Shown: positions 1 through 64,000 of the stretch, piece after piece
Layout of the letters: every line of letters starts with the position of its first letter
How positions within the stretch are numbered: position 1 is the first letter of the stretch
Assembly (NCBI GenBank): GCA_033064195.1
Contig: JARBJD010000262.1
Location: 43,465 to 107,464 of the forward strand
Length of the DNA: 64,000 nt
Direction of reading: 5' to 3'
From: Blattamonas nauphoetae
Taxonomy: Eukaryota; Preaxostyla; Oxymonadida
Made by a program: the position numbers and the translations under genes
The notes under the pieces: model-generated
What the model was told of the DNA's origin: nothing
The model's input: the letters and a program-made list of their open reading frames with translations, nothing else
Databases searched by the model: none

Positions 1-21
1 TTGGCCGGTCAGCCATGCCTA
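1..21. mobile_element. Terminal 21 bp of an hAT-like transposon cut by the window edge
   Basis: The first 21 bases are identical to the right end of the complete hAT-like element at 8606-11454 (bases 11434-11454), including the 18-bp inverted terminal sequence. The host sequence resumes at 22, and an undisrupted inverted copy of that host sequence lies at 5648-5735. The expected 8-bp target duplication is 22-29 (CCTCTTCT); its partner lies outside the window. A second copy of the same transposon family therefore sits immediately to the left. Confidence 0.75.
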
Positions 22-108
22 CCTCTTCTCTCCAATCAACTTATTGAGACTCTTCGATAGTTCAGGATGCACCATACAACAGCAATCAACACCTGGATGC
101 GAAGCGCT
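22..108. repeat. Left arm of an 88-bp inverted repeat (partner 5648-5735)
   Basis: Read in reverse complement this stretch matches 5648-5735 base for base. The match stops exactly at the transposon junction on the left. In both copies the innermost end follows an AG, and the right copy ends at a GTGAGT splice-donor-like site, so the repeated unit may be one small exon of a duplicated gene. Confidence 0.8.
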
Positions 109-1515
109 TGTTAATTTCCGTGAATTAGAAGTACTAACTGTCCTCGATTCCATCATCATTTCCAGTTCAGCTCCCAACAGAGCTTGAATCGATCTTGATC
201 GCGATCTTGCGTACTTATATCGTTGTTACTTCAATCGTAATACTACAACTGTTGGTGGAGGAGCAATGCATCTTCATTCACCATCAGTCATCCACATCGA
301 AGATGGTGGCTTCAGAAGCAATTCAGCTCCAAAAAACCTACCAACAAAAGATAAACGTGCTCAATGAAGTGGAATTGACATATTTTAACAGCTTATATCA
401 CGAATTCAACAAACTCAGAAGTAAACATGGTCGACTGCAATTCCACGCCCATCTCTCCAAAAAGTGGACATTCCAACAATCCATCGGCAAATGGTGTTTC
501 TGCAAATGAATCGTCACTTCTTCCTAATTTTGATACTGGATCTGTCCAAACACTCACATCTTCTCTGTTCTTCGCCGAAAGTACTGCTCTAATAAAGCTT
601 CTTAGGAATGCTCGAACATCCGAAGAGTTTCCACTCCTTTGTTGAAACTGAGCATCTCGGTGGAGCTGGTGGTGAAGAGAAGAATGATACCCCAAACACG
701 CCAAACTCCGCCACTCCTGCCTGTTGAAGGAAAAGCTCATTGTTCAATCTACATTGAGTGCGACAATCTTGGTTTTGATGACACTCATTGCGTCCTGTTC
801 GTCAGCTGGGAAGGCAGGTACGTTGACATTCTCGGCCAGTCCGACGCGCGTTCAATGAGCTCTGCACCTCTCATCCCTCTCCAAACGACTGAAAACTGCC
901 ACTAATGTTCACATTTTCATTTTCCTTCGAAGCTCTCCCCGCCTTCAGTAGCTGCGGCAGTTAATCTCAGAACACGCCAAAATTTAACACTTATTGCGAA
1001 AGATTTGCATACTACAGACAATCCGGACACATTTGAAACGAAAGAAAGTTATCTGCAGAAGATGGCATACATATTTCTCTTCTCTACGCGGATATTGATG
1101 CTCAACAAGTTCTGCACTGATTTTGTTGATGTCAGCACAAAATTTTAATATATCGAAGCCTCTCCCAAACTTTCCGACCTCCCCACGTTCCACAACCCAT
1201 CTACTTCTTCTTTTGGGATTGTTCCGCCAGGCTTTCACCCTCACATCACATCGACCACCTTGATCACCCTCCGTGGTCTCTTCATTACCCAATAGAGATC
1301 TCTCCCTTTTCCTTCACCCGTCTATCGTATACTTTCCACTCTGGGCTCGAAAATTCCCTCAGAACACGAATTCCACGCTAAGTCGACACAAATGTTCATT
1401 GACTACCGCCCCACAGTGGAAAGACTGAAGTCGCCCTCTCTTCATCCCCTCTCGCTGCCCTTGCTTCCAAGGACGACACCCTTTGAACGTTTTAATTCTC
1501 TCTGTTGGTGAGACA
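109..1515. other. No confident gene
   Basis: This 1.4-kb stretch contains only short overlapping open frames on both strands. Two plus-strand frames (427-645 and 639-905) have a protein-like composition, but neither shows a recognisable motif, and no splicing pattern joins them convincingly. It may be decayed coding sequence belonging to the degenerate gene that follows. Confidence 0.4.
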
Positions 1516-2300
1516 ATGGAAGCTTACGATCATAAGCTCGATCATCCCGAACCGACCCTTCCGCCATCACTCTAACTCGACGACGAGCTGAAAGAAGAAC
1601 CAACACACTAATTGTCGTGCTTCTCACAGCTTCGTTCATATCATTCGTCGTCTTCACTCGTCTCTCCTCCGGTCAACAACCAACTCATGTTCTCCATTCC
1701 TCGTACCATCCCGACATCTCACTCGACCAGATCACAACCTGTGTCTCCAGCCTCGCCTGAACAATCAATCTTCTTGATCAGCTTTCCACGAAGATTTCAG
1801 AATTGGTCTCGTCCACTTCCTCCACCTCGTCCCCCATTTCTCTATTTCCTCTTCCATCTGCAACCAACCTCCTCTTCTCCATCCTTCCACTCAACGACGA
1901 GATGCTGATGAGCGGAAGGTCAAGTGGAATGAAGGAGATGGGAGAGAGAAGAAGAACAGGCTTGTAAGGAATGAAAGAGTCGACAGAGCTCAGATTGGAC
2001 AATTGTAGTCTGTACACTCCAAGACCACGTCCATGAACTCCGAAAATGGTGTGAGAAGAAGATGAAGAGAGTGGTGAGGATGGGAGTAGAGAGGGGAGAG
2101 TGGTGGAAGGGATGGTTGGGGTGTTGGGAGTGTTGGAGAAGGAAGTGATGAGAGGAAGGAGGGATGAAGATGAGAACGACTCGCTGGATGAGTATCAAAC
2201 AAGTGAAGAGAACGAATGGCTGAAACAAGAATCTAAACGGTTGAACGAGCAAAACAACAACTCGAAGCCTTAAAATGCACTGGAAGAAGAGCGAAGAAGA
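1516..2300 (+). pseudogene. Decayed gene for a membrane-anchored coiled-coil protein
   Basis: A frame starts at ATG 1516 (MEAYDHKLDHPEP...) and after one frameshift near 1572 continues into RRRAERR followed by a hydrophobic segment (roughly 1602-1657) that looks like a signal anchor. This second frame is open from 1536, then hits an in-frame TGA at 1758-1760, after which protein-like sequence resumes (NLLDQLSTKISEL). A later frame from about 1905 is highly charged and coiled-coil-like (DERKVKWNEGDGREKKNRL) and reaches TAG shortly before 2010. A pyrimidine-rich intervening stretch may be an intron. The frameshift plus stops suggest a non-functional gene. The family is not recognised. Confidence 0.45.
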
Positions 2301-3390
2301 GGAGCAAAGAACGAATGGGACATTCCTGGTGAAGAAGAAGCGGAAACAGGAGGATTGGCGAAGAGGGAGGAAGAAGAGAGGACGAGCTCACAATGTCCAC
2401 ACTCACTATTGTCTCTTCTGTGGAAGGTTGGACAATGCCAGACGATGCAGGCGACACTGTCAGCTTGAAATGTTGTGCATCAAGTTTCGCGAGCCTGTCG
2501 AGTGTTGGGAGTGTGTTGGAGAAAGATCAGCAGATTGTGGCTGCGTGTGAAGGGGAGAGGAGAATCTTTCTTCCGCCAGGTCAGATGGGGGAAGAAGAAG
2601 AGAAGGAGTGGGCGAAAAGGGAGGGTATGAGACAGAGGGGAACATTCTTGTTGTCACGTGACAGTTTCACTGTTGCGTCGGAAGACGACAATCAATTTGG
2701 GGAGTTTGCTCAACCAAGCGCGTCGTGTCCAACTCACACACACCCCACAATCCCTTCTGGATTCACCACAATCACACTCACCAAACAGATGAACAGAACA
2801 GAAGATTTGGCAGCGCTGTTCCTGGAACCCAGCGGACTCACAGCCTCATAACTGACCTCTTTGCTGCCACGAACATCAATGTGTATGGATGATCTGGCAT
2901 CCTCCAAACTGATCGTCGTTCTTCCATCGACCCTGTCATCCGCGTCTGTCGGAACTCTGCCCTCCCGTCCAGCCTCGTCAACATCATCCCATCATCAGAG
3001 AATGCTCGTTCTCCACGTGATCCTCCACACATGACGGCAGAGGGATCTCGATTTCGTGTCCATCCAAATTCCCACCTTCAAGTCTTGTCACCGACTCAAA
3101 ATTCGATTCAATCTGTCAGTGTTCAAGCGGACAATCTGGATAATGGATTTTCATCTCCGCCTTCGACTACTCATCACTCCTCATCTCACACTCGATGTCA
3201 AGGAAGTCTGTCAAAAATGTCAGCTTCAGGCCTATTTTTTGATGTGACAGTCACCGCCTGCACATACACATCCTGCTCAACAACCTCCGATACAACTTTT
3301 GGCGTCCTCTCCATATCGCACTCTGTCAGACACAGTTCATCCTCACTGGAACAGTAGCCATCACAACATGCACGTCACAGTCAATGTGAT
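2301..3390 (+). other. Possible further exons of a decayed plus-strand gene
   Basis: The plus-strand frame 2393-2851 (152 codons) contains acidic and low-complexity stretches (GEEEEKEWAKREGMRQRG) and looks coding-like; a second frame, 3031-3357, is Ser/Thr-rich. Neither shows a known domain. Splice sites linking them to the membrane-anchor gene upstream or to the phosphatase-like gene downstream could not be fixed. An in-frame TAG at 3391 separates this region from the phosphatase-like frame. Confidence 0.3.
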
Positions 3391-3426
3391 TAGCCGACGT
3401 ACTCCACTTTGCGAGAACTCGGACCG

Positions 3427-5079
3427 ATGATGGTTCCTCCATCTCCACCCACGCCTGTGTCTAAGCTGATGCCTCAATTGTTTTTGGGGAATGAGGATAC
3501 CACTTCTTCGATTGCTGTTCGTTTTCTTCTCGCCGTCATTCTCCTCGTTCGCAAGTTTCTGAACACTCAACGAATCACTCATGTGGTGATCTGTGGAACT
3601 GGAACGACATCTGGTTCGAATGTTTGGAGTGTGAATAACGTGTCGATACTGTCTCTGCCGATGTCTGAGTTAGATCCTTCGACATTCTTGGCATCGCCAG
3701 CGAAACATGTGAGCCGTGTGTGCAGCTTTCTTGACAAAGCACTTGATGGTGACGGGGTGATCCTGGTTCATTCACCTCAAGGGCACAACCGCGCGATGCT
3801 GATTGTATCGATTTTTCTGATTCACCACTACAGTTGGTGAGTGGAGCATGCGATGGAAGTGACGTCGCTGAGCCGGCGGACTCGGATGAAGCGATCGTTC
3901 GTTTCGGGGTTGAGGAAGCAAGCTGGAGTGATTAGTCGTCTTGTGCGAACGCCTCGTCTTTTGCAGGAATCGTTCACTCTTCACAAAACGTCGTTCAACC
4001 AGGCAGTGCGACTGACTCAGTCTGCGCCGAGTGTGCGTACTGCTCCGAAAGTGAAGCTCCCCAGCTCACTGGCGCCGTGTGTTGTGAAACCGAAATCGAG
4101 CTTGTTGACGAAACGACCGCAGACGAGTGAACCGACAAGCGGGACGGAGCCTGCGGGATCGATTCTGCAGTCGGGCGATGCGAGGAGACACCGAATGCCG
4201 CTGAAGTTGGCGAAAACGAGCCCGCTTCTTTCGCGTGTCGCCCACCCGCTGACCAGCGCTTGCTGAAGCTACACTCCACTCGGATTGGACGTGCCGCAGA
4301 TTAATGTTCAGAATGTGCCGGCACAATTCTTGGGGCACCCGACGATTCTGGAATTGATGGAAGCTGGAAGCCGAAACTGTCAGCTCTTCGGACAATCGAA
4401 CAAAACGCCCTCAGACGGCAAGGATCGGCCGGGCACCGCTCCGAAATCGTCGGCAGAACCACTTCGCAGTCCTGCGACGAGTTTGGACCGAAATACGCCA
4501 TCGCCGAACACACGCGCCAAATCAGACTCGACCACTCCCGAACGGCATGCCCGGCCGCCCACACTCACACAAGTCTCGTCCGCAGCGTCACTGGATTCGC
4601 TGGCCTCCTCCTCGCGAATTGATTCGCCGACGTGCGCAACGAGCGAAGAAAGCGAGTCGGTGATTGAACTGAACCCCACCCCGCTCTCACTGCGCACCGA
4701 CCAGCACTTCCTGCCGCTCTTCTCGCCCCCACCGCACACCCCTCCGTCGGCAGCGGACTACAACACAGACCGCTCTCGCCCCTCGTCGCCCACACTCACA
4801 AACCCCCTTTCGCCTCCGAAGGACCACGCGAACTTGAACGAACCGCCGAGTCCTGTTCTTGTGACGATGCTCCGGTTCTCGCGCGGGAATGGGATGCGCT
4901 CGCCGCAACACTCGAAGCCAGCCCCAAAGTTGGTCTCGCTCCCCACAACCCCTCCCACACCCTCCCCCTCTTCCCCAAAATACGGCAGTGTGCATTCTGC
5001 GAGTGTGAAGAAGAGAACACCGACAACACCAGTCGCGAAGGGGAAGGCTGTGGCTGCGATGAAGAAGCACCATTTCTGA
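3427..5079 (+). pseudogene. Dual-specificity phosphatase-like gene with Cys-to-Ser change and two in-frame TGA codons
   Basis: Starting at ATG 3427, the product has the order of a dual-specificity phosphatase: PQLFLGNEDTTSS at the beginning, ITHVVICGTG, LPMSELD, then the signature loop VHSPQGHNRAM. Catalytic phosphatases have HCxxGxxR here; this one reads HSxxGxxR, so the nucleophile Cys is Ser, as in pseudophosphatases. A 39-bp GT-AG intron (3517-3555) probably interrupts the N-terminal part; it is in frame either way. The fold continues through an in-frame TGA at 3838-3840 (W-stop-VEHAMEVTSL), where related proteins have W followed by Ser or Thr. A second TGA lies at 4264-4266. The rest (to 5079) is a long Ser/Pro/Thr-rich tail ending KKHHF. 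All three parts are in one frame, so this looks like a once-intact gene of about 550 codons now broken by two point nonsense mutations. Confidence 0.6.
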
Positions 5080-5545
5080 TTGTTTCTCCGATCGGATTGG
5101 GTGGATCTGCCGTCGTGGCCCGTTCCCTTTCTTTTGGTTCGTGTCCCATCCTCTTTCTTCCTCCGCGTTCTGTTCTGCTTCGAAGCTCGTCATTATTTGG
5201 CTGTCCTGTTCTGCGCTGAATCTCGCTGTCGCTTTCTGTTCTGGCAGTGTCTTGCTCTGTGCGTCCTGCCCGTTCTTGCCTGTACATGAGACGTTAGAGA
5301 TTCGGGGGAGGGGATCTGAGGCTATTATCGTTTTACCCATTCTTTACCAGTTTCTGAGCCTATTTTCGCGAATATTTTGTTTTCTTGATTGCTTGTGACA
5401 TGCACTGAATGAATTGAAGACGTGATATTGTCTTGTTTCCGAAATATTGGTTGGTGAAGTGTTCAAAAACAAACTGGATTTGTGCAGCACAGGAGTTGGG
5501 GATGACTTACTATCTGGTTCCAGAAAACAATGAAATCCATATCAT
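5080..5545. other. No gene seen
   Basis: Follows the stop of the phosphatase-like frame. The plus frame stays open to 5289 after that stop but is Phe/Leu/Cys-rich and reads like translated untranslated sequence. Nothing else is supported. Confidence 0.4.
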
Positions 5546-5734
5546 ATGAATCGAGTGCGTTTCAACCGTCCAACCAATCTGCAGATGGCAGTAGAGAATG
5601 AGGAGAATTGGATGGCTTCAGTATTCTTGATCTCCGCTTCAAACTTCAGCGCTTCGCATCCAGGTGTTGATTGCTGTTGTATGGTGCATCCTGAACTATC
5701 GAAGAGTCTCAATAAGTTGATTGGAGAGAAGAGG
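5546..5734 (+). pseudogene. Isolated exon-like fragment ending in a splice donor
   Basis: An open plus frame (MNRVRFNRPTNLQM...) runs to GEKR and ends at GTGAGT, a good splice donor, with no continuing exon identified. Its last 88 bases are the right arm of the inverted repeat shared with 21-108. It reads like an orphan exon from a duplicated host gene; the family is not recognised. Confidence 0.35.
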
Positions 5735-5735
5735 T
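5648..5735. repeat. Right arm of the 88-bp inverted repeat (partner 21-108)
   Basis: Perfect reverse complement of 21-108. This copy continues past the repeat as GAGTTTAAG, showing what the target looked like before the transposon now ending at base 21 inserted into the other copy. Confidence 0.8.
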
Positions 5736-5878
5736 GAGTTTAAGAGAGAGTGGGATGATCCGATTCAAAAAAAGGCAAATTCAATCCAATTGTCGAACAT
5801 TACTCATCCGATCATGAATACTGCTATAATTTCACAAAAATGTGTATGATCATGTCAGAAAAATCCATTGAAGAAAAA

Positions 5879-5960
5879 AGTTGACGATCCCGGGATTCGA
5901 ACCTGGGTCCCAACAGCGGAAGTCTCTGAATCTACCAACTCGTCTATTTGTCCATTTTTT
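5879..5960 (-). tRNA. tRNA-like sequence, probably degenerate
   Basis: On the minus strand there is a box-B-like GGTTCGAATCC, a box-A-like TAGACGAGTTGG about 35 bases upstream, and a run of six T immediately after the 3' end, as expected of an RNA polymerase III terminator. The cloverleaf does not fold well: acceptor strands GGACAAA and GATCGTC do not pair, the D stem is poor, the T stem has an A-C mismatch, and no anticodon loop with U33 can be placed. It may be a tRNA pseudogene or the head of a tRNA-derived short repeat. Confidence 0.3.
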
Positions 5961-6016
5961 TTTGATCAAACATCCACACTGATATGGTTTAAACAAACCA
6001 ACTTTTTTTGCAGATT

Positions 6017-6135
6017 TCCAACGGTCATTCAGAAAACCAACGGTCGTTCAGAAAACCAACTGCAGCTTAGAATACCAACGGTCGTTCAGAAAACCAACTG
6101 CAGCTTAGAATACCAACGGTACTCGAGAAAACCAA
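6017..6135. repeat. Short tandem repeat array, 38-bp unit
   Basis: Two near-identical copies of a 38-bp unit beginning CCAACGGTCGTTCAGAAAAC are flanked by partial copies, each with the core CAACGGT...AGAAAACCAAC. The array lies directly beside the tRNA-like sequence and overlaps the end of the hAT transposase relic. Confidence 0.7.
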
Positions 6136-7234
6136 CTTTAAATTGAGATGGCCGTTTGCAGTGACATGTGTATCGTTGGGGGAGTAGCTTTGAAGAATGG
6201 TGAAAGAAAGCTGCTGTTGTTTTTAGTGTTCTACCAGGCTGGATGACTTTGAACGGGGAAAGATGGCGAATTGCGCGCTCGTCGATATCATTCTCGAACA
6301 ATGATCGGAATTCCACCAAAATCTGCTGTCTGAGGGCGTTCACTTCGCTTTTCAGAAAAGTCTCAAGTAGAGGTGTGAGATCCAGGAACAGTCCGATTGA
6401 CAACATGCTTAGTATGGCCGAGAGAAATAGTTCTTCAGTTTGACTCTGCCACTATAGATTCTTCTTTGAAGCGGAAAAGTATCTTGCGTATGACATAAAA
6501 CTCCAATATTTTGTCTGAACATATTGTGAAAAATAAAAGAGAGACTGAAAAACACTGTGAGACAGTACAGACGAATGGAGTTTGATATTGAGAGAACCAT
6601 CGAATTCTGGCTCCAGTTGGGATGATTTTCTCTTTCTCCCCATATCCTGTTGACGAGATAGAAATGTGTTTTTTCGAGATGGTGAGCGAGAGAGTGCAAC
6701 TGTGAAGCTGTGCCATTGATCAAATATCGTTGAAAAACCAGCAAAAATCACCTTTTTTTAGAGTGTGAAGAAGGACAAGTTGTGTCCGTTTTACTGCACA
6801 GTTTTGAGTTAGCGTAATCTCGGATTTTTTAGAAAGGAGGATCCACAATCCTTTTTGGGAGCCAGACAGTGTCGCTTCTCCATCAGTGGCGACTGATGTG
6901 AGGCGATTCATGGGTAAAGTTGTTTTTATCTGCAAATTTGTTCCAGAAGATGAAGGGAAGCTGTTGAAGTTGATGATCCAATTAATTCATCCGAATTGAG
7001 GTATTTCGTTTCAGGTTTCATTTTAGTATTCAGAATTCCGATAAGTACACCAACCTGCTTTTCTCCCGTCACGTCGGCTGCAACATACGCTGGAGCGATA
7101 AATCTGTTTTCGATTAGTGTGTCTTTTTCCTCCAGAGCCATCGCGAATTTCGAGAAGTGACTTCGATCAAGAAAAAACAAATAATGGAGACCACTGTCGG
7201 TCTCTTGAACCCTACTCCTTACACTTTCTTTCAC
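6086..7234 (-). pseudogene. hAT-family transposase relic (central catalytic region)
   Basis: Minus-strand frames in sequence (7234-6926, 6935-6720, then 6751-6409 and 6406-6086) give a broken protein. The most diagnostic part is near 6890: SVATDGEATLSGSQKG followed by LWILL, the pattern around the second catalytic Asp of hAT transposases (TDGAPxMxGxxKG). Downstream pieces are leucine-rich and compatible with the region before the dimerisation domain. Stops and frameshifts separate the pieces, so it is inactive. It lies next to an intact pair of hAT-type termini (8606-11454) but outside that element. Confidence 0.55.
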
Positions 7235-7355
7235 TCTATTGCGTTTCAGAAATTTGTCAGTTAGATGGCCTACACTGAAAAACTCTGATATCAGTCAAGT
7301 TGTCGCTTTCTGAAGTGAGAGCGAGTGAATAAACCTTCTGAAGTGAAAAGCTTCA

Positions 7356-7827
7356 TTAATCTTGTGTAGAAGAGCTGGGAATCAAGAGTGGCATGGGAAA
7401 TATCGCGTTATGGTTTGTCCTGCAAATATCCTCCTTGTCGTCGCTTCTGGAGACGAAACGATGCGGTGAATTGAACCACATGTCTAGAAGGTTGTCCAGT
7501 GTCTCCTGGGTTAAGAAAGGGGAACCATTCAATCGAATCATCATGTACTCAATGAGGTGTTCTGATGTCATGAAACATCTTCGTGACGACTTGATGAAGT
7601 TCATCGTCGAAATGAACGATTCCACAGGCGCGGTAGACATGGAAAGAGAGATAGATATCTGACCATTTTTTGATAGGATTGGGTAAACAGGTGTTCCTAA
7701 ACTCCTCTGGTCTGTACAGTCTCTCAGTTTTGTGCACTTCATCCTGATCCTTCAAACTCTCTTCGTTTCTATCAATCATCCCTTCATTCACTTTTTCTAT
7801 CCTTCTCTCATGATCTACTTTCTCCAT
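7356..7827 (-). pseudogene. hAT transposase C-terminal dimerisation-domain relic
   Basis: Two overlapping minus frames (7827-7549 and 7742-7356) carry a segment ESFISTMNFIKSSRR then MTSEHLIEYMMIRLNGSP, which matches the shape of the hAT C-terminal dimerisation domain (E+SFSxxNxIKxxxRxxMxxxxLxxLxxIRxN). Reading along the minus strand it comes before the catalytic-region relic at 7234-6086, the reverse of the order in one transposase, so it belongs to a different or rearranged copy. Confidence 0.5.
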
Positions 7828-8597
7828 GGATGAATTTAGATCATTAGAAACGACTGATGTTGTTGTATTCTTTGAAAGAAGTTCAATCGTGTTAGCTAAA
7901 AATTGTGGGAGATGAATTCCATGTGAGGAAGATTCAGCATTTCAGCTATGATTCGATTTTTGAACAAGTGAATTGGATGGACTCGAAACTGTGGAGTCGA
8001 ACTTTTTATCTGAAAATCGAACCTCATTGACATTTCCGATCTGTTTGAAGAGTTGTGGTCATTTCCAATAAAATAACAGGGATAGCTTGTTCTGTTTTGA
8101 TCTGATCGGGGCCACCATTTATTTCGCACCTTCACAACGATCATTTTTTCCAGCTTCTTTTGATTCAACTTTAATCGTCTTACCGATCTGTCTCAAAAAA
8201 GAAAAAAATGGGTCACAAAAACCATTTCGTCAGAGTGTTCTGAGTCGCAACTATATGAACTAGGTTCATTTTGTCACATATTTCTCCATCACTTCAACGA
8301 TCATTCATATATCGCTCCTCTTTTCTCAAACCATCCGTCTTTGACTCACCTTCTCTCTCGCAGGGGGCTCTTTTCTCTCGAATTGCATGGTTTCCACCCA
8401 GCCTGCGAAGAAAAACCTCACGAAGGTTTTATCCTTGGTTTAACACCCCATTTCACAATATCAAATCCTCTACCCGGTTTTCATTAATGTCTTCGTCAGA
8501 AATCTTCATTATCGGATTTTTTCAAACGGACACGTCGGTGAGGATCACCCATATTTAAAACAAACGCCAGGGAAGAGAGAGTAAAAGTACAAAAAAT
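7828..8597. other. No intact gene; possible N-terminal transposase remnant
   Basis: The minus frame 8168-7896 begins MNQKKLEKMIVVKVRNKWWP and could be the N-terminal part of the hAT relic downstream, but no zinc-finger motif is complete. The rest is AT-rich and shows nothing identifiable. Confidence 0.3.
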
Positions 8598-8605
8598 TCT
8601 TGATC

Positions 8606-11454
8606 TAGGCATGGCTGACCGGCACTGACCGGTCAGTTTTCATCGAAAAGTACTGACGGTCACTGACCGGAGAAATTAGGGAACCCATATCCAGAGTTAC
8701 CATTTCTCCGAAGTGGATTCATCGAAAACAGCATTTCGCATCGATAACGTGAGTATTCGTGATCTGTCTTCGGATATGCAACTAATGTATAATTTTCACT
8801 TCTATTCATCTCTTGCTAACTTATTCTTGGATATTTTTACCAGGTATAAGTACAAAAGGCAATTTTGGGTTGCTCTTTGACATTTTTCGTCTTCAACCAC
8901 AAGTTAAGTTAACACTCTTGTTTTCTCACTTCGGCTTTTTTTGAATCACAGAGTTTTGAAGAGGATTGAAACACTTTATGAATGAAGTGGGAACGACGCC
9001 ACTACTCATTGCTGTCATCACTTCTTTCCTCCCCACTTCGTGCCCACCAAATCGATGGCAGACTTTAGTGGAGGAGCACACGAATGAGGAGTACTCTGAC
9101 GGGGGAGGGAGAGCATTAGACTCTTGTTTGGTGGGCGATGGATGGACGAGAGGGGTGCAGGACAGGGCGAGGGGCGAGTGGTGTGAAGGGTGTTGGGGAC
9201 GGCGTGATCAGGAGGGGTGGTGCCTTCAGGACGTCGGGTGCTTCTGCGGCAGCGAGGGGAGGAAGGGGGGGAACGAACGGTGAACTGGGAGTGGTCTGCT
9301 TTGTGGGTGGGGTGCGCTCGGCCTGCGGGAGGACCACCGAGAGTGGTCGATCCAGCACGTGCTGCGAGTCCGCTGATGGATTGGGATCGACAGCGAGTTT
9401 TGTGAAGTGCGGGAGGGTGAGGAGTTGTATTGGGGAGAGCTTTGTCCGTCCAGGCGACGGTGCTGGAGGAGACTGACGGATCAGAAGAGACGAGCGGGGT
9501 TTGGAGGCTGGCTGTGTTCCAAGAACGGTGATCGTAGTGGGAAGCTTCTGCTCGGCTGGCTGAGAACTCGCCTCGTCCGTGCGGTGCGTAAGGAGGGGAG
9601 CAGCCGACGAGCTCCGAAGCACGTCAGCTGCGTCTGTCCTGTCTAGCTGGGGGTGGCGATCAGTGAGGTTGGGAGTGCTGACAGACTCGCCTGTGCTCTT
9701 CAGGAGAGAGAAGGGGAGCAGCACGTGGCTGTTGAGGTTCAATCGCTGCAGTCCCAAGGTGTGCTGAGCAGGCTGGGCCGGTGTCTTCTCCAGCACCGCA
9801 TGTGATCAATTAGGCGAGAGACAATTGAGCACGAGCTTTGGAAGCGGAGAGTACGGCAGGATCAGCTGTGTTGGGGTGCGGGGGGCAGTCGGGTTGGCAA
9901 GCGTGGCTGGCGATGGCGCTGGTTGTGTCGGGGAGAAGAACACGGGCGAAACGCTGGTGCCGACAGGAGGAGTGACAGCAAGCGACGGTGGAAGGGTCGG
10001 AAACAAAGAAGAGGACGGCTGGATGCCTTTCATCTGCAGAAGATGGGCGAGCAGGAAGGCGAAGGAAGTTGTTGTGAGGTGCGTGACGGGCGGCAGGGAT
10101 GACTGTTTGTCAGTGAAGAAGAAGCTGCCTGTTAGTCCCTCGGGATCATTGGACGACGACACAGGTGGGGGTGAACCGCTATTTCCCCACGACAGTGTCT
10201 GTTGGACAGATCCATACGATCGGTACCGAAATAGTGAATATGATAGGGTTGGGGGCAGAGGATAGAAATAGTGTGCAACATCAAGCGATTTAGTCTGTGG
10301 AACGGGCGGGAAAGAGCCAGACCCGGCGGTGATGTGAGGGGGCGTCGGCGGGATGGCACTGAGGTCTTCCTGGGCCATCAAGAAGCTTTCCCGCTGCGCT
10401 TCGAGTTTGTGGCGTTCGCGGTCTTCGCTGAGACGCCGACTGGCTGGAATAAACACTTTGGAGTGCACGGTCAGCGAAGACAGCGTCGATATGGAAGAAA
10501 ACGGAGTGGATACTGAAAGGAGAGGTTGGGAAACATGATGAGAAGCAGAGAGACTTCATAGAACAATGATGAACACACTTTCCGGATTGGAAGGTTGTTT
10601 CGTGTCGATCGACAAGTCTGATGACTCCGTTTTGGCAGAAAGCTGCGAGCCTGCCAGCGGTGGATATACAGTGTCGCGGATCCTGTGGAAAAACTGCTCG
10701 AAGTGACAGACGTCAAAGAGGAGCGATGCCTCCGAGGTGGGCGTAGTGCTTGTTGAAGAAAAATTGGTCGTCGAGACACTTTGTGGAGACAACGGTGCTG
10801 AAAGGAAGATGAAAAGGAGAGGAGATGAAACGCTGTGAGGAAGAGGGTGTGGGCGTTGTGAGAGGTGAAGCGCACGCCACAGTCTGTCCGGAGACACTCG
10901 ATGTACAAAAGAGCGATCACGAAGCAGAAAGGAGAACAGTTCATTCTCAACATCAGTCTGAAAGCACAGAGGCGATCAAGGAAAATGAGGTAAAATGATG
11001 AAAAAGTGAAAGGAAAGTGCGTACAAATCAAGACATATTGACAGAGATGGTAAGTGCGGTGAGCTTTCGAAGAGCCAGATTGTGTCGGAGTCTTGGCTTG
11101 TGCTTGACTACGAGTCACGACGTGAAACCTGGTCGAGAGCATAAAGTTTCACGATTGCAAAAGCACTCGCTTCGTCAACATCGTGGAGATCTTTTGGGCT
11201 GTGTTTGTTGATCGATTCGTGGTATGTTGGTGAATGTGATGTGAGAGATCAATAATCCCATTGTTGTAGTTATCTCCATGATACGGAAAAAGGAGGCTTC
11301 CGATCGGCTTCTGCAAGCAAATCTTGATATGTATATCTGCTTGCTCGCAGAATTCTGGATTATAGAAAGTGATTTAAAGAAGTGCTGAGATCTGACCCTT
11401 TCATTTATTCAAGGGTGACACTGACCGGCACTTTTGGCCGGTCAGCCATGCCTA
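8606..11454. mobile_element. Complete hAT-like transposon carrying a captured gene, 2849 bp
   Basis: Both ends carry the perfect 18-bp inverted terminal repeat TAGGCATGGCTGACCGGC, and subterminal copies of a CCGGTCAGT-type motif follow inside each end. The element is flanked by a perfect 8-bp direct repeat TCTTGATC (8598-8605 and 11455-11462). An 8-bp target duplication and TA(G)-initial termini are typical of the hAT superfamily. No transposase frame lies inside; instead the interior is a GC-rich, spliced, broken host-type gene on the minus strand, so this is a non-autonomous gene-capturing (Pack-type) copy. The 21-bp fragment at the start of the window is from the same family. Confidence 0.85.
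9116..11142 (-). pseudogene. Captured multi-exon gene inside the hAT-like element
   Basis: The gene lies wholly inside the transposon. Plausible exons read DVENELFSFLLRDRSFVHRV, then PLSPQSVSTTNF... with SLLFDVCHFEQFFHRIRD, then after a GT-AG intron just upstream of 10494 continue as VSTPFSSISTLSS into the frame 10468-9806 (RRLSEDRERHKLEAQRESF, then a long Pro/Ser/Thr-rich region). That frame ends NCLSPN at a TGA (9806-9808), but the same frame reopens directly (SHAVLEKTPAQ) and runs to 9116, also Pro-rich. A single in-frame TGA thus splits one product of more than 500 residues. No known domain was recognised. High GC and retained introns indicate capture of genomic DNA rather than a processed copy. 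Confidence 0.5.
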
Positions 11455-11462
11455 TCTTGATC

Positions 11463-12285
11463 AACCCGAAACCCTCAGCCACTTTTCATTCATCATCTAT
11501 GATTATTTTCCGAAAGGGAGATAAAAAAAACAACCCATAACTTTCATTACCCGAAATACCAGACGAAACTGTCTCAAGTTCAAAATTTTTAAAAAAAATG
11601 GAGAAAAATGCTTGGAAAGAAATGAAGAAAGTCCCTCAAACTGGGAATACACCCGAATCATGACAACTGTCCATGAAAACGAAAATGAGGCTTGTCACAT
11701 TGATACCTGAACCAATCCACACCATTCAATTCCACCTGACGAACAGGTGAAGACGAAAAGAGTGGAGATCTGGACAGCGAGAGGGACTGTCCGTGATATG
11801 CGTGGGGGAGACGTGAGAAGTGATAAGGTGATGTCTGAGATGGGATGATATGAATCGATCATCAAGCATTGCTAAACAACCGTCGTGAAGTGAGAATATA
11901 GAAAAGGTGTGTTGAGCTGATAAATCAGATGTTTCGTTGTGAGAAACATGCCTCAAGAGGAGAATCAAGACAGGCTGGATGAGTGTTCGGAGTGGAAGAT
12001 GTTGTTTCAATGATTGGATAAAGTGGGACAACGTTGACATCAATCTGACGATCGGATGCCAACTCTCCTTTTCCGAACACTCGACAGCTGTGACGTGGCA
12101 GCACATCCGAGGGATGGCGTAGTTGTGTGTGTGAAAGTGTGCGAGTGCGTGCATTTGAGAGAGAAAATGAAGAGGAGAGGAAACAAAGATGTCGGAGTTG
12201 TGAGTTGATCTCTCATTGTGCGAATGATTCCAACGAATCAAGTGTCGATGTGTGATGATGACGTGAACAATCAATGAAGTGATGA
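11463..12285. other. Downstream flank of the giant receptor gene; duplicated at 53.2-54.06 kb
   Basis: No gene is seen. The part nearest the receptor stop shares clear sequence with the flank of the second receptor: a block containing CCGAACACTCGACAGCTGTG near 12075 recurs near 53812, followed in both by ACGTGGCAGC-like and CACATCCGAG sequence. The duplication that produced the two receptors therefore included the 3' flank. Confidence 0.6.
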
Positions 12286-15200
12286 TCAACCAGTTGGGTT
12301 GTGACCATTCTGAGGAGGGATAATTTGAGGTGAGATCTCCTGCTTTTCGTCAATCGTGTCGAGCGTCTTCCCCGACGTCTTCAGAGTCTGTTCAATCTCT
12401 TTCAGAGTCGGACGACTGTCCGCTTCCACAGAGAGGCACTTCTCAATCAGCTCCTTCTTCCATTCCACAATGTTCGTCATCACAAGCCCTGTTCCTGTCG
12501 CCAGCTGGCGTTGAGCATTCACTCCATCGATTTCCCGAAGCGGAACTTGACCAGTCTCCATTTCCCACAAGATCAGGCCAAGACTAAAAACTGACGCCTT
12601 CTCGTGGTTCACGTTCACAAACGACTGCCCCGCCACAACCTCCGGCGACGCCCATCGCACTCCCGAAGACTGCCTCGACTGGCCCGACTCTAAAAAACGG
12701 TTCGCTGTCGTGTTTCCCTGCTCTGTCGGCTCGCCGGACTTCCCCAGTTCTCGCATTTGCAGCAGAACTCCATCTTTCTCGTCAAGCAGGATCCAGTTCG
12801 GCGCCAGCCGGAGGAACATCTCTCGTCGAGCCTTGTCCGTCACCGAGTTCTGCAATCCCTGAACAATCAGCACAGCTGTCGTCTTCGCATCCAGCTTCTT
12901 TCCCTGATCCTTCCCATGCAGACGAGAGTAGAGTGTGTGAGACTTGCATGTCACCACACTCTCGAACTCTCCCTCACACCTCACTGCCTCCACCATCATC
13001 CCAACACCACCTTCCTCGTCGTCTGGGATTCGAATTCCGTCGGCAATCTCGTTGTTCGCTGTGTCGATGTGTTTCAGTCCGAATCGACCGTCGCGATCCT
13101 CAATAAGTCCGAGAATGTTGTCTGTCGAAGTATTCATCTGTCCTGGCCAAGTTTGCTGGTCTTCGACTTTCATCTCATCCAAGAATACATCCATTTCCGC
13201 CATCATCGGTTTCTTTTCGTCTTTCCCTTTCTCCTTCTTACAACGTCGCACAAGCACAATGATGATAATCACAGCCAGTAACATCAGAAGCACTCCTCCC
13301 ACAATCCCCAAAATCCACGGCATGTTTTTCGACGCGAGCGACTTTCTGATCGCTCCGTCTGATTCCCGAATCACCATCCACTCCGAACTCCGACCAGACG
13401 GACCGAACAGCAGCCGACCACGCCATTCCATTCCAGTGTCCAGCTTCCACAAATCCACTTTCTGGTTGAGCGTCACCACGATCGACTCCTCTTCCCATTT
13501 CGACGTCTTCATTTCAGACAGGTCCAGTTCCATCATCATTCCTGTCTCTTTCCCATTTTTCAAATCCCACTCAAACACTCCCAGACGCAGACCACACGCA
13601 ATCAGAACTCTTCCCACAATGCACACGTCCATCGTCTTGTTCTTCACGTGGAACACACTCCAGCTCTTGTTCGTCATCGCTGCCACAAACAGCGGCGAGT
13701 CCACATTCGCTCCAGCTCCACTCAACACACAACTGTCTGTGCTGATCCACTGCGATCCAACTTCTTCCACATTCGACATCCCCACACTTGGAATCGTGAT
13801 CCTTCCATCACCTTCGCATCGGATGTTCCGATTCGCCGAAGGGAACCGAGAGCTCCCAGCGCTGTTGTGTTCGAAGAGGCAGCTGTGCAGCGTCACATTG
13901 CTGTTCGACACAAACAGGCCTCCCTGACGCTGCTCGTAGAACTGAACATTGTCCATCCGAACCGTCTCGCAATCCTCCAGTCCGATCAGCCCCGTCGACC
14001 ACGAGCAGAGCGATTCTGAGTTTCGTTCTACTTCGGGAAGCACTCCATCGAACTGACACGAACTCATTTTCACTGACTTCGTGTTCGACACAGAGAGGAG
14101 CACATCACCAACGCAGTCGGAGAGAGACACACCAGACACAACAAGAGCATCCGAAGATGCGACAACGAACGGGGTGATTGAGAAGTGGGCATTGGCGAGT
14201 TCCAGATTCGAGAGAGTGAACTTTCCAGCAGCGATGGAGACGAGTGGGCGAGGAAGATCACCAGTCCATTCAAACGAGCACGAAGTAATGTTCACATGAC
14301 CACAGTTCGACACAATCAGAGGAAGATCGGATTGCTCTCCAAGAGCGAAGAGCACAGAAGTGACTCCAATTTTGTGCGGCGACGCTGCGTTCTTGAGTAA
14401 AAGTTGACCACCTGCAATGACAGTGATCCGTTCAATTTCGCTCTCACTGACCACTTCCACGTTGTTCTTTCCAAACACTGCTGCATCAGACAAAACTGTC
14501 CCAGACACGACAACCAGCTTCAGAGTCTCGTGTCCCTCCAAATGAGACACACCCTGTTCCAGACTTCGACAACGCCACACGTACTGTCCACACCCTGCCG
14601 CATCTCGACCTTCGGAGCCAACAAAGATCGTCGCTCCTCGATACCCAATCAGATAGTACAGCAGAGTCACCTCTTTGTACGACGATGACGGTTCTTCAGC
14701 CAGGTCCACACCGAACAACAGCGAGTCGTCACTTGGCGACGATAGCGACGATTCCGACACTTCCCAGTTCGACAGAACAATCAGATCTTCGAATGACCAT
14801 CCCGTCAGATGCATCCAGTCTCCTTTTCCTCCGCTTCCACACGAACACGAAGCAAAGGAGGCACGAATCGTCAGCGACGATCCCAAAACTTTCTCAGAAG
14901 CTACGACAGCCAACCCTCCTCCAACCCCACTCGACGAGCACCCAGAGAACGACACATTCAGCAAGCTCAACTCTCCTCCAACATTCACTCGGCAATGCAT
15001 CGCTCCTCCATCGCCATCCGAACTGCAATCAACGAATTCAACTGCATCATTCTCGTCTCCAATCACCACACACTCGTTCTCATTCACGGTCAGCGTCAGA
15101 GCTCGCTTTTCCATTCCATTCGAAGATGATTTCGCACGAAGTTCGGCGAATCGCGTGTCAACAATCTTCATCGATCCACTCGACGCAATAAACGAGTCAG

Positions 15201-18200
15201 TCAAGCTTCCATCCGAGAACGAGCAGGAAATCATTGTGACCGACCCTCCAATCTGGTCGACGATGGTTGGAAGATTTCTCGAGAATGCGTCTGTGACTGA
15301 ATCGAGCACGAGGTTGGCTGTTCCTCCCACTGTCAGAGGAGGTGGGGATGAAACGATCGATGCGATAGAGTCTTTGATCGTCGTCGTTCCGCCTGTCATG
15401 GCAATCAGAGAAACAGTGCGAGGAGACAATGAGTGAGTGATGGTCAGCGACGAATCGATCGACAGCTCACCAGACACCACTCGCAACAGATGGTGAGACG
15501 CAGATGGATTCACAATCGTCGTGTCGCCTTCAAAGGAAACTGACCCTCCATCGACTGAGCACAGCGTCAGCGGAATCGTTCTGCCCGATTCACCAATCGA
15601 ACACGACGAGAATCTGAGTGATCCAGATCCAACCTCAATCAGCGGTGACGTTCGATCAGCCGTCAATTCCTTGGACACAATGTGAAGAGACACAAGTGTC
15701 AGCTTCGAGCCACTGTCCGACGAGATCTTCAACTGACCATTTTCAGTGAGCGAGAGGATGTGAGATGTCGACGACTGAGTGAGTGTCCATTCCGAAGCTG
15801 TCGACTCAAACAATCCCGACACATCCATCGAGGAATCAAGTGTCACAGACTTCGAATCTTTCATCGCGGCCATCGAACGACGAAGACTTGAGCACGGAAG
15901 CGATGACAAACCACAATTCACATGATCCACTCCAGAGCTGTGAACATGAACCGATCCCGATGTTGTCACGTGAGGATGCCAGAAGTACAGGAGACTCCCC
16001 TGAACCTCCGACGATTCGAATCCCACAAATGAATTCTTTTCAGAATCATCGAACAGAGCTGTTTGGGCGGCAGGAGCGAGAGACACGAATGGTTCTGATG
16101 TCGCTAACTTTGATAGCGACGAGCTCGTCACAAACATGTTCGACCCTTCCAACGCCGAGTTTCCATCTGTCGTTGAGAACAACAACGAATCAAACGAGAT
16201 CTGACCCAATTCGGTCATTCCAGTCAGATCCAAGTTCAGTGCTCCTCCCTTCCCACTCGATGAGCATTTCGAGAAACTCCCTCCCAATCCAATCGACCCA
16301 CTTCCCACAACTGAAACACTCATGCACCCTCCATCTCCTCCAGAGCACGACGAGAACGACGAACTCCCATCAATCGAGAGCGACTGTCCAGCTCCAACTG
16401 TCCCACAAACAATCGATCCTGCACAGGACGACTTGAAACCAACAAATGAGCTGTTTCTGATCCAAAGCGAGCCAGACGATGTCAGCGTGAAAAACGACTC
16501 AGAGAACTCAGCTTCCACTGTCGTGAATGCAATCGACTGAGTCACAACCTTTCCTCCCTTCAACCAGAATCGTCCGTTCTGTCCTCGACTGAACGCGACA
16601 CCCGCCGATCGAGTCAAGATCGCTTCTTTCTCAGACACAAACGAAATCAATTCATCAAATCTCAGGTCTGACGCAATCGTCAGGGTCGTCGTCGACACAC
16701 CACAGTTCATCCTCCCAATCCCTTTTCCCAACGACGAACAACCCACTCCGAAGTGACCACAATCATCAAAGTCTGCATGCTGAGAACCTCTCACTTGGAT
16801 TTCTGACTCGATGTCTCGAAGATACACCAGAAGCGAACACGCAATGTTGTGTTTCGTGTCTTCACTCCAAAGCTGCGTCGCTGCAGATGACTCTAATGTT
16901 CCTTCCCAAACCGAGCGAGAAACGATCCCTCCAAGATCCCTCCCCACAATCAGAACATCAGGCGAGAGTGTTCCAGTCGAATGTGTGAATGCGAGTGACT
17001 TGAACAGCAGCGGTGTGGTGCTTGTGCAAGCAGAGAGATCCAGATGAACCGAATGTGCCCCCACTGACGACCAACAGTCTTCGAATCTCACATCCGACAA
17101 CTTCAGTGTCTGCGTCGACCCAACACTTCCACACACAATCGACCCATTCGAGGAGCACGTGAATGAAGAGAAGGAGCACGACGTGATCGTCAGCGATCCT
17201 GACGATGACAGAGAGATCAGAGAAAGGGACGAGGTCAGCGCTGTTGAGAAGTGAAGATTGGTCAGAGCGAGTGAGTTTCCTGATGCTGTGATCAATCCAC
17301 CATCTTCCACCTTCACGTTCTGTTTGGTCTCTCCTTTCCCACTCAGCTCCAGCAACAAGAGCGTCGTCTTCAGTTCAAAGTCGAGAATGGTTGAACCGGA
17401 GATCGTCACAATGTTCGTCGAGTGTGTCGAGAGGTGCGTCAGACTGTGTTCCAGTGTCCCACAAGGAAGATCAGAGCGTCCACATCCAACTACATCTTGT
17501 CCATCAGAGGCGAGAGAGATGTCAGGATGAGAGAAAGCAACGAGATACACCAGCAGCGTGGCTGAGCTGAATGGAGTTGACGAGAGTGCGAGATCTTCTC
17601 CCCAGAACAGGCTTTCTGTCTCTCCGAGTGACGTTGGATGACCAGACCAGTTCGCAGGAGCGATCAGAGAGGCGAGGCCAGACCCAGAAACGAACACACA
17701 TCCACCCTTTCCAGAGCCAGAGGAGCACGTTTCGAACGATGTCACTCTCACAACAAGTTGAGAGGAAGCGACGCCACTTCCACAGCTCACAAACAGCACT
17801 CCCCCACTTCCTCCAGCTGAGCAGTGGCTGAACGTCGTGGAAGTCATCGACAACGAATCTGTAGATTTCGTCAGCGAGGCCATCAGCACTCCTCCATTTC
17901 CTGATGTTTTCGACACATTTCCCACTGTGCTCTCAGACACTGCAAGCACTCCTCCAGTCTGCTCAATCACACTCGACGATGGCAGTGTCACCTTCGAAGA
18001 GAAGTCGAGTGCATCTCCCGAGAAAGAGACAGAACCAGAGGAGAGCGAGATGAGGGCGGATGTTCGTGCTGTTGATGGATGAGTGAGAGATGTGGCTGAA
18101 CCGATCGACAGACTTCCAGAAGAGACAACGAAGAGTGGCGATGAGGACGACACAAGTTTCAGAGTGTTGGCTCCAGAGAGTGTCAGAATCCCTCCAACAA

Positions 18201-21057
18201 CTGATCCGAGTGTGATTGGCATTGGAGTGATTCCGTCCCCGATTGTGCAGGCTTCCATGATCAGTGCACCAGCCGACACAGACACGAGGCTGTTGGTTGT
18301 CACCGTCCCCAAAGAAATCAGAAGTGAGGAGAGAGTCAGATGAGCATTGGACGAAGCAACAGAAAATGACCCAGCTTGTGAAACAGTGAGACCAGCACCA
18401 GAAGCTTGAGTGAGAGTCCACGCCGAGTCGAGCGAGGTCAACACAACATCCAAAGAAGACGGGTTCTTCAGCGTCACTCTCTTCGTCTCCTTCATCTGAT
18501 TCATTCCAGCCGACATCGACACACACGGCGCATCCACACTCCCACACAACGCGTGGTCCTCACAGCCATCCGACACATGCACTGCTCCACTCGCGAACGG
18601 GTACACGTGATACGCCATGCAGCTCGATTTCGACGAGTCTGACGAGTCTTCACACCAGAATTCGTTCCGAAGCAGAACTGGCGTGGTTGGCACAGCAGCC
18701 ACGAACGACCACCAACTCCCCTTCACATGACCAGCTCCAGAGGGACACGAGATGAACACTTGATATTTGTGAGTCGAAGACGGCGATGCGATCGTCACAC
18801 CTTCCAGCACAATCTGGTTCTCCACAAAAGACGGGCGAGTGATGTGGATGACGCTTCCAGCATTCACATCATCACACGAACAGTCAGAGAATGAAACAGT
18901 CTCCAGCGAGATCTTCCCACTTCCGGTCGACGAGAACACTGATCCATCCGAAGCTCCCTTGATTGACGAGAAGCGGCAGTTGGAAAGGACGAGATCAGCG
19001 TTGGCAATGCTGAACACATGGCCAGCCGAGAAAGCGATTGATGCAACTTCGAGGTGAGACGCTGTCACCGACCCGCCTTTTGATGTGATCAGAGACGCCG
19101 AGCTTGTCGAGAGAGGCGAGATCGAGATGAAGGAAATGATCACACTTCCTCCACTCGAAATCAGAGGTCGCGAGCCACTTGGTGACAGAGTCAGAGTGCT
19201 CAGTGTCAACTGTCCTGTCGTCACCGTCATCAGCGCGGTCGTCGATCCACAATCTTTCACAATCGTCCCTTCTTGTGTCGTCCCACTCATCCCCAATCGT
19301 CGGCCTCCGATCTTCAAGTCGTGCTCTTCAAATCTCCCCTCGTCCATCCTGATCGACCCATCGAACTGCGACCCTGTCCGAGGAAGCACGTCGCGCAGAG
19401 ACTTGCACTTCGAGTTTCGCACCCAGCAGAAGAAGTCCTCCACTCCTTCCTCGCTATTCACGTTGATCTGCGCTCCTTTCATCCATCCACTCTGTTCCCC
19501 ATTCGCGATGACAGCTGGCTGATTGGCAGTTGTGAACGAGTCTGTTGTGAAGAGTGTTGAAGGAGTGAAACCTGCGGCTTGGAAATGAGAATTGTATTGT
19601 TCCTGAAAAATCAATGATGGCAGTTCGTTCGACGAGTTGCCTCTTTCGACGAACAGGTCTGAAATCGTTGGGAGAGGATATTTGAGGATATCTGTGCCAG
19701 AAGGTGGATAGGGAAAGGCGTCATTCCACACTGGATGAAAGATTATGAGACCTGTTGTCAAGTGACCCAATGATGCGACATGCCACGATGACAATTGGAT
19801 CTGTTTGTAGCAGAAAGAGAACCAGACGAGATCGGATGTGGATTCCTGCGTAGAAAGGATCTTGAACGACGTCAGCGTGTGAACGCCTTTGGCCCCTTCC
19901 AGACTCATCGAATTCCTGTATGGTGCTCGACAATTCTCGATCTGAACATTGTTGACTGTCGTATCGCTTAAAAATTGAAGGAGAAGGCCCCCCGTTCCTG
20001 ACGCTGCTTCTGACGTTTGAAGTGTAATGTTTTCAAGCGTTGTAGTAACTTGTGGATTGTTTTGATTGTAGGTGCCAATGTGCAAGCCACCACCCACATG
20101 TCCCGCATAACATCCGATGATGATGCAATCTGACACGAAGAGTGAGGCTTGTCCAGTGTTGGAGAATGAAGAGAATGAGAATCCACCTCCGTGATTACCT
20201 GATATCACTTTACAATTGACAAACTTGCTTGTTTTGAGAGAAAAGGCACCGTTACCTCCGAAATACAATCCTCCGCCAGAGTTGGCTGAAGTACAGTTCT
20301 CAAAGTACACAGATTCGAGTGATGTACTTGAAGAATAGACTTTGCCTGCTTGGTTGACATACGAAGTCTGATATGTTGCATCGTTGCTCAAGATCGTCAT
20401 ATTCATCCCCAGAAACGTCCCTGCCCCGTTGATGTTTCCGAAGATCGTTCCATACAGCCCATTCTCAACGAAGTCCAATTTGCACCCTGAAACTTGGGTG
20501 GTCTGCATCGATGTATCGTCGAGAATGGTTGGAGACGCATCGAAGTTCGACACATTGCGAAAGACTGTGTTCGACAGAGAAAGCGAAGAGAGGCTGTTTC
20601 CGAGAAGTGACATTCGTTCAGCGACCACCAAGTCCGAAAGTGTCAGTTCATGCACTTGGAACGATCCACTTCCACATCCACTGAAAACAAGCGGAGCTGT
20701 TCGGAGGGGTTTGGTGATCACAATGTCTGTGTGGATCATTTGTGATGTTCCAGAAACAAGGAGAGCAGCCTCATCATTGTGGAGGCAGATAGTGCAATGG
20801 ACCGTCACAAAGGAGGACGAGCCATCAATCGTTGCTGTGTGTCCATGAATTTGTTCAATCTGCATTGTCTGGCACGATATCGTTGTGTTTGTCAGAATCA
20901 ACATCGAACTCGAATTCGATGCAGATAGACTGTGATGAAGTGTTGTGAACTGATTGCACAGAACATAACTAAAGAGACAACAAATGATTATCATCAGAAA
21001 ACAAAGATAGGGCTTGATCAAGACCACTTTAAACTTTTCCTCATCGAATAAATTCAA
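12286..21057 (-). CDS. Giant beta-helix surface receptor with C-terminal pseudokinase
   Basis: A single uninterrupted frame of 2923 residues. Residues about 12-35 form a hydrophobic signal segment. The ectodomain is Ser/Thr/Gly-rich and made of short strand repeats with NCS/SCSF/GGxL turns typical of right-handed parallel beta-helices (pectin-lyase fold). Cys-rich spacers of the form DGxDxxxCGxxxxPCxSL recur several times (for example SSGVDHVNCGLSSLPC). A single membrane segment lies at about 2581-2602, followed by basic residues. From about 2710 to the end is a kinase-like C-lobe: LRLAPNWILLD where kinases have HRDLKPxNILLD, WASPE for APE, VFSLGLILWEMETG for the F helix, and SRPTLKEIE near the end. 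The catalytic Asp and the DFG motif are absent, so a pseudokinase is inferred. It would sit in the plasma membrane with the kinase-like part inside. A paralogue lies at 54061-63698. Confidence 0.9.
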   Translation of the reverse strand: MNLFDEEKFKVVLIKPYLCFLMIIICCLFSYVLCNQFTTLHHSLSASNSSSMLILTNTTISCQTMQIEQIHGHTATIDGSSSFVTVHCTICLHNDEAALLVSGTSQMIHTDIVITKPLRTAPLVFSGCGSGSFQVHELTLSDLVVAERMSLLGNSLSSLSLSNTVFRNVSNFDASPTILDDTSMQTTQVSGCKLDFVENGLYGTIFGNINGAGTFLGMNMTILSNDATYQTSYVNQAGKVYSSSTSLESVYFENCTSANSGGGLYFGGNGAFSLKTSKFVNCKVISGNHGGGFSFSSFSNTGQASLFVSDCIIIGCYAGHVGGGLHIGTYNQNNPQVTTTLENITLQTSEAASGTGGLLLQFLSDTTVNNVQIENCRAPYRNSMSLEGAKGVHTLTSFKILSTQESTSDLVWFSFCYKQIQLSSWHVASLGHLTTGLIIFHPVWNDAFPYPPSGTDILKYPLPTISDLFVERGNSSNELPSLIFQEQYNSHFQAAGFTPSTLFTTDSFTTANQPAVIANGEQSGWMKGAQINVNSEEGVEDFFCWVRNSKCKSLRDVLPRTGSQFDGSIRMDEGRFEEHDLKIGGRRLGMSGTTQEGTIVKDCGSTTALMTVTTGQLTLSTLTLSPSGSRPLISSGGSVIISFISISPLSTSSASLITSKGGSVTASHLEVASIAFSAGHVFSIANADLVLSNCRFSSIKGASDGSVFSSTGSGKISLETVSFSDCSCDDVNAGSVIHITRPSFVENQIVLEGVTIASPSSTHKYQVFISCPSGAGHVKGSWWSFVAAVPTTPVLLRNEFWCEDSSDSSKSSCMAYHVYPFASGAVHVSDGCEDHALCGSVDAPCVSMSAGMNQMKETKRVTLKNPSSLDVVLTSLDSAWTLTQASGAGLTVSQAGSFSVASSNAHLTLSSLLISLGTVTTNSLVSVSAGALIMEACTIGDGITPMPITLGSVVGGILTLSGANTLKLVSSSSPLFVVSSGSLSIGSATSLTHPSTARTSALISLSSGSVSFSGDALDFSSKVTLPSSSVIEQTGGVLAVSESTVGNVSKTSGNGGVLMASLTKSTDSLSMTSTTFSHCSAGGSGGVLFVSCGSGVASSQLVVRVTSFETCSSGSGKGGCVFVSGSGLASLIAPANWSGHPTSLGETESLFWGEDLALSSTPFSSATLLVYLVAFSHPDISLASDGQDVVGCGRSDLPCGTLEHSLTHLSTHSTNIVTISGSTILDFELKTTLLLLELSGKGETKQNVKVEDGGLITASGNSLALTNLHFSTALTSSLSLISLSSSGSLTITSCSFSSFTCSSNGSIVCGSVGSTQTLKLSDVRFEDCWSSVGAHSVHLDLSACTSTTPLLFKSLAFTHSTGTLSPDVLIVGRDLGGIVSRSVWEGTLESSAATQLWSEDTKHNIACSLLVYLRDIESEIQVRGSQHADFDDCGHFGVGCSSLGKGIGRMNCGVSTTTLTIASDLRFDELISFVSEKEAILTRSAGVAFSRGQNGRFWLKGGKVVTQSIAFTTVEAEFSESFFTLTSSGSLWIRNSSFVGFKSSCAGSIVCGTVGAGQSLSIDGSSSFSSCSGGDGGCMSVSVVGSGSIGLGGSFSKCSSSGKGGALNLDLTGMTELGQISFDSLLFSTTDGNSALEGSNMFVTSSSLSKLATSEPFVSLAPAAQTALFDDSEKNSFVGFESSEVQGSLLYFWHPHVTTSGSVHVHSSGVDHVNCGLSSLPCSSLRRSMAAMKDSKSVTLDSSMDVSGLFESTASEWTLTQSSTSHILSLTENGQLKISSDSGSKLTLVSLHIVSKELTADRTSPLIEVGSGSLRFSSCSIGESGRTIPLTLCSVDGGSVSFEGDTTIVNPSASHHLLRVVSGELSIDSSLTITHSLSPRTVSLIAMTGGTTTIKDSIASIVSSPPPLTVGGTANLVLDSVTDAFSRNLPTIVDQIGGSVTMISCSFSDGSLTDSFIASSGSMKIVDTRFAELRAKSSSNGMEKRALTLTVNENECVVIGDENDAVEFVDCSSDGDGGAMHCRVNVGGELSLLNVSFSGCSSSGVGGGLAVVASEKVLGSSLTIRASFASCSCGSGGKGDWMHLTGWSFEDLIVLSNWEVSESSLSSPSDDSLLFGVDLAEEPSSSYKEVTLLYYLIGYRGATIFVGSEGRDAAGCGQYVWRCRSLEQGVSHLEGHETLKLVVVSGTVLSDAAVFGKNNVEVVSESEIERITVIAGGQLLLKNAASPHKIGVTSVLFALGEQSDLPLIVSNCGHVNITSCSFEWTGDLPRPLVSIAAGKFTLSNLELANAHFSITPFVVASSDALVVSGVSLSDCVGDVLLSVSNTKSVKMSSCQFDGVLPEVERNSESLCSWSTGLIGLEDCETVRMDNVQFYEQRQGGLFVSNSNVTLHSCLFEHNSAGSSRFPSANRNIRCEGDGRITIPSVGMSNVEEVGSQWISTDSCVLSGAGANVDSPLFVAAMTNKSWSVFHVKNKTMDVCIVGRVLIACGLRLGVFEWDLKNGKETGMMMELDLSEMKTSKWEEESIVVTLNQKVDLWKLDTGMEWRGRLLFGPSGRSSEWMVIRESDGAIRKSLASKNMPWILGIVGGVLLMLLAVIIIIVLVRRCKKEKGKDEKKPMMAEMDVFLDEMKVEDQQTWPGQMNTSTDNILGLIEDRDGRFGLKHIDTANNEIADGIRIPDDEEGGVGMMVEAVRCEGEFESVVTCKSHTLYSRLHGKDQGKKLDAKTTAVLIVQGLQNSVTDKARREMFLRLAPNWILLDEKDGVLLQMRELGKSGEPTEQGNTTANRFLESGQSRQSSGVRWASPEVVAGQSFVNVNHEKASVFSLGLILWEMETGQVPLREIDGVNAQRQLATGTGLVMTNIVEWKKELIEKCLSVEADSRPTLKEIEQTLKTSGKTLDTIDEKQEISPQIIPPQNGHNPTG

Positions 21058-21412
21058 AAAGAATCATTTAGATGAGGAAATGGATTAAACAGTTGGATGG
21101 CCGACCTCTAGATCGTTATCTTCTGTTTGAAAGAGTCGACTTTTCATGGATCCTCTGTCAAGTCCTGGGATCAAGTGGACATGCCAAAAAAAAGCTCTCC
21201 GATGTTCTGATTTCGGACTTGATTGTTGATTCGAGTTGAGTGACGAGGCAGAGTTGGCGTACATGACCAGTTGGTCCGACATCGTCTGTTTCGTCATCTC
21301 ATGTGATCCCCTTTTCGTTCAGCGTGTTCGACACAAAGAACGACGTCGACAGCTGTCCCGCCGACACTTCTCGTAGTGTGTCAAGGTTGGGTGTCCTGAA
21401 TGAACGAAAGTG
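21058..21412. other. Intergenic spacer between the synthase and the giant receptor
   Basis: Separates the stop of the phosphatidylserine synthase from the start of the receptor; both are on the minus strand. It presumably holds the receptor promoter and the synthase 3' end. A 70-codon minus frame here has no recognisable feature. Confidence 0.4.
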
Positions 21413-24400
21413 TCATGAATATCGGATGCTGTTTTGGGCGCGGATGAAAAATGGCTTTTTGTGATGATAGAAGCCAAAGAATCCACAGGCAACTCCACAG
21501 AGACAGAGAAGGATGGCTGTGGAGAGAGGGAGGGAAGACGGAGGGGATGAGAAAGAGAGGAAGAGAGGGAAGGCAGAAGGAGAGAGAAAGAAGAGAGGAA
21601 GAGAGAGGATGCAAGAGGAGAGAGGAGAGAAGGATGAAGAGTGGCAGACTGATTGATTTTGGGAGTGGGGTGTTGAGCGGAGGAAGGAAGTGTTGGATGA
21701 GGATCACTTCGAGTGCTGTTATCATGAACGCCATCCACGCAAAGGAGCCGATATGCGACGTGCTGAATCACATCACACGAAAACACAAAAAATGAACGAA
21801 AATCAACAGCGATTCACAAAGAGCAAGGAGAAAGAAGAAAAAAGGGACAAAAATGATCCAAACCGCAATGCCGAATATCTGTACATCTCCCCAACCGTCG
21901 GCATCCCCACAACGAGCGTCAACAACTCCCTGGCGATCATGATCGGGTGTGTGGCAGTGATTGGAAGCAGCAGACAGAACAACTCTGTCACCAACGCGCT
22001 CACCACTCCATACGACATTATCAGCACCACATGCACCAGTCTCCACGGCTGCTTCATCACATTCCAGCGATACATGGTCACATTCCACGGAGTCATCCAC
22101 TGCACGAAGGCTGAGCGCAGGCGAGTGAAGGCGAAGGGGTGGTGTGTGTTGGGCGAGCTGGAGAGGCCGGTGAGGAGGTCGAGTTGGTCGGTCTGACCTT
22201 TGGCTGAGGATGCGATGGTTTGATCGCTTGTCATTTTGAGATCAGTGGCGAGTCCATTCACTTCAACAGCTTCTTTCTTCCCCACCCCAGAATAAACCGA
22301 TTGCGAAGTGTCCTTGATGTGTTCATCGCTCCCTTCTCCATTTCTGACTCCATCCAACGCGACAAAGCTTGCGGAGTCGATTTCATGAACACGGTATCGG
22401 TTCTGGACGATGGTGTTGTATTGGCTGATCGACATCACTCGTCGACGACCTGGGACGGCTGGAGCTTTGCGAGTGCGTTGTTTTCGAGACTTGAATTGAT
22501 GCGAAGTGTCGATGGGAGGGGTGAGGGGGGAGGGAGAGATGGAGTTGGACGAGATGACAGATCGTGGACGATGGCTGTAAGAGAACGACATTTGAGGAGT
22601 TGGGAAGGAAGACGGTGTAACTTGTGATCCTCCGTGATATGGCGATGAGAGAGAGGGCAGAGGAGGGAGAGAGTCGCTTGGCGACCGAAAATGGGACACG
22701 ACAGTGGGTTGAGGTGCCAAGAGGGGAATATTTGGTTTTTGTGGTTGAATGGGAGGGGGAGAGATGAAATGCTCGGGAAGATCGCATGGAACGTCAATTT
22801 GATGTTGTGAATGAAGAACTGCTGATTCTGGACGTGATGGAGTTTGGGATGATGGAATTTGTAATGGAGAACTATTGTGTTCGCTGTCTGAATCGTGATG
22901 GGATGCAATTCGTTGATGCATCTGGAAATATGATTCAGATGTTCGCATCGGCGTCAGAGAGGGCGATTCCAGCACATCGATTGCGGTAGACACGTCTGCT
23001 GTGATTGGTGTGAAGTTCACATCGTTTTTGTTTCGATTTCCCCGTTTCTTCGGTTGTTTGATTCTGTTAAAGGTCCCAACGACGAGATTGTAAAGAAAAG
23101 AAGCAATTCCGGACGAGCGACTGTCGTCTTCTGACATTTCGGCTATTCCGTCCTCCCTTTGCGACCATTCCTCACTCTCGCTCACATCTCCATCAATGTA
23201 CGACTCTTCCTGACCCTTTGATCGTCGTTCCTGCTTTTGGCGATGAGAGATCATCTTTCTTCGTTGTCGTGCCATCATTGAATCGCCCTTGTCGGACCAG
23301 AACAAATCTGCAGGCACATTGTCCTCCAAAGCATGCAATGACGTGAGTGGAATCATTTGAGGAATCCTTATCAAAGGGGGAGTCTGTGACGAGTCGGGAG
23401 GACAAGGCGTGTTGTGAGAGTTGACAAAGTGGGGAAGTGGATCTCCACGAACAGACACTGAGTCACGGTCCGAGTGCTGCTTGGTGTCCATCACTTCGAG
23501 AGACACTGTTGCATCCCGTGGGAGGCTCTCTCCACTCCAATCCATTCTTTGGATTGACAGTCTTCGGATTGCTGCCATCCCCTCATAGATTCCAAGTGCC
23601 CCACAAACAAACACGTTGAGGACAATCTACAAAAAGGGATGAGTATGAAGGGAAAGAAAGAACGCAAACTCGTTCCAAATACGGCTCGAATGTGATCGGA
23701 TACAACTCCTCTATCAACAACTTCGCAACTTCGACAAGGCCCAGAATTGTCCTAAAGAGGAACACAATCCGGTAAGCACAATAAAAACACACACCACAAG
23801 ACTGTATAATCACGATAGATGAACGCAGCGATGTACCAATGAATGGTTTGTGTGAATAGTCCACGAGAATGAATCCAGGAAATCGGATTCTTCACGAACT
23901 CCTTCAGATGCAGACCATTCCATAGCTTCGAATGTGCGATGGTCTGAGAGAATGGAGTGAAGTTCATCGAAGAGTCAATGTTCTTCAACACCTGCTGAAT
24001 ATCTTCCGTTTTTTGATACAGAAAGAAGGTTAACATCATCATATATAGCATTCCGAGACCGGCAAACACACGCCACACCCACGGGGCAGGGCGGACAAAG
24101 AGTCGAGAGCGGAAAGGATCAAGTGACGCTAACGTCATGAGAAAGATTGACGCCGCTCCCAAAAGTCCTCGCCGCACATTTCGAAACGATGATTCTGTGT
24201 AGCGAACCGTTGCCCAGACGTAGATCAAGATTAGAATCAGAAATCCATCCTTTTGTCAGGAGACATAAAGAAAAGAGAAAGGAAAGGAGAAAAGAGGATA
24301 ATGAATGAATGTGAATGAAGATACAATGAAAGTGTGTTTGGACGTGAAGAGATACGGTGTTTCACCACGAAAACGAACACTTTTCTTCGTTTTCTTTCGT

Positions 24401-24438
24401 TTCCGAAGAAGTTTTCTGGAGAGTCGCCAAAAACTCAT
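21413..24438 (-). CDS. Phosphatidylserine synthase (base-exchange type), six exons
   Basis: Exons on the minus strand: 24438-24325, 24249-23795, 23751-23670, 23626-21849, 21762-21650 and 21516-21413; all introns are GT-AG (75, 43, 43, 86 and 133 bp) and all phases agree, giving 881 residues. The product matches the eukaryotic PSS1/PSS2 family, which swaps the head group of phosphatidylcholine or phosphatidylethanolamine for serine in the endoplasmic reticulum. Visible landmarks are FVRPAPWVWRVFAGLGMLYM (family FTRPHPxxWR...), TVLWTILGLVEVAKLLIEEL, VLNVFVCGALGIYEGM (family LDILLCNxxGIWLGM), SAFVQWMTPWNVTMYRW, ATHPIMIARELL and GMPTVGEMYRY. Multiple membrane segments include a last one encoded by exon 6 (ILLCLCGVACGFFGFY). 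Between the conserved IQRMDW segment (about residue 247) and FAFTRLRS (about 713) lies an acidic, Ser-rich insertion of roughly 455 residues absent from the usual enzyme of about 430-490 residues. Confidence 0.88.
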
Positions 24439-24963
24439 GACTGACAGAAACAGATAGGTTGTGAGTGTGGGTGATGTATGAAGAAACTTGAAGTGTGGTG
24501 AGAGTGGGTGAGAATGTCGATTTCACCAGAGGAGGAAGGAATAGATGGGCGTCGAATTGCCAAAAAAACACGTTTCAAAGGAGTTATGGATGGATAAAGT
24601 CAACGATGAGCAGGAGAGGTGCGTATAAGAATGGACTTCTAGATCAGACCCAAAACAATCTCAACTCAACCTTGAGGAAAAGAGGTGGCATCAGGACAAT
24701 CTGTCGCGAATCGGCGAATATCGCACGATTTTCAATCTAGGATGAGACAAAGAATCCATGAGAGATGAGTTTAGAGCGAGATCATCGAAGATTTTGATTG
24801 AACTGAAGATATGGGTGTTTTCAACCATCGCCAAAGAGAGACGAATCCCCATCAACTCATGAAAAGGATTTTGAGAAACAAAACAACGGATCGATGCCTA
24901 GACAAACAGAAATGGATGATGAATTGAACTGAAAAGGAATGATAATCAAGGTTAGCGAGATTA
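24439..24963. other. Intergenic, no gene seen
   Basis: Upstream of the synthase start and downstream of the 348-residue ARM-like gene. Only short frames without recognisable content occur. The synthase promoter should lie near 24440-24600. Confidence 0.4.
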
Positions 24964-26010
24964 TCAAGGTTCTCTCGGAGCAAAATTGGCTCCAAATGCT
25001 TCTAAAAGATTTTCAATACTATTCGGACGATATCGGGCCCATCCCTTGTCTGCATCTAGAAGGATTTGCTCTGTTTTGTCAGACCATCCTTCTTCGAGCA
25101 CCATCCCTCTCACCACCGCAATACGATCAGGCAGTGCTGCACTATCAGAATCGGATGGCTTGAAGAGTCTTTTGAGATAATCGAGAAAGTCGAATTTAAG
25201 GAAACGGTCGGCGAATGGTTCAAAGAATAACATCGCAGTTTGCAAGATTGGAAGTTCACGGAGCAGTGAGTATGCTTCATCAACATGTGGTGCGACGAGG
25301 AGAATGTTGCAAAGAATCCAAAATCTCTCAGATTCTTCGAAAACGGGAGTGTCAAGGTTGAATGTTTGGCAGACGAGACGAACATAGTCTCGAGTCAACT
25401 TCAAAGTGATGGCCATCGCATCGTAGTTTTGAGAAGGCTGCAAAAATGAAGGATCAAAGCGAGTATTTGATTTTTTTGGCCATGTTTTCATGACAATGAT
25501 GATGACATTGAGGACGAACTTATGAACTGCATCTGAATGTTGTCCTCGGAACGATGAATCGGTTGGTGATGGAGTGGACTGATGTGGCGTGAATGGGAGG
25601 GAGAGAGGCTCGAAGATGTCAAGAAGTCTTTTCAATGCTCCTGATGTGACAATCTCAACGACCAAAGGATGGGACGCCGATGAGTAGTGTCTCACAAAGT
25701 GCTCCAAGAAGTATTTGGCCAAACTGTGATAGCTCGATGAACAGAGTTTAACGATTCTGTCCATCGAGAAAAAAGGCTCACAGAATATCGTCGAGGTGAC
25801 GACAGTTGGTGATTCAGAGGACCTGCCCACACATTCGGAGAGAAGAAAGAAAAGAAATTCAGTCTCTTCCAGCTCCGTTTCTGAGAATTCAGCATTTGAG
25901 TCGAATCGTTCGAAGAAGGTGTGGAGAGCTGGGAGATATTTTTCACGAAGCAATTTCGTACGACGGGCCATAGAACGCAGTTGTTTGTCCCAAGGAACAT
26001 AATCTGACAT
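24964..26010 (-). CDS. ARM/HEAT-like helical protein, 348 residues
   Basis: A single exon starting MSDYVPWDKQLRSMARR. The product is leucine-rich and almost entirely alpha-helical in character (TELEETEFLFFLLSEC, YFLEHFVRHY, FVLNVIIIVMKTW), with no signal peptide or membrane segment. Near the C-terminus it has VRGMVLEEGWSDKTEQILLD, which parallels WRVVLREEGWEDMLNVIL at the end of the neighbouring gene 27418-30141; the two are probably members of one ARM-repeat-like scaffold family. A cytosolic protein-binding role is inferred only from this architecture; no specific function is recognised. Confidence 0.7.
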   Translation of the reverse strand: MSDYVPWDKQLRSMARRTKLLREKYLPALHTFFERFDSNAEFSETELEETEFLFFLLSECVGRSSESPTVVTSTIFCEPFFSMDRIVKLCSSSYHSLAKYFLEHFVRHYSSASHPLVVEIVTSGALKRLLDIFEPLSLPFTPHQSTPSPTDSSFRGQHSDAVHKFVLNVIIIVMKTWPKKSNTRFDPSFLQPSQNYDAMAITLKLTRDYVRLVCQTFNLDTPVFEESERFWILCNILLVAPHVDEAYSLLRELPILQTAMLFFEPFADRFLKFDFLDYLKRLFKPSDSDSAALPDRIAVVRGMVLEEGWSDKTEQILLDADKGWARYRPNSIENLLEAFGANFAPREP

Positions 26011-26162
26011 TTTGAATAGTTAAGATCTTCCCATGATACGAACAGAGGGATGTCTCATCAAGTTAGAGAGCGAAATTTCTTCAACAACTCTCTAAGAATT
26101 AATCACAGAATTCCTGACATGAGAGAAGGACAACTGAAAAGAGGACAATGCGGACATTAAAG

Positions 26163-26950
26163 TCACTTCATGTGCTTCAGAACAACAACGCCAAATCCAT
26201 TCCGTTCGGCAATCATTCCCCTTCTATCCAGGTGTACCGCACTTCCCTTCCCAACCACAACCCCACACGACCAACCATTCCAATCTGATCCCATGTTCAT
26301 GCAACAACATCCCACAAGACGAACCAAATGAAGATGCAGTTTCAAATCCTTCGGAAATCCAACTATCATGAACCCGACTCCTCCCAAACACGTCCAGTCT
26401 GAGGTACTCTTCGATTGAGTCGTGTCCGTGATCTGGAGCACACAATTAGAGAATAACAACGACGAAAGACCAATCAATGAAACAGTCATCGATTTCTGTG
26501 AGCGACGCCGAGTTTCAATCTCAACCACCACACACCCTCCTCCAGCAATCCCTCCCTCCCCACACACCGACCCAAACCACACCGACGTCACACACGACGT
26601 GAAGTTGCACGCAGACACGCTGACTCCACATCCAACTACACCAACACGAACAAGACTCCCAAACACCTTCCCCGAGCACTTCACAAACGCCGAGCTTCGA
26701 ATCCACACTCCTCCACAAGTCGAACCCCACACCACTCCTCCCTCCCAGAACGATGTCGACGAGAACGATCAGCCCGTCAGCATAACAGAGCTTGATCCCG
26801 AAATCTTCACAATCACTCCCTTCCCAGCGAGCGACATCCCTTCTCCTTTCGGCCCCGACAGTTCAGCATGCGATTCACCACATCCACAGATCAGTGAATG
26901 TCTGACTTCAGTCTCTGTGTTCAGCAAACACGATTCCGGACGAACGATTG
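26163..26950 (-). pseudogene. Beta-helix surface-protein fragment with in-frame TGA
   Basis: Minus-strand frames on both sides of a TGA at 26766-26768 are in the same register and form one beta-helix stretch: TTIVRPESCLLNTETEVRHS, then GKGVIVKISGSSSVMLTG, stop, SFSSTSFWEGGVVWGSTCGG, and on to HMK at 26163. In comparable repeats of the giant receptors the residue after the small residues is Cys (SCSFSS), so the TGA sits where a Cys codon is expected. The piece has no start, signal peptide or membrane segment and is joined upstream to a duplicated bit of the synthase gene. It is an inactive fragment. Confidence 0.6.
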
Positions 26951-27020
26951 TCGTCTTTTGACATTTCGGCTGTTCAGTCCTCCCTTTGCACAATTCCTCA
27001 CTCTTTGATCGTCGTTCCAT
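26932..27020. repeat. Duplicated fragment of the phosphatidylserine synthase gene
   Basis: Matches 23109-23240 in the same orientation (shared ATTCCGGACGA, GACATTTCGGCT, TCCTCCCTTTGC, CTTTGATCGTCGTTCC), with an internal deletion of about 40 bp relative to the synthase. The source lies in the sequence encoding the long insertion of the synthase. Here it abuts the beta-helix fragment, so the locus is a mosaic of duplicated pieces. Confidence 0.75.
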
Positions 27021-27128
27021 TTGACTCAACTCCATGCTAAAGGAAAGATGCCCTATGAGGATCTGGATAGAGAAATTCAGCCTCGACACGTCAGATGGGG
27101 CTAAGACGATCAAGAAATACGTGTCAAG

Positions 27129-27202
27129 TCGTGAACCGCATCAGAACCCAGCTCTTCCACATGCAGTGCGCCCTGAAAAGAAGTGGACGGCTGTCGTTGA
27201 AA
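27129..27202. repeat. 74-bp direct repeat, copy 1 (copy 2 at 30313-30386)
   Basis: Nearly identical to the end of the last exon of the 349-residue gene at 30292-31411 (differences at two positions). On the minus strand both encode STSFQGALHVEELGSDAVH. Copy 1 lies in a 91-codon frame (27382-27110) that looks like a truncated paralogue fragment. Confidence 0.75.
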
Positions 27203-27417
27203 GGTAAACTTGAAGCTTGTGCCGAGAGTTCGAAGACGGTGGCTTGTTTGAGGTGAATCTGGAGCACGTGTGAATGCTCCATCCATCTGAAAGGGTATCT
27301 CAGAAGGAAAGATGAACAATTCGAGTCCATCTTCGAATCGTTCAGAGCGAAGGACGATAAGCATCGTCTTTTCCTTGTTCATCTGCGGGGGTACTCATTT
27401 GCTGAGGATGATGCATC

Positions 27418-30141
27418 TCACCACCGTTCCCACAAATCTGGAACTGGCTCTCGACGAATCTGGTGCGGCATTCGCAATGGCGGAATGGTTTCTGTTGGTT
27501 CGGTATCTCCGGGAATGGTGGAAGGCTTGAAGAGGGAGGACGTGACAGTGCAGTTCATCCCGTTCTTCATTCCCACTTCGGTGAGCGACTGGTTCAGAAT
27601 CACGTTCAGCATGTCTTCCCATCCTTCCTCGCGAAGAACCACTCGCCAGATCTCTTCGCTGTCTGCCTCGTTTGGGACAGCTCGCATCAAAAGAGCACTG
27701 AACAATCGACATGTTCCTTCTGCAGACACAGGCAGTGATGTATTGAATGTGGTCGAATAGGATCGTATGCGTGGGTGAACGCGAGAGATGATGATGACGT
27801 CCCTGAGCGAGTGGATGAGGAGAATTGTGCTAGGTGGGAGACGAGGGAAAGACAGAAGTACTCCACACACTGCGGAAGGATCGAAATCATTTGTCTGCTT
27901 CATCGTCGACAGCAGATGCAGAAGGAGTTGTCGTCGTATCGGATCTGGCGTTGTCGGGTTGTTCTGTTGGAGAAGAGCGGCTTCCTTCACTCCAATGCAC
28001 TTCACTTCGAAGTCCACAAAGAATTCCAGAAGAAGGATGGGACGAGAGATGACACAATCCGCACCAGCTGATGAATGCTCTGTGGAAGAAGGGGGGAAGA
28101 TGGTGTGGTGTGTGATATCGTATCCATCCAGTCCTTGTGTCACCACATGTACTCGGAGGAAGAACTCCTTCATCAGAGCAAAAGAAACTGGAAGTTCGAT
28201 TGAGTCAAGATTCACAGATTGTTCTTGGCGTTGTTTGGGTCTTGGTTTCGGACGTCGATTCTTTGGTTTACGAATCGAGATGAGGAAGGACGAGACGAGG
28301 TGGACGAGAGGGAAGCAATCAACTGTTTGGAGCAGTGGGGTCAGTTCCGAGCAGACACACACCAGAGCAGGCAGCAGCATCTCCCTCGTTTGTTTAGCTT
28401 GCTTGCCTTTGCTCAAGAGTGAGTTCCCTCTCTCCTTCAATCGCTGGAAGATGAGAGGATACAGCACATGCAGTCTCTCCAATCCCGACGGCGAGCCAGC
28501 AAGTGACGAGACGACCAATCGCATCACTCGCCACACATCCACAAGCTCGTTCACACTCTTCCCTGTTCTGCTTGACGTGCCGGGTTCCCCTTTCCCGTCG
28601 ACAAGTGGCGACAATGTCGTTCCATCTGTGGCTGTCTTTTCGGTTTCTTGTGTGTCCGTGTGGAGAGGAGGACGCTGCTCGATCTCCAACAGCTTCTCCA
28701 CAATCCGCTGGGCTTCGTCTTCCTCCAATCTGTCTCCATTCGAGCGATCTGCATTCTGGCCGAGCACAGAAAGGAGGAAGGAGAGTGTGAGCTCGTCCAG
28801 ATCTTGGAGAAGGAGTGGAGCGATTTTGGGCACTTTTTTCCGCTGTATGTCAAATCTTGCCTCATACCTTCGCTTGTCGTTGATGATTGCCAGAAGACAC
28901 AGGGTGATCTTTGAGGATGGTTCAGAGTTGGAGAGACAAGGAAACAAGGCGCCCCAGAGGGAGGAGAGAAAAGTGAGGCGGGTCAAAAACTTCAACAGAG
29001 TGACGAGGAATGAGCCATCCGAGTTGGTGTCAGGAGGGAAAACGGAGAGAAGGCGCTTCAGGAACGGCTCTTGGATTTCGACGGAGAACGGACAAGTTTC
29101 GGTGAAGTCGAGGTAGATATTCAAAATGGGGAGATGATGGGAGGGTGGAGCAGCAGTGAGGGCTGTCACGAGGAGCGTGAGTGGAAGGCAGTTGGCCAAA
29201 TTGAAAAGGGCTTCCTCTGAAGTCAGAAGAGACGAAGCAATCCGAATGAGAAGCTTAACTGTTTCAACATAAGGCGATGAGACATCTGCATCTGTAAAAA
29301 AGGTGGATAGATGTTCGATGAGAATCGAGACAGTTGAGAATGATTCTTGAGGTGATCCCGAGAAGGACCATCCGTGCAAAGATAAATCGGCCTGGAGAGT
29401 GACAACGTCAACATCACTTAAGGCTGGGATGCATTCGGTTATCGGCACGGAGGTCACAGAATGGAGGATGGAGGCAGCTTTGTTTTGGATTGTTGTGTCC
29501 GACGATGTGATGAATAAGAGCATGTACGGCACAATTGGATCAATCATGTTCAAGGGATACTGGCCAGTCTGCACAGAAGGAAGCCGTCCCATCTCGATGA
29601 GAACGAAATCGAGGAGATGGATTGTCGCTCGTTTGAGAACATCGTTTCCTCGATGATCAGAAGAATTCTGTAACACAGTGGGATTATACGACGAACTTTT
29701 TTGTTTCAGTGTTTCTTTGACCGTGCGTTTGACGTGTTCTTTGGCAGTCCAGCTGGAACTAAAGTGGAACGTCTCCACGAGTGTCACGAGCATGGACCAT
29801 ACTATGTCTGTTTCGAACATATAAAACCCATCAAAAATGACGGAGCTTTGGTAAGGGTTTTCTGGCAATAAAAAATGGGATGAACACACTCTGGATTATG
29901 TCAATGAGTCTGGCGGCGTAAACAGAGCGTTCAGCGTTCTGAGAAGCGGCAAAATTGATCACCAATTCAGAGAAAGATTTTGGAGTGTTAAGAACGTGAC
30001 GGCTGGACTTTTGAGGAAATAAGTATGTCATTATAGAGGAACCGAATGCTTGAGAGAATACCCGAAGGGCTGGATCGGTTTTCATCCGAGTGCACTCTGC
30101 TAATAGTCTCCTCAGAGCTGTATTATCCCACCCGCTCGGTT
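27418..30141 (-). CDS. ARM/HEAT-like helical protein, about 890 residues
   Basis: The main exon 29861-27418 encodes about 814 residues; an upstream exon 30141-29890 joins it in frame across a 28-bp GT-AG gap (29862-29889), giving RLIDIIQ-KNPYQSS. Without removing these 28 bp the upstream frame stops soon. The ATG at 30085 is a possible start, but the frame is open back to an AG at 30142, so a further small first exon is likely; I could not place it with consistent phase. The protein is leucine-rich, helical and soluble (SILIEHLSTFF, LLIRIASSLL, TLLKFLTRLTF) with an acidic/Pro-rich linker near the middle. The C-terminal segment WRVVLREEGWEDMLNVIL resembles the 348-residue neighbour. Probably a cytosolic scaffold; function unknown. 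Confidence 0.7.
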
Positions 30142-30291
30142 CTTATCAAGAATTGGTCAGTTTTCTGTCAATTTTGGTATCTGGTGATCATCACTCTTTG
30201 AAGACAGAGAAAAGTTGAACAAGTTGAGACATGAAATTGAGATGGCGAGAATTGAACAGAAGAGAAACAATTATGATCAGTGGAAGAACGA

Positions 30292-31411
30292 TCAAGAAAG
30301 ACTTGCTATGAAGTGAACCGCATCAGAACCCAGCTCTTCCACATGAAGTGCGCCCTGAAAAGAAGTGGACAGCTGTCGTTGAAAGTCTTTCATTGCCTCG
30401 ATGTTCGAAGCTGTGAAGAGGGTGACAGTTCTCAACTGCGTGTCGCTGGCTTCGCAATCTTTCGAAGTTCTCGTGCGATTCTCCTTGGCCTTTCTCTCGA
30501 ACTCCGTAATCGTGATGGGACCCGATCTCCTCGCAATTTGGTTGAGAAATGGATTGAGGGTTATTTGAAAGATTGTGACGATGAACGATCTTGGTCCTTG
30601 ATCGTTCAGATGGGCAGTGTCAAGTCTGTCACGTTCAGCTGGATTTGAGGGGAACAATTGCGTCAAATTTATTGCACTGATGTCACTGAAAGGAATGAAA
30701 ATGCCGACAGTGTCGGTTGAAGGGACTTGGAAAGAGAATGAGAAGGGTGGATGACATACGAGGATGGCGAATGATATCGTTGATGGATTGTTGAAGAGAT
30801 TCCCGGAAACCTTCTTCAAAACACGACGCTGCATCGATAAGGCACTTGGGTGGTTCAGCTGTACTTTGGGAGAAGTCGAATCTGAGATGGAAGCCGTTGT
30901 TGTTAATAGAGAAGCTATGTCGAGTTTTTCCACCACTCAGGATAGAATCACCACATTTGATCGCAAAAAGACGGGATTCCTGTCGGTCTGTTGATGTTGG
31001 TGCCGATCTTTTTGGGCTCGATTCGGTTGGATGGTGCGGAATCTCCTGCTGTTCATTACTTGATGAGGGGATGGTGGAACTCGAAGTGTCAATCAGGGAA
31101 CTATCAGTCATGCTTGCCTTGCTCGAGGGAGACGGCAATGAGGGCAGTGATGGGATGTGTTTGAGTTGGAGTGTGTTGTCAGATTTATCATTCGGTGGCG
31201 ATAGGTCTCCTGATGAGGGTTTAATATCCTCACGAAGTTCTTCAGATGAGCAGAATATTGTTTGACAGGGAGAGCCGGGTGAAGAGGAGAAGTCGAGTAA
31301 ACTGCAAACAGATGTCTTCTTTGGGTCTTCTCGAGGAGACAAGGAAGTGTCCATTTGTCGAAAACCAAATGAATGGAAAGTTTCGGGAACTGACTGAATT
31401 AGTAAATCCAT
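30292..31411 (-). CDS. Unknown Ser-rich protein, 349 residues, two exons
   Basis: Exon 1 (31411-30756, start MDLLIQSVPETF) joins exon 2 (30685-30292) across a 70-bp intron with donor GTCATC and acceptor TTTCAG; phases agree, giving INDIIRHPRIDISAINLTQL at the junction. The first half is Ser/Pro/Thr-rich and polar, probably disordered; the second half (from about KCGDSILSGGKTRHSF) is more ordered and could be a beta-rich domain ending in STSFQGALHVEELGSD. No signal peptide or membrane segment. The C-terminal stretch recurs at 27129-27202. The family is not recognised. Confidence 0.6.
30313..30386. repeat. 74-bp direct repeat, copy 2 (copy 1 at 27129-27202)
   Basis: Lies in the last exon of the 349-residue gene and is probably the parent of the copy at 27129-27202. 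Confidence 0.75.
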
Positions 31412-31440
31412 CGACACTTTTCTGAACCCATAATCAATTT

Positions 31441-32600
31441 GTGCAGAGATACACCAAAAGAGGGAAGATTATTTCGATGAATCTCAGAATGGAGCACACA
31501 CTCTTCCTGAATTTCGATCTAAACTCGAAACCATCCTTTGAGGACACGTCAAATGTTTTTCATTCACTCGTCAATCTCGTTCGTGACAATTTCGACTTTG
31601 AAGATGCTCTCCATGACAAAGCCAGCAGCTTTCTGAAGACATTACGACCAGGTTTCACTGATAAACCCATCGCGGACAGAATCCTCACCGACCTTCAGAA
31701 GAACCCAATCCACCTCCCTGTACCCGGACAAACCCGTTAGAGCGGATAAACCCGTTAACCCTTCCAAAGGGACGAAACAGTCTCCCCTCTTCATCTTAAT
31801 TCTCCTTCCACTTCACATTCATGCATTTCCTCATTTTTTTTAAAACTAGAGTTCTTCATGAAAGAATGATTGTGAAATGCAAAGCGAAAAGTGAACGTTG
31901 TTTTTTGAACGAAGTTGAACAAATCTATTTCCGAGAACTAGAGGGATCATGTGTTGCGAGTCGAGCTTTTCATGGTCAGGATAACTTGCGCTGTGTCGTC
32001 GTTGGCATTTCATCCATTTGAATAGACCCATTGTCTTTGATCCAATCTCTGAAAGAGTCACAATTCCTTCCAGAATTCTCACTAGGGTTTTCTTACAGGT
32101 ACAACTGATGAGTCGTGTGAAAGAGATGATATATGTGAAATGGGGGATGTTTTAACGGGTTTATCGGAGTTAACGGGTTTATCCGACCACTATCCTTCAG
32201 CATGATTTTATGCCCAGAATTCTCGCAATATCTCGACGCACTCCGAATCACGGAGCCTTCTGCTCAACAAAATCAATATGAATTTATCTTGCAGCGAATT
32301 GTGCAGCCATCTTGTCCATATCTGTCTTTTCTCTGTCGGAATCGAGATGTCAATGACACTGGTCCTTTCTCATGCGAATTTGTGACTCTTTTGGAAAGAC
32401 TCCTTCAAATGGGCCCATTTCATCGTCCCACATTGGAATTTGTTCTCGCTTGTAACTGTGAACGTGTCCAAAATTTTAAACGACACCCAATCCTGCGGAA
32501 GATACAGAAATCCACCGTTCGGCCAGAATTCAGTGGCAGTCAGGTTCCGCAAATCACATAAAACGATCTCCACGGCGAGCGAAGGGATAAACGCGACGGT
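31441..32600 (+). pseudogene. ARM-like gene relic split by an inverted-repeat element
   Basis: The left part (31441-31724) encodes KPSFEDTSNVFHSLVNLVRD and SFLKTLRPGFTDKPIADRIL, the N-terminal signature of an ARM-like family. The right part (from 32189) resumes the same kind of protein in other frames: YLDALRITEPSAQQNQYEFI, then LERLLQMGPFHRPTLEFVLA, after which the match is lost. The 461-bp element at 31725-32185 separates the two. Even with it removed the right part is not cleanly in frame, and the 3' end is missing, so the gene is dead. Confidence 0.6.
31725..32185. mobile_element. Short non-autonomous inverted-repeat transposon (MITE-like), 461 bp
   Basis: The ends are imperfect inverted repeats of about 33 bp built from two copies of CGGATAAACCCGTTAA-like sequence (left CGGACAAACCCGTTAG, right end in reverse complement CGGATAAACCCGTTAA). 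A 3-bp direct repeat ACC flanks it (31722-31724 and 32186-32188). It has no coding capacity and interrupts an ARM-like gene relic. The parent superfamily cannot be named from the ends alone; the 3-bp duplication is short enough to be chance. Confidence 0.65.
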
Positions 32601-32912
32601 GTTCGAGAAACGCACTGGATTTGTGCATCCAGACCACGTTCTATACCGTTGAGTTTTTCATCACAATTCCTCGATTCGCCCCTTCGTCGACTTGTTCGGT
32701 CTGCGGTGAACGGCGGTTCTTCCGACTGCTCGTCGACCTGCAGACTGTATTTTGTGCTCCTCGTTCTCATTTCTCTCTTGTTCTTTCTGTTGAGTATTCC
32801 TCTGTTCATCAGTTTGGAAATGTTCGTTCGTTGATTCAAGATCTGGAAATGAATGAAACGACATTTGAAAAGAAGGAGACAACAAAGAGATGACATGAAG
32901 AGAACTGCCTTC
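32601..32912. other. No gene seen; host sequence left of the DDE transposon
   Basis: Contains only short shadow frames. Before the transposon inserted at 32917 this was the 3' flank of the kinase/SPRY gene now on the far side of the element. Confidence 0.35.
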
Positions 32913-33248
32913 AGATGGGTGATTCTAAATGGGCATTTCTGATTGAAAACTTGAAAAGTACTATGGTGCGTCACCAAAAATCATTTTGTCTATAAATCAC
33001 ACTGAATTTTCTTGAGGGGGAATGTATGTCGAAAGTGACCAAAATAAGGAAGATCACGTGTCATGTCATGAGTTTACGGTAGACTTCGTGAAAAAAAGGA
33101 AATGCGAGTTTATTGAGTGAAATATTTGGGTAAACGAGTTTGCTCACGGCATTCTCCAAAAAATCTTGAGCTTGAGTCGTTCCCATCAAATGTATGCTGA
33201 TGATCATGTGTACAGTCAGATCAGGGCAGGTTTAGGGGACAGCGCCTT

Positions 33249-34944
33249 ATGACAATGATTGTCGATGAACAAACTCCATTTCGGAAGCTTCTACGTCAGG
33301 AGCGAGGAAAGATTACAAAACTTGCGTGGGACGCTCTATGCTCCAACTGGCCGTCCAATCCTGATGACCTCATGATCCATCTTGTATGCTCCAGCAAGAA
33401 GTGTCCATCCGTGCTGGAATTCATCGAGATGAAGCACAATGGTATCGCTTCATATTGTTTTTAATGCATGGTTCTAAAAAATTTCAGAAAAGATGAAAAA
33501 CCTTGTGAGAGACTGTTTGTCCATTGGCCAAAAATCCAGAATTGTGCCATTAGATATCGAATCTGTGCTAGTAAACCACTTCTCTTTGCCTTTTTTTGTG
33601 TCTTGCGGGTTTCCTGACTCGAACAGTCGCTTCGAAACCGCTCGTCAGCACTTCAAAAAAGGATTACACAAGAGAGATAAACAAACACGCCCACCTCCAT
33701 CACGAGCCCCACTAAATGACCATCAGCAGGTTCAATTTCATGATTTCGAAGTGAATCACTCTGAGGAGAGTTCCAAAGAACAACGTCTCGTCACAGGAGA
33801 TCCGTCCAAATGGATGCGGGTGAGGTCGATATGTCAGCCCAAATATAAGATCTGGCAACAATTGGAGTCAGAAACAGGAATAAAAATAGCATACAGTACC
33901 TTCTGTGTCTTGACGCGCGATTTGAAGGAATCAAGAAGAAGGACAGACGTCTGTCCAGACTGTCTCCGGATGAAAGAAGCTTCTCATGAGTTGGCGGCTC
34001 TGTCAGAATCTGAACAAGGAAAGATTGATGAGTTGGAGAAAGAAATCCAAGCCCTTGAATGTCATCGGTATGAGGCGGAGGATCAAAGAAGAGCAATCAA
34101 CCAAATCAGACAGAACCTTAAAAAAAATGAAGTAATGATTATCGCAGACTTCAAAGAAAATTGGAAGATTCCAATCGAATGCGAAGAATCTCAACAAGCT
34201 TACTTCGACAAGCAACAACTCACCGACCTTGCCTTCGTTGCGTTCTACAAGGATGAGAAAGGACAGATGAACAAACAAATATATCATTTCATAAGCGAGA
34301 ACCTCAATCACAACGCATCATTTGTTGTGGAAGCGTTGGAGGCCCTATTGGAAGATCATCTCTTTGATCGAGCCCAGACTTTATTCTTTGTCTCGGACTG
34401 CGGACCTCATTTCCGCAATAAACAACTTCTCTGTTATTTCCTCTCGGATTTACCTACTCTGAATCAATCCCTTTCAACTTGTATCATATTCTACTTCGAA
34501 CACCACGGTAAAAATGTATGCGATTCTGAATTCGGAACTATGACGACATTGTTGAAAAAGTACCCTCCTCAACACACTATATCCACTTGTTCACAGTTTA
34601 CTGACTACTTTTCTGGAATTGAGGAAGCCAGAGCTGGACGCAATGTGAAATTCATTTCATTCTCACCAACATTTCCAGCCGAGGCTCCAGAGATAGACTT
34701 CGACGGTATCACAAGGTATCTCTGCTTCGCAATTGAGAGCCAGCAGCTAATTTGTAGTCCGTCAGCCACGATACCCAAGAATCTCTGGCGTCCTCTACCG
34801 TTTCGATACCAGAGGGTCATCAACGACTTCGACATAAAACAATGGCATCAAATCATCGCCTCAAATCGAACTGCAACATCGAAGGAAAAACAGACGCGAT
34901 TTCTGCAGAGAATGCGAATGATCGAAAAAAGGATCGTGTCGTGA
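33249..34944 (+). CDS. DDE-type transposase, two exons, 549 residues
   Basis: Exon 1 (33249-33441) and exon 2 (33488-34944) are separated by a 46-bp GT-AG intron ending ATTTCAG; phases agree (MKHN-EKMKNLV). The N-terminal half has a DNA-binding character and a CPDC pair at about residues 220-223. The RNase-H-like core is visible: Asp at about 285 in MIIADFKENW, Asp at about 368 in FFVSDCGPHFRNK, and a Glu in the EHHGKNVCDSEFG segment (402 or 412), the last resembling the HGKGxxD motif of several eukaryotic DDE transposases. The frame is intact, so the element may be active. It would cut and paste the element and could mobilise the shorter copy at 40442-41301. Confidence 0.75.
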
Positions 34945-36120
34945 AGACCCCAGTGACGCAAATGGAGAGAAAGTTTGTTCATTGTCCCTTCTAGCGTTTT
35001 CACTTTCAGGATAATGATAAATCTTGGCTCTTCCATCCGGTTGAAAGGCGAATTCACAAGTGCGATGACAAAGCTCCTCAACCGTCGCCACGAAAGCACA
35101 GACACTTTTCAGATCGAAAAGTCGACGATGACTATGTTGACGGTGAAGAATTTTCTCTCGACGAAGACACAGACGATACCATTAAGAAAAAAAAGCGAAA
35201 AAATTCAAGACCGGGAAAGAAGAGGACGACACTCGACTTAAACGACTACATTTCGATGATTAGTGATGGAAAAATGTGACGAGAGTTTGTGTAATCATTT
35301 GTGAAATGAAATAGCCACTGAGTTAAGAGAAAAAACGCGAACAAGTTTTGATTCAGAATCGCCCAAATGAATTGTTACCCGCGTATTTTCTTCTGTCATA
35401 TGAGCAGAAACTCAATACAATTTTCAGAGCGCTCATATTCTCCTTCATTCGACATGATTAAGGTGTTTTCCATTTTTCTGACTCTTCATCCAATCTTTTC
35501 CGTCTGATTTCTTCTTTCAGCGATCCTTCTTCGCTCAAACTAACACGTTCCCCCAAAATTGTGCAAGTACCTCGTTCTAACACATCATTTGAAGCTGACC
35601 TCCATCGTTTGAACAGTGTATATATTCTCATCTTCGCTTTCCAAGTCCGTTTTATTTCAACTCAGATCTATCAATGACACTTGACATCTCTATGTTTTAT
35701 TGTGATTTCGAGTTTTTTCATCTCTTTTCCTTCAGCTGTATCATTCAGATCTGGTAGTCTCGTTCTTCTCTTCTCACAGTGAACTTGCGTTTTCTGATCT
35801 GCCTCCCTCCTCTGTAGCAAACCATTAAAAGTGTCGTTCCTTCATTTCCACGTCACAAACACGCCATTCTGACACACACCAGAAATTTCATAGAGATCTT
35901 TTATGTTTGAAGTGAGATATCCAAAATAAGCTTTTCACGGTTTTTGGATGATATATGTTTTCAATTCGCATTTCTCTCACAAATCCGTTTTTTTATGTCG
36001 TTTACCACCACCTCTTTGATTTCTGAAACGTTGTGAAGAAAAAAAAGTGATAAAATGTCCAGATCCTATAAGAGCTCAATCGAACGCGATCAAAGCAAAA
36101 TCTACAAAATTTAGCACTTT
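34945..36120. other. Non-coding right arm of the DDE transposon
   Basis: AT-rich sequence without coding frames between the transposase stop and the end of the minus-strand kinase frame that runs into the element. The part after 35364 may be a second copy of the element's right arm. Confidence 0.5.
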
Positions 36121-38684
36121 TCAGTCCTGAAAGCAGATGAATGCAAATTGTGCAATTTTTAATTTTTTGTAACGCACCATAGTGTAAAGTAACATTTCAT
36201 TTAGAATCACCCAGATTCGTTTGAGCCACAGCACTTCAATCGGAGCATTCTGTTCTTGGGTTGTGATTCCGAGGCAGAGTGGAGAAGGGATGTCGGTGAA
36301 GATCCCAGGCTGTTCCTCATCGTCCACAAACAGTCGAGCTTCTCTCGTTGTCATGTTCACTCGAATCGCTGCGGTCTGTTCAGCTCGATCACACTTCTTG
36401 TTGGTTCCAGCTGGCTTGAATTCTCCTCTTTGCCACATCCTTCCACTCCAAAGAATGAAGTCGCCACCAATTCCACTGAGATAGGATCCACAACCAGACT
36501 GTGTGGCATTTTCAGGAAGTGGATGTCTGAGGAAGCCAATCACTGAAAAGATGAGAAGAGGGAAAAACACACTCAGATGCCAACATGTATTGTTTCCTCT
36601 GATTTTGAATTCCCACTCTCCCTCGTCGATTTGAAAAGTGAATGATGTTCTCCAATCAGTGTCTTTTTCGAGTTTGATGATCTGTGTGAGAGTGGTTGGA
36701 GTGAGGGTGTGAGCTGTTCTGTTGAGTGTTCGGAGTGAGTCTGTTCCAACCCATGCGGTTGGCATCATCATCTTCATCCGCTCCATCTTCTCTTCTGCTC
36801 TCAGCTTCTCTTCCTCCAATGCTTGGATTCGTACAGACTTGGAGAAAGCTTGTTGTCCCTGTTCAGTCTTCAAGAGGTCGGTTCGAGCAAGATGAAGAAC
36901 TTCAACCGTCCATTTGTGGATATGTGTTGAGATTCCGAGGCAGAGTGGAGAAGGGATGTCGGTGAAGATCCCAGGCTGTTCCTCATCGTCCACAAACAGT
37001 CGAGCTTCTCTCGTTGTCATGTTCACTCGGATCGCTGCGGTCTGTCCAGCTCGATCACACTTCTTGTTGGTTCCAGCTGGCTTGAATTCTCCTCCTTTCC
37101 ACAGTCTTCCACTCCACAGTTCGAAATGACCACCAATCCCACTTCCATATTGTCCACACTGTATTTCTGTGGCGTTTTCAGGAAGTGGATGTCTGAGGAA
37201 GCCAAGCACTGAAACGATGAGATGAGAGAAGAACACACCGACACCCCATGGTGTTTTGTTTCCTCTGATTTTGAGTTCCCACTCATCCTCGTCGATCGGA
37301 ACAGTGAAAGCTGTTCTCCAATCTGTAGCGTTTTCGAGTTTGAGGATCTGTGTGAGAGTGGTTGGTGTGAGTCTGTGAGCTGTTCTGTCGACTGTGGAGA
37401 GTGATTCTGTTCCAGCCCACGCGGGGGGCATCGTCAGGAGAGACATGAGCAGTGCATTTTCATTCAAGAGTCTCGACTCCACATCAGCGAATCTTGCAGA
37501 TTGTTCTTTCAGTTCTGCGTCTTTCAGTTTCCAAACTCCTTCAAGTGTGTTCACAATGCATTGGAACGATTTGGAGAGTCGCAGCTGGCGACATGTTATT
37601 CGAGAGTCGGCACTCTAATCAAAAATGAGGAGGATGAGAGAAAAGGAGAGATGAAGAAGTTGTAGAGGACGAAAGAAAACGAACGACGATCAAAAGAGAA
37701 GAGGAAGGCAGACTGGGTCCATCATTCGCATCAGCAGTGCTCGCTCTTCCTCTCCACACGTGTTTTTTATCGAAGTCGCTTTGAATGACCCAATCTCTCG
37801 AATCAATCGAGCGGTATTCTGAGATTTGAATGGCGGCTCCCCAAACAGCAGCCAGAACAGAATCACCCCCAACGCCCACACATCCGCCTCGCACGTCGCC
37901 TTTCCAGTTTCCGAGTCCATCCGCTCCGGCGACACGTACAGCTCCGACATCACAGATCGACTGCTGTTTACATGTTCCGACTCTGCTGCCCCAAAATCAC
38001 CTTCGACGATGCGATAGAAGATTGGGAGGAGGGAGGCAGTGGAAAGGATGGCGGAGGGAAAAAAGAAGCACACAGAGCTTTGCATGGCCATCTGCGTCCA
38101 TCAGGATGTTTTCTATTTTGATATCGCCGTGCGCTGTCCTTCCGCTTTCGTGTTCGTGCATCATTTCCAGCGCCGACGAAATATCCTCCATCACCCGATA
38201 CACTTCCTGATATAATCAACACAATCACAGATGAAAGACAATAATGAGATAAAAATGACAAATACGAAAAAGAGCACGAATAAAAGGTGATTGGCGAACA
38301 CACATCGGGAGGCATCGGTACATGCCTTTGAGCGTAGTCTTGAACAACTTCGGCAAGAGATCTTCCGCCCAGTTCCAGCACCATCACTTGGCGGCCCTCC
38401 ATCGTCAAAGTTTCCTTCAGTTTGATGATTCGAGGATGCGAGAAAGTTTTCAGCCTTCCAACTTCACGATCGAAGCGGTCTTTGTGTTTCTGCGTCAAGC
38501 ACTGCACTATCTTCCCCGCATAGTGCGTGTTGGTCGACTTTTCAATCATTTCCACAACCGTTCCAAAACCGCCAGAGTTGATGATTCGAACGAACGAATC
38601 TGAGCAGGACACAGAAATGCAAATGGACAATGTAATCGAGAAAAGGGACATACACCCATCAGGAACTTGGATAGAATCAGTCAT
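36121..38684 (-). CDS. Protein kinase with two SPRY-like domains; C-terminus altered by a transposon
   Basis: Exons: 38684-38654, 38599-38304, 38206-38074, 38000-37714 and 37614-36121 (GT-AG introns, consistent phases), 746 residues. The kinase domain (about 12-250) has the glycine loop INSGGFGTV, Lys40 in HYAGK, the catalytic loop AHGDIKIENI (Asp137, Lys139, Asn142; Arg of HRD replaced by Gly), DFG at 155-157, SPE and DVWALGVILFWLLFG, so it is probably an active Ser/Thr kinase. After a short coiled segment come two tandem copies of a domain starting PPAWAGTESL / PTAWVGTDSL and ending TREARLFVDDEEQPGIFTDI, which I read as SPRY/B30.2-like beta-sandwiches. The last 30 codons (from WVILNE) are transposon sequence: the element at 32917-36212 inserted at the original stop, and joining across it restores ...LKRI-stop. 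No signal peptide; cytosolic. Confidence 0.8.
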
Positions 38685-40441
38685 ATGATTCGATCACAAT
38701 TTTTGCTTGACTTTGAGAGAGTGATCTACCCAAAACAAAAAATGTTTCGATTTAAGCCAAACTCATTCAGAGATTTTTATCTCGACTTGAGTTTGACGTA
38801 CCTCGAAAATAATGACTGTTTACAATCCTTGTTTTGAAAAGATGGAATGAAAGATGAACTGACACATGAAAATGAAGAATAGGCTGTGAAGCGAGAATCT
38901 GATGATAGAACAGAAAGACAAAATGACGAAGTAGTGTGGTAAGCATTATTCATCCATCTCAACAGGAATCGTTCCTCCAACCATCTGCGGCTCGTCCACA
39001 ACTTCAACTGACTCAATCTCAACTGCATCGTTCTTCATGTTGATGTACACAGCGAATCTGAAGGGAACAGGGATGTTCGTGAAGAAGGCTGGCTGTATCT
39101 CTCCATCTTGCGACAGTTTCAATGTTCGCTTTCCTTCTCGTCCATCTGCCTCCAACACCATTCGCTGTCCCTTGTTTCCTTCCTTACATGCTTCTCCTTG
39201 ATTTGTGACGTTGTTATTCTGTACTGTCCATTGATAATCTGAAATTAACCCCCATCCTGCTCCTCCCTTCAGTTTGGGAAAGTGATCCAAGAGAGCTTCG
39301 TCGGTCAGATTCGACGAGATGATCCCAACGTCGAAACCGGCGTTCGGTCCATTTCTGATTGTGAGCGACAGACGAGCCACAACTGCCCCAAACTCGAACG
39401 AGACAAGCGAAGTAATCGAATCCCGTGATTTCGAGATGACATTTCTTGACACTTTCCAGTCTTTGCGGTTGAACAGTTCGATCGCTGCGGCTCCTTTTTG
39501 AGATTGTCTCACAGATACTTGTCTTGCTAGAGATGACGCGAGAGGTGCAGTTGAACCAATTCGACTTGAAGGAGCGACCGGCTGAAGAGGAGGTTGGGTC
39601 TGGTTCGATCTCGATTCGGCCAACTCTCGTTCCAAGTGAACGATCTTCTCTTCAGCTCGCTTGCGGGCGTTCTTTTCCATTTCAAGTTCGTTCTTCCATA
39701 TCTCTTTTTCGGAACGGTGTTCTTTGTCGTCGGCGTCTTTCAGTCTCCAAAGTGCGGAGGGAGTGTTCACAAGGCAACGAAACACTCCACATGAACACAA
39801 TTGGGAACTCGTCACTCGAATCTCTGGGTTCTGAACAGAAAACAAGAAAAAGGCAAAGAATGAAGAATAGGAGAAAATGAATGAATGACGAAAGAAGAGA
39901 GAAAACAAAGAAACAAACCGGATCCAACATTCGCATCAGAAGCGCGCGTTCTTCTCCTCCACAACTCGATCCAATCATCGACACTTGGAACGATCCAATC
40001 TCTCGCATCAACTTGCTTGGATTCTTCGATTGGAACGGCGGCTCCCCAAACAGAAGCCAGTGAAGAACAATCCCCAACGCCCACACATCCGATTGGCACG
40101 TCGCCCTTCCTGTTTCCGATTCCATTCGTTCCGGCGACACATACAGTTGAGACATCACTCCACGCGTCGAACTGACATCTTCCGATTCCGCTGCCCCCAA
40201 ATCACCTGAACTCCCAAAAAAATAGATAAACCACAAAAAAGAATGAAGGAGTGAATGAAGAAATGAATGAGAACCAAAAGAAGGAAGGAAGATAGAACAG
40301 AAGAAGAAGGGAATGGAGAGAAAGACAAACACAATTTGAAGTGTCCCCCTGCGAAAAGAAGAATATTCTCCATCTTCACATCTCCATGCGCTGTTGCTCC
40401 GCTTTCGTGGTTGTGCATCGAATTCAGCGCCGACGCGATAT

Positions 40442-41301
40442 GGGCGATTCTGAATGAAAGGACGCGTGCGTTACAACTCCGTCAACATTTGAAAGATCGT
40501 TGAGAAAGCTATTCATCTCCCAGGAACAATCAAAATCTCCATCTTGAAGGTTTATATTATCTCTTTTTTTCATTTTCACTCACTTTTCTACAAATTCAAA
40601 GATCAGGTGACTCATTCTCCATCAAACAACTTTAATCGGTCAGATCGATGATTGAACCGACCTTATACCGTGTATTGCATGCGATTCTTTTGGTTTGTGT
40701 CATTTATTTCGTTCACATTGACAGACACTCAGCACTTTTTTCAGGTGAGACGGATCGTGTCTAACAGGCAGAAAACAATCTGGCCTGTTCACCTATCTGA
40801 TGCTTTCTCCTGTTTTCACTCGATCATGTATCTTTTGTCATGAATTTCTCATCTTATAGATCACAAACTGACACGGACTTGTTGATCGTCCTCCTTGTCC
40901 TCTAATTCAGATCAATCTCAATTTCCCTTCACTTTATATCTCAAACCACCTTAATTGGATATGTCTCTCCAATTCTTAAGTCTAAATTCATCAATCTTGT
41001 CGAATCTTCAGATCCGCACTTTTCACGTCTTTTTCTTCAATAGATGTATTTGTATTGGTTCTCTCACACAGAATAGGGTTTTTACGTTGTTTTACATCAT
41101 TTCTCCATTTTTCAACTTGTTCTGTGATAAAAAGTGTGCAAAAGTGTCCGGATCAAAAAATGGCTTTATCGAACGCGATCCTACTTGAAATCCAGTAATT
41201 CACTCTTTTTCTGTCGACTAAACAGATGAACGGTAATTGTGCAAAAAATGATTTTTTGGGACGCACCATAGTGTTTTGCGACCTTTCAAAGAGAATCGCC
41301 C
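40442..41301. mobile_element. Non-autonomous relative of the DDE transposon, 860 bp
   Basis: Ends GGGCGATTCT (left) and AGAATCGCCC at the right form inverted repeats that match the termini of the element at 32917-36212 with one T/C difference. The inner right end (GATGAACGGTAATTGTGC, GACGCACCATAGTGT) is close to the corresponding part of that element. A perfect ATAT duplication flanks it (40438-40441 and 41302-41305). No transposase frame is present, so movement would need the enzyme in trans. It interrupts a kinase exon just before the catalytic loop. Confidence 0.8.
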
Positions 41302-41540
41302 ATATCGACCATCACTCGATAAACAACCTGAAATTAAAAGAAACACAAACACAACAATAATCCATCCTTGAACAACATTCAACCCAAAGAACAACAAAAT
41401 TAGTCACAATAAATGAGAAAGCAACGATTCAAAATCAAACTTCGCGAGCCACAAGAATTCCACGAGATGTGTGGTCTCGAACTATTTCAGCAAGCGACTG
41501 TTCTCCCAGTTTAGTGAGGAGCAATTGTCCGGACAAGGTG

Positions 41541-41568
41541 AGGCGCTGTCCGTCCTCGGACAGCGCCT
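41541..41568. repeat. Perfect 12-bp-stem hairpin near the left end of the hAT-like element
   Basis: AGGCGCTGTCCG and its exact reverse complement are separated by TCCT. A related GTCCGATGTCCGAGGA sequence near the right end of the element suggests this is a subterminal transposase-binding or structural motif. Confidence 0.7.
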
Positions 41569-41811
41569 AATTAGGAGGTCACCACTCGTAAGTCGCAACA
41601 ATGGGCTTGATCAACCAATTCTTTCTGTACACGACTAAACCCAGGAATTAATAAATTGATGACGAAAACAATAAGAGTGAAATAGGAAGGTTACATGTGG
41701 ATGCGTGAATATGAGGAAGAAAAAGTAATTTAAGAGGATGAGGTGGGAAAGTGACGTTTTGGAGTGTGGATAGGCTGTGATGACCGTGCGAAGGGGCAGG
41801 AGGGAATGAGT

Positions 41812-42590
41812 ACACGAGGTGAGGGGAGGGGATGATCACACGAGGTGAGGGGGAGGGGATGATCACACGAGGTGAAGGGAGGGGAGGATCACACGAGGTG
41901 AGGGGGAGGGGATGATCACACGAGGTGAGGGGTGGGGATGATCACACGAGGTGAAGGGAGGGATGATCACACGAGGTGAAGGGAGGGGATGATCACACGA
42001 GGTGAAGGGAGGGGATGATCACACGAGGTGAGGGAGGGGATGATCACACGAGGTGAGGGGTGGAGATGATCACACGAGGTGAGGGGAGGGGATGATCACA
42101 CGAGGTGAGGGGGAGGGGATGATCACACGAGGTGAGGGGGAGGGGATGATCACACGAGGTGAAGGGAGGGGATGATCACACGAGGTGAAGGGAGGGGATG
42201 ATCACACGAGGTGAAGGGAGGGGATGATCACACGAGGTGAGGGGGAGGGGATGATCACACGAGGTGAAGGGAGGGATGATCACACGAGGTGAGGGAGGGG
42301 ATGATCACACGAGGTGAGGGAGGGGATGATCACACGAGGTGAGGGAGGGATGATCACACGAGGTGAGGGGGAGGGGATGATCACACGAGGTGAAGGGAGG
42401 GGATGATCACACGAGGTGAAGGGAGGGGATGATCACACGAGGTGAGGGAGGGGATGATCACACGAGGTGAGGGGAGGGATGATCACACGAGGTGAGGGGA
42501 GGGGATGATCACACGAGGTGAAGGGAGGGGATGATCACACGAGGTGAGGGGGAGGGGATGATCACACGAGGTGAGGGGTGGGGAACGATT
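41812..42590. repeat. Minisatellite, 25-28-bp unit, roughly 25-30 copies
   Basis: Tandem copies of a unit with constant part GATCACACGAGGTGA followed by a purine tract (AGGGAGGGGAT, GGGGGAGGGGAT, GGGTGGGGAT). Only the G-run lengths vary between units. The array lies inside the hAT-like element. The G-rich strand could form unusual structures; it has no coding capacity. Confidence 0.95.
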
Positions 42591-42601
42591 CCATTGATTC
42601 T

Positions 42602-43141
42602 TCAGGCATTGACAGCAGGGATGTCAAATACCCCGCGCCTGTTGAAGGAGACGACAAATGTGCGGTTGGTCGGTCGGTGTTTTCGGATAGAGAGGAGACG
42701 ACCAGATCCAAGAACGAGGGACGCATCGTCGATCGAGAGACCGGAGCAACTGACGGAGACATCAGAGTTCATCTCAGAGCAGGACGGTTGGGAGGAGTCG
42801 AGATGGTTGAGTGACGAAATGGCTGTCAGAGGAAGGAGCGTCCGAAGTTCACTCGATCTGTGAACAACGTCAATGATCGAAATCGAACTGTCATCGTTCC
42901 CCTCAGAACAGACAATCATAAATGGGGAACATTCAGGATTTGAGATGATCGTACTCGACGAGACAGTCACGTTGGAGTTAGAGAGTTTTCCAGCCGATGT
43001 TCCCATCCATCCGCAATCAATTATCATCAATGATACCAAAATCGAGCAGTGTGTGAAGATAAATATGAAGTTTGTCCTTTCGTCATGGTGGTTGGCTTTG
43101 TTCTTCCCCGTCAGAGACTCATGATGATGAGTTTCGTCCAC
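42602..43141 (-). pseudogene. Captured beta-helix fragment inside the hAT-like element
   Basis: An open minus-strand frame reads LSNSNVTVSSSTIISNPECS, SSISIIDVVHRSSELRTLLP and SVSCSGLSIDDASLVLG, the short-strand repeat style of the beta-helix surface proteins at 12286-21057, 47240-53039 and 54061-61976. There is no signal peptide or membrane segment and the ends are abrupt. It is best read as a host gene fragment picked up by the transposon. Confidence 0.55.
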
Positions 43142-44480
43142 CGACTATATGTGACAGATTCTTGTTCGTTTTCCTCAAAGATTCAGCGTGGTAGATGAGA
43201 CTAGGTACTGTTGCGCATGAAATTGATGGTTGTTTAAGTCGAGTACGCGTGGAAATCCGTCCTGATTGTTGCATTTTTCTGGGGTCGGCTCCTCATCGAT
43301 TGCGAATCCGAACAGAATAATGGAGTGTTGACATAGTCGCACTTCACGGTTCGTTTCGGAGATTGATCAAGAAGAAGTTCATCATCCGCCAAATCCTTGG
43401 AAGCTGGTTTTGAATGAACCGATTACTCTCGTTCTGTAATTTGACGCATGAATAAGACCTGCTGAACACGACATGTCCCGCGTGCATGATAAGAGGATCC
43501 GTTCCGTGTCTCCGCTTTTCAAAAATATGCTGTGATGTTCAGAGACTCCTTCAGTTTGATCTCAAGGCGGTTCTCGATTGTGAGTGAATTAGACATTGTG
43601 TCGAGTCTGAAGATGTGAACCTTTCCTTCAGATAATGAACTGACAATGAGAAAAGCAGAATTGTGGACAGTGTCGGGAATGTGATGTCCTTGATCTTCTG
43701 CGTTTTGTTTGGAAGAAAAGAGGAGGCGTGTAATGAGACTAATCGATGAAGATGAGTGGAGAAAGAAAAAAGATGCATACTGATGTTGTTTGTGATCCAG
43801 ATTTCTTCTATTTATGTCCATTTCTGATTGGAGAAAGATCTTATCATCTATTACAGACAAATGAAGAGAAAGAGGTAGAGAAGAGTGAAACGATAATAAA
43901 AATGAATACTGATATTGTTCATTTTCCATGTGTCAATTCAGTGTGACATCATCGAGAGTGAGGAGATGGGCAAAGTGTGAATTGTGGAGATCTCCACAAG
44001 TTTGAAATTCAATGGAGACAGCAATGAGTGACAATTGGATAAAAGAAGTGTGGAATGGACAAGGGAATTCGAATTGCGATGTAATGGTCTCTGAGAGAAA
44101 ATGTGAGTCGAAGTCACCATCCGATGGGGAGGACGATCCGGACCTGTCCAGGACTGGACACGATTGTCCGTTTCCAAATGATCATAAATGCCTCGTGAAG
44201 AAATTCAGACGACTCTTTTTTTCACCAAATGAGCTCATGTCCAAGATCGGACAGGCCAGGACAATTCGGCAATTTATGGGATTTTTGTCCGAATTCTCTA
44301 ATACTCGTTTTTGATTTTTTTGAAAGACAAAATCTGAACAAAATTAACATCTTGGATGAATTGGAGGAAAAATTGAGTGTCAATCACGTCTATTTAAGCC
44401 ACAAGAAACACTTCTTTCCGACTTGGACAGGGTCTCTGTCCGATGTCCGAGGAGAACGTGGTTTTGTCCGTCCGTTGCTC
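43142..44480. other. Right interior of the hAT-like element; one further possible captured exon
   Basis: On the minus strand, 43738-43519 encodes HNSAFLIVSSLSEGKVHIFR followed by LEIKLKESLN, which could be one beta-propeller blade, preceded by an AG. Nothing else is recognisable. Confidence 0.3.
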
Positions 44481-45035
44481 ATCCCTATCCCAGTTCCATC
44501 ACAATCACTTTCATGTTGTCCATCGACGCCAATTCTTTCAGTCCAACAATTCCGGGATGCGCGAACATTCGAAGTCGATTAACTTCACGATCTATTCGCT
44601 CCTTGTCTTTTGATGTCGTGTACGATATCATCTTTCCCGCATAATGTTTCTGAGTCGATTTATCCATGATTTCCATCACACTTCCGAAACCTCCAGAGTT
44701 GATCGGTTTCACGAACGTATCTACACAAAGAAGACAATATGAATCATCACTGAAATAGAAGAGGATAACATACATCCATCAGGTACTTTGACTGATTCTG
44801 ACATCTTGAATGACCGTTCTTTCCGACTAAGTTCAAGATCAGAACAAACCATAATCATGCCAATTCAAGGATTGAATTGTGGAAATGAGCCTTAAATCGT
44901 TCCATACTGTTCTACAACTGATCCAAAAGTTCGCACAATCTCACGTTATCAAACTGACATGCCAATTAGAATCGATGAAGTGGATGATAACGAATAAGAG
45001 TGAAGTGAAATGGCGTGAGGAGAGAAAAGCTCTGA

Positions 45036-46986
45036 TTAGTCCATCATCACGTCCAAACTCCCTCCAACCATCGACGCCTCTCTCAACACTTCTGTGGACA
45101 CAATCTCAACAGAGGCACCTGTTGTGTACAGAAAAATGCCGAATCTGAATGGAACAGGAATGTTGGAGAAGAAGGTTGGCTGTGTCTCTCCATCCTGCGA
45201 CAGCTTCAATGTTCTCTTCCCTTCCCGTCCATCTGCCTCCAACACCACTCGCTGTCCAACTTCAGCATCTTTGCAGATCGACCCATGGGGTGAATCTTTG
45301 TTGTTTTGACGAGCCCGCTTGTACGAGGGGTTCAGGTCCCAATTTGCTGCTCTTTTGAGATTTGCGAAGTAGCCTCGGCCAGGCGTGGCCTGTTCAACCA
45401 TTTCGGGGGCGATCAGACCGACTGCCAAATGACGAGGGTCACACTGTCTGATCACGAACGTGAAGCGAACAACGATTGGTCCGAAAGTGATCGTGAAGAT
45501 GGACGAGCAATCAGTGACGCTTTTGGTGAACACATTTCCAGAAAGGGTGAACTTGAGAGGTTGGAACACTTCGATTGCTGCTGCTCCTTCCTTCCTCATT
45601 TTTCGTCGCTCTTCGTCTTCTTCTTCGATTCTCTTCCTTTCGGCTTCTCTCTTCTTCTCTTCATCCCTCTGTCGTCCTTCTTCAATCCATTTTTCGTTCA
45701 TCTTCTTCATCTCTTCAATCTCTCTCATCTTCATCGAGAACTCTTTCTGTCTCTCCTCTTCCGCGCTCTTTTCTGCCAACTTTCTTTCATTGTCTCGCAT
45801 CTCTATCTCTCTCTTCTCCTTCTCCACTTCTTCTCGTAACTTCGTCCGTTCTGCTTCCATCTGTCTCATTTTGTCGTCCATCTCCCTTCGAACAGCCACC
45901 AAGTCAATCCCAATCTCTCCAATCTCTTTCTCCAACGAGTGGATCGACGATCGGAAATGACGAACAATCATCCCTCCAATCTTTTCTTGTACCTCGCGTG
46001 TCTTCCGGTCGGCGTTTCGTTGTCCCCCAACTCTCTTCTCAACAACCAGAACTGCTTTCTCAATTCGAGCAATGGCGAACCCGCAGCGACGTGTCAGCGA
46101 GAACTGGTCTTCCTTTGCTTCTTCGTTTTTCTGGACAGTCATTGTCAACTTGTGATTTTCGATCACTTCGCTCAATCCTGAGCACAATCGGTCCAAAACA
46201 TGGAGTGCTGGGAGATGATCCCCTTCGCCAGAATCGGTTTCGATTTGAGTGCAAAGTTGCTCCACAATTCCTGAACTCAACACTCCCTCCAGTTCAATCA
46301 ACGAAAGACTTCCACCAAACAGAAGACTTCAAACATAAATCAAAGCAAAGTGAGAGAGAAAGGAGAGAGAAGAGATGAGAGAATGATGAAGAAGAGAAAA
46401 GAGACCAGACCCAATCGAGTGTGTGGCTGGTGTCGACAACGAACTGTCTGCATGCTGATCAACCAAACAACAGCGAGATGAGGATAAAGAAGGAGAAAGA
46501 GTTGAAATGAAGAGAAGGAGGAATAAACAGATGTGAGGGCAAGGAGGGAAGGAATCAAGTCACTCAGAAGTCTCTGTCCTCCATCTGACACCGATGTCGC
46601 CATCACCACAATCATACTTGACAGAATTGCCTGAAAACCGTCGAAGAAAAACAAATGAGAAATATCATCATATCGAGAGAAGAAGAGAGACAGACAGAAA
46701 GGGTGGATGGACAATCCGAAGAAAGTCGTTCTGAAAATATCTCCAACAATCCACTCCGAATCCCAATCTCGCTTCGTTCTTTCATTTTCGATGATTCTAA
46801 AAGCCCACAATGAAGGAAAATAATGAATCAAAATTAAAAGAAAATGATCGTAAACAATCACAAAATCAGATGGAAATCATTTGACAGACCTGACGTGAGA
46901 ATGTTGAGGATAGAATGAGCAATCTTGAATTGGGCAGTTTCATCGCCATTCTTGAACTCACTTCCACATCTCCTGAATTCTTCCAT
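45036..46986 (-). CDS. ARM-like, coiled-coil and SPRY-like domain protein, five exons
   Basis: Exons 46986-46890, 46796-46696, 46630-46529, 46454-46411 and 46326-45036, GT-AG introns of 59 to 93 bp, all phases consistent, 544 residues, start MEEFRRCGSEFKNGDE. The first 170 residues are helical and ARM-like (SGLLEIFSERLSSDCPSTL, SVSDGGQRLLSDLIPSLLAL). A long Glu/Lys/Arg coiled coil follows (EEVEKEKREIEMRDNERKL). The C-terminal domain (from EGAAAIEVF) is the same SPRY-like domain found at the end of the kinase gene 38946-44804 and ends LKLSQDGETQPTFFSNIPVP. The gene lacks a kinase domain, so the shared C-terminal domain has been combined with different N-termini in adjacent genes. Probably cytosolic. 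Confidence 0.75.
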
Positions 46987-47239
46987 CTGAAAGAAAATCA
47001 TGTCCAAGATTGATAATCAGGATTGGGAGAGGTAATACAATTCATGAAGATGAGAAAGAGATGACGAATGTTCAAAAAGTGAATCAAGGATAAGAGATGA
47101 TTGAAATGCGACAATGAAGATCCAAACCAGTCCTTCGGATGTGTGACCAGTTCCATCTGTGTTTGAAATGGTTGGTTGTGCCTGATATGTCAGCATCACT
47201 GTTTAGTTCCGATCGAACCACTTTTTTTAACATGAAAGA
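46987..47239. promoter_or_regulatory. Divergent intergenic region, 253 bp
   Basis: Separates the start of the minus-strand ARM/SPRY gene (46986) from the start of the plus-strand beta-helix gene (47240). Both promoters must lie here if the starts are right. No specific motif can be assigned. Confidence 0.5.
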
Positions 47240-50200
47240 ATGATTTTCTTCGGACTGATTTCTCTCTTTGCGCTTGTCCACCAATCATCTCATTATCTCT
47301 TGACGTCCATTCTTCATGAAAACAACTCTCTGAACACACAATCAAACAACCAAGTCACAATTACCATCAATTCTCCACAGATTTTTGATGCACAAGTTTC
47401 CAGAACTGATATCTCCGCCAACATATTCGCACTCGTGTCTAATACCTCTTTATCTTTCCTCCCGACAGGGTGTCTCTCTCTGTCCAATTCGAGCGTGTCG
47501 TTCTCGTCATTCTTTCTCATTCCATCCAGCGAAGTCTTCATCATCAGAAGTTCTTCTCTCTGTTTGGCCGATTGTGCGGTTTCTTTGAACATACATCCCT
47601 TATTTGTCTTGTACGATGGACACCTCGAGATTCGTCATTCGACATTCCCCACAAGATTCACTGCCGCATCTACACTCTCAACAAAGTCTAACAATGGGAC
47701 ATTCACTCTATTTAACTGCTCATTTTCATCAACTCAGAACGCTGAACGTCATCCATTCTTTCAAGTTCCAACTGTCTCATTGTCGATTCATCAGTCGTCC
47801 TTCTCGAATATCTCATCAACGTCCCCAGTCCAATTTCATTCAAAGTCTGATCATACCACACCAACGACTTTTCGGAACTCATACGCCACGTCCTGTCACA
47901 ATCTCTTCGTCGGAACCGTATTCAAACCGATCGCAGCATCCTTCATTGCCTCCAACTCATCTTTTATGAATTCAGCACATACAAATCAGACCTTCCATGA
48001 TCGACAGTCAATAGAGGATGAATCTTCCTCATTTCATTCGTGTCAGTTCATTAACTGCACATCAACCGAAAATGGAGGTAGCATCCACTTTTCAAATTCC
48101 GAACACACCCTCACGTTGATAAATTGTCAATTTGAGAATTCTTCATCTGATGGGGAGGGAGGAGCGATGTGGATCCGGTCGAAGAGCCTTCTCCTCACGA
48201 AAGTGACCTTTACATCGATTAAATCGATCGCAAATGGCGCTATTTTTGTGGATACATCACAATACAAAGCAACAGAATGCCATGCAAACTATTGCTCGAC
48301 CAAGACAGGTCCATGCTTTGGTCTCTTTGTCCGACAGTCAATGTGGGTGTCTAACCAGCTCTATATCCTTAATTCTCGACCAGCTGATGGATGTTGCCTT
48401 TTGGAAATTCAAGATTCTCCGACCATTGCCATGACATGTGGAATGATCTCGATCCCGTCGGATCAATCGGAAACAATAGATACTGTCTGTATTTCTCTCC
48501 CACAAGCCACCAAAGTGAATATAATCCAATCTTCCTTCTCTATTCCTTCGCCAACCAAGAATGGATATCTCATTTCTGCCCCATCTTGTGACGCATCTTC
48601 GACAACAATGAAGATTGTTAATTGTGTTGACAGAACACCGACATCAGCCTTTCATCCTCTGGCTCAGAAAGACAATATATATTCCAACCCATTCCAACAC
48701 ACATTTCTAATATTTTATTTGAGTCCAGACGGACAAGACAATGAATTGTGCGGGGTTGGGAATCCGTGTCACACCCTCCAAAGAGTCATCAAATTTGACT
48801 CTCCAATTCTCCAAGCGAATTTTCTCCCTGGTCTTTTTCAAGAGACAACTCCTCTCCCCATGAACTGTTTGCATTCTCTTCATTACTCATTCTCTTTCAG
48901 TCGTCTCCACATCCATGACAGGCGATCCTCTCTCGTCCTTCAGAGGGACTTCAGCTCCTTTTTTCCGTTTTTCGTTCCCTGTTCCATTCCGCAACACGTA
49001 TCATTTTGAAACCATGACCTTCATTCTCAGTCAAGAATTTGTCGGTGGTTTCATCTCAATGAATGTGGATTCAAGCATAGTCACATTAAACAATATCCAT
49101 ATATCGTTTCTTCCAGAATGTGAACGACATAACGAACCGTATCTCGCCCAAAAGGACAACAACGTCGATGCACTCATCCGGTGGGAAGAGGGGTTGTCAG
49201 GAGACGTCCAACTTGACCGTGTGTCTATCAAGAATGCTTCTGTACCAACATATTTGTACTTTGAGTCCGAATTAAGCAACTCTCTGGAGATCATTCGTTC
49301 TTCCTTCACCGATCTAACATTGACCGTTCCCTTCGTATTGATCCTTCCATCGTCCTCAACAACAACATTGAACGCCCAAAACGCATTTTGCCTCTCGATC
49401 TCATCAACAACTTTCAGTACAATCACCGCACCGGAAGGTTTCATCCGACTCGCAGGGGTGCGGAAGGCTGTCTCCATTACCTCGTCCACTTTTCGAGAAA
49501 TCACAGCATTTGGAGCTAGTGCAGTTTTTGACCTCCGTCAAATGGCATCAGTTATGGTTTCGGAGACTGTTTTCGAACACAACTCAAACGATGAGGACGG
49601 GGCTATCATCTTCATTGATTTCGAGCAGATTTCAAATAATCAGCTCTTTTCGTTTGGTTCCGAAGATCTACAGATCAACAACACTGTTTATCTCTTCGAA
49701 TTGAACACGGAAATCTTGACCAACTTAAATCAACAAAATCCGGAGTCAATTCCGTATATTTTCACAAAAGTTCTTTTCCAAGATAATCACAGCCCATCAG
49801 AGCGTGGATCAGACCTCCAATTCACTTCCAACACAGACTCTGTCCAGCCCATCAAATTCACCAAGTGCCGTTCAACATCCATCTGGCCACGCTGCTCCAA
49901 TCGAAAAACAGGATGGATGGGTGACTTTATATCCACACCTCTTGGCGAGATTTATTTATCGCCGTCTGGGACAGACACTGCCACATGCGGCGAGCTGTAC
50001 CAGTCTTGTCTTCATCTCTCGTTCGTCTTGAAGCAACTCGTGTGCTCCTGTCACACGACAATCTTCACCACTGGATACTTGGATAACAATCTCCCGCTTC
50101 TCCAAGATGTGAACACGACAGTAAACGGACAACACACATCCACAATCTCGTCGTCCGCCACTTCAATCTTTCTAATCAAAAACACGCAATTCGTGCTGAC

Positions 50201-53039
50201 CTCACTTTCCTATCTTCTCAGCGGTGAATCTTCATTTCCGCTTGTCGAAGTCCACAGTGGGAGAGCCTCAGTTGAGGATGTTCTGGTTCTTCTCGCCGAC
50301 CAAACTTTTTCTGATGGTGTGAATCAAGACAATCTCACTTCATTCATTTCTGCGTTGTCTCTTTCCTCTCCTTCTTCTCTCTTCTCATCTCTCTCTTCCT
50401 TATCCTTCAGCTTCGATTGTATCAGTAACATCAGGAGTTCTGAACGTGGTGTCCCTCTCCTTCGTCCGCCCACATTTCCTCCATCTCGACAACGTCCCAG
50501 TCGTCCTCGCAAAGACAACCAACTCTGACCTCTTTCTCAGAGACTCGTCACTCTCTTATTGTCACCGAGCTGTCGGTGGGGGTTGTGGGGTTGAAGCTAC
50601 TGTCGGTCTGTTTCTCTCCCGGTTCATTCCTCGTCTCTTCTTTACTTGTCTCGTCCCAGGCCCTTCACACAGACTCGAAATTGCCGGATGCATCTTCCGA
50701 AACACATCCTCAGTGAGCGATGGCCAAGCCTTCAGAATCATCATCCATCCCAACTCCATCGTTGAGATCTACGACTCGCGATTCGACGAGTTTATTCTCT
50801 CCAAAGACAGAGGCTCAATGCTGACCATCGTGCCAGTCTTTGAGAAAGACGCGAGCGGCGTCAACGTGTCGGGCAAAGTTATTATGGCTCGGAACCTGAT
50901 CGCGCTGACACACGCTGACGGCACAAAAGTTGGAGGAGCACTCCTCATTGAGATGGACAGTGTTCACGGTATCTCCAGTTTTCTCCTCACTCGTACTTTC
51001 CCATCCCTTCTCACCTCGTTCTCTCCTCTCTCTTCTCACCTCGTTCTCCTCCCACAGATCTCCCAACGTGGGTCACAACCAACCTGACGATCTACAACCA
51101 TTCGATGGAGTCGATGACGTGGTATTGTCTCGTCGCAGCTGAACGAGATGCGGACCAGCCTTTCTCGAGCGACCCTGACCTCGCTCTCCACTCCATCACA
51201 TCACTCTTCCCTTATCTTCTAACCATTCCGAACAACTTCCATGTCAGCGAGAGTGGGGCTGATGGAATGAGGTGTGGGAACAACGACTCGCCTTGTCGGT
51301 CGTTAACTTACGTGCAGGGTGTGTCTCCCATTTTTTCTCCATTTTTTTGAATTATCGCATCAGAACACATTCTTGCCGCGCAAACTGAGCGACAGGTGAC
51401 AATCGCAGACACCACAACAATCGTGACTAGCATCCACAACACTCACTCTCCCCTCACAATCGACGGGCTCAACAGGAACCTTCTCGTGGCCACGTGGAAC
51501 GGGAAATCGTCTCACTCCGAAACCGACGAAACAGCAATCATCATCTGCACACGCCACATGCTCCTGAAGAATCTGCAGCTCGCCCTGATGCCGGGAAAGC
51601 GGTGCCCTGACGGCATCTTTTGCGCAGTCGGACGGAGCGAGCCGTGTCTTCTCAACATCTCCTCCGTCACTCTCACAATCCAGACCGACCGAACGTCTCT
51701 CACGTACTTCAGAGTGGACAACGCCACACTCGACCTGAACTCGTTCTCAATCCCCGCCAACTTCCATCCCGAGCCGTACGATCCAACGAATCCGACTCCG
51801 TTCTTGGACGTTGTTTCCAAATCGAAGATTGTCATCTCAAATTTCGATATCTCCACGCTAACCTTGTGCGCCCTCTCTTTCTCGTCATTTCTGAACGCGA
51901 GGGAGGCGGAAGATGTGACGTGGACAGCCACGTCGATTTCTTCGAGTGTGACAGACATCCCACTCTTCAAGATTGTCGACACATTCAACACGTTTCTCTC
52001 TCAAATCTCGTTCTTGTCACACACAAGCAGCCAACCACTCATCTCAATCACATCATCTGTCCAATCTGATCTATACATCGAAAACATTCGGATCGTGTCG
52101 TCCAGAAGCACAGCCTCTCACACCATCCAAATCGACTCCACTTCTTCGATTCTTGCTCTCAAACGACTTCAAGTCTCAGACTTCTCGATCACTCCCACCG
52201 GCCCCTCCTCTCCCCATCGCGGTGGTCTTCTTTTCATCTCAGCAGACGATACCTCGAGCCTCCAGATTTCCAACATGGACGTTCAGAACGTCGTGTTCAA
52301 CGCTGACGCATCACAACGAACACTCGGGACAGTTTATCTGAACCTCACATCGACAAATGACCTCCCCTTCCAACAGTCTCTTCTCGTCAACTTCCTCTTT
52401 CGGAATGTCTCTGCCACGCTCGGCACACAAATCGTGTTTGAAGCCTCAGACGTCAAATCCAAGCTGAAGCAAAATGTCGTCGATTCTTCATTTGATTGGG
52501 ACTCGAATGCCTTTGTCGGTTGTGACACCAAATCCGGCGAGTGCTTCTCTGTCCTCGACCAGCTGCGCACCAACCCCCTCTGGTATGTCCTTTCTGGGTT
52601 CACTGGCCTCGTCGCACTGGTTGTGTGTTTATGTATCTTATGTTTCCCGATTTCTTTCATCGGAACTTTCTGCTGCCGTCAACACTTGGGTGACTCGGAA
52701 GACACCCTCAAACGAAGACGCTGCCTCAAGTGTTGTCTTCCTGATGGCGGTTTGGGAGTGTCGGACGATTTTGCTTTTGTGGGCTTTCCTTCCATCAAGT
52801 ATGTTTACGAGACAGGGATCAGTATTGGGACAAAAGAAGATGATCAGTTTTGGGAAGACATCCGTTCCAAAGCCTCGAGTGCGGTTGATCGTGCAGACCA
52901 CAGCGAGGCAGATGAGAATGAAAAGAGAGTGGAGCCTGATGGAGCAAACAAATCTGTGTTGGGGAGAAGAATTGTTGATGAGAGTGATTCGGAAGATATC
53001 CTCATCATCGATACCGATTCCGAGGACTCTAACTTTTAA
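47240..53039 (+). CDS. Beta-helix membrane protein with acidic tail and no kinase, six exons
   Basis: Exons 47240-48830, 48901-50316, 50411-50605, 50660-50968, 51058-51318 and 51364-53039; all five introns (70, 94, 54, 89 and 45 bp) are GT-AG and phase 1, giving 1815 residues. The N-terminus MIFFGLISLFALVHQ is a signal peptide. The ectodomain has beta-helix repeats (FINCTSTENGGSIHFSNSEH, NCQFENSSSDGEGGAM) and three Cys-rich spacers: SPDGQDNELCGVGNPC, SPSGTDTATCGELYQSC and SESGADGMRCGNNDSPC, the last split by an intron just after it. One membrane segment near residue 1670 (YVLSGFTGLVALVVCLCILC) is followed by a Cys pair and a tail of about 120 residues rich in Asp/Glu (ESDSEDILIIDTDSEDSNF). 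It is a likely surface protein related to the receptor-pseudokinases but without their tail domain. Confidence 0.85.
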
Positions 53040-54060
53040 TCTTATCTTATTGTTGTAGAGTGTACATTCATCGTTTGCTTTTCTCACAAAATATGTGTGG
53101 ATCATCCAGAATAATCACTGCTCATTGTTTATCAGAGAGGTATTTGTGATACAGTGGTTCAAGAAAATTAAAGTGAAGTGATGCAAAGAGCAGAATGACG
53201 TGATAGCTTTTTGCTGGAATCCCTCATCACAAATCAAGGTGTTTGCTCAATTCTTGATGAGAGACTGGTGAGATGGGAGGTGAATGACATGCGTGAGGAA
53301 GCATCGGCGCTTCCGATTGGCAAAGAATCGGCTGTTTCGTTGACCAAATGAGAACTGGACCCCCTGTGTCGAGCAGAGAAATCAGATGTTTCGAGTCGTG
53401 AGAAACATGCCTCGAGAAGAGAAGCAAGACGGCTCAAAGAATGACAGAAATGAAGATTGAGTGAGGTCATAATCAAGAGAAGAGAAGCAATACGGAAAAT
53501 GAAGAATCCCGACAACGAGTCGAGAGTGCACGACGATCCCTGAAATCACGCCGAATGTGACATGAGAGTCCGAACTGGCGTACATCAATTGTTGTTGATG
53601 TCCGAGGAGGGCAGAAGAAGTGACGTGAGTGATGACGTGAGGGTGGCACGAGATGCAGAGAACGCGGTGAAAGAAGACAGAAGAATCGAGTGATTCGTCG
53701 AAGAAAGATAGGCTGCATAAGTGTTCGGAGAGGGAGTTGTTGTTTTGGTGTGTGGATGAAGTGGGACAACGATGACATCAATCAAACGATCGGATGTCGC
53801 TTCTCTTTTTCCGAACACTCGACAGCTGTGACGTGGTTCAGGAAACTCTCCTGCGTGACGTGACAGCACATCCGAGTGATGACATGGCGGGTGCTGTGAG
53901 AATGATGATGGCTGGGCGAGATGGTTCGTCTGTCCGATTGTCGTCCAGTTTCTGTGACGTGGTGATGCTTGTTATGTGAGAAAGAATGATCCATGTTGTG
54001 AGTGAAGGAGGAGATTGAAGCTGATGCATGTGTTTGTGTTGATTCGTGGTTTTTGTAGTC
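53040..54060. other. Intergenic; 3' flanks of two convergent beta-helix genes
   Basis: No gene is supported. The right half is homologous to 11.7-12.28 kb, the downstream flank of the other receptor-pseudokinase (shared CCGAACACTCGACAGCTGTG, GTTTCG...GAGAAACATGCCTC). Confidence 0.6.
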
Positions 54061-57000
54061 TCATGAATAGCTGGCCTTGTTGACAAGTGGGACTGGCTTC
54101 AGAGAGAGTGGCTGGGAGGGTTGGTGGAGTGAAGGAGGATTCAGCATCTTTTCCAGTTCGGCCAATGTCGGTCTGTTTTCAGCCTCCAAATCCAGACACT
54201 GCTCGATCATCTCAACAAGCGACTCGGACGTGATCCTGTCCATCGGAGGAAGCTGCCCCGTTCCCAGCTGGCGTTGCGCATTCACTGCATCCAGCTCTCG
54301 AAAAGGAACCATTCCCGTCTCGATCTCCCAAAACAGAAGACCCAGACTGAACACCGCTGCTTGCTGGTGATCCACTTTCACTTCCCCGTTCGCCACTTCT
54401 GGTGCCTTCCATCGGTCGAATTCCTCTTCCCGTTTCGTCTGGTTTCCTCTGTCGGAAGCTTGGGGCTGCGGGTGTTGGTTGACTTGCAGACAGACAACAC
54501 CCGCCGAGTCGAAAAAAACAACATGTGGGTTCAGACGCGTCAGCAGCTCAGCCGAAGGAGAGTGTTTGTGAACAGCGGTCAGAGCGGCCACCAGCTGAAC
54601 ACGCATCTGAGGACGGTTCAGCTGCTCGTCGGGTTGTGGGCCATGCAGTCGGTTGTACAGAGTGTCTTTCGTTTGCGCAATGTGCACCTCTTTTCCATCA
54701 GGTCCTCGAGCGATCACTGTGGTGTTTGTTTTCTTTTCGGCAAAGTCTTCCACTCGCTCTGATGGGAGGTCGGGAAGGCTGGAGTGTTTAGTATTGGGTG
54801 CATCCTCGGCTGTCTTGTTCGGTTCGGTCGGCGTGTCGAAGGAGAAGTGGTGGAGGCGATCTGTCATCTCCATCGAAGGATCGTCGTTCTTGACAATGTC
54901 ATCCATCGGCTGGTTGATTTCTCCCATTTCAGACAGCTTCGTCTTCTTCTGTTCTTTGTTCTTCTTTCGCTTCCGAAGCAGAACAAGAAGGATCAGGAAG
55001 AAGATGAGGAGGGCAGCGATTCCTGCAATCAGAGGGATCAGCCATTTCATCGCCGCCTTCGCTTGCGCTTTTCGTTCATCCGACGCACTCAGTTTCACTC
55101 TCAACGATGATGTTCGGTCTGTCCCCAAACCATACGCCAGTCGACCATGCCATTCGTGCTCTCTTTTCAAATTCGGGAAATCCACTGTCTCGTTCAGCTC
55201 AACTGTCACCGACGTTTCTGTCCAGTCCATCCCAATCGAACTCAGATCCAGTGATTGCACGGCACCTGTCTCAGCCATGTTCGCCTCCACCGAGAACACT
55301 TCTAGGTGCAGATCACACGGCATCAGCAGCGTTCCAACCAGCGTCAGCTTCATCATCTTCTTGGTTTTCGTGGATGTCGATTTCGCTGTGTCCAGAGTGG
55401 GGATGAACAGCGGAGCGGTGATCGGCTGCGAGTTCTTCGTCAGCGTGCAGTTCGACGAGTCCATCCACAGCGAAGGCAGGCCCGGACTTCCGTCTCCTCC
55501 ATTTGGACTGTTGATGCTCACCCTTCCCTCATTCATGCACACAATGTTCCGATGCGCCGACGGGAAGAACAGAGATTCGTCGTGTGTCTCTTCGAACGTG
55601 CTCGAGTGAATCTCAACACTCCCTCCATCCACACGAAACCCGCCTTCCGACAGATCTGTCAAACGACTTCCTTCCACTGTGCATGTGCATCCAGTCAGCT
55701 CAATCACTCCACCTGTCCAGTGGCAGAGGGCTTCCACTTTGCTCGCATTCGAAACATCGAAGTTGGGTTGTGGTGTCTGAACTCGCTCAACAACAACTGT
55801 TCGGAGAGTGAGCGAGGGAAGCGATGTTGCGTTGATGATGCTCGTTGCTGAGCAATCCGAGATTGTGACATGTTCGAGCGTGGCTTCTGTCAAAGACGAG
55901 AGCACAATCGGTATCGTCGAGAATGTGAGCGAAGAGAGTGAAATCGTGTGAAGTTTCAGTGTTCCCTTCGTCATCCAAACCAGCCTCGTTCCGATCGCTT
56001 TCGAGCTTTTGAAAGAGCAAGACGTCACATCCAGAGTCCCACTCGACAAATGAAGGATCGACGATTCCGAGTCCAATGTGCTCGAGCTCACATCCACACA
56101 AACATGCCGAAATGTCACTGGCTTCGGATAGTCTGCCATGTTCTGAACAATTCGGCTTCGCCCCTCCATCCACAACGTCCCCACATTCGAGTTCAGTCCT
56201 TCGATTGTCAATCCCTCAGTCTCAATCATCAACTCTCCACCCATCAGACACGATCCACGCACACTGAAAGATCTTTCACCACTTTCAGAAGCACTTCCAG
56301 CGATTGTTTCGCACGGCACAGACTCATTTCCACACAGACGATGATCAATCCCCGAAGACGAGCTCACAACCAGAGACGCTCCACGCGGATACAGAACGAA
56401 GATCAACGAGAACGGTTCGTGCTCATCCGAATCCACCATCACACCACTTCGGGGCGACGAGAGAGAGAAGGAGCCCTCCCACGACGAGTGCGTCTTCGTC
56501 GCAGTGTTCAGCCCTTTCAGCACAATCCAATTCACTGTCGAGCCACAAAAACAATCCTCGAATGTCGAGTCAGTCACTTTCATTTCAGTTGTTTCGGAGA
56601 TGTTCGCCTCAATCACACTTCCCAACCCTGTCGAGCGAGAAATCGACGTGAAATGGCATCCATCCACCACAACATCACTCCACAACTCGATCAGAGCATT
56701 GCCCGAAAGAGACGCAGAAGAGATATTCACGTTCGTCAGGGAGAGAGGAGCAGCGGAGTTGATCAGCTGGGACGAGAACACATTCGTTGGATCGGATGAC
56801 ACGAAGGAGACTGTTGTTAAGGTGAGAGAGCCTTCAGTGGTGATGAACAAACACGACGACGACAGTTCTGAGGGAAGAGAGACGACGAGTGTTGAGACTT
56901 CAACATTCACATTGACCGTCTGGACTTCGAAGTGTGAATCTTCTCCAACGACAAGTTGTGACGTCGCTGTTCTTCCAGAAAGGACGGTTGAGGATGAGAA

Positions 57001-60000
57001 GTCGATTGTTGTGTTGATCTCAACTCGCACCTGAACAACCACAGTCGACGATCCAGACGAGGGAAGCTTCGCGAGGGCAGAAGGAAGAGTGGGACACCAA
57101 ACTGACTGATATCCACACTTCGCAATGTCATACCCGCTCTCGTCAACTCCAACTGGGCCAATGTGCTCTGTCAGATAGAACAGAAGCGACGCTGACAATC
57201 CAATCTCTGCATGTTCGTCTTCTGTCCACAGCCATTCAGTTTCCACATCCTTTCCTTCAAACGATCCAGAGAAGCGAGAATCACCAACGCCAATCCACGA
57301 CGACAAGTTGAATCCAGTCAAGAACAAGAAATGCCGGTTTGAGTTGGAGGGTTTGCTCGGAGATGACGCGAAGTGCAGATTGGTGAGAGTGAACGAAGCC
57401 ACAGTGGAGGAGAGAGAGGTTGGGAACGAGATGAAGAAGCCATCCCCCTTTCCATTCGACACACTCACATCATCCATCCACACATCATCCACTTCAAGCT
57501 TCATGTCTCCATCCAGCGCGGAGTGAAGACAGCTTCCACTTCCTTCCGAACGGTGGATGTTCGAAAAAGAGCTCGACTTCAGGTTCAGTTCTCCATTCTG
57601 ATGATCGATGAGGGGAGAGTTTGAGAGTGTGAAAGAAGTGAATGAGCACGACGTGACAGTAACAACACCAGATTCAGAGATGGAAATGAGTGTTGATGGG
57701 AAAGGACTTGATGAAGGGCTGATCGCGAGATGAGCGAGGGAGAGTTCGTTCGAAGGAGCAGAGAATCGGCCAGTTGAGGTCACAGAGAGTTGTTTCAATG
57801 GAGACGACGATCCAGTGAGCGTCAGAGCAGGCAAGCTGGAGGTCAGAGTGAAGTCAAGAGTCGATGAGTCGGTCACAGTCAGAGTGTTCGATGGAGATGA
57901 TGACAGATGAGAAAATGACGTCGAGAGTGTTTTGCATGGCGTCGACGATTCTCCACATCCAATCTCTTCCGATCCCAAAGAACTGCTCGTGAAGATCGAT
58001 CCACTTGAATGATCAATCAGATAAACAAGAAGAGTCGACGATGCCAGTGACGATCCAGAAGGCGAATTGTCCACTCCCCAAACTTTCGAAGAGTCGCCTG
58101 GCTGCGTCAGTCCAGATGTTGTCGTTTCCCAGTTCGAGGGAACAATCAGTTTCGATAACTCACTTCCAGAAACATAAACCCAATCTCCCTTCTTTCCAAC
58201 TCCACACGAACACGAACTGAACGACGCGCTGACCACAAGCGACGAGGATGGCGTGTTTCGAGTACAAGTCACAGAAATCGCTCCTCCATTCAACGACGAA
58301 CTGCATGACACAAATGTTGTGTGAGTAATCCACAAGCTCCCTCCTGCAATCGACACACCAAGTGCTCCTCCATTCTCTGCGCTTGTCCATCCTTTAAAAC
58401 TAACGTCTTTGTCCTCTTCTCCGATTTTCAGACTGTGTCCAACAGAAAGAGTGATTGACACACTTCGAGTTCCTGAATTGCAGGATATTGGAGCATCTTC
58501 ACATTTCAGTGATGATGACACAATCGAAGTCGATCCACTTCCTGCAAGAAGGCAAGACGGTCGTGTGAATGTCAACATCGATCCACCAAGTTCCACAGAT
58601 CCTCCATTCAACGACACCAAATTCGTCAAGTCAGATGAGAGGAGTGAGGTTGAGTCTGTCACTGCCAGAACTGCATCAGATGTCACAGAGATCGGAGATG
58701 TCGACGAACACAGCGTGGAAAGCGAGCCCATCAAAGTGGTTCGTCCTCCAGTCAGACCCAGAAGAGCAGACGCTCGAGCTGTCGATGAGTGAGTGAGAGC
58801 GAACTCATTCACAACCAACGATCCACCCGAAACAGACAGCATCGGCATCGAAGGTGATGGTCGATTCACGGAAAGACTTGGCAGGAATTCAACATTTCCT
58901 CCATCCACTGAACAGACAGGGAGAACGAAGTCGGACGAGCTCACTCCGAATGTGCACGAGGAGACCACAACCTTTCCGACACTCACTGAAAGAGCAGATG
59001 ATGTCCGAGTTCCAACACTACCAGTCACAATGTTCAGCGTCGACAATGTCAGAACAGTGTCTGCATCTTTCACCTCAAATCCTCCACTCCCCTGAGAGTG
59101 TCAGCTGCCTCGAAATGACTCCATGCAGTTTCCACGTTGAACCGACTGATGTCAACAGAGATGTCTGTGCAAATGCCGAGTCGACCAAAACGACACCATT
59201 CTTCATTTTGTCCATTCCGTGCGACAGCGATGAGCACGGAAGCACATCCTCCCCACATCGGCCATCATCTTCTCCATCCGAGTGGACATGAAGATTTCCG
59301 GACTGGAATCCGAACCAGAGGAAGAGCAGAGAGTATCCATCTTTAGCCCCCTCCTTCCCCCCAAAATGCCTCTTTTTCAGCTTCAGTGAACAGCCTGTCA
59401 GTTGGTCGGGTTGGTTTCAGAACTGAAATGGTATTTTGGGCAATGAATGCTGGCAAGTCTGAACATTGAAGCAACACCAGATGGCCGTGGTCAATGAGAG
59501 TGCAGCTCTCAAAGTTTGTCGACCCTCCCATTTTCAATTCGCCTGTTCCACTGATCGTGACTTCGACGATTCCGGATGCTGAAGTTGCTGAGCAGGAGAC
59601 GAACGAAGTGTCGAGAATTGAAATGGTTTGTCCTGTCCCGATTGTTCCAGACAAGACTTTTGATGATGAGGACGAGCTGAATCCGGAAATAGCGCAGGAA
59701 GTGATCCACAACGATCCAGTGCCAGATACTGCGAAGAGGGACAACGAGAAAGGACTTGATGAAGGGCTGATCGCGAGATGAGCGAGGGAGAGTTCGTTCG
59801 AAGGAGCAGAGAATCGGCCAGTTGAGGTCACAGAGAGTTGTTTCAATGGAGACGACGATCCAGTGATCGTCAGGGCAGTGAATGTTGATGTCAGAGCGAA
59901 GTCAAGAGTCGATGAGTCGGTCACAGTCAGAGTGTTCGATGGAGCTGATGACAGATGAGAGAATGACGTCGAGAGTGTTTTGCATGGCGTCGACGATTCT

Positions 60001-61976
60001 CCACATCCAATCTCTTCCGATCCCAAAGAACTGCTCGTGAAGATCGATCCACTTGAATGATCAATCAGATAAACAAGAAGCGTCGACGATGCCAGTGACG
60101 ATCCAGAAGGCGAACTGTCCACTCCCCAAAGTTTCGAAGAGTCAGTTGGCTGCGTCAATCCAGATGTTGTCGTTTCCCAGTTCGAGGGAACAATCAGTTT
60201 CGATAACTCACTTCCAGAAACATAAACCCAATCTCCATTCTGTCCAACTCCACACGAACACGAGCTGAATGACGCTTTCATCACAAGAGATGATGATGGT
60301 GTGTTTGCATCAGATTCAACGGCAATCCCTCCTCCATTCTTCGATGATCCGCACGACACAAACGACGATCCAGACACCACCAGAGACGATGAGGAGCTCA
60401 GTGATCCACTCACAACTGCTCCAGACTCTGACGAGCTGAATCCAGTGAATGTGCATTTCGTCACAGACAATGATCCTCCATTCAGTGAGATCAATGACGA
60501 CGAGAACAATGACACAGTTGTTGTGAACGAGAGAGTGTTCAGAGAGAGCGTGCCTGAAGAAACAGAAAACCTTCCCTGAGCCTCAACGGTGATCGTCTGA
60601 GGCGATTCTGAGGCTGATTCGAAGCTCACAGTTTGAGATGTTTCGAAGGAGAATGATTCACTCAGAGTTGCTCCAGACTCGAAGGAGAGAACGAGAGAGG
60701 AAGATCCAGATGTCTTCACATGATTCAAAGCTTTCTGGATCGACACACATCCAACTCCAAAGTGTCCACAGTGCTTAATATCAACGGCATACGATCCTCC
60801 AACAATCGCCGTGTTCGAGATCGGAACAAGGTACACCAGCAGCGACGATTTCACAGTGCTGTTCGAGTCCTCACCCCACATGTCCTCTCCTTCCGATCCA
60901 CTCACCGCTGGGAAGGTGTTTGATGTCACAACTGTCTCAAAGTACTTCCCAGAAAGGAACAGGTTCGGTCCTTTCGTGGCTGTGTTCTTTGCGATGTCTG
61001 TTCCGAAAGAAGCGCCACTCAAATCCAGCGTCCAAGCTGTCTGACTCGTTGTTGAGTCCAATTCCACAAACAATCCGCCTCCAACCCCATCCGACGAGCA
61101 TTCCGAGAAGTGAGTGGATACGATCCTGAGTGATCCTGTGTCAATCAGCTTCACGTTCAGTGCGCCTCCATCTCCAACAGACGAACACGACGAGAACGAG
61201 TCTGAGCCTCCCTCTTCCCCAATCGACACGGATTGACCAGTCGTGATGGTCGAGCAAATGCAAGACCCACTTCCATCAGACGAGATCGATGAGAACGAGC
61301 TGTTCGTCAGCGTCAGAGAGCGGGTGAGAGAGGAGAAGAGGAAAAGGACGGTTGTGTCGGTGAACGAAAGCGACGAGCAGTCAACTCCAGTCAAACTCAG
61401 AGTTCCAGCTGACACTGAGAACACAGCTTTCGACAGCTTCACGTTCGTCTCCACTGTCGAAATCGAACTGTCACTCACCAAAACTGTCCCTTCCGCACTC
61501 AGCGTGATCAGGTGCGACGAAGCGGATGGAACGAACTGGATTTTCGATGCTGTCAGCTGTCCTGTCGTGATGGTGAAGAGTGTCTCAGACGATCCTCCAT
61601 CAATCATCGTCGTCTTCGTCTTCCCACTTCCCTCCACAACCAACGTCTGGTTCTTCATCGCCAATTTCGTTTCGCGATATTCGCCCTCGTCCATCGCAAT
61701 CTTCCCAACATACCACGGCCCCAGTCTGTTCCCAATCACGTCTGTCATCGTCTTGCACTGACTCTCAGGCACCCAGCAGAACAGCTTGTCCTCCCCCGTC
61801 GCATTCGACACATGAATCACCGGATTTGTCACGATCCAATCCGAGATCTTCTTCATTGCGACGCTGAGAGATGGCTGACCAGAGGCTGTCCAACAGTTCT
61901 CAAAGATGTCTTTGCTTGTATACAGACATTGTCCGTTGAGAGTGAGATCGCTGCCTCCTGTGATCCGTTCAGTCAT
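54061..61976 (-). CDS. Second beta-helix receptor with pseudokinase, with two frameshifts in the assembly
   Basis: Two long frames, 61976-59343 (877 codons) and 59073-54061 (1670 codons), belong to one protein. Between them a third frame supplies the missing piece (FQSGNLHVHSDGEDDGRCGE, then VLPCSSLSHGMDKMKNG), matching the spacer of the paralogue. The shifts fall beside G runs at about 59345 and 59088. The ectodomain is Ser-rich beta-helix with DGxDxxxCGxxxxPCxxL spacers. A membrane segment (WLIPLIAGIAALLIFFLILL) lies at 55045-54975, followed by RKRKKN. The tail from about 54665 is kinase-like: LLTRLNPHVVFFDSAGVVCL in place of the catalytic loop, RWKAPE, VFSLGLLFWEIETGMVPF and RPTLAELEKML. 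Catalytic Asp and DFG are missing. Compared with 12286-21057 it is a full paralogue. Confidence 0.8.
57700..58230. repeat. Intragenic direct repeat, copy 1 (about 520 bp)
   Basis: Nearly identical to 59746-60268 in the same gene and frame; both encode GSELSKLIVPSNWETTTSGL through GRFSAPSNELSLAHLAISPS. The rest of the gene is much more diverged between repeats, so this pair is recent or homogenised. Confidence 0.85.
59746..60268. repeat. Intragenic direct repeat, copy 2 (about 520 bp)
   Basis: Partner of 57700-58230, differing at scattered positions only. Confidence 0.85.
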
Positions 61977-62033
61977 TTCCTTGTTTCCTTCGAAAAAAGC
62001 AGTCTTCGAATTTGAAAGAGCCTTGTGTTTGAT

Positions 62034-63698
62034 TTACGGTGGAACCAACGACGAGTGGAGAGTTCTGGTTGGTTGTACAGCTGGCAACTCGAATATTCTT
62101 GATGACTGATGTTCCAGCATGATTGTCGAGAGCCAATGCAGAATTCCGTCCGCATGAAGATTGAGGAAGGACACACTGTCCATCGAGAGTGTTCCTTCAG
62201 CGTAGTTAATTCTTCCACCAGCCTCGGCCATATCGATTGTACAGTCTTTGAGGACAGTGTTTGTGATCGAGGTTTTTGAGATAGAACAGGAAGAAGCAGG
62301 CACATTGATAAGCACCGGAGTTTGCTTCAAAATGACAATCTTTAAGTTCGGCTTTAATAATAAGTTTTTGAGTTGTGTCGAACGGTGATGCCACTTCCAG
62401 TGTGAGCATAGCAGGAAACAAATGTTGTGCCGGAAATATCAACACTGACAGCGTTTTCCGAAGTCGACTCAAAAGCAATCCCTCCGCCATAAGTGTTCCT
62501 TTGGGATGGCTCTGCTCGGCATCCTTCGAATCTGCAGTTGGAGACAGATAATGACGATGTTGAGACGTGAAATTCCTGCACCATGCGTGGTGGACTTGCA
62601 TCAAGGAAGAGGCAGTCGGAGAACGAGGTTTGGAGGGTGATGCTTGTGACTTGGGTTGTGGTGTATGTTGTGGTGTATGCGTTGAGTTCGGAATGGAAAT
62701 TGCGAGAGAATGTGGTGTTGGCGGCGTGGATCAAATTGTGGTTGTTCATATCCCGGCTGAGGCTTCCATAGAGGTCGTTCTCCACTTCACGCACGTCACA
62801 GCCAACAATCGACGTGCTCTGAAAAGTGCGATGGAGAGGCTGAAGGAAGGCGCTGTGTGTTTGGGAAACATTCAAAATTGGCTGAACGAGAGGTCGAGCT
62901 GCTCAAAGGCTGTTCCTGTCAGACTTGTTCGTTCGGTCGTTCGCCAGTCCTGGAATATGCTCCCCGACAGCACAAAATGACACGTTTCCGAGGGCTGTGA
63001 ACAAGTCCATGAGAGGTCATTCCAATCAGGAGAGTGAACTTGCTCGAAATGGCTGAGAGCCACCCGTCAGATTCGAAAACTGCAGATGACCGCAGTCGTC
63101 CACAACGCAGTTTGAGAGCGAACAAAACGTGTCTGTTGTTCCTTGACAGATTTTACTGTTCCTTCCATCAAACGAGAGGCTTTCCAGGGAGAGCGTTGTG
63201 TTTTCGATGCCAAAGAGGAAATCGTTTGGGCGTTCTCGTAGAAATGACAGTGTATTGCTGTGTTCTGCTCCACATACACGCATATTCATCGAGTGGAGGT
63301 TTGTGGTATCCAACATGCATGTTCTCGCGTTGTCGAGGGTGAGTGAAACATCCATTGTTTTGGCATTCGGATTTTTGGACGTCCGAAGGAGAGTGGAGAA
63401 TAATGCTGGCTCGGAGGTTTGAACCACACAATGGAGAAGGTGGACAACCCAAAAGAATCATGATTCCCTGTGCGGATCTTACGATAATAGCGATTTCGAT
63501 CATACCCTTTGATTCATAACCCTCCAGAGCTATATTTTCGGATTTCTTCATGAGTGAACAGTGTGGAATTTCGATCAAATCCTTCTGAAAGATTCTTCGA
63601 AAATTGAAGGTCATATTCGACCCTCTGGTCATTCTCTGGTGTGTTCCAGTATAATCATCCAATTCAAAACCGACTGTTGTTGTGTTTGTCATTTCCAA
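62034..63698 (-). pseudogene. Broken N-terminal part of the second beta-helix receptor
   Basis: Pieces in all three minus frames align in order with the N-terminal 600 residues of the receptor at 12286-21057: FGIENTTLSLESLSFDGRNS (63427 frame), SIVGCDVREVENDLYGSLSR (62875 frame, compare VSGCKLDFVENGLYGTIFG), TTQKLIIKAELKDCHFEANS (62604 frame) and VLKDCTIDMAEAGGRINYAE (62330 frame). The last reaches an in-frame TAA at 62034-62036, after which the same frame leads into the next long frame at 61976. At least four shifts or stops occur in 1.7 kb. No signal peptide could be placed. Either the gene is decaying from its 5' end or the assembly is poor here. Confidence 0.6.
63510..63670. repeat. Left arm of a long inverted repeat (partner 63844-64000)
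   Basis: Reverse complement of 63844-64000 with a few indels and substitutions. It encodes the start of the second receptor (LIEIPHCSLMKKSENIAL on the minus strand). Confidence 0.85.
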
Positions 63699-63843
63699 AG
63701 AGCGCAGTGCTTGTAAACAACTTTACTCCGCCTTTCAGAGAAAACATGAACGCGACTTCGATCAAGCGGTATTCAAGGAGCAACAAAGATGACAACGTAT
63801 CAAGTGCGAGTCACGCTGTAGACAACAGATCATACTACCGTCT

Positions 63844-64000
63844 GTTTTGAATTGGATGATTATGCCAAAGAATCCCAGAGAATGACTAGAGGGTCGAATA
63901 TGACCTTCAATCGAAGAATCTTCAGAAGGATTTGATCGAAATTCCACACTGTTCACTCATGAAGAAATCCGAAAATATAGCTCTTAGTGGTTATGAATCA
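63844..64000. repeat. Right arm of a long inverted repeat, cut by the window edge
   Basis: On the plus strand this arm encodes the same LIEIPHCSLMKKSENIAL segment, implying a second, head-to-head copy of the receptor N-terminus running to the right. The spacer between the arms is 173 bp (63671-63843). The repeat is still matching at the window edge. Confidence 0.85.

Follow-up and report, generated by a model that had tools for sequence, protein, structure and literature searches.

Proteins of the SPRY/B30.2 superfamily (PF00622) include TRIM, RanBP9/10, HERC1 and RyR, and in the TRIM layout a C-terminal SPRY/B30.2 domain stands behind a coiled coil. A lineage-specific expansion of kinases is known from the metamonad Giardia, whose NEK kinases have ankyrin partners. 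According to PMC5071358, the kinase splA and the ryanodine receptors were the proteins in which SPRY was characterised first, and the SPRYSEC proteins of potato cyst nematodes form a large lineage expansion with variable loops. The combination of kinase and SPRY is, from splA, already known. For the gut-dwelling oxymonad Blattamonas nauphoetae, 25,221 genes were predicted, and the genome paper’s main text contains no word starting with SPRY (PMC10703272). Among the papers searched we found nothing on SPRY-domain protein kinases in oxymonads, on SPRY in Monocercomonoides exilis or on lineage-specific SPRY-kinase expansion in protists; those on the Monocercomonoides kinome were, judged by title, off this topic.

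Organization of the three-gene locus

The window (the whole stretch of B. nauphoetae DNA analysed, 64,000 nucleotides) contains three adjacent minus-strand genes, A, B and C (Table 1). An initial annotation had treated them as a local trio reusing one SPRY-like domain with kinase or ARM-like partners. The adjacency is real, but the trio framing does not hold: the genes are a sample of a family spread through the whole genome, and two of them, A and B, are damaged by mobile DNA. Reuse of one domain was found for genes B and C, whose type T2 domains share 46% overall identity (E 3e-56) and have, as annotated, an exactly identical end motif, GREGKRTLKLSQDGE; it does not extend to gene A, whose type T1 domains belong to a different family, remotely related by profile comparison.

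Table 1. Features of the locus, in window positions
Feature	Position	Strand	Remarks
Gene C	46986-45036	minus	unclassified helical region + coiled coil + T2
Gene C exons	46986-46890, 46796-46696, 46630-46529, 46454-46411, 46326-45036	minus	exon 4/5 junction not unique
Gene C N-terminal helical stretch	45813..46298	minus	conserved; query for genome census
Gene C T2 SPRY-like domain	45039..45584	minus	
Gene B	38946..44804	minus	kinase + coiled coil + T2, split by two inserts
Gene B exon pieces	44804-44774, 44720-44488, 41503-41441, 41327-41302, 40437-40331, 40205-39919, 39830-38946	minus	N-lobe exon 44720-44488 ends at insert 1
Insert 1, 2976 bp	41512..44487	minus	8-bp target duplication AACTGGGA, ends TAGKGAKGAGCAA
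Insert 2, 860 bp	40442..41301	minus	4-bp target duplication ATAT, ends GGGCGATTCT
Gene B T2 SPRY-like domain	38949..39494	minus	
Gene A	38684-36121	minus	kinase + coiled coil + two T1 SPRY-like domains
Gene A exons	38684-38654, 38599-38304, 38206-38074, 38000-37714, 37614-36121	minus	last ~30 codons inside mobile element
Gene A first T1 domain	36874..37431	minus	
Gene A second T1 domain	36217..36756	minus	
Mobile element in gene A stop codon	32917..36212	minus	GGGYGATTCT ends, ATCT flanking both sides

Joining the five exons of gene A, separated by GT..AG introns, gave a single 746-aa frame with a Pfam Pkinase match (3.4e-45), in which the catalytic Lys in AGK, HGDIKIEN and DFG are all present. 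The nearest PDB chains of its kinase are of the CDPK/SNF1 type. The two T1 domains are 76% identical to each other. By its sequence gene A is a complete kinase gene with two T1 tails, as had been annotated. Its stop codon is interrupted by a mobile element, into which the reading frame continues for about 30 codons; paralogue A’ (locus L009) has a TGA stop at the site where gene A carries the element.

The kinase (Pfam Pkinase match of the kinase exon, 3.4e-10), coiled coil and T2 domain annotated for gene B were recovered, but not an intact kinase gene: gene B is disrupted by two mobile-element insertions, both of them lacking in a paralogue at locus L010. A working trio at this locus is therefore unlikely. 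Insert 1 contains a minisatellite, and its first 888 bp have 40 genome matches at 91–100% identity (the best 40 of 213 candidates, own copy included). The 8-bp target duplication of insert 1 and its short inverted ends are features of a hAT-type transposon. The single 179-aa frame scanned gave no Pfam match, transposase included, and insert 1 is possibly a non-autonomous element. Insert 2 has 43 genome matches, 41 of them at 99–100% identity (best 40 of 408 candidates, own copy included).

The five exons of gene C yield an open 544-aa frame, with several frame-compatible solutions at the exon 4/5 junction, and predict an intact, non-kinase gene. Its coiled coil and the T2 domain held in common with gene B stand. 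The ARM identity proposed for its helical region was dropped, as Pfam gave no ARM or HEAT match in gene C or in the one relative scanned; the best Pfam hint for the N-terminal 114 aa was TTI1 TPR at 0.038, under the cut-off.

Relationship of T1 and T2 to SPRY domains

The annotated SPRY-like character of the C-terminal domains is borne out by profile links to the genome’s own SPRY domains. In direct searches, none of the four T1 and five T2 domains scanned scored above the Pfam SPRY cut-off, and an NCBIfam scan gave no match close to any cut-off. A single-sequence PDB search with T2 had no match, while profile searches of PDB returned chance-like matches only (two for T2, best E 0.013; one for T1, E 1.1). 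Pattern matches of the T2 alignment in viral contigs (37) and prokaryote genomes (53) were confirmed in no case. For profile comparison with hhalign, a SPRY profile was taken from three gene-C-type genes of the same genome, all three with Pfam SPRY matches (1.3e-11 for the one rescanned singly). The comparison gave 94.0% for T2–T1, 93.9% for T1–SPRY and 92.1% for T2–SPRY, the last with a direct match spanning 63 columns. Control values did not exceed 0.9% in nine unrelated-family and four reversed-profile comparisons, or 12.6% across 150 column shuffles.

Structure prediction, proposed with the annotation, gave low-confidence models for both types. With the T1 model (pLDDT 45.5, pTM 0.51), ranks 1–11 of the Foldseek PDB matches were SPRY, B30.2 or RyR entries (best 5.4e-4; just two matches at E ≤0.001), and lectin, neuraminidase and galectin entries stood at ranks 12, 20 and 38 of the 50 listed. 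The T2 model was poor (pLDDT 46.3); its best match, at E 2.3e-3, was non-SPRY, and no SPRY entry was among the 50 listed. With no credible structural match for this model, the assignment of T2 to SPRY comes from the profiles.

Genome-wide distribution and exchange of the T2 domain

The partners of the domains were counted, as had also been proposed, by profile search, here within the 88 Mb B. nauphoetae assembly. The best 150 candidates were scored in each search (out of 540 for T2, 575 for T1, 467 for the kinase exon, 185 for the gene-C exon and 169 for K2, a second kinase subfamily), which makes the family sizes lower bounds and the counts of domains with no partner upper bounds. Gene-C exon and kinase exon positions were those among the matches listed, nine further gene-C-type places being joined to the 150 listed, and T2 matches were ranked by likeness to gene B, which biases the sample toward that gene. 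The DNA pattern for EADGREGKRT, the T2 core/end motif, occurs at 261 genome sites at ≤1 mismatch (the backwards pattern at none), and the motif is hence not special to genes B and C. T1 is present in at least 150 copies. Assigned by position, the partners of the best 150 T2 matches were a kinase in 54 cases, K2 in 6, a gene-C-type module in 55 and none in 35; after position shifts, in a control with K2 not yet included, 1, 2 and 1 of 150 retained a partner. The best 150 T1 matches gave 51 kinase, 7 K2, 0 gene-C type and 92 none, and the 15 Pfam SPRY matches 5 gene-C type, 0 kinase and 10 none. Where a listed partner was found, T1 stands behind kinases only, true SPRY behind the gene-C-type module only, and T2 behind kinase, K2 or gene-C-type module. 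The K2 kinase is itself a Pfam Pkinase match (5.9e-39 for L019, exons joined).

The sharing of one domain type by kinase and non-kinase genes and its movement between partners, both suspected from the locus, are upheld. Main-subfamily kinase gene L012 is 91% identical to K2 gene L019 over 871 bp and 89% identical to K2 gene L015 over 879 bp. Both tracts run from about 150 bp upstream of T2 into the 3′ flank; upstream of the L012/L019 tract, 15 windows of 100 columns are 40–62% identical, and the edge is sharp. A 3′ cassette of about 870 bp is thus some 90% identical in genes whose kinase domains differ. Shuffling therefore does occur, and on the scale of the whole genome, and a T2 swap between the main kinase and K2 subfamilies is shown. 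Of the seven gene-C-type loci tested, six have stretches with 72–82% DNA identity to kinase genes (the four longest per locus); these begin 0–28 nt ahead of T2 and end anywhere from 15 nt before the end of T2 to 69 nt past it. A T2 swap between kinase and gene-C-type genes is likely but not proven.

The distribution could also go back to old fusions, one per partner class, with T2 core DNA kept alike by codon or RNA constraint and no recombination, which we consider unlikely. Trees were built from 36 distinct T2 domains, picked by hand from the list and thus non-random, and then 40 more, eight of which contain a stop codon, read as X. A single origin of the gene-C-type T2 domains was not rejected in AU tests (p 0.44 with 36 rows, 0.31 with 76), as such fusions would have it. 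Silent change dips in codons 19–54 of the kinase C-lobe exon too, and codon constraint could partly account for the low silent change in the T2 core. Old fusions are contradicted in the kinase/K2 case by the long tracts with their sharp edge. They also fit poorly with the sister position of the T2 domains of K2 gene L019 and main-kinase L004 (100/93) and with the grouping of gene-C-type T2 domain L026 with three kinase T2 domains (100/94). The starred branches of the larger tree, in which the bootstrap had yet to settle, require at least three partner changes. Furthermore, at well-conserved columns the gene C clade and the kinases use the same codon in 78% of cases in the core vs 50% outside (32 columns each; one-sided Mann-Whitney p 0.0009, columns not independent). 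N/tail mosaics were seen in 2 of 76 T2 domains only, one of them weak.

The integrity of the copies bears on another reading, a decaying repeat-like family in which duplication and mobile elements drive copy number and many copies are functionless. The element insertions in genes A and B and the tens of close copies of both inserts would suit it, as would 4 of 19 fetched T2 loci (two without a recognised kinase or gene-C piece, one with kinase pieces about 3.6 kb off and one with a stop in the N-lobe exon). Yet 15 of the 19 have an ordered front end and matched pieces free of stops (11 main kinase, 2 K2 and 2 gene-C type, one of the latter with a 797-nt gap), and all 12 fetched T2 loci whose main-type kinase exons are in order keep HGDVKMEN and DLG. 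The T2 domain combines a near-invariant core with hypervariable stretches elsewhere, and dN/dS of the core was 0.11–0.40 in eight of nine close pairs and undefined in the ninth. We therefore regard general decay as quite improbable. In the N part dN/dS was 0.15–1.06 in the nine close pairs, a range that does not prove positive selection on the variable parts.

That local shuffling made the three neighbours into a kinase/adaptor system acting together on one ligand is very improbable: they are adjacent, on one strand and in part joined by an end motif, and a T2-then-T1 pair on one strand, no more than 4 kb apart, recurs, among the matches listed, on contigs C101 and C357, but gene B is split by two inserts and the gene A stop is hit by a third, the closest listed relative of gene B is on C101 (79%, vs 46% for neighbouring gene C), the one gene-C-type match listed on C101 lies about 347 kb from the T2–T1 pair, and the best 150 T2 matches are spread over 72 contigs.

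Proposed function and comparison with known systems

The account that we find, taken as a whole, fairly probable is that T1 and T2 are divergent SPRY superfamily members that have expanded greatly (T2 to at least 261 motif sites, T1 to at least 150 copies), and that T2 behaves as an exchangeable 3′ cassette of short linker, domain and 3′ flank. Recombination would set this cassette behind the main kinase subfamily, K2 and, most likely, also the helical coiled-coil non-kinase module. The near-invariant core and hypervariable stretches fit a binding domain with a constrained core and ligand-choosing loops. The SPRY-like tail would bind a target protein; in kinases it would bring the target and an active kinase domain together, and in gene-C-type proteins, joined to a coiled coil, it could serve as a scaffold, sequester the target or be a competitor for it. 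These roles in binding, ligand choice, kinase activity and scaffolding or competition we infer from the gene sequences. A further and doubtful extension, by analogy with B30.2 of animal immune receptors, is a repertoire for recognition that recombines: the SPRY-like tails, hundreds in number, hypervariable in their loops and homogenised in their cores, would pass as a 3′ cassette among kinases and coiled-coil adaptors and continuously create new tail/effector pairs, perhaps sensing gut bacteria, self or parasites.

With 261 core-motif sites, T2 marks a large signalling family to which neither our Pfam searches nor our PDB sequence searches give a name. Because the DNA edges of a swap are directly visible, kinase/adaptor domain shuffling becomes testable at single junctions.

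Compared with the SPRY/B30.2 superfamily, T1 and T2 are alike in their profile links, the low-confidence T1 model finds SPRY structures first, and their placement resembles that in TRIM; they differ in that the domains scanned miss Pfam SPRY and that PDB sequence matches are absent or chance-like. With the Giardia NEK kinases the family shares a lineage-specific kinase explosion, the partner there being ankyrin, whereas here it is SPRY-like. SPRYSEC is likewise a large lineage-specific SPRY expansion with variable loops, but consists of secreted effectors mostly without other domains, whereas the proteins predicted here are kinase or coiled-coil fusions. Dictyostelium splA also unites kinase and SPRY within one protein; in B. 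nauphoetae the tail is C-terminal, each domain type is present in at least 150 to 261 copies, at least two kinase subfamilies carry such tails, and the tail is mobile between partners.

Gene models and gene damage

Genes A, B and C lie side by side on the minus strand, and their front ends are followed by SPRY-like domains of two divergent families, T1 and T2. The joined frame of gene A contains the kinase motifs AGK, HGDIKIEN and DFG.

Features of genes A, B and C and of adjoining elements (window coordinates)
Feature	Position	Strand	Content
Gene A	38684-36121	minus	five exons joined into a 746-aa frame; kinase, then two T1 domains
Gene B, first kinase exons	44804-44774, 44720-44488	minus	lead into insert 1
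Gene C	46986-45036	minus	five exons joined into a 544-aa open frame (alternative solutions at one exon junction); helical region, coiled coil, T2
Minisatellite in insert 1	41800-42590		about 30 copies, estimated from length, of a ~25-bp unit (TCACCTCGTGTGATCATCCCCTCCC and its variants)
Open frame in element at gene A stop codon	33493-34944	+	483 aa; possible transposase
Frame pair adjoining gene C	47240-50528	+	overlapping open frames of 589 and 537 aa, signal-like start by eye; possibly a split surface protein gene

Gene B is disrupted: its first kinase exons end at a 2976-bp insert (insert 1) with the 8-bp repeat AACTGGGA on either side, and an 860-bp insert flanked by ATAT (insert 2) follows later in the gene. 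Treating both insert sites as empty gives an exactly closed frame, and the closest relative among the matches listed (L010, contig C101) aligns through both sites and has neither insert. Over its leading 888 bp, insert 1 matches 40 places at 91-100% identity (best 40 of 213 candidates scored, own copy included), and insert 2 has 43 matches, 41 of them at 99-100% identity (best 40 of 408 candidates scored, own copy included). Both inserts are, therefore, repeats. The stop codon of gene A is interrupted by a third element, whose ends are those of insert 2; a Pfam scan of the element's 483-aa frame gave nothing above cut-off.

Identity of the T1 and T2 domains

The two T1 copies of gene A are 76% identical, T2 domains of genes B and C are 46% identical, and BLAST detects a single 45-residue stretch common to T1 and T2 (31%, E 6e-6). 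In Pfam scans of four T1 domains and five T2 domains, none matched SPRY. Canonical SPRY is rare in the assembly (15 matches, E ≤1). A profile was built from three SPRY domains found behind gene-C-type regions (helical coiled-coil front ends without kinase). The hhalign probabilities were 92.1% for T2-SPRY, 93.9% for T1-SPRY and 94.0% for T2-T1, compared to at most 0.9% in 13 control comparisons and at most 12.6% in 150 column-shuffled ones. The SPRY domains behind gene-C-type regions thus bridge T1 and T2. Structure models made from window sequences alone were poor (mean pLDDT 46.3 for T2 and 45.5 for T1). Among PDB matches of the T1 model ranks 1-11 were all SPRY entries (TRIM67, HERC1, RanBP10, TRIM9, ryanodine receptors), with two matches at E ≤0.001 and lectin-type folds at ranks 12, 20 and 38 of 50 listed; the T2 model had no credible match among PDB structures.

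Family size and partners

The genome searched was an 88.3 Mb eukaryote assembly of 837 contigs that includes the window; the B. nauphoetae genome is given in PMC10703272 as 88,537,989 bp in 879 contigs with 25,221 predicted genes. At least 150 matches were obtained for T2 (best 150 of 540 candidates scored) and at least 150 for T1 (best 150 of 575). The DNA pattern for EADGREGKRT, a T2 core motif, has 138 + 123 occurrences with at most one mismatch, and its backward control none.

Domain and front-end positions show that the two follow a grammar. Upstream of the 150 T2 matches listed we found the main kinase subfamily in 54, a second kinase subfamily, K2, in 6, the gene-C-type region in 55, and none of these in at most 35. 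The corresponding numbers for 150 listed T1 matches are 51, 7, 0 and at most 92. Canonical SPRY (n = 15) is preceded on the same strand by a gene-C-type region in 5 cases, by a kinase in 0 and by none in at most 10. The counts use the best listed matches only, which makes each "none" an upper bound. At shifted positions, T2 had a partner in 1, 2 and 1 of 150 (main-kinase and gene-C lists only).

Within 6 kb upstream of 19 fetched T2 loci, main-kinase exons were present in order in 12, K2 in 2 and the gene-C type in 2; one further locus had kinase pieces ~3.6 kb upstream and in two nothing was recognised. HGDVKMEN and DLG are kept in all 12 loci with ordered exons; in one of these loci the N-lobe exon contains a stop. 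Of one set of 20 gene-C-type T2 domains fetched, 7 (L052-L055, L057, L058, L068) carry a stop at or close to their final codons. Since all seven belong to one ten-row clade, these stops look like a slightly shorter natural end, not random breakage.

Another T1 match lies within 400 bp upstream of 50 of the 150 T1 matches listed. A 2380-aa open frame of the same assembly (G000 C65:80111-87128) holds six T1 copies among the matches listed, with a kinase exon directly upstream at C65:80111, which suggests that T1 can build long tandem arrays after one kinase.

Exchange of T2 and comparison with known systems

The main-kinase locus L012 has no long DNA match to K2 genes L019 and L015 until ~150 bp before T2; upstream, L012 and L019 have two isolated short matches (41 and 24 bp), with windows at 40-62% identity. 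Through T2 and to ~170 bp beyond, identity is 91% over 871 bp with L019 and 89% over 879 bp with L015. In the tree, the T2 domain of L012 (there L004) is sister to that of L019 (support 100/93), and that of L015 (there L007) falls in the same five-row group (90/85). When seven gene-C-type loci were compared with 14 kinase loci (four longest matches each), six matched over 536-640 bp at 72-82% identity, beginning 0-28 nt before T2. Kinase matches of the seventh, L034 from gene C's own clade, are confined to 150-170 bp of the core, the T2 part with the EADGREGKRT motif. A single old event giving rise to all gene-C-type T2 domains is not rejected, the AU test for one such group yielding p 0.31 (76 rows) and 0.44 (36 rows), but the gene-C-type label (38 rows) requires 8 changes on the 76-domain tree, at least 3 of them forced by branches counted as supported, and formed one group in 0 of 200 bootstrap trees, in a bootstrap that had not settled. 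Judged from these DNA tracts, trees and AU tests, T2 exchange between main kinase and K2 genes is shown, and exchange between kinase and gene-C-type genes is likely.

When nine domains of gene C's clade are compared with kinase T2 domains, DNA identity reaches 88% across the 39-codon core, against 54% for the N part and 55% for the tail. Beyond the core, conserved stretches alternate with highly variable ones. At sites with a shared amino acid, codons are identical in 77% of core cases vs 51-54% elsewhere; in 32 core and 32 non-core well-conserved columns the figures are 78% and 50% (p 0.0009, one-sided Mann-Whitney, columns not independent). Among kinase T2 domains alone the contrast is small (89% vs 83-87%). 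Two domains out of 76 switch affinity across the core: L047 and, with a weak signal, L056. The codon likeness fits gene conversion through the core. Codon constraint is the alternative, and a similar dip in silent change in a kinase exon stretch speaks for it: in codons 19-54 of the C-lobe exon pS is 0.19-0.23 vs 0.34-0.52 in the remaining exon. Gene conversion or codon constraint may act on the kinase part too.

SPRY domains are described as protein-binding platforms (PMC5071358). In the simplest reading, the SPRY-like tail would choose the target, and the front end would set the fate of the target bound. Among the titles and abstract openings searched, none describes a T1/T2 kinase/coiled-coil family. 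The principle of fusing a kinase to SPRY is already known: SPRY was originally described from splA, itself a kinase (PMC5071358). As far as the papers searched show, what is new is the scale of the family, the divergence that hides its domains from Pfam, and the visible exchange between two kinase subfamilies.
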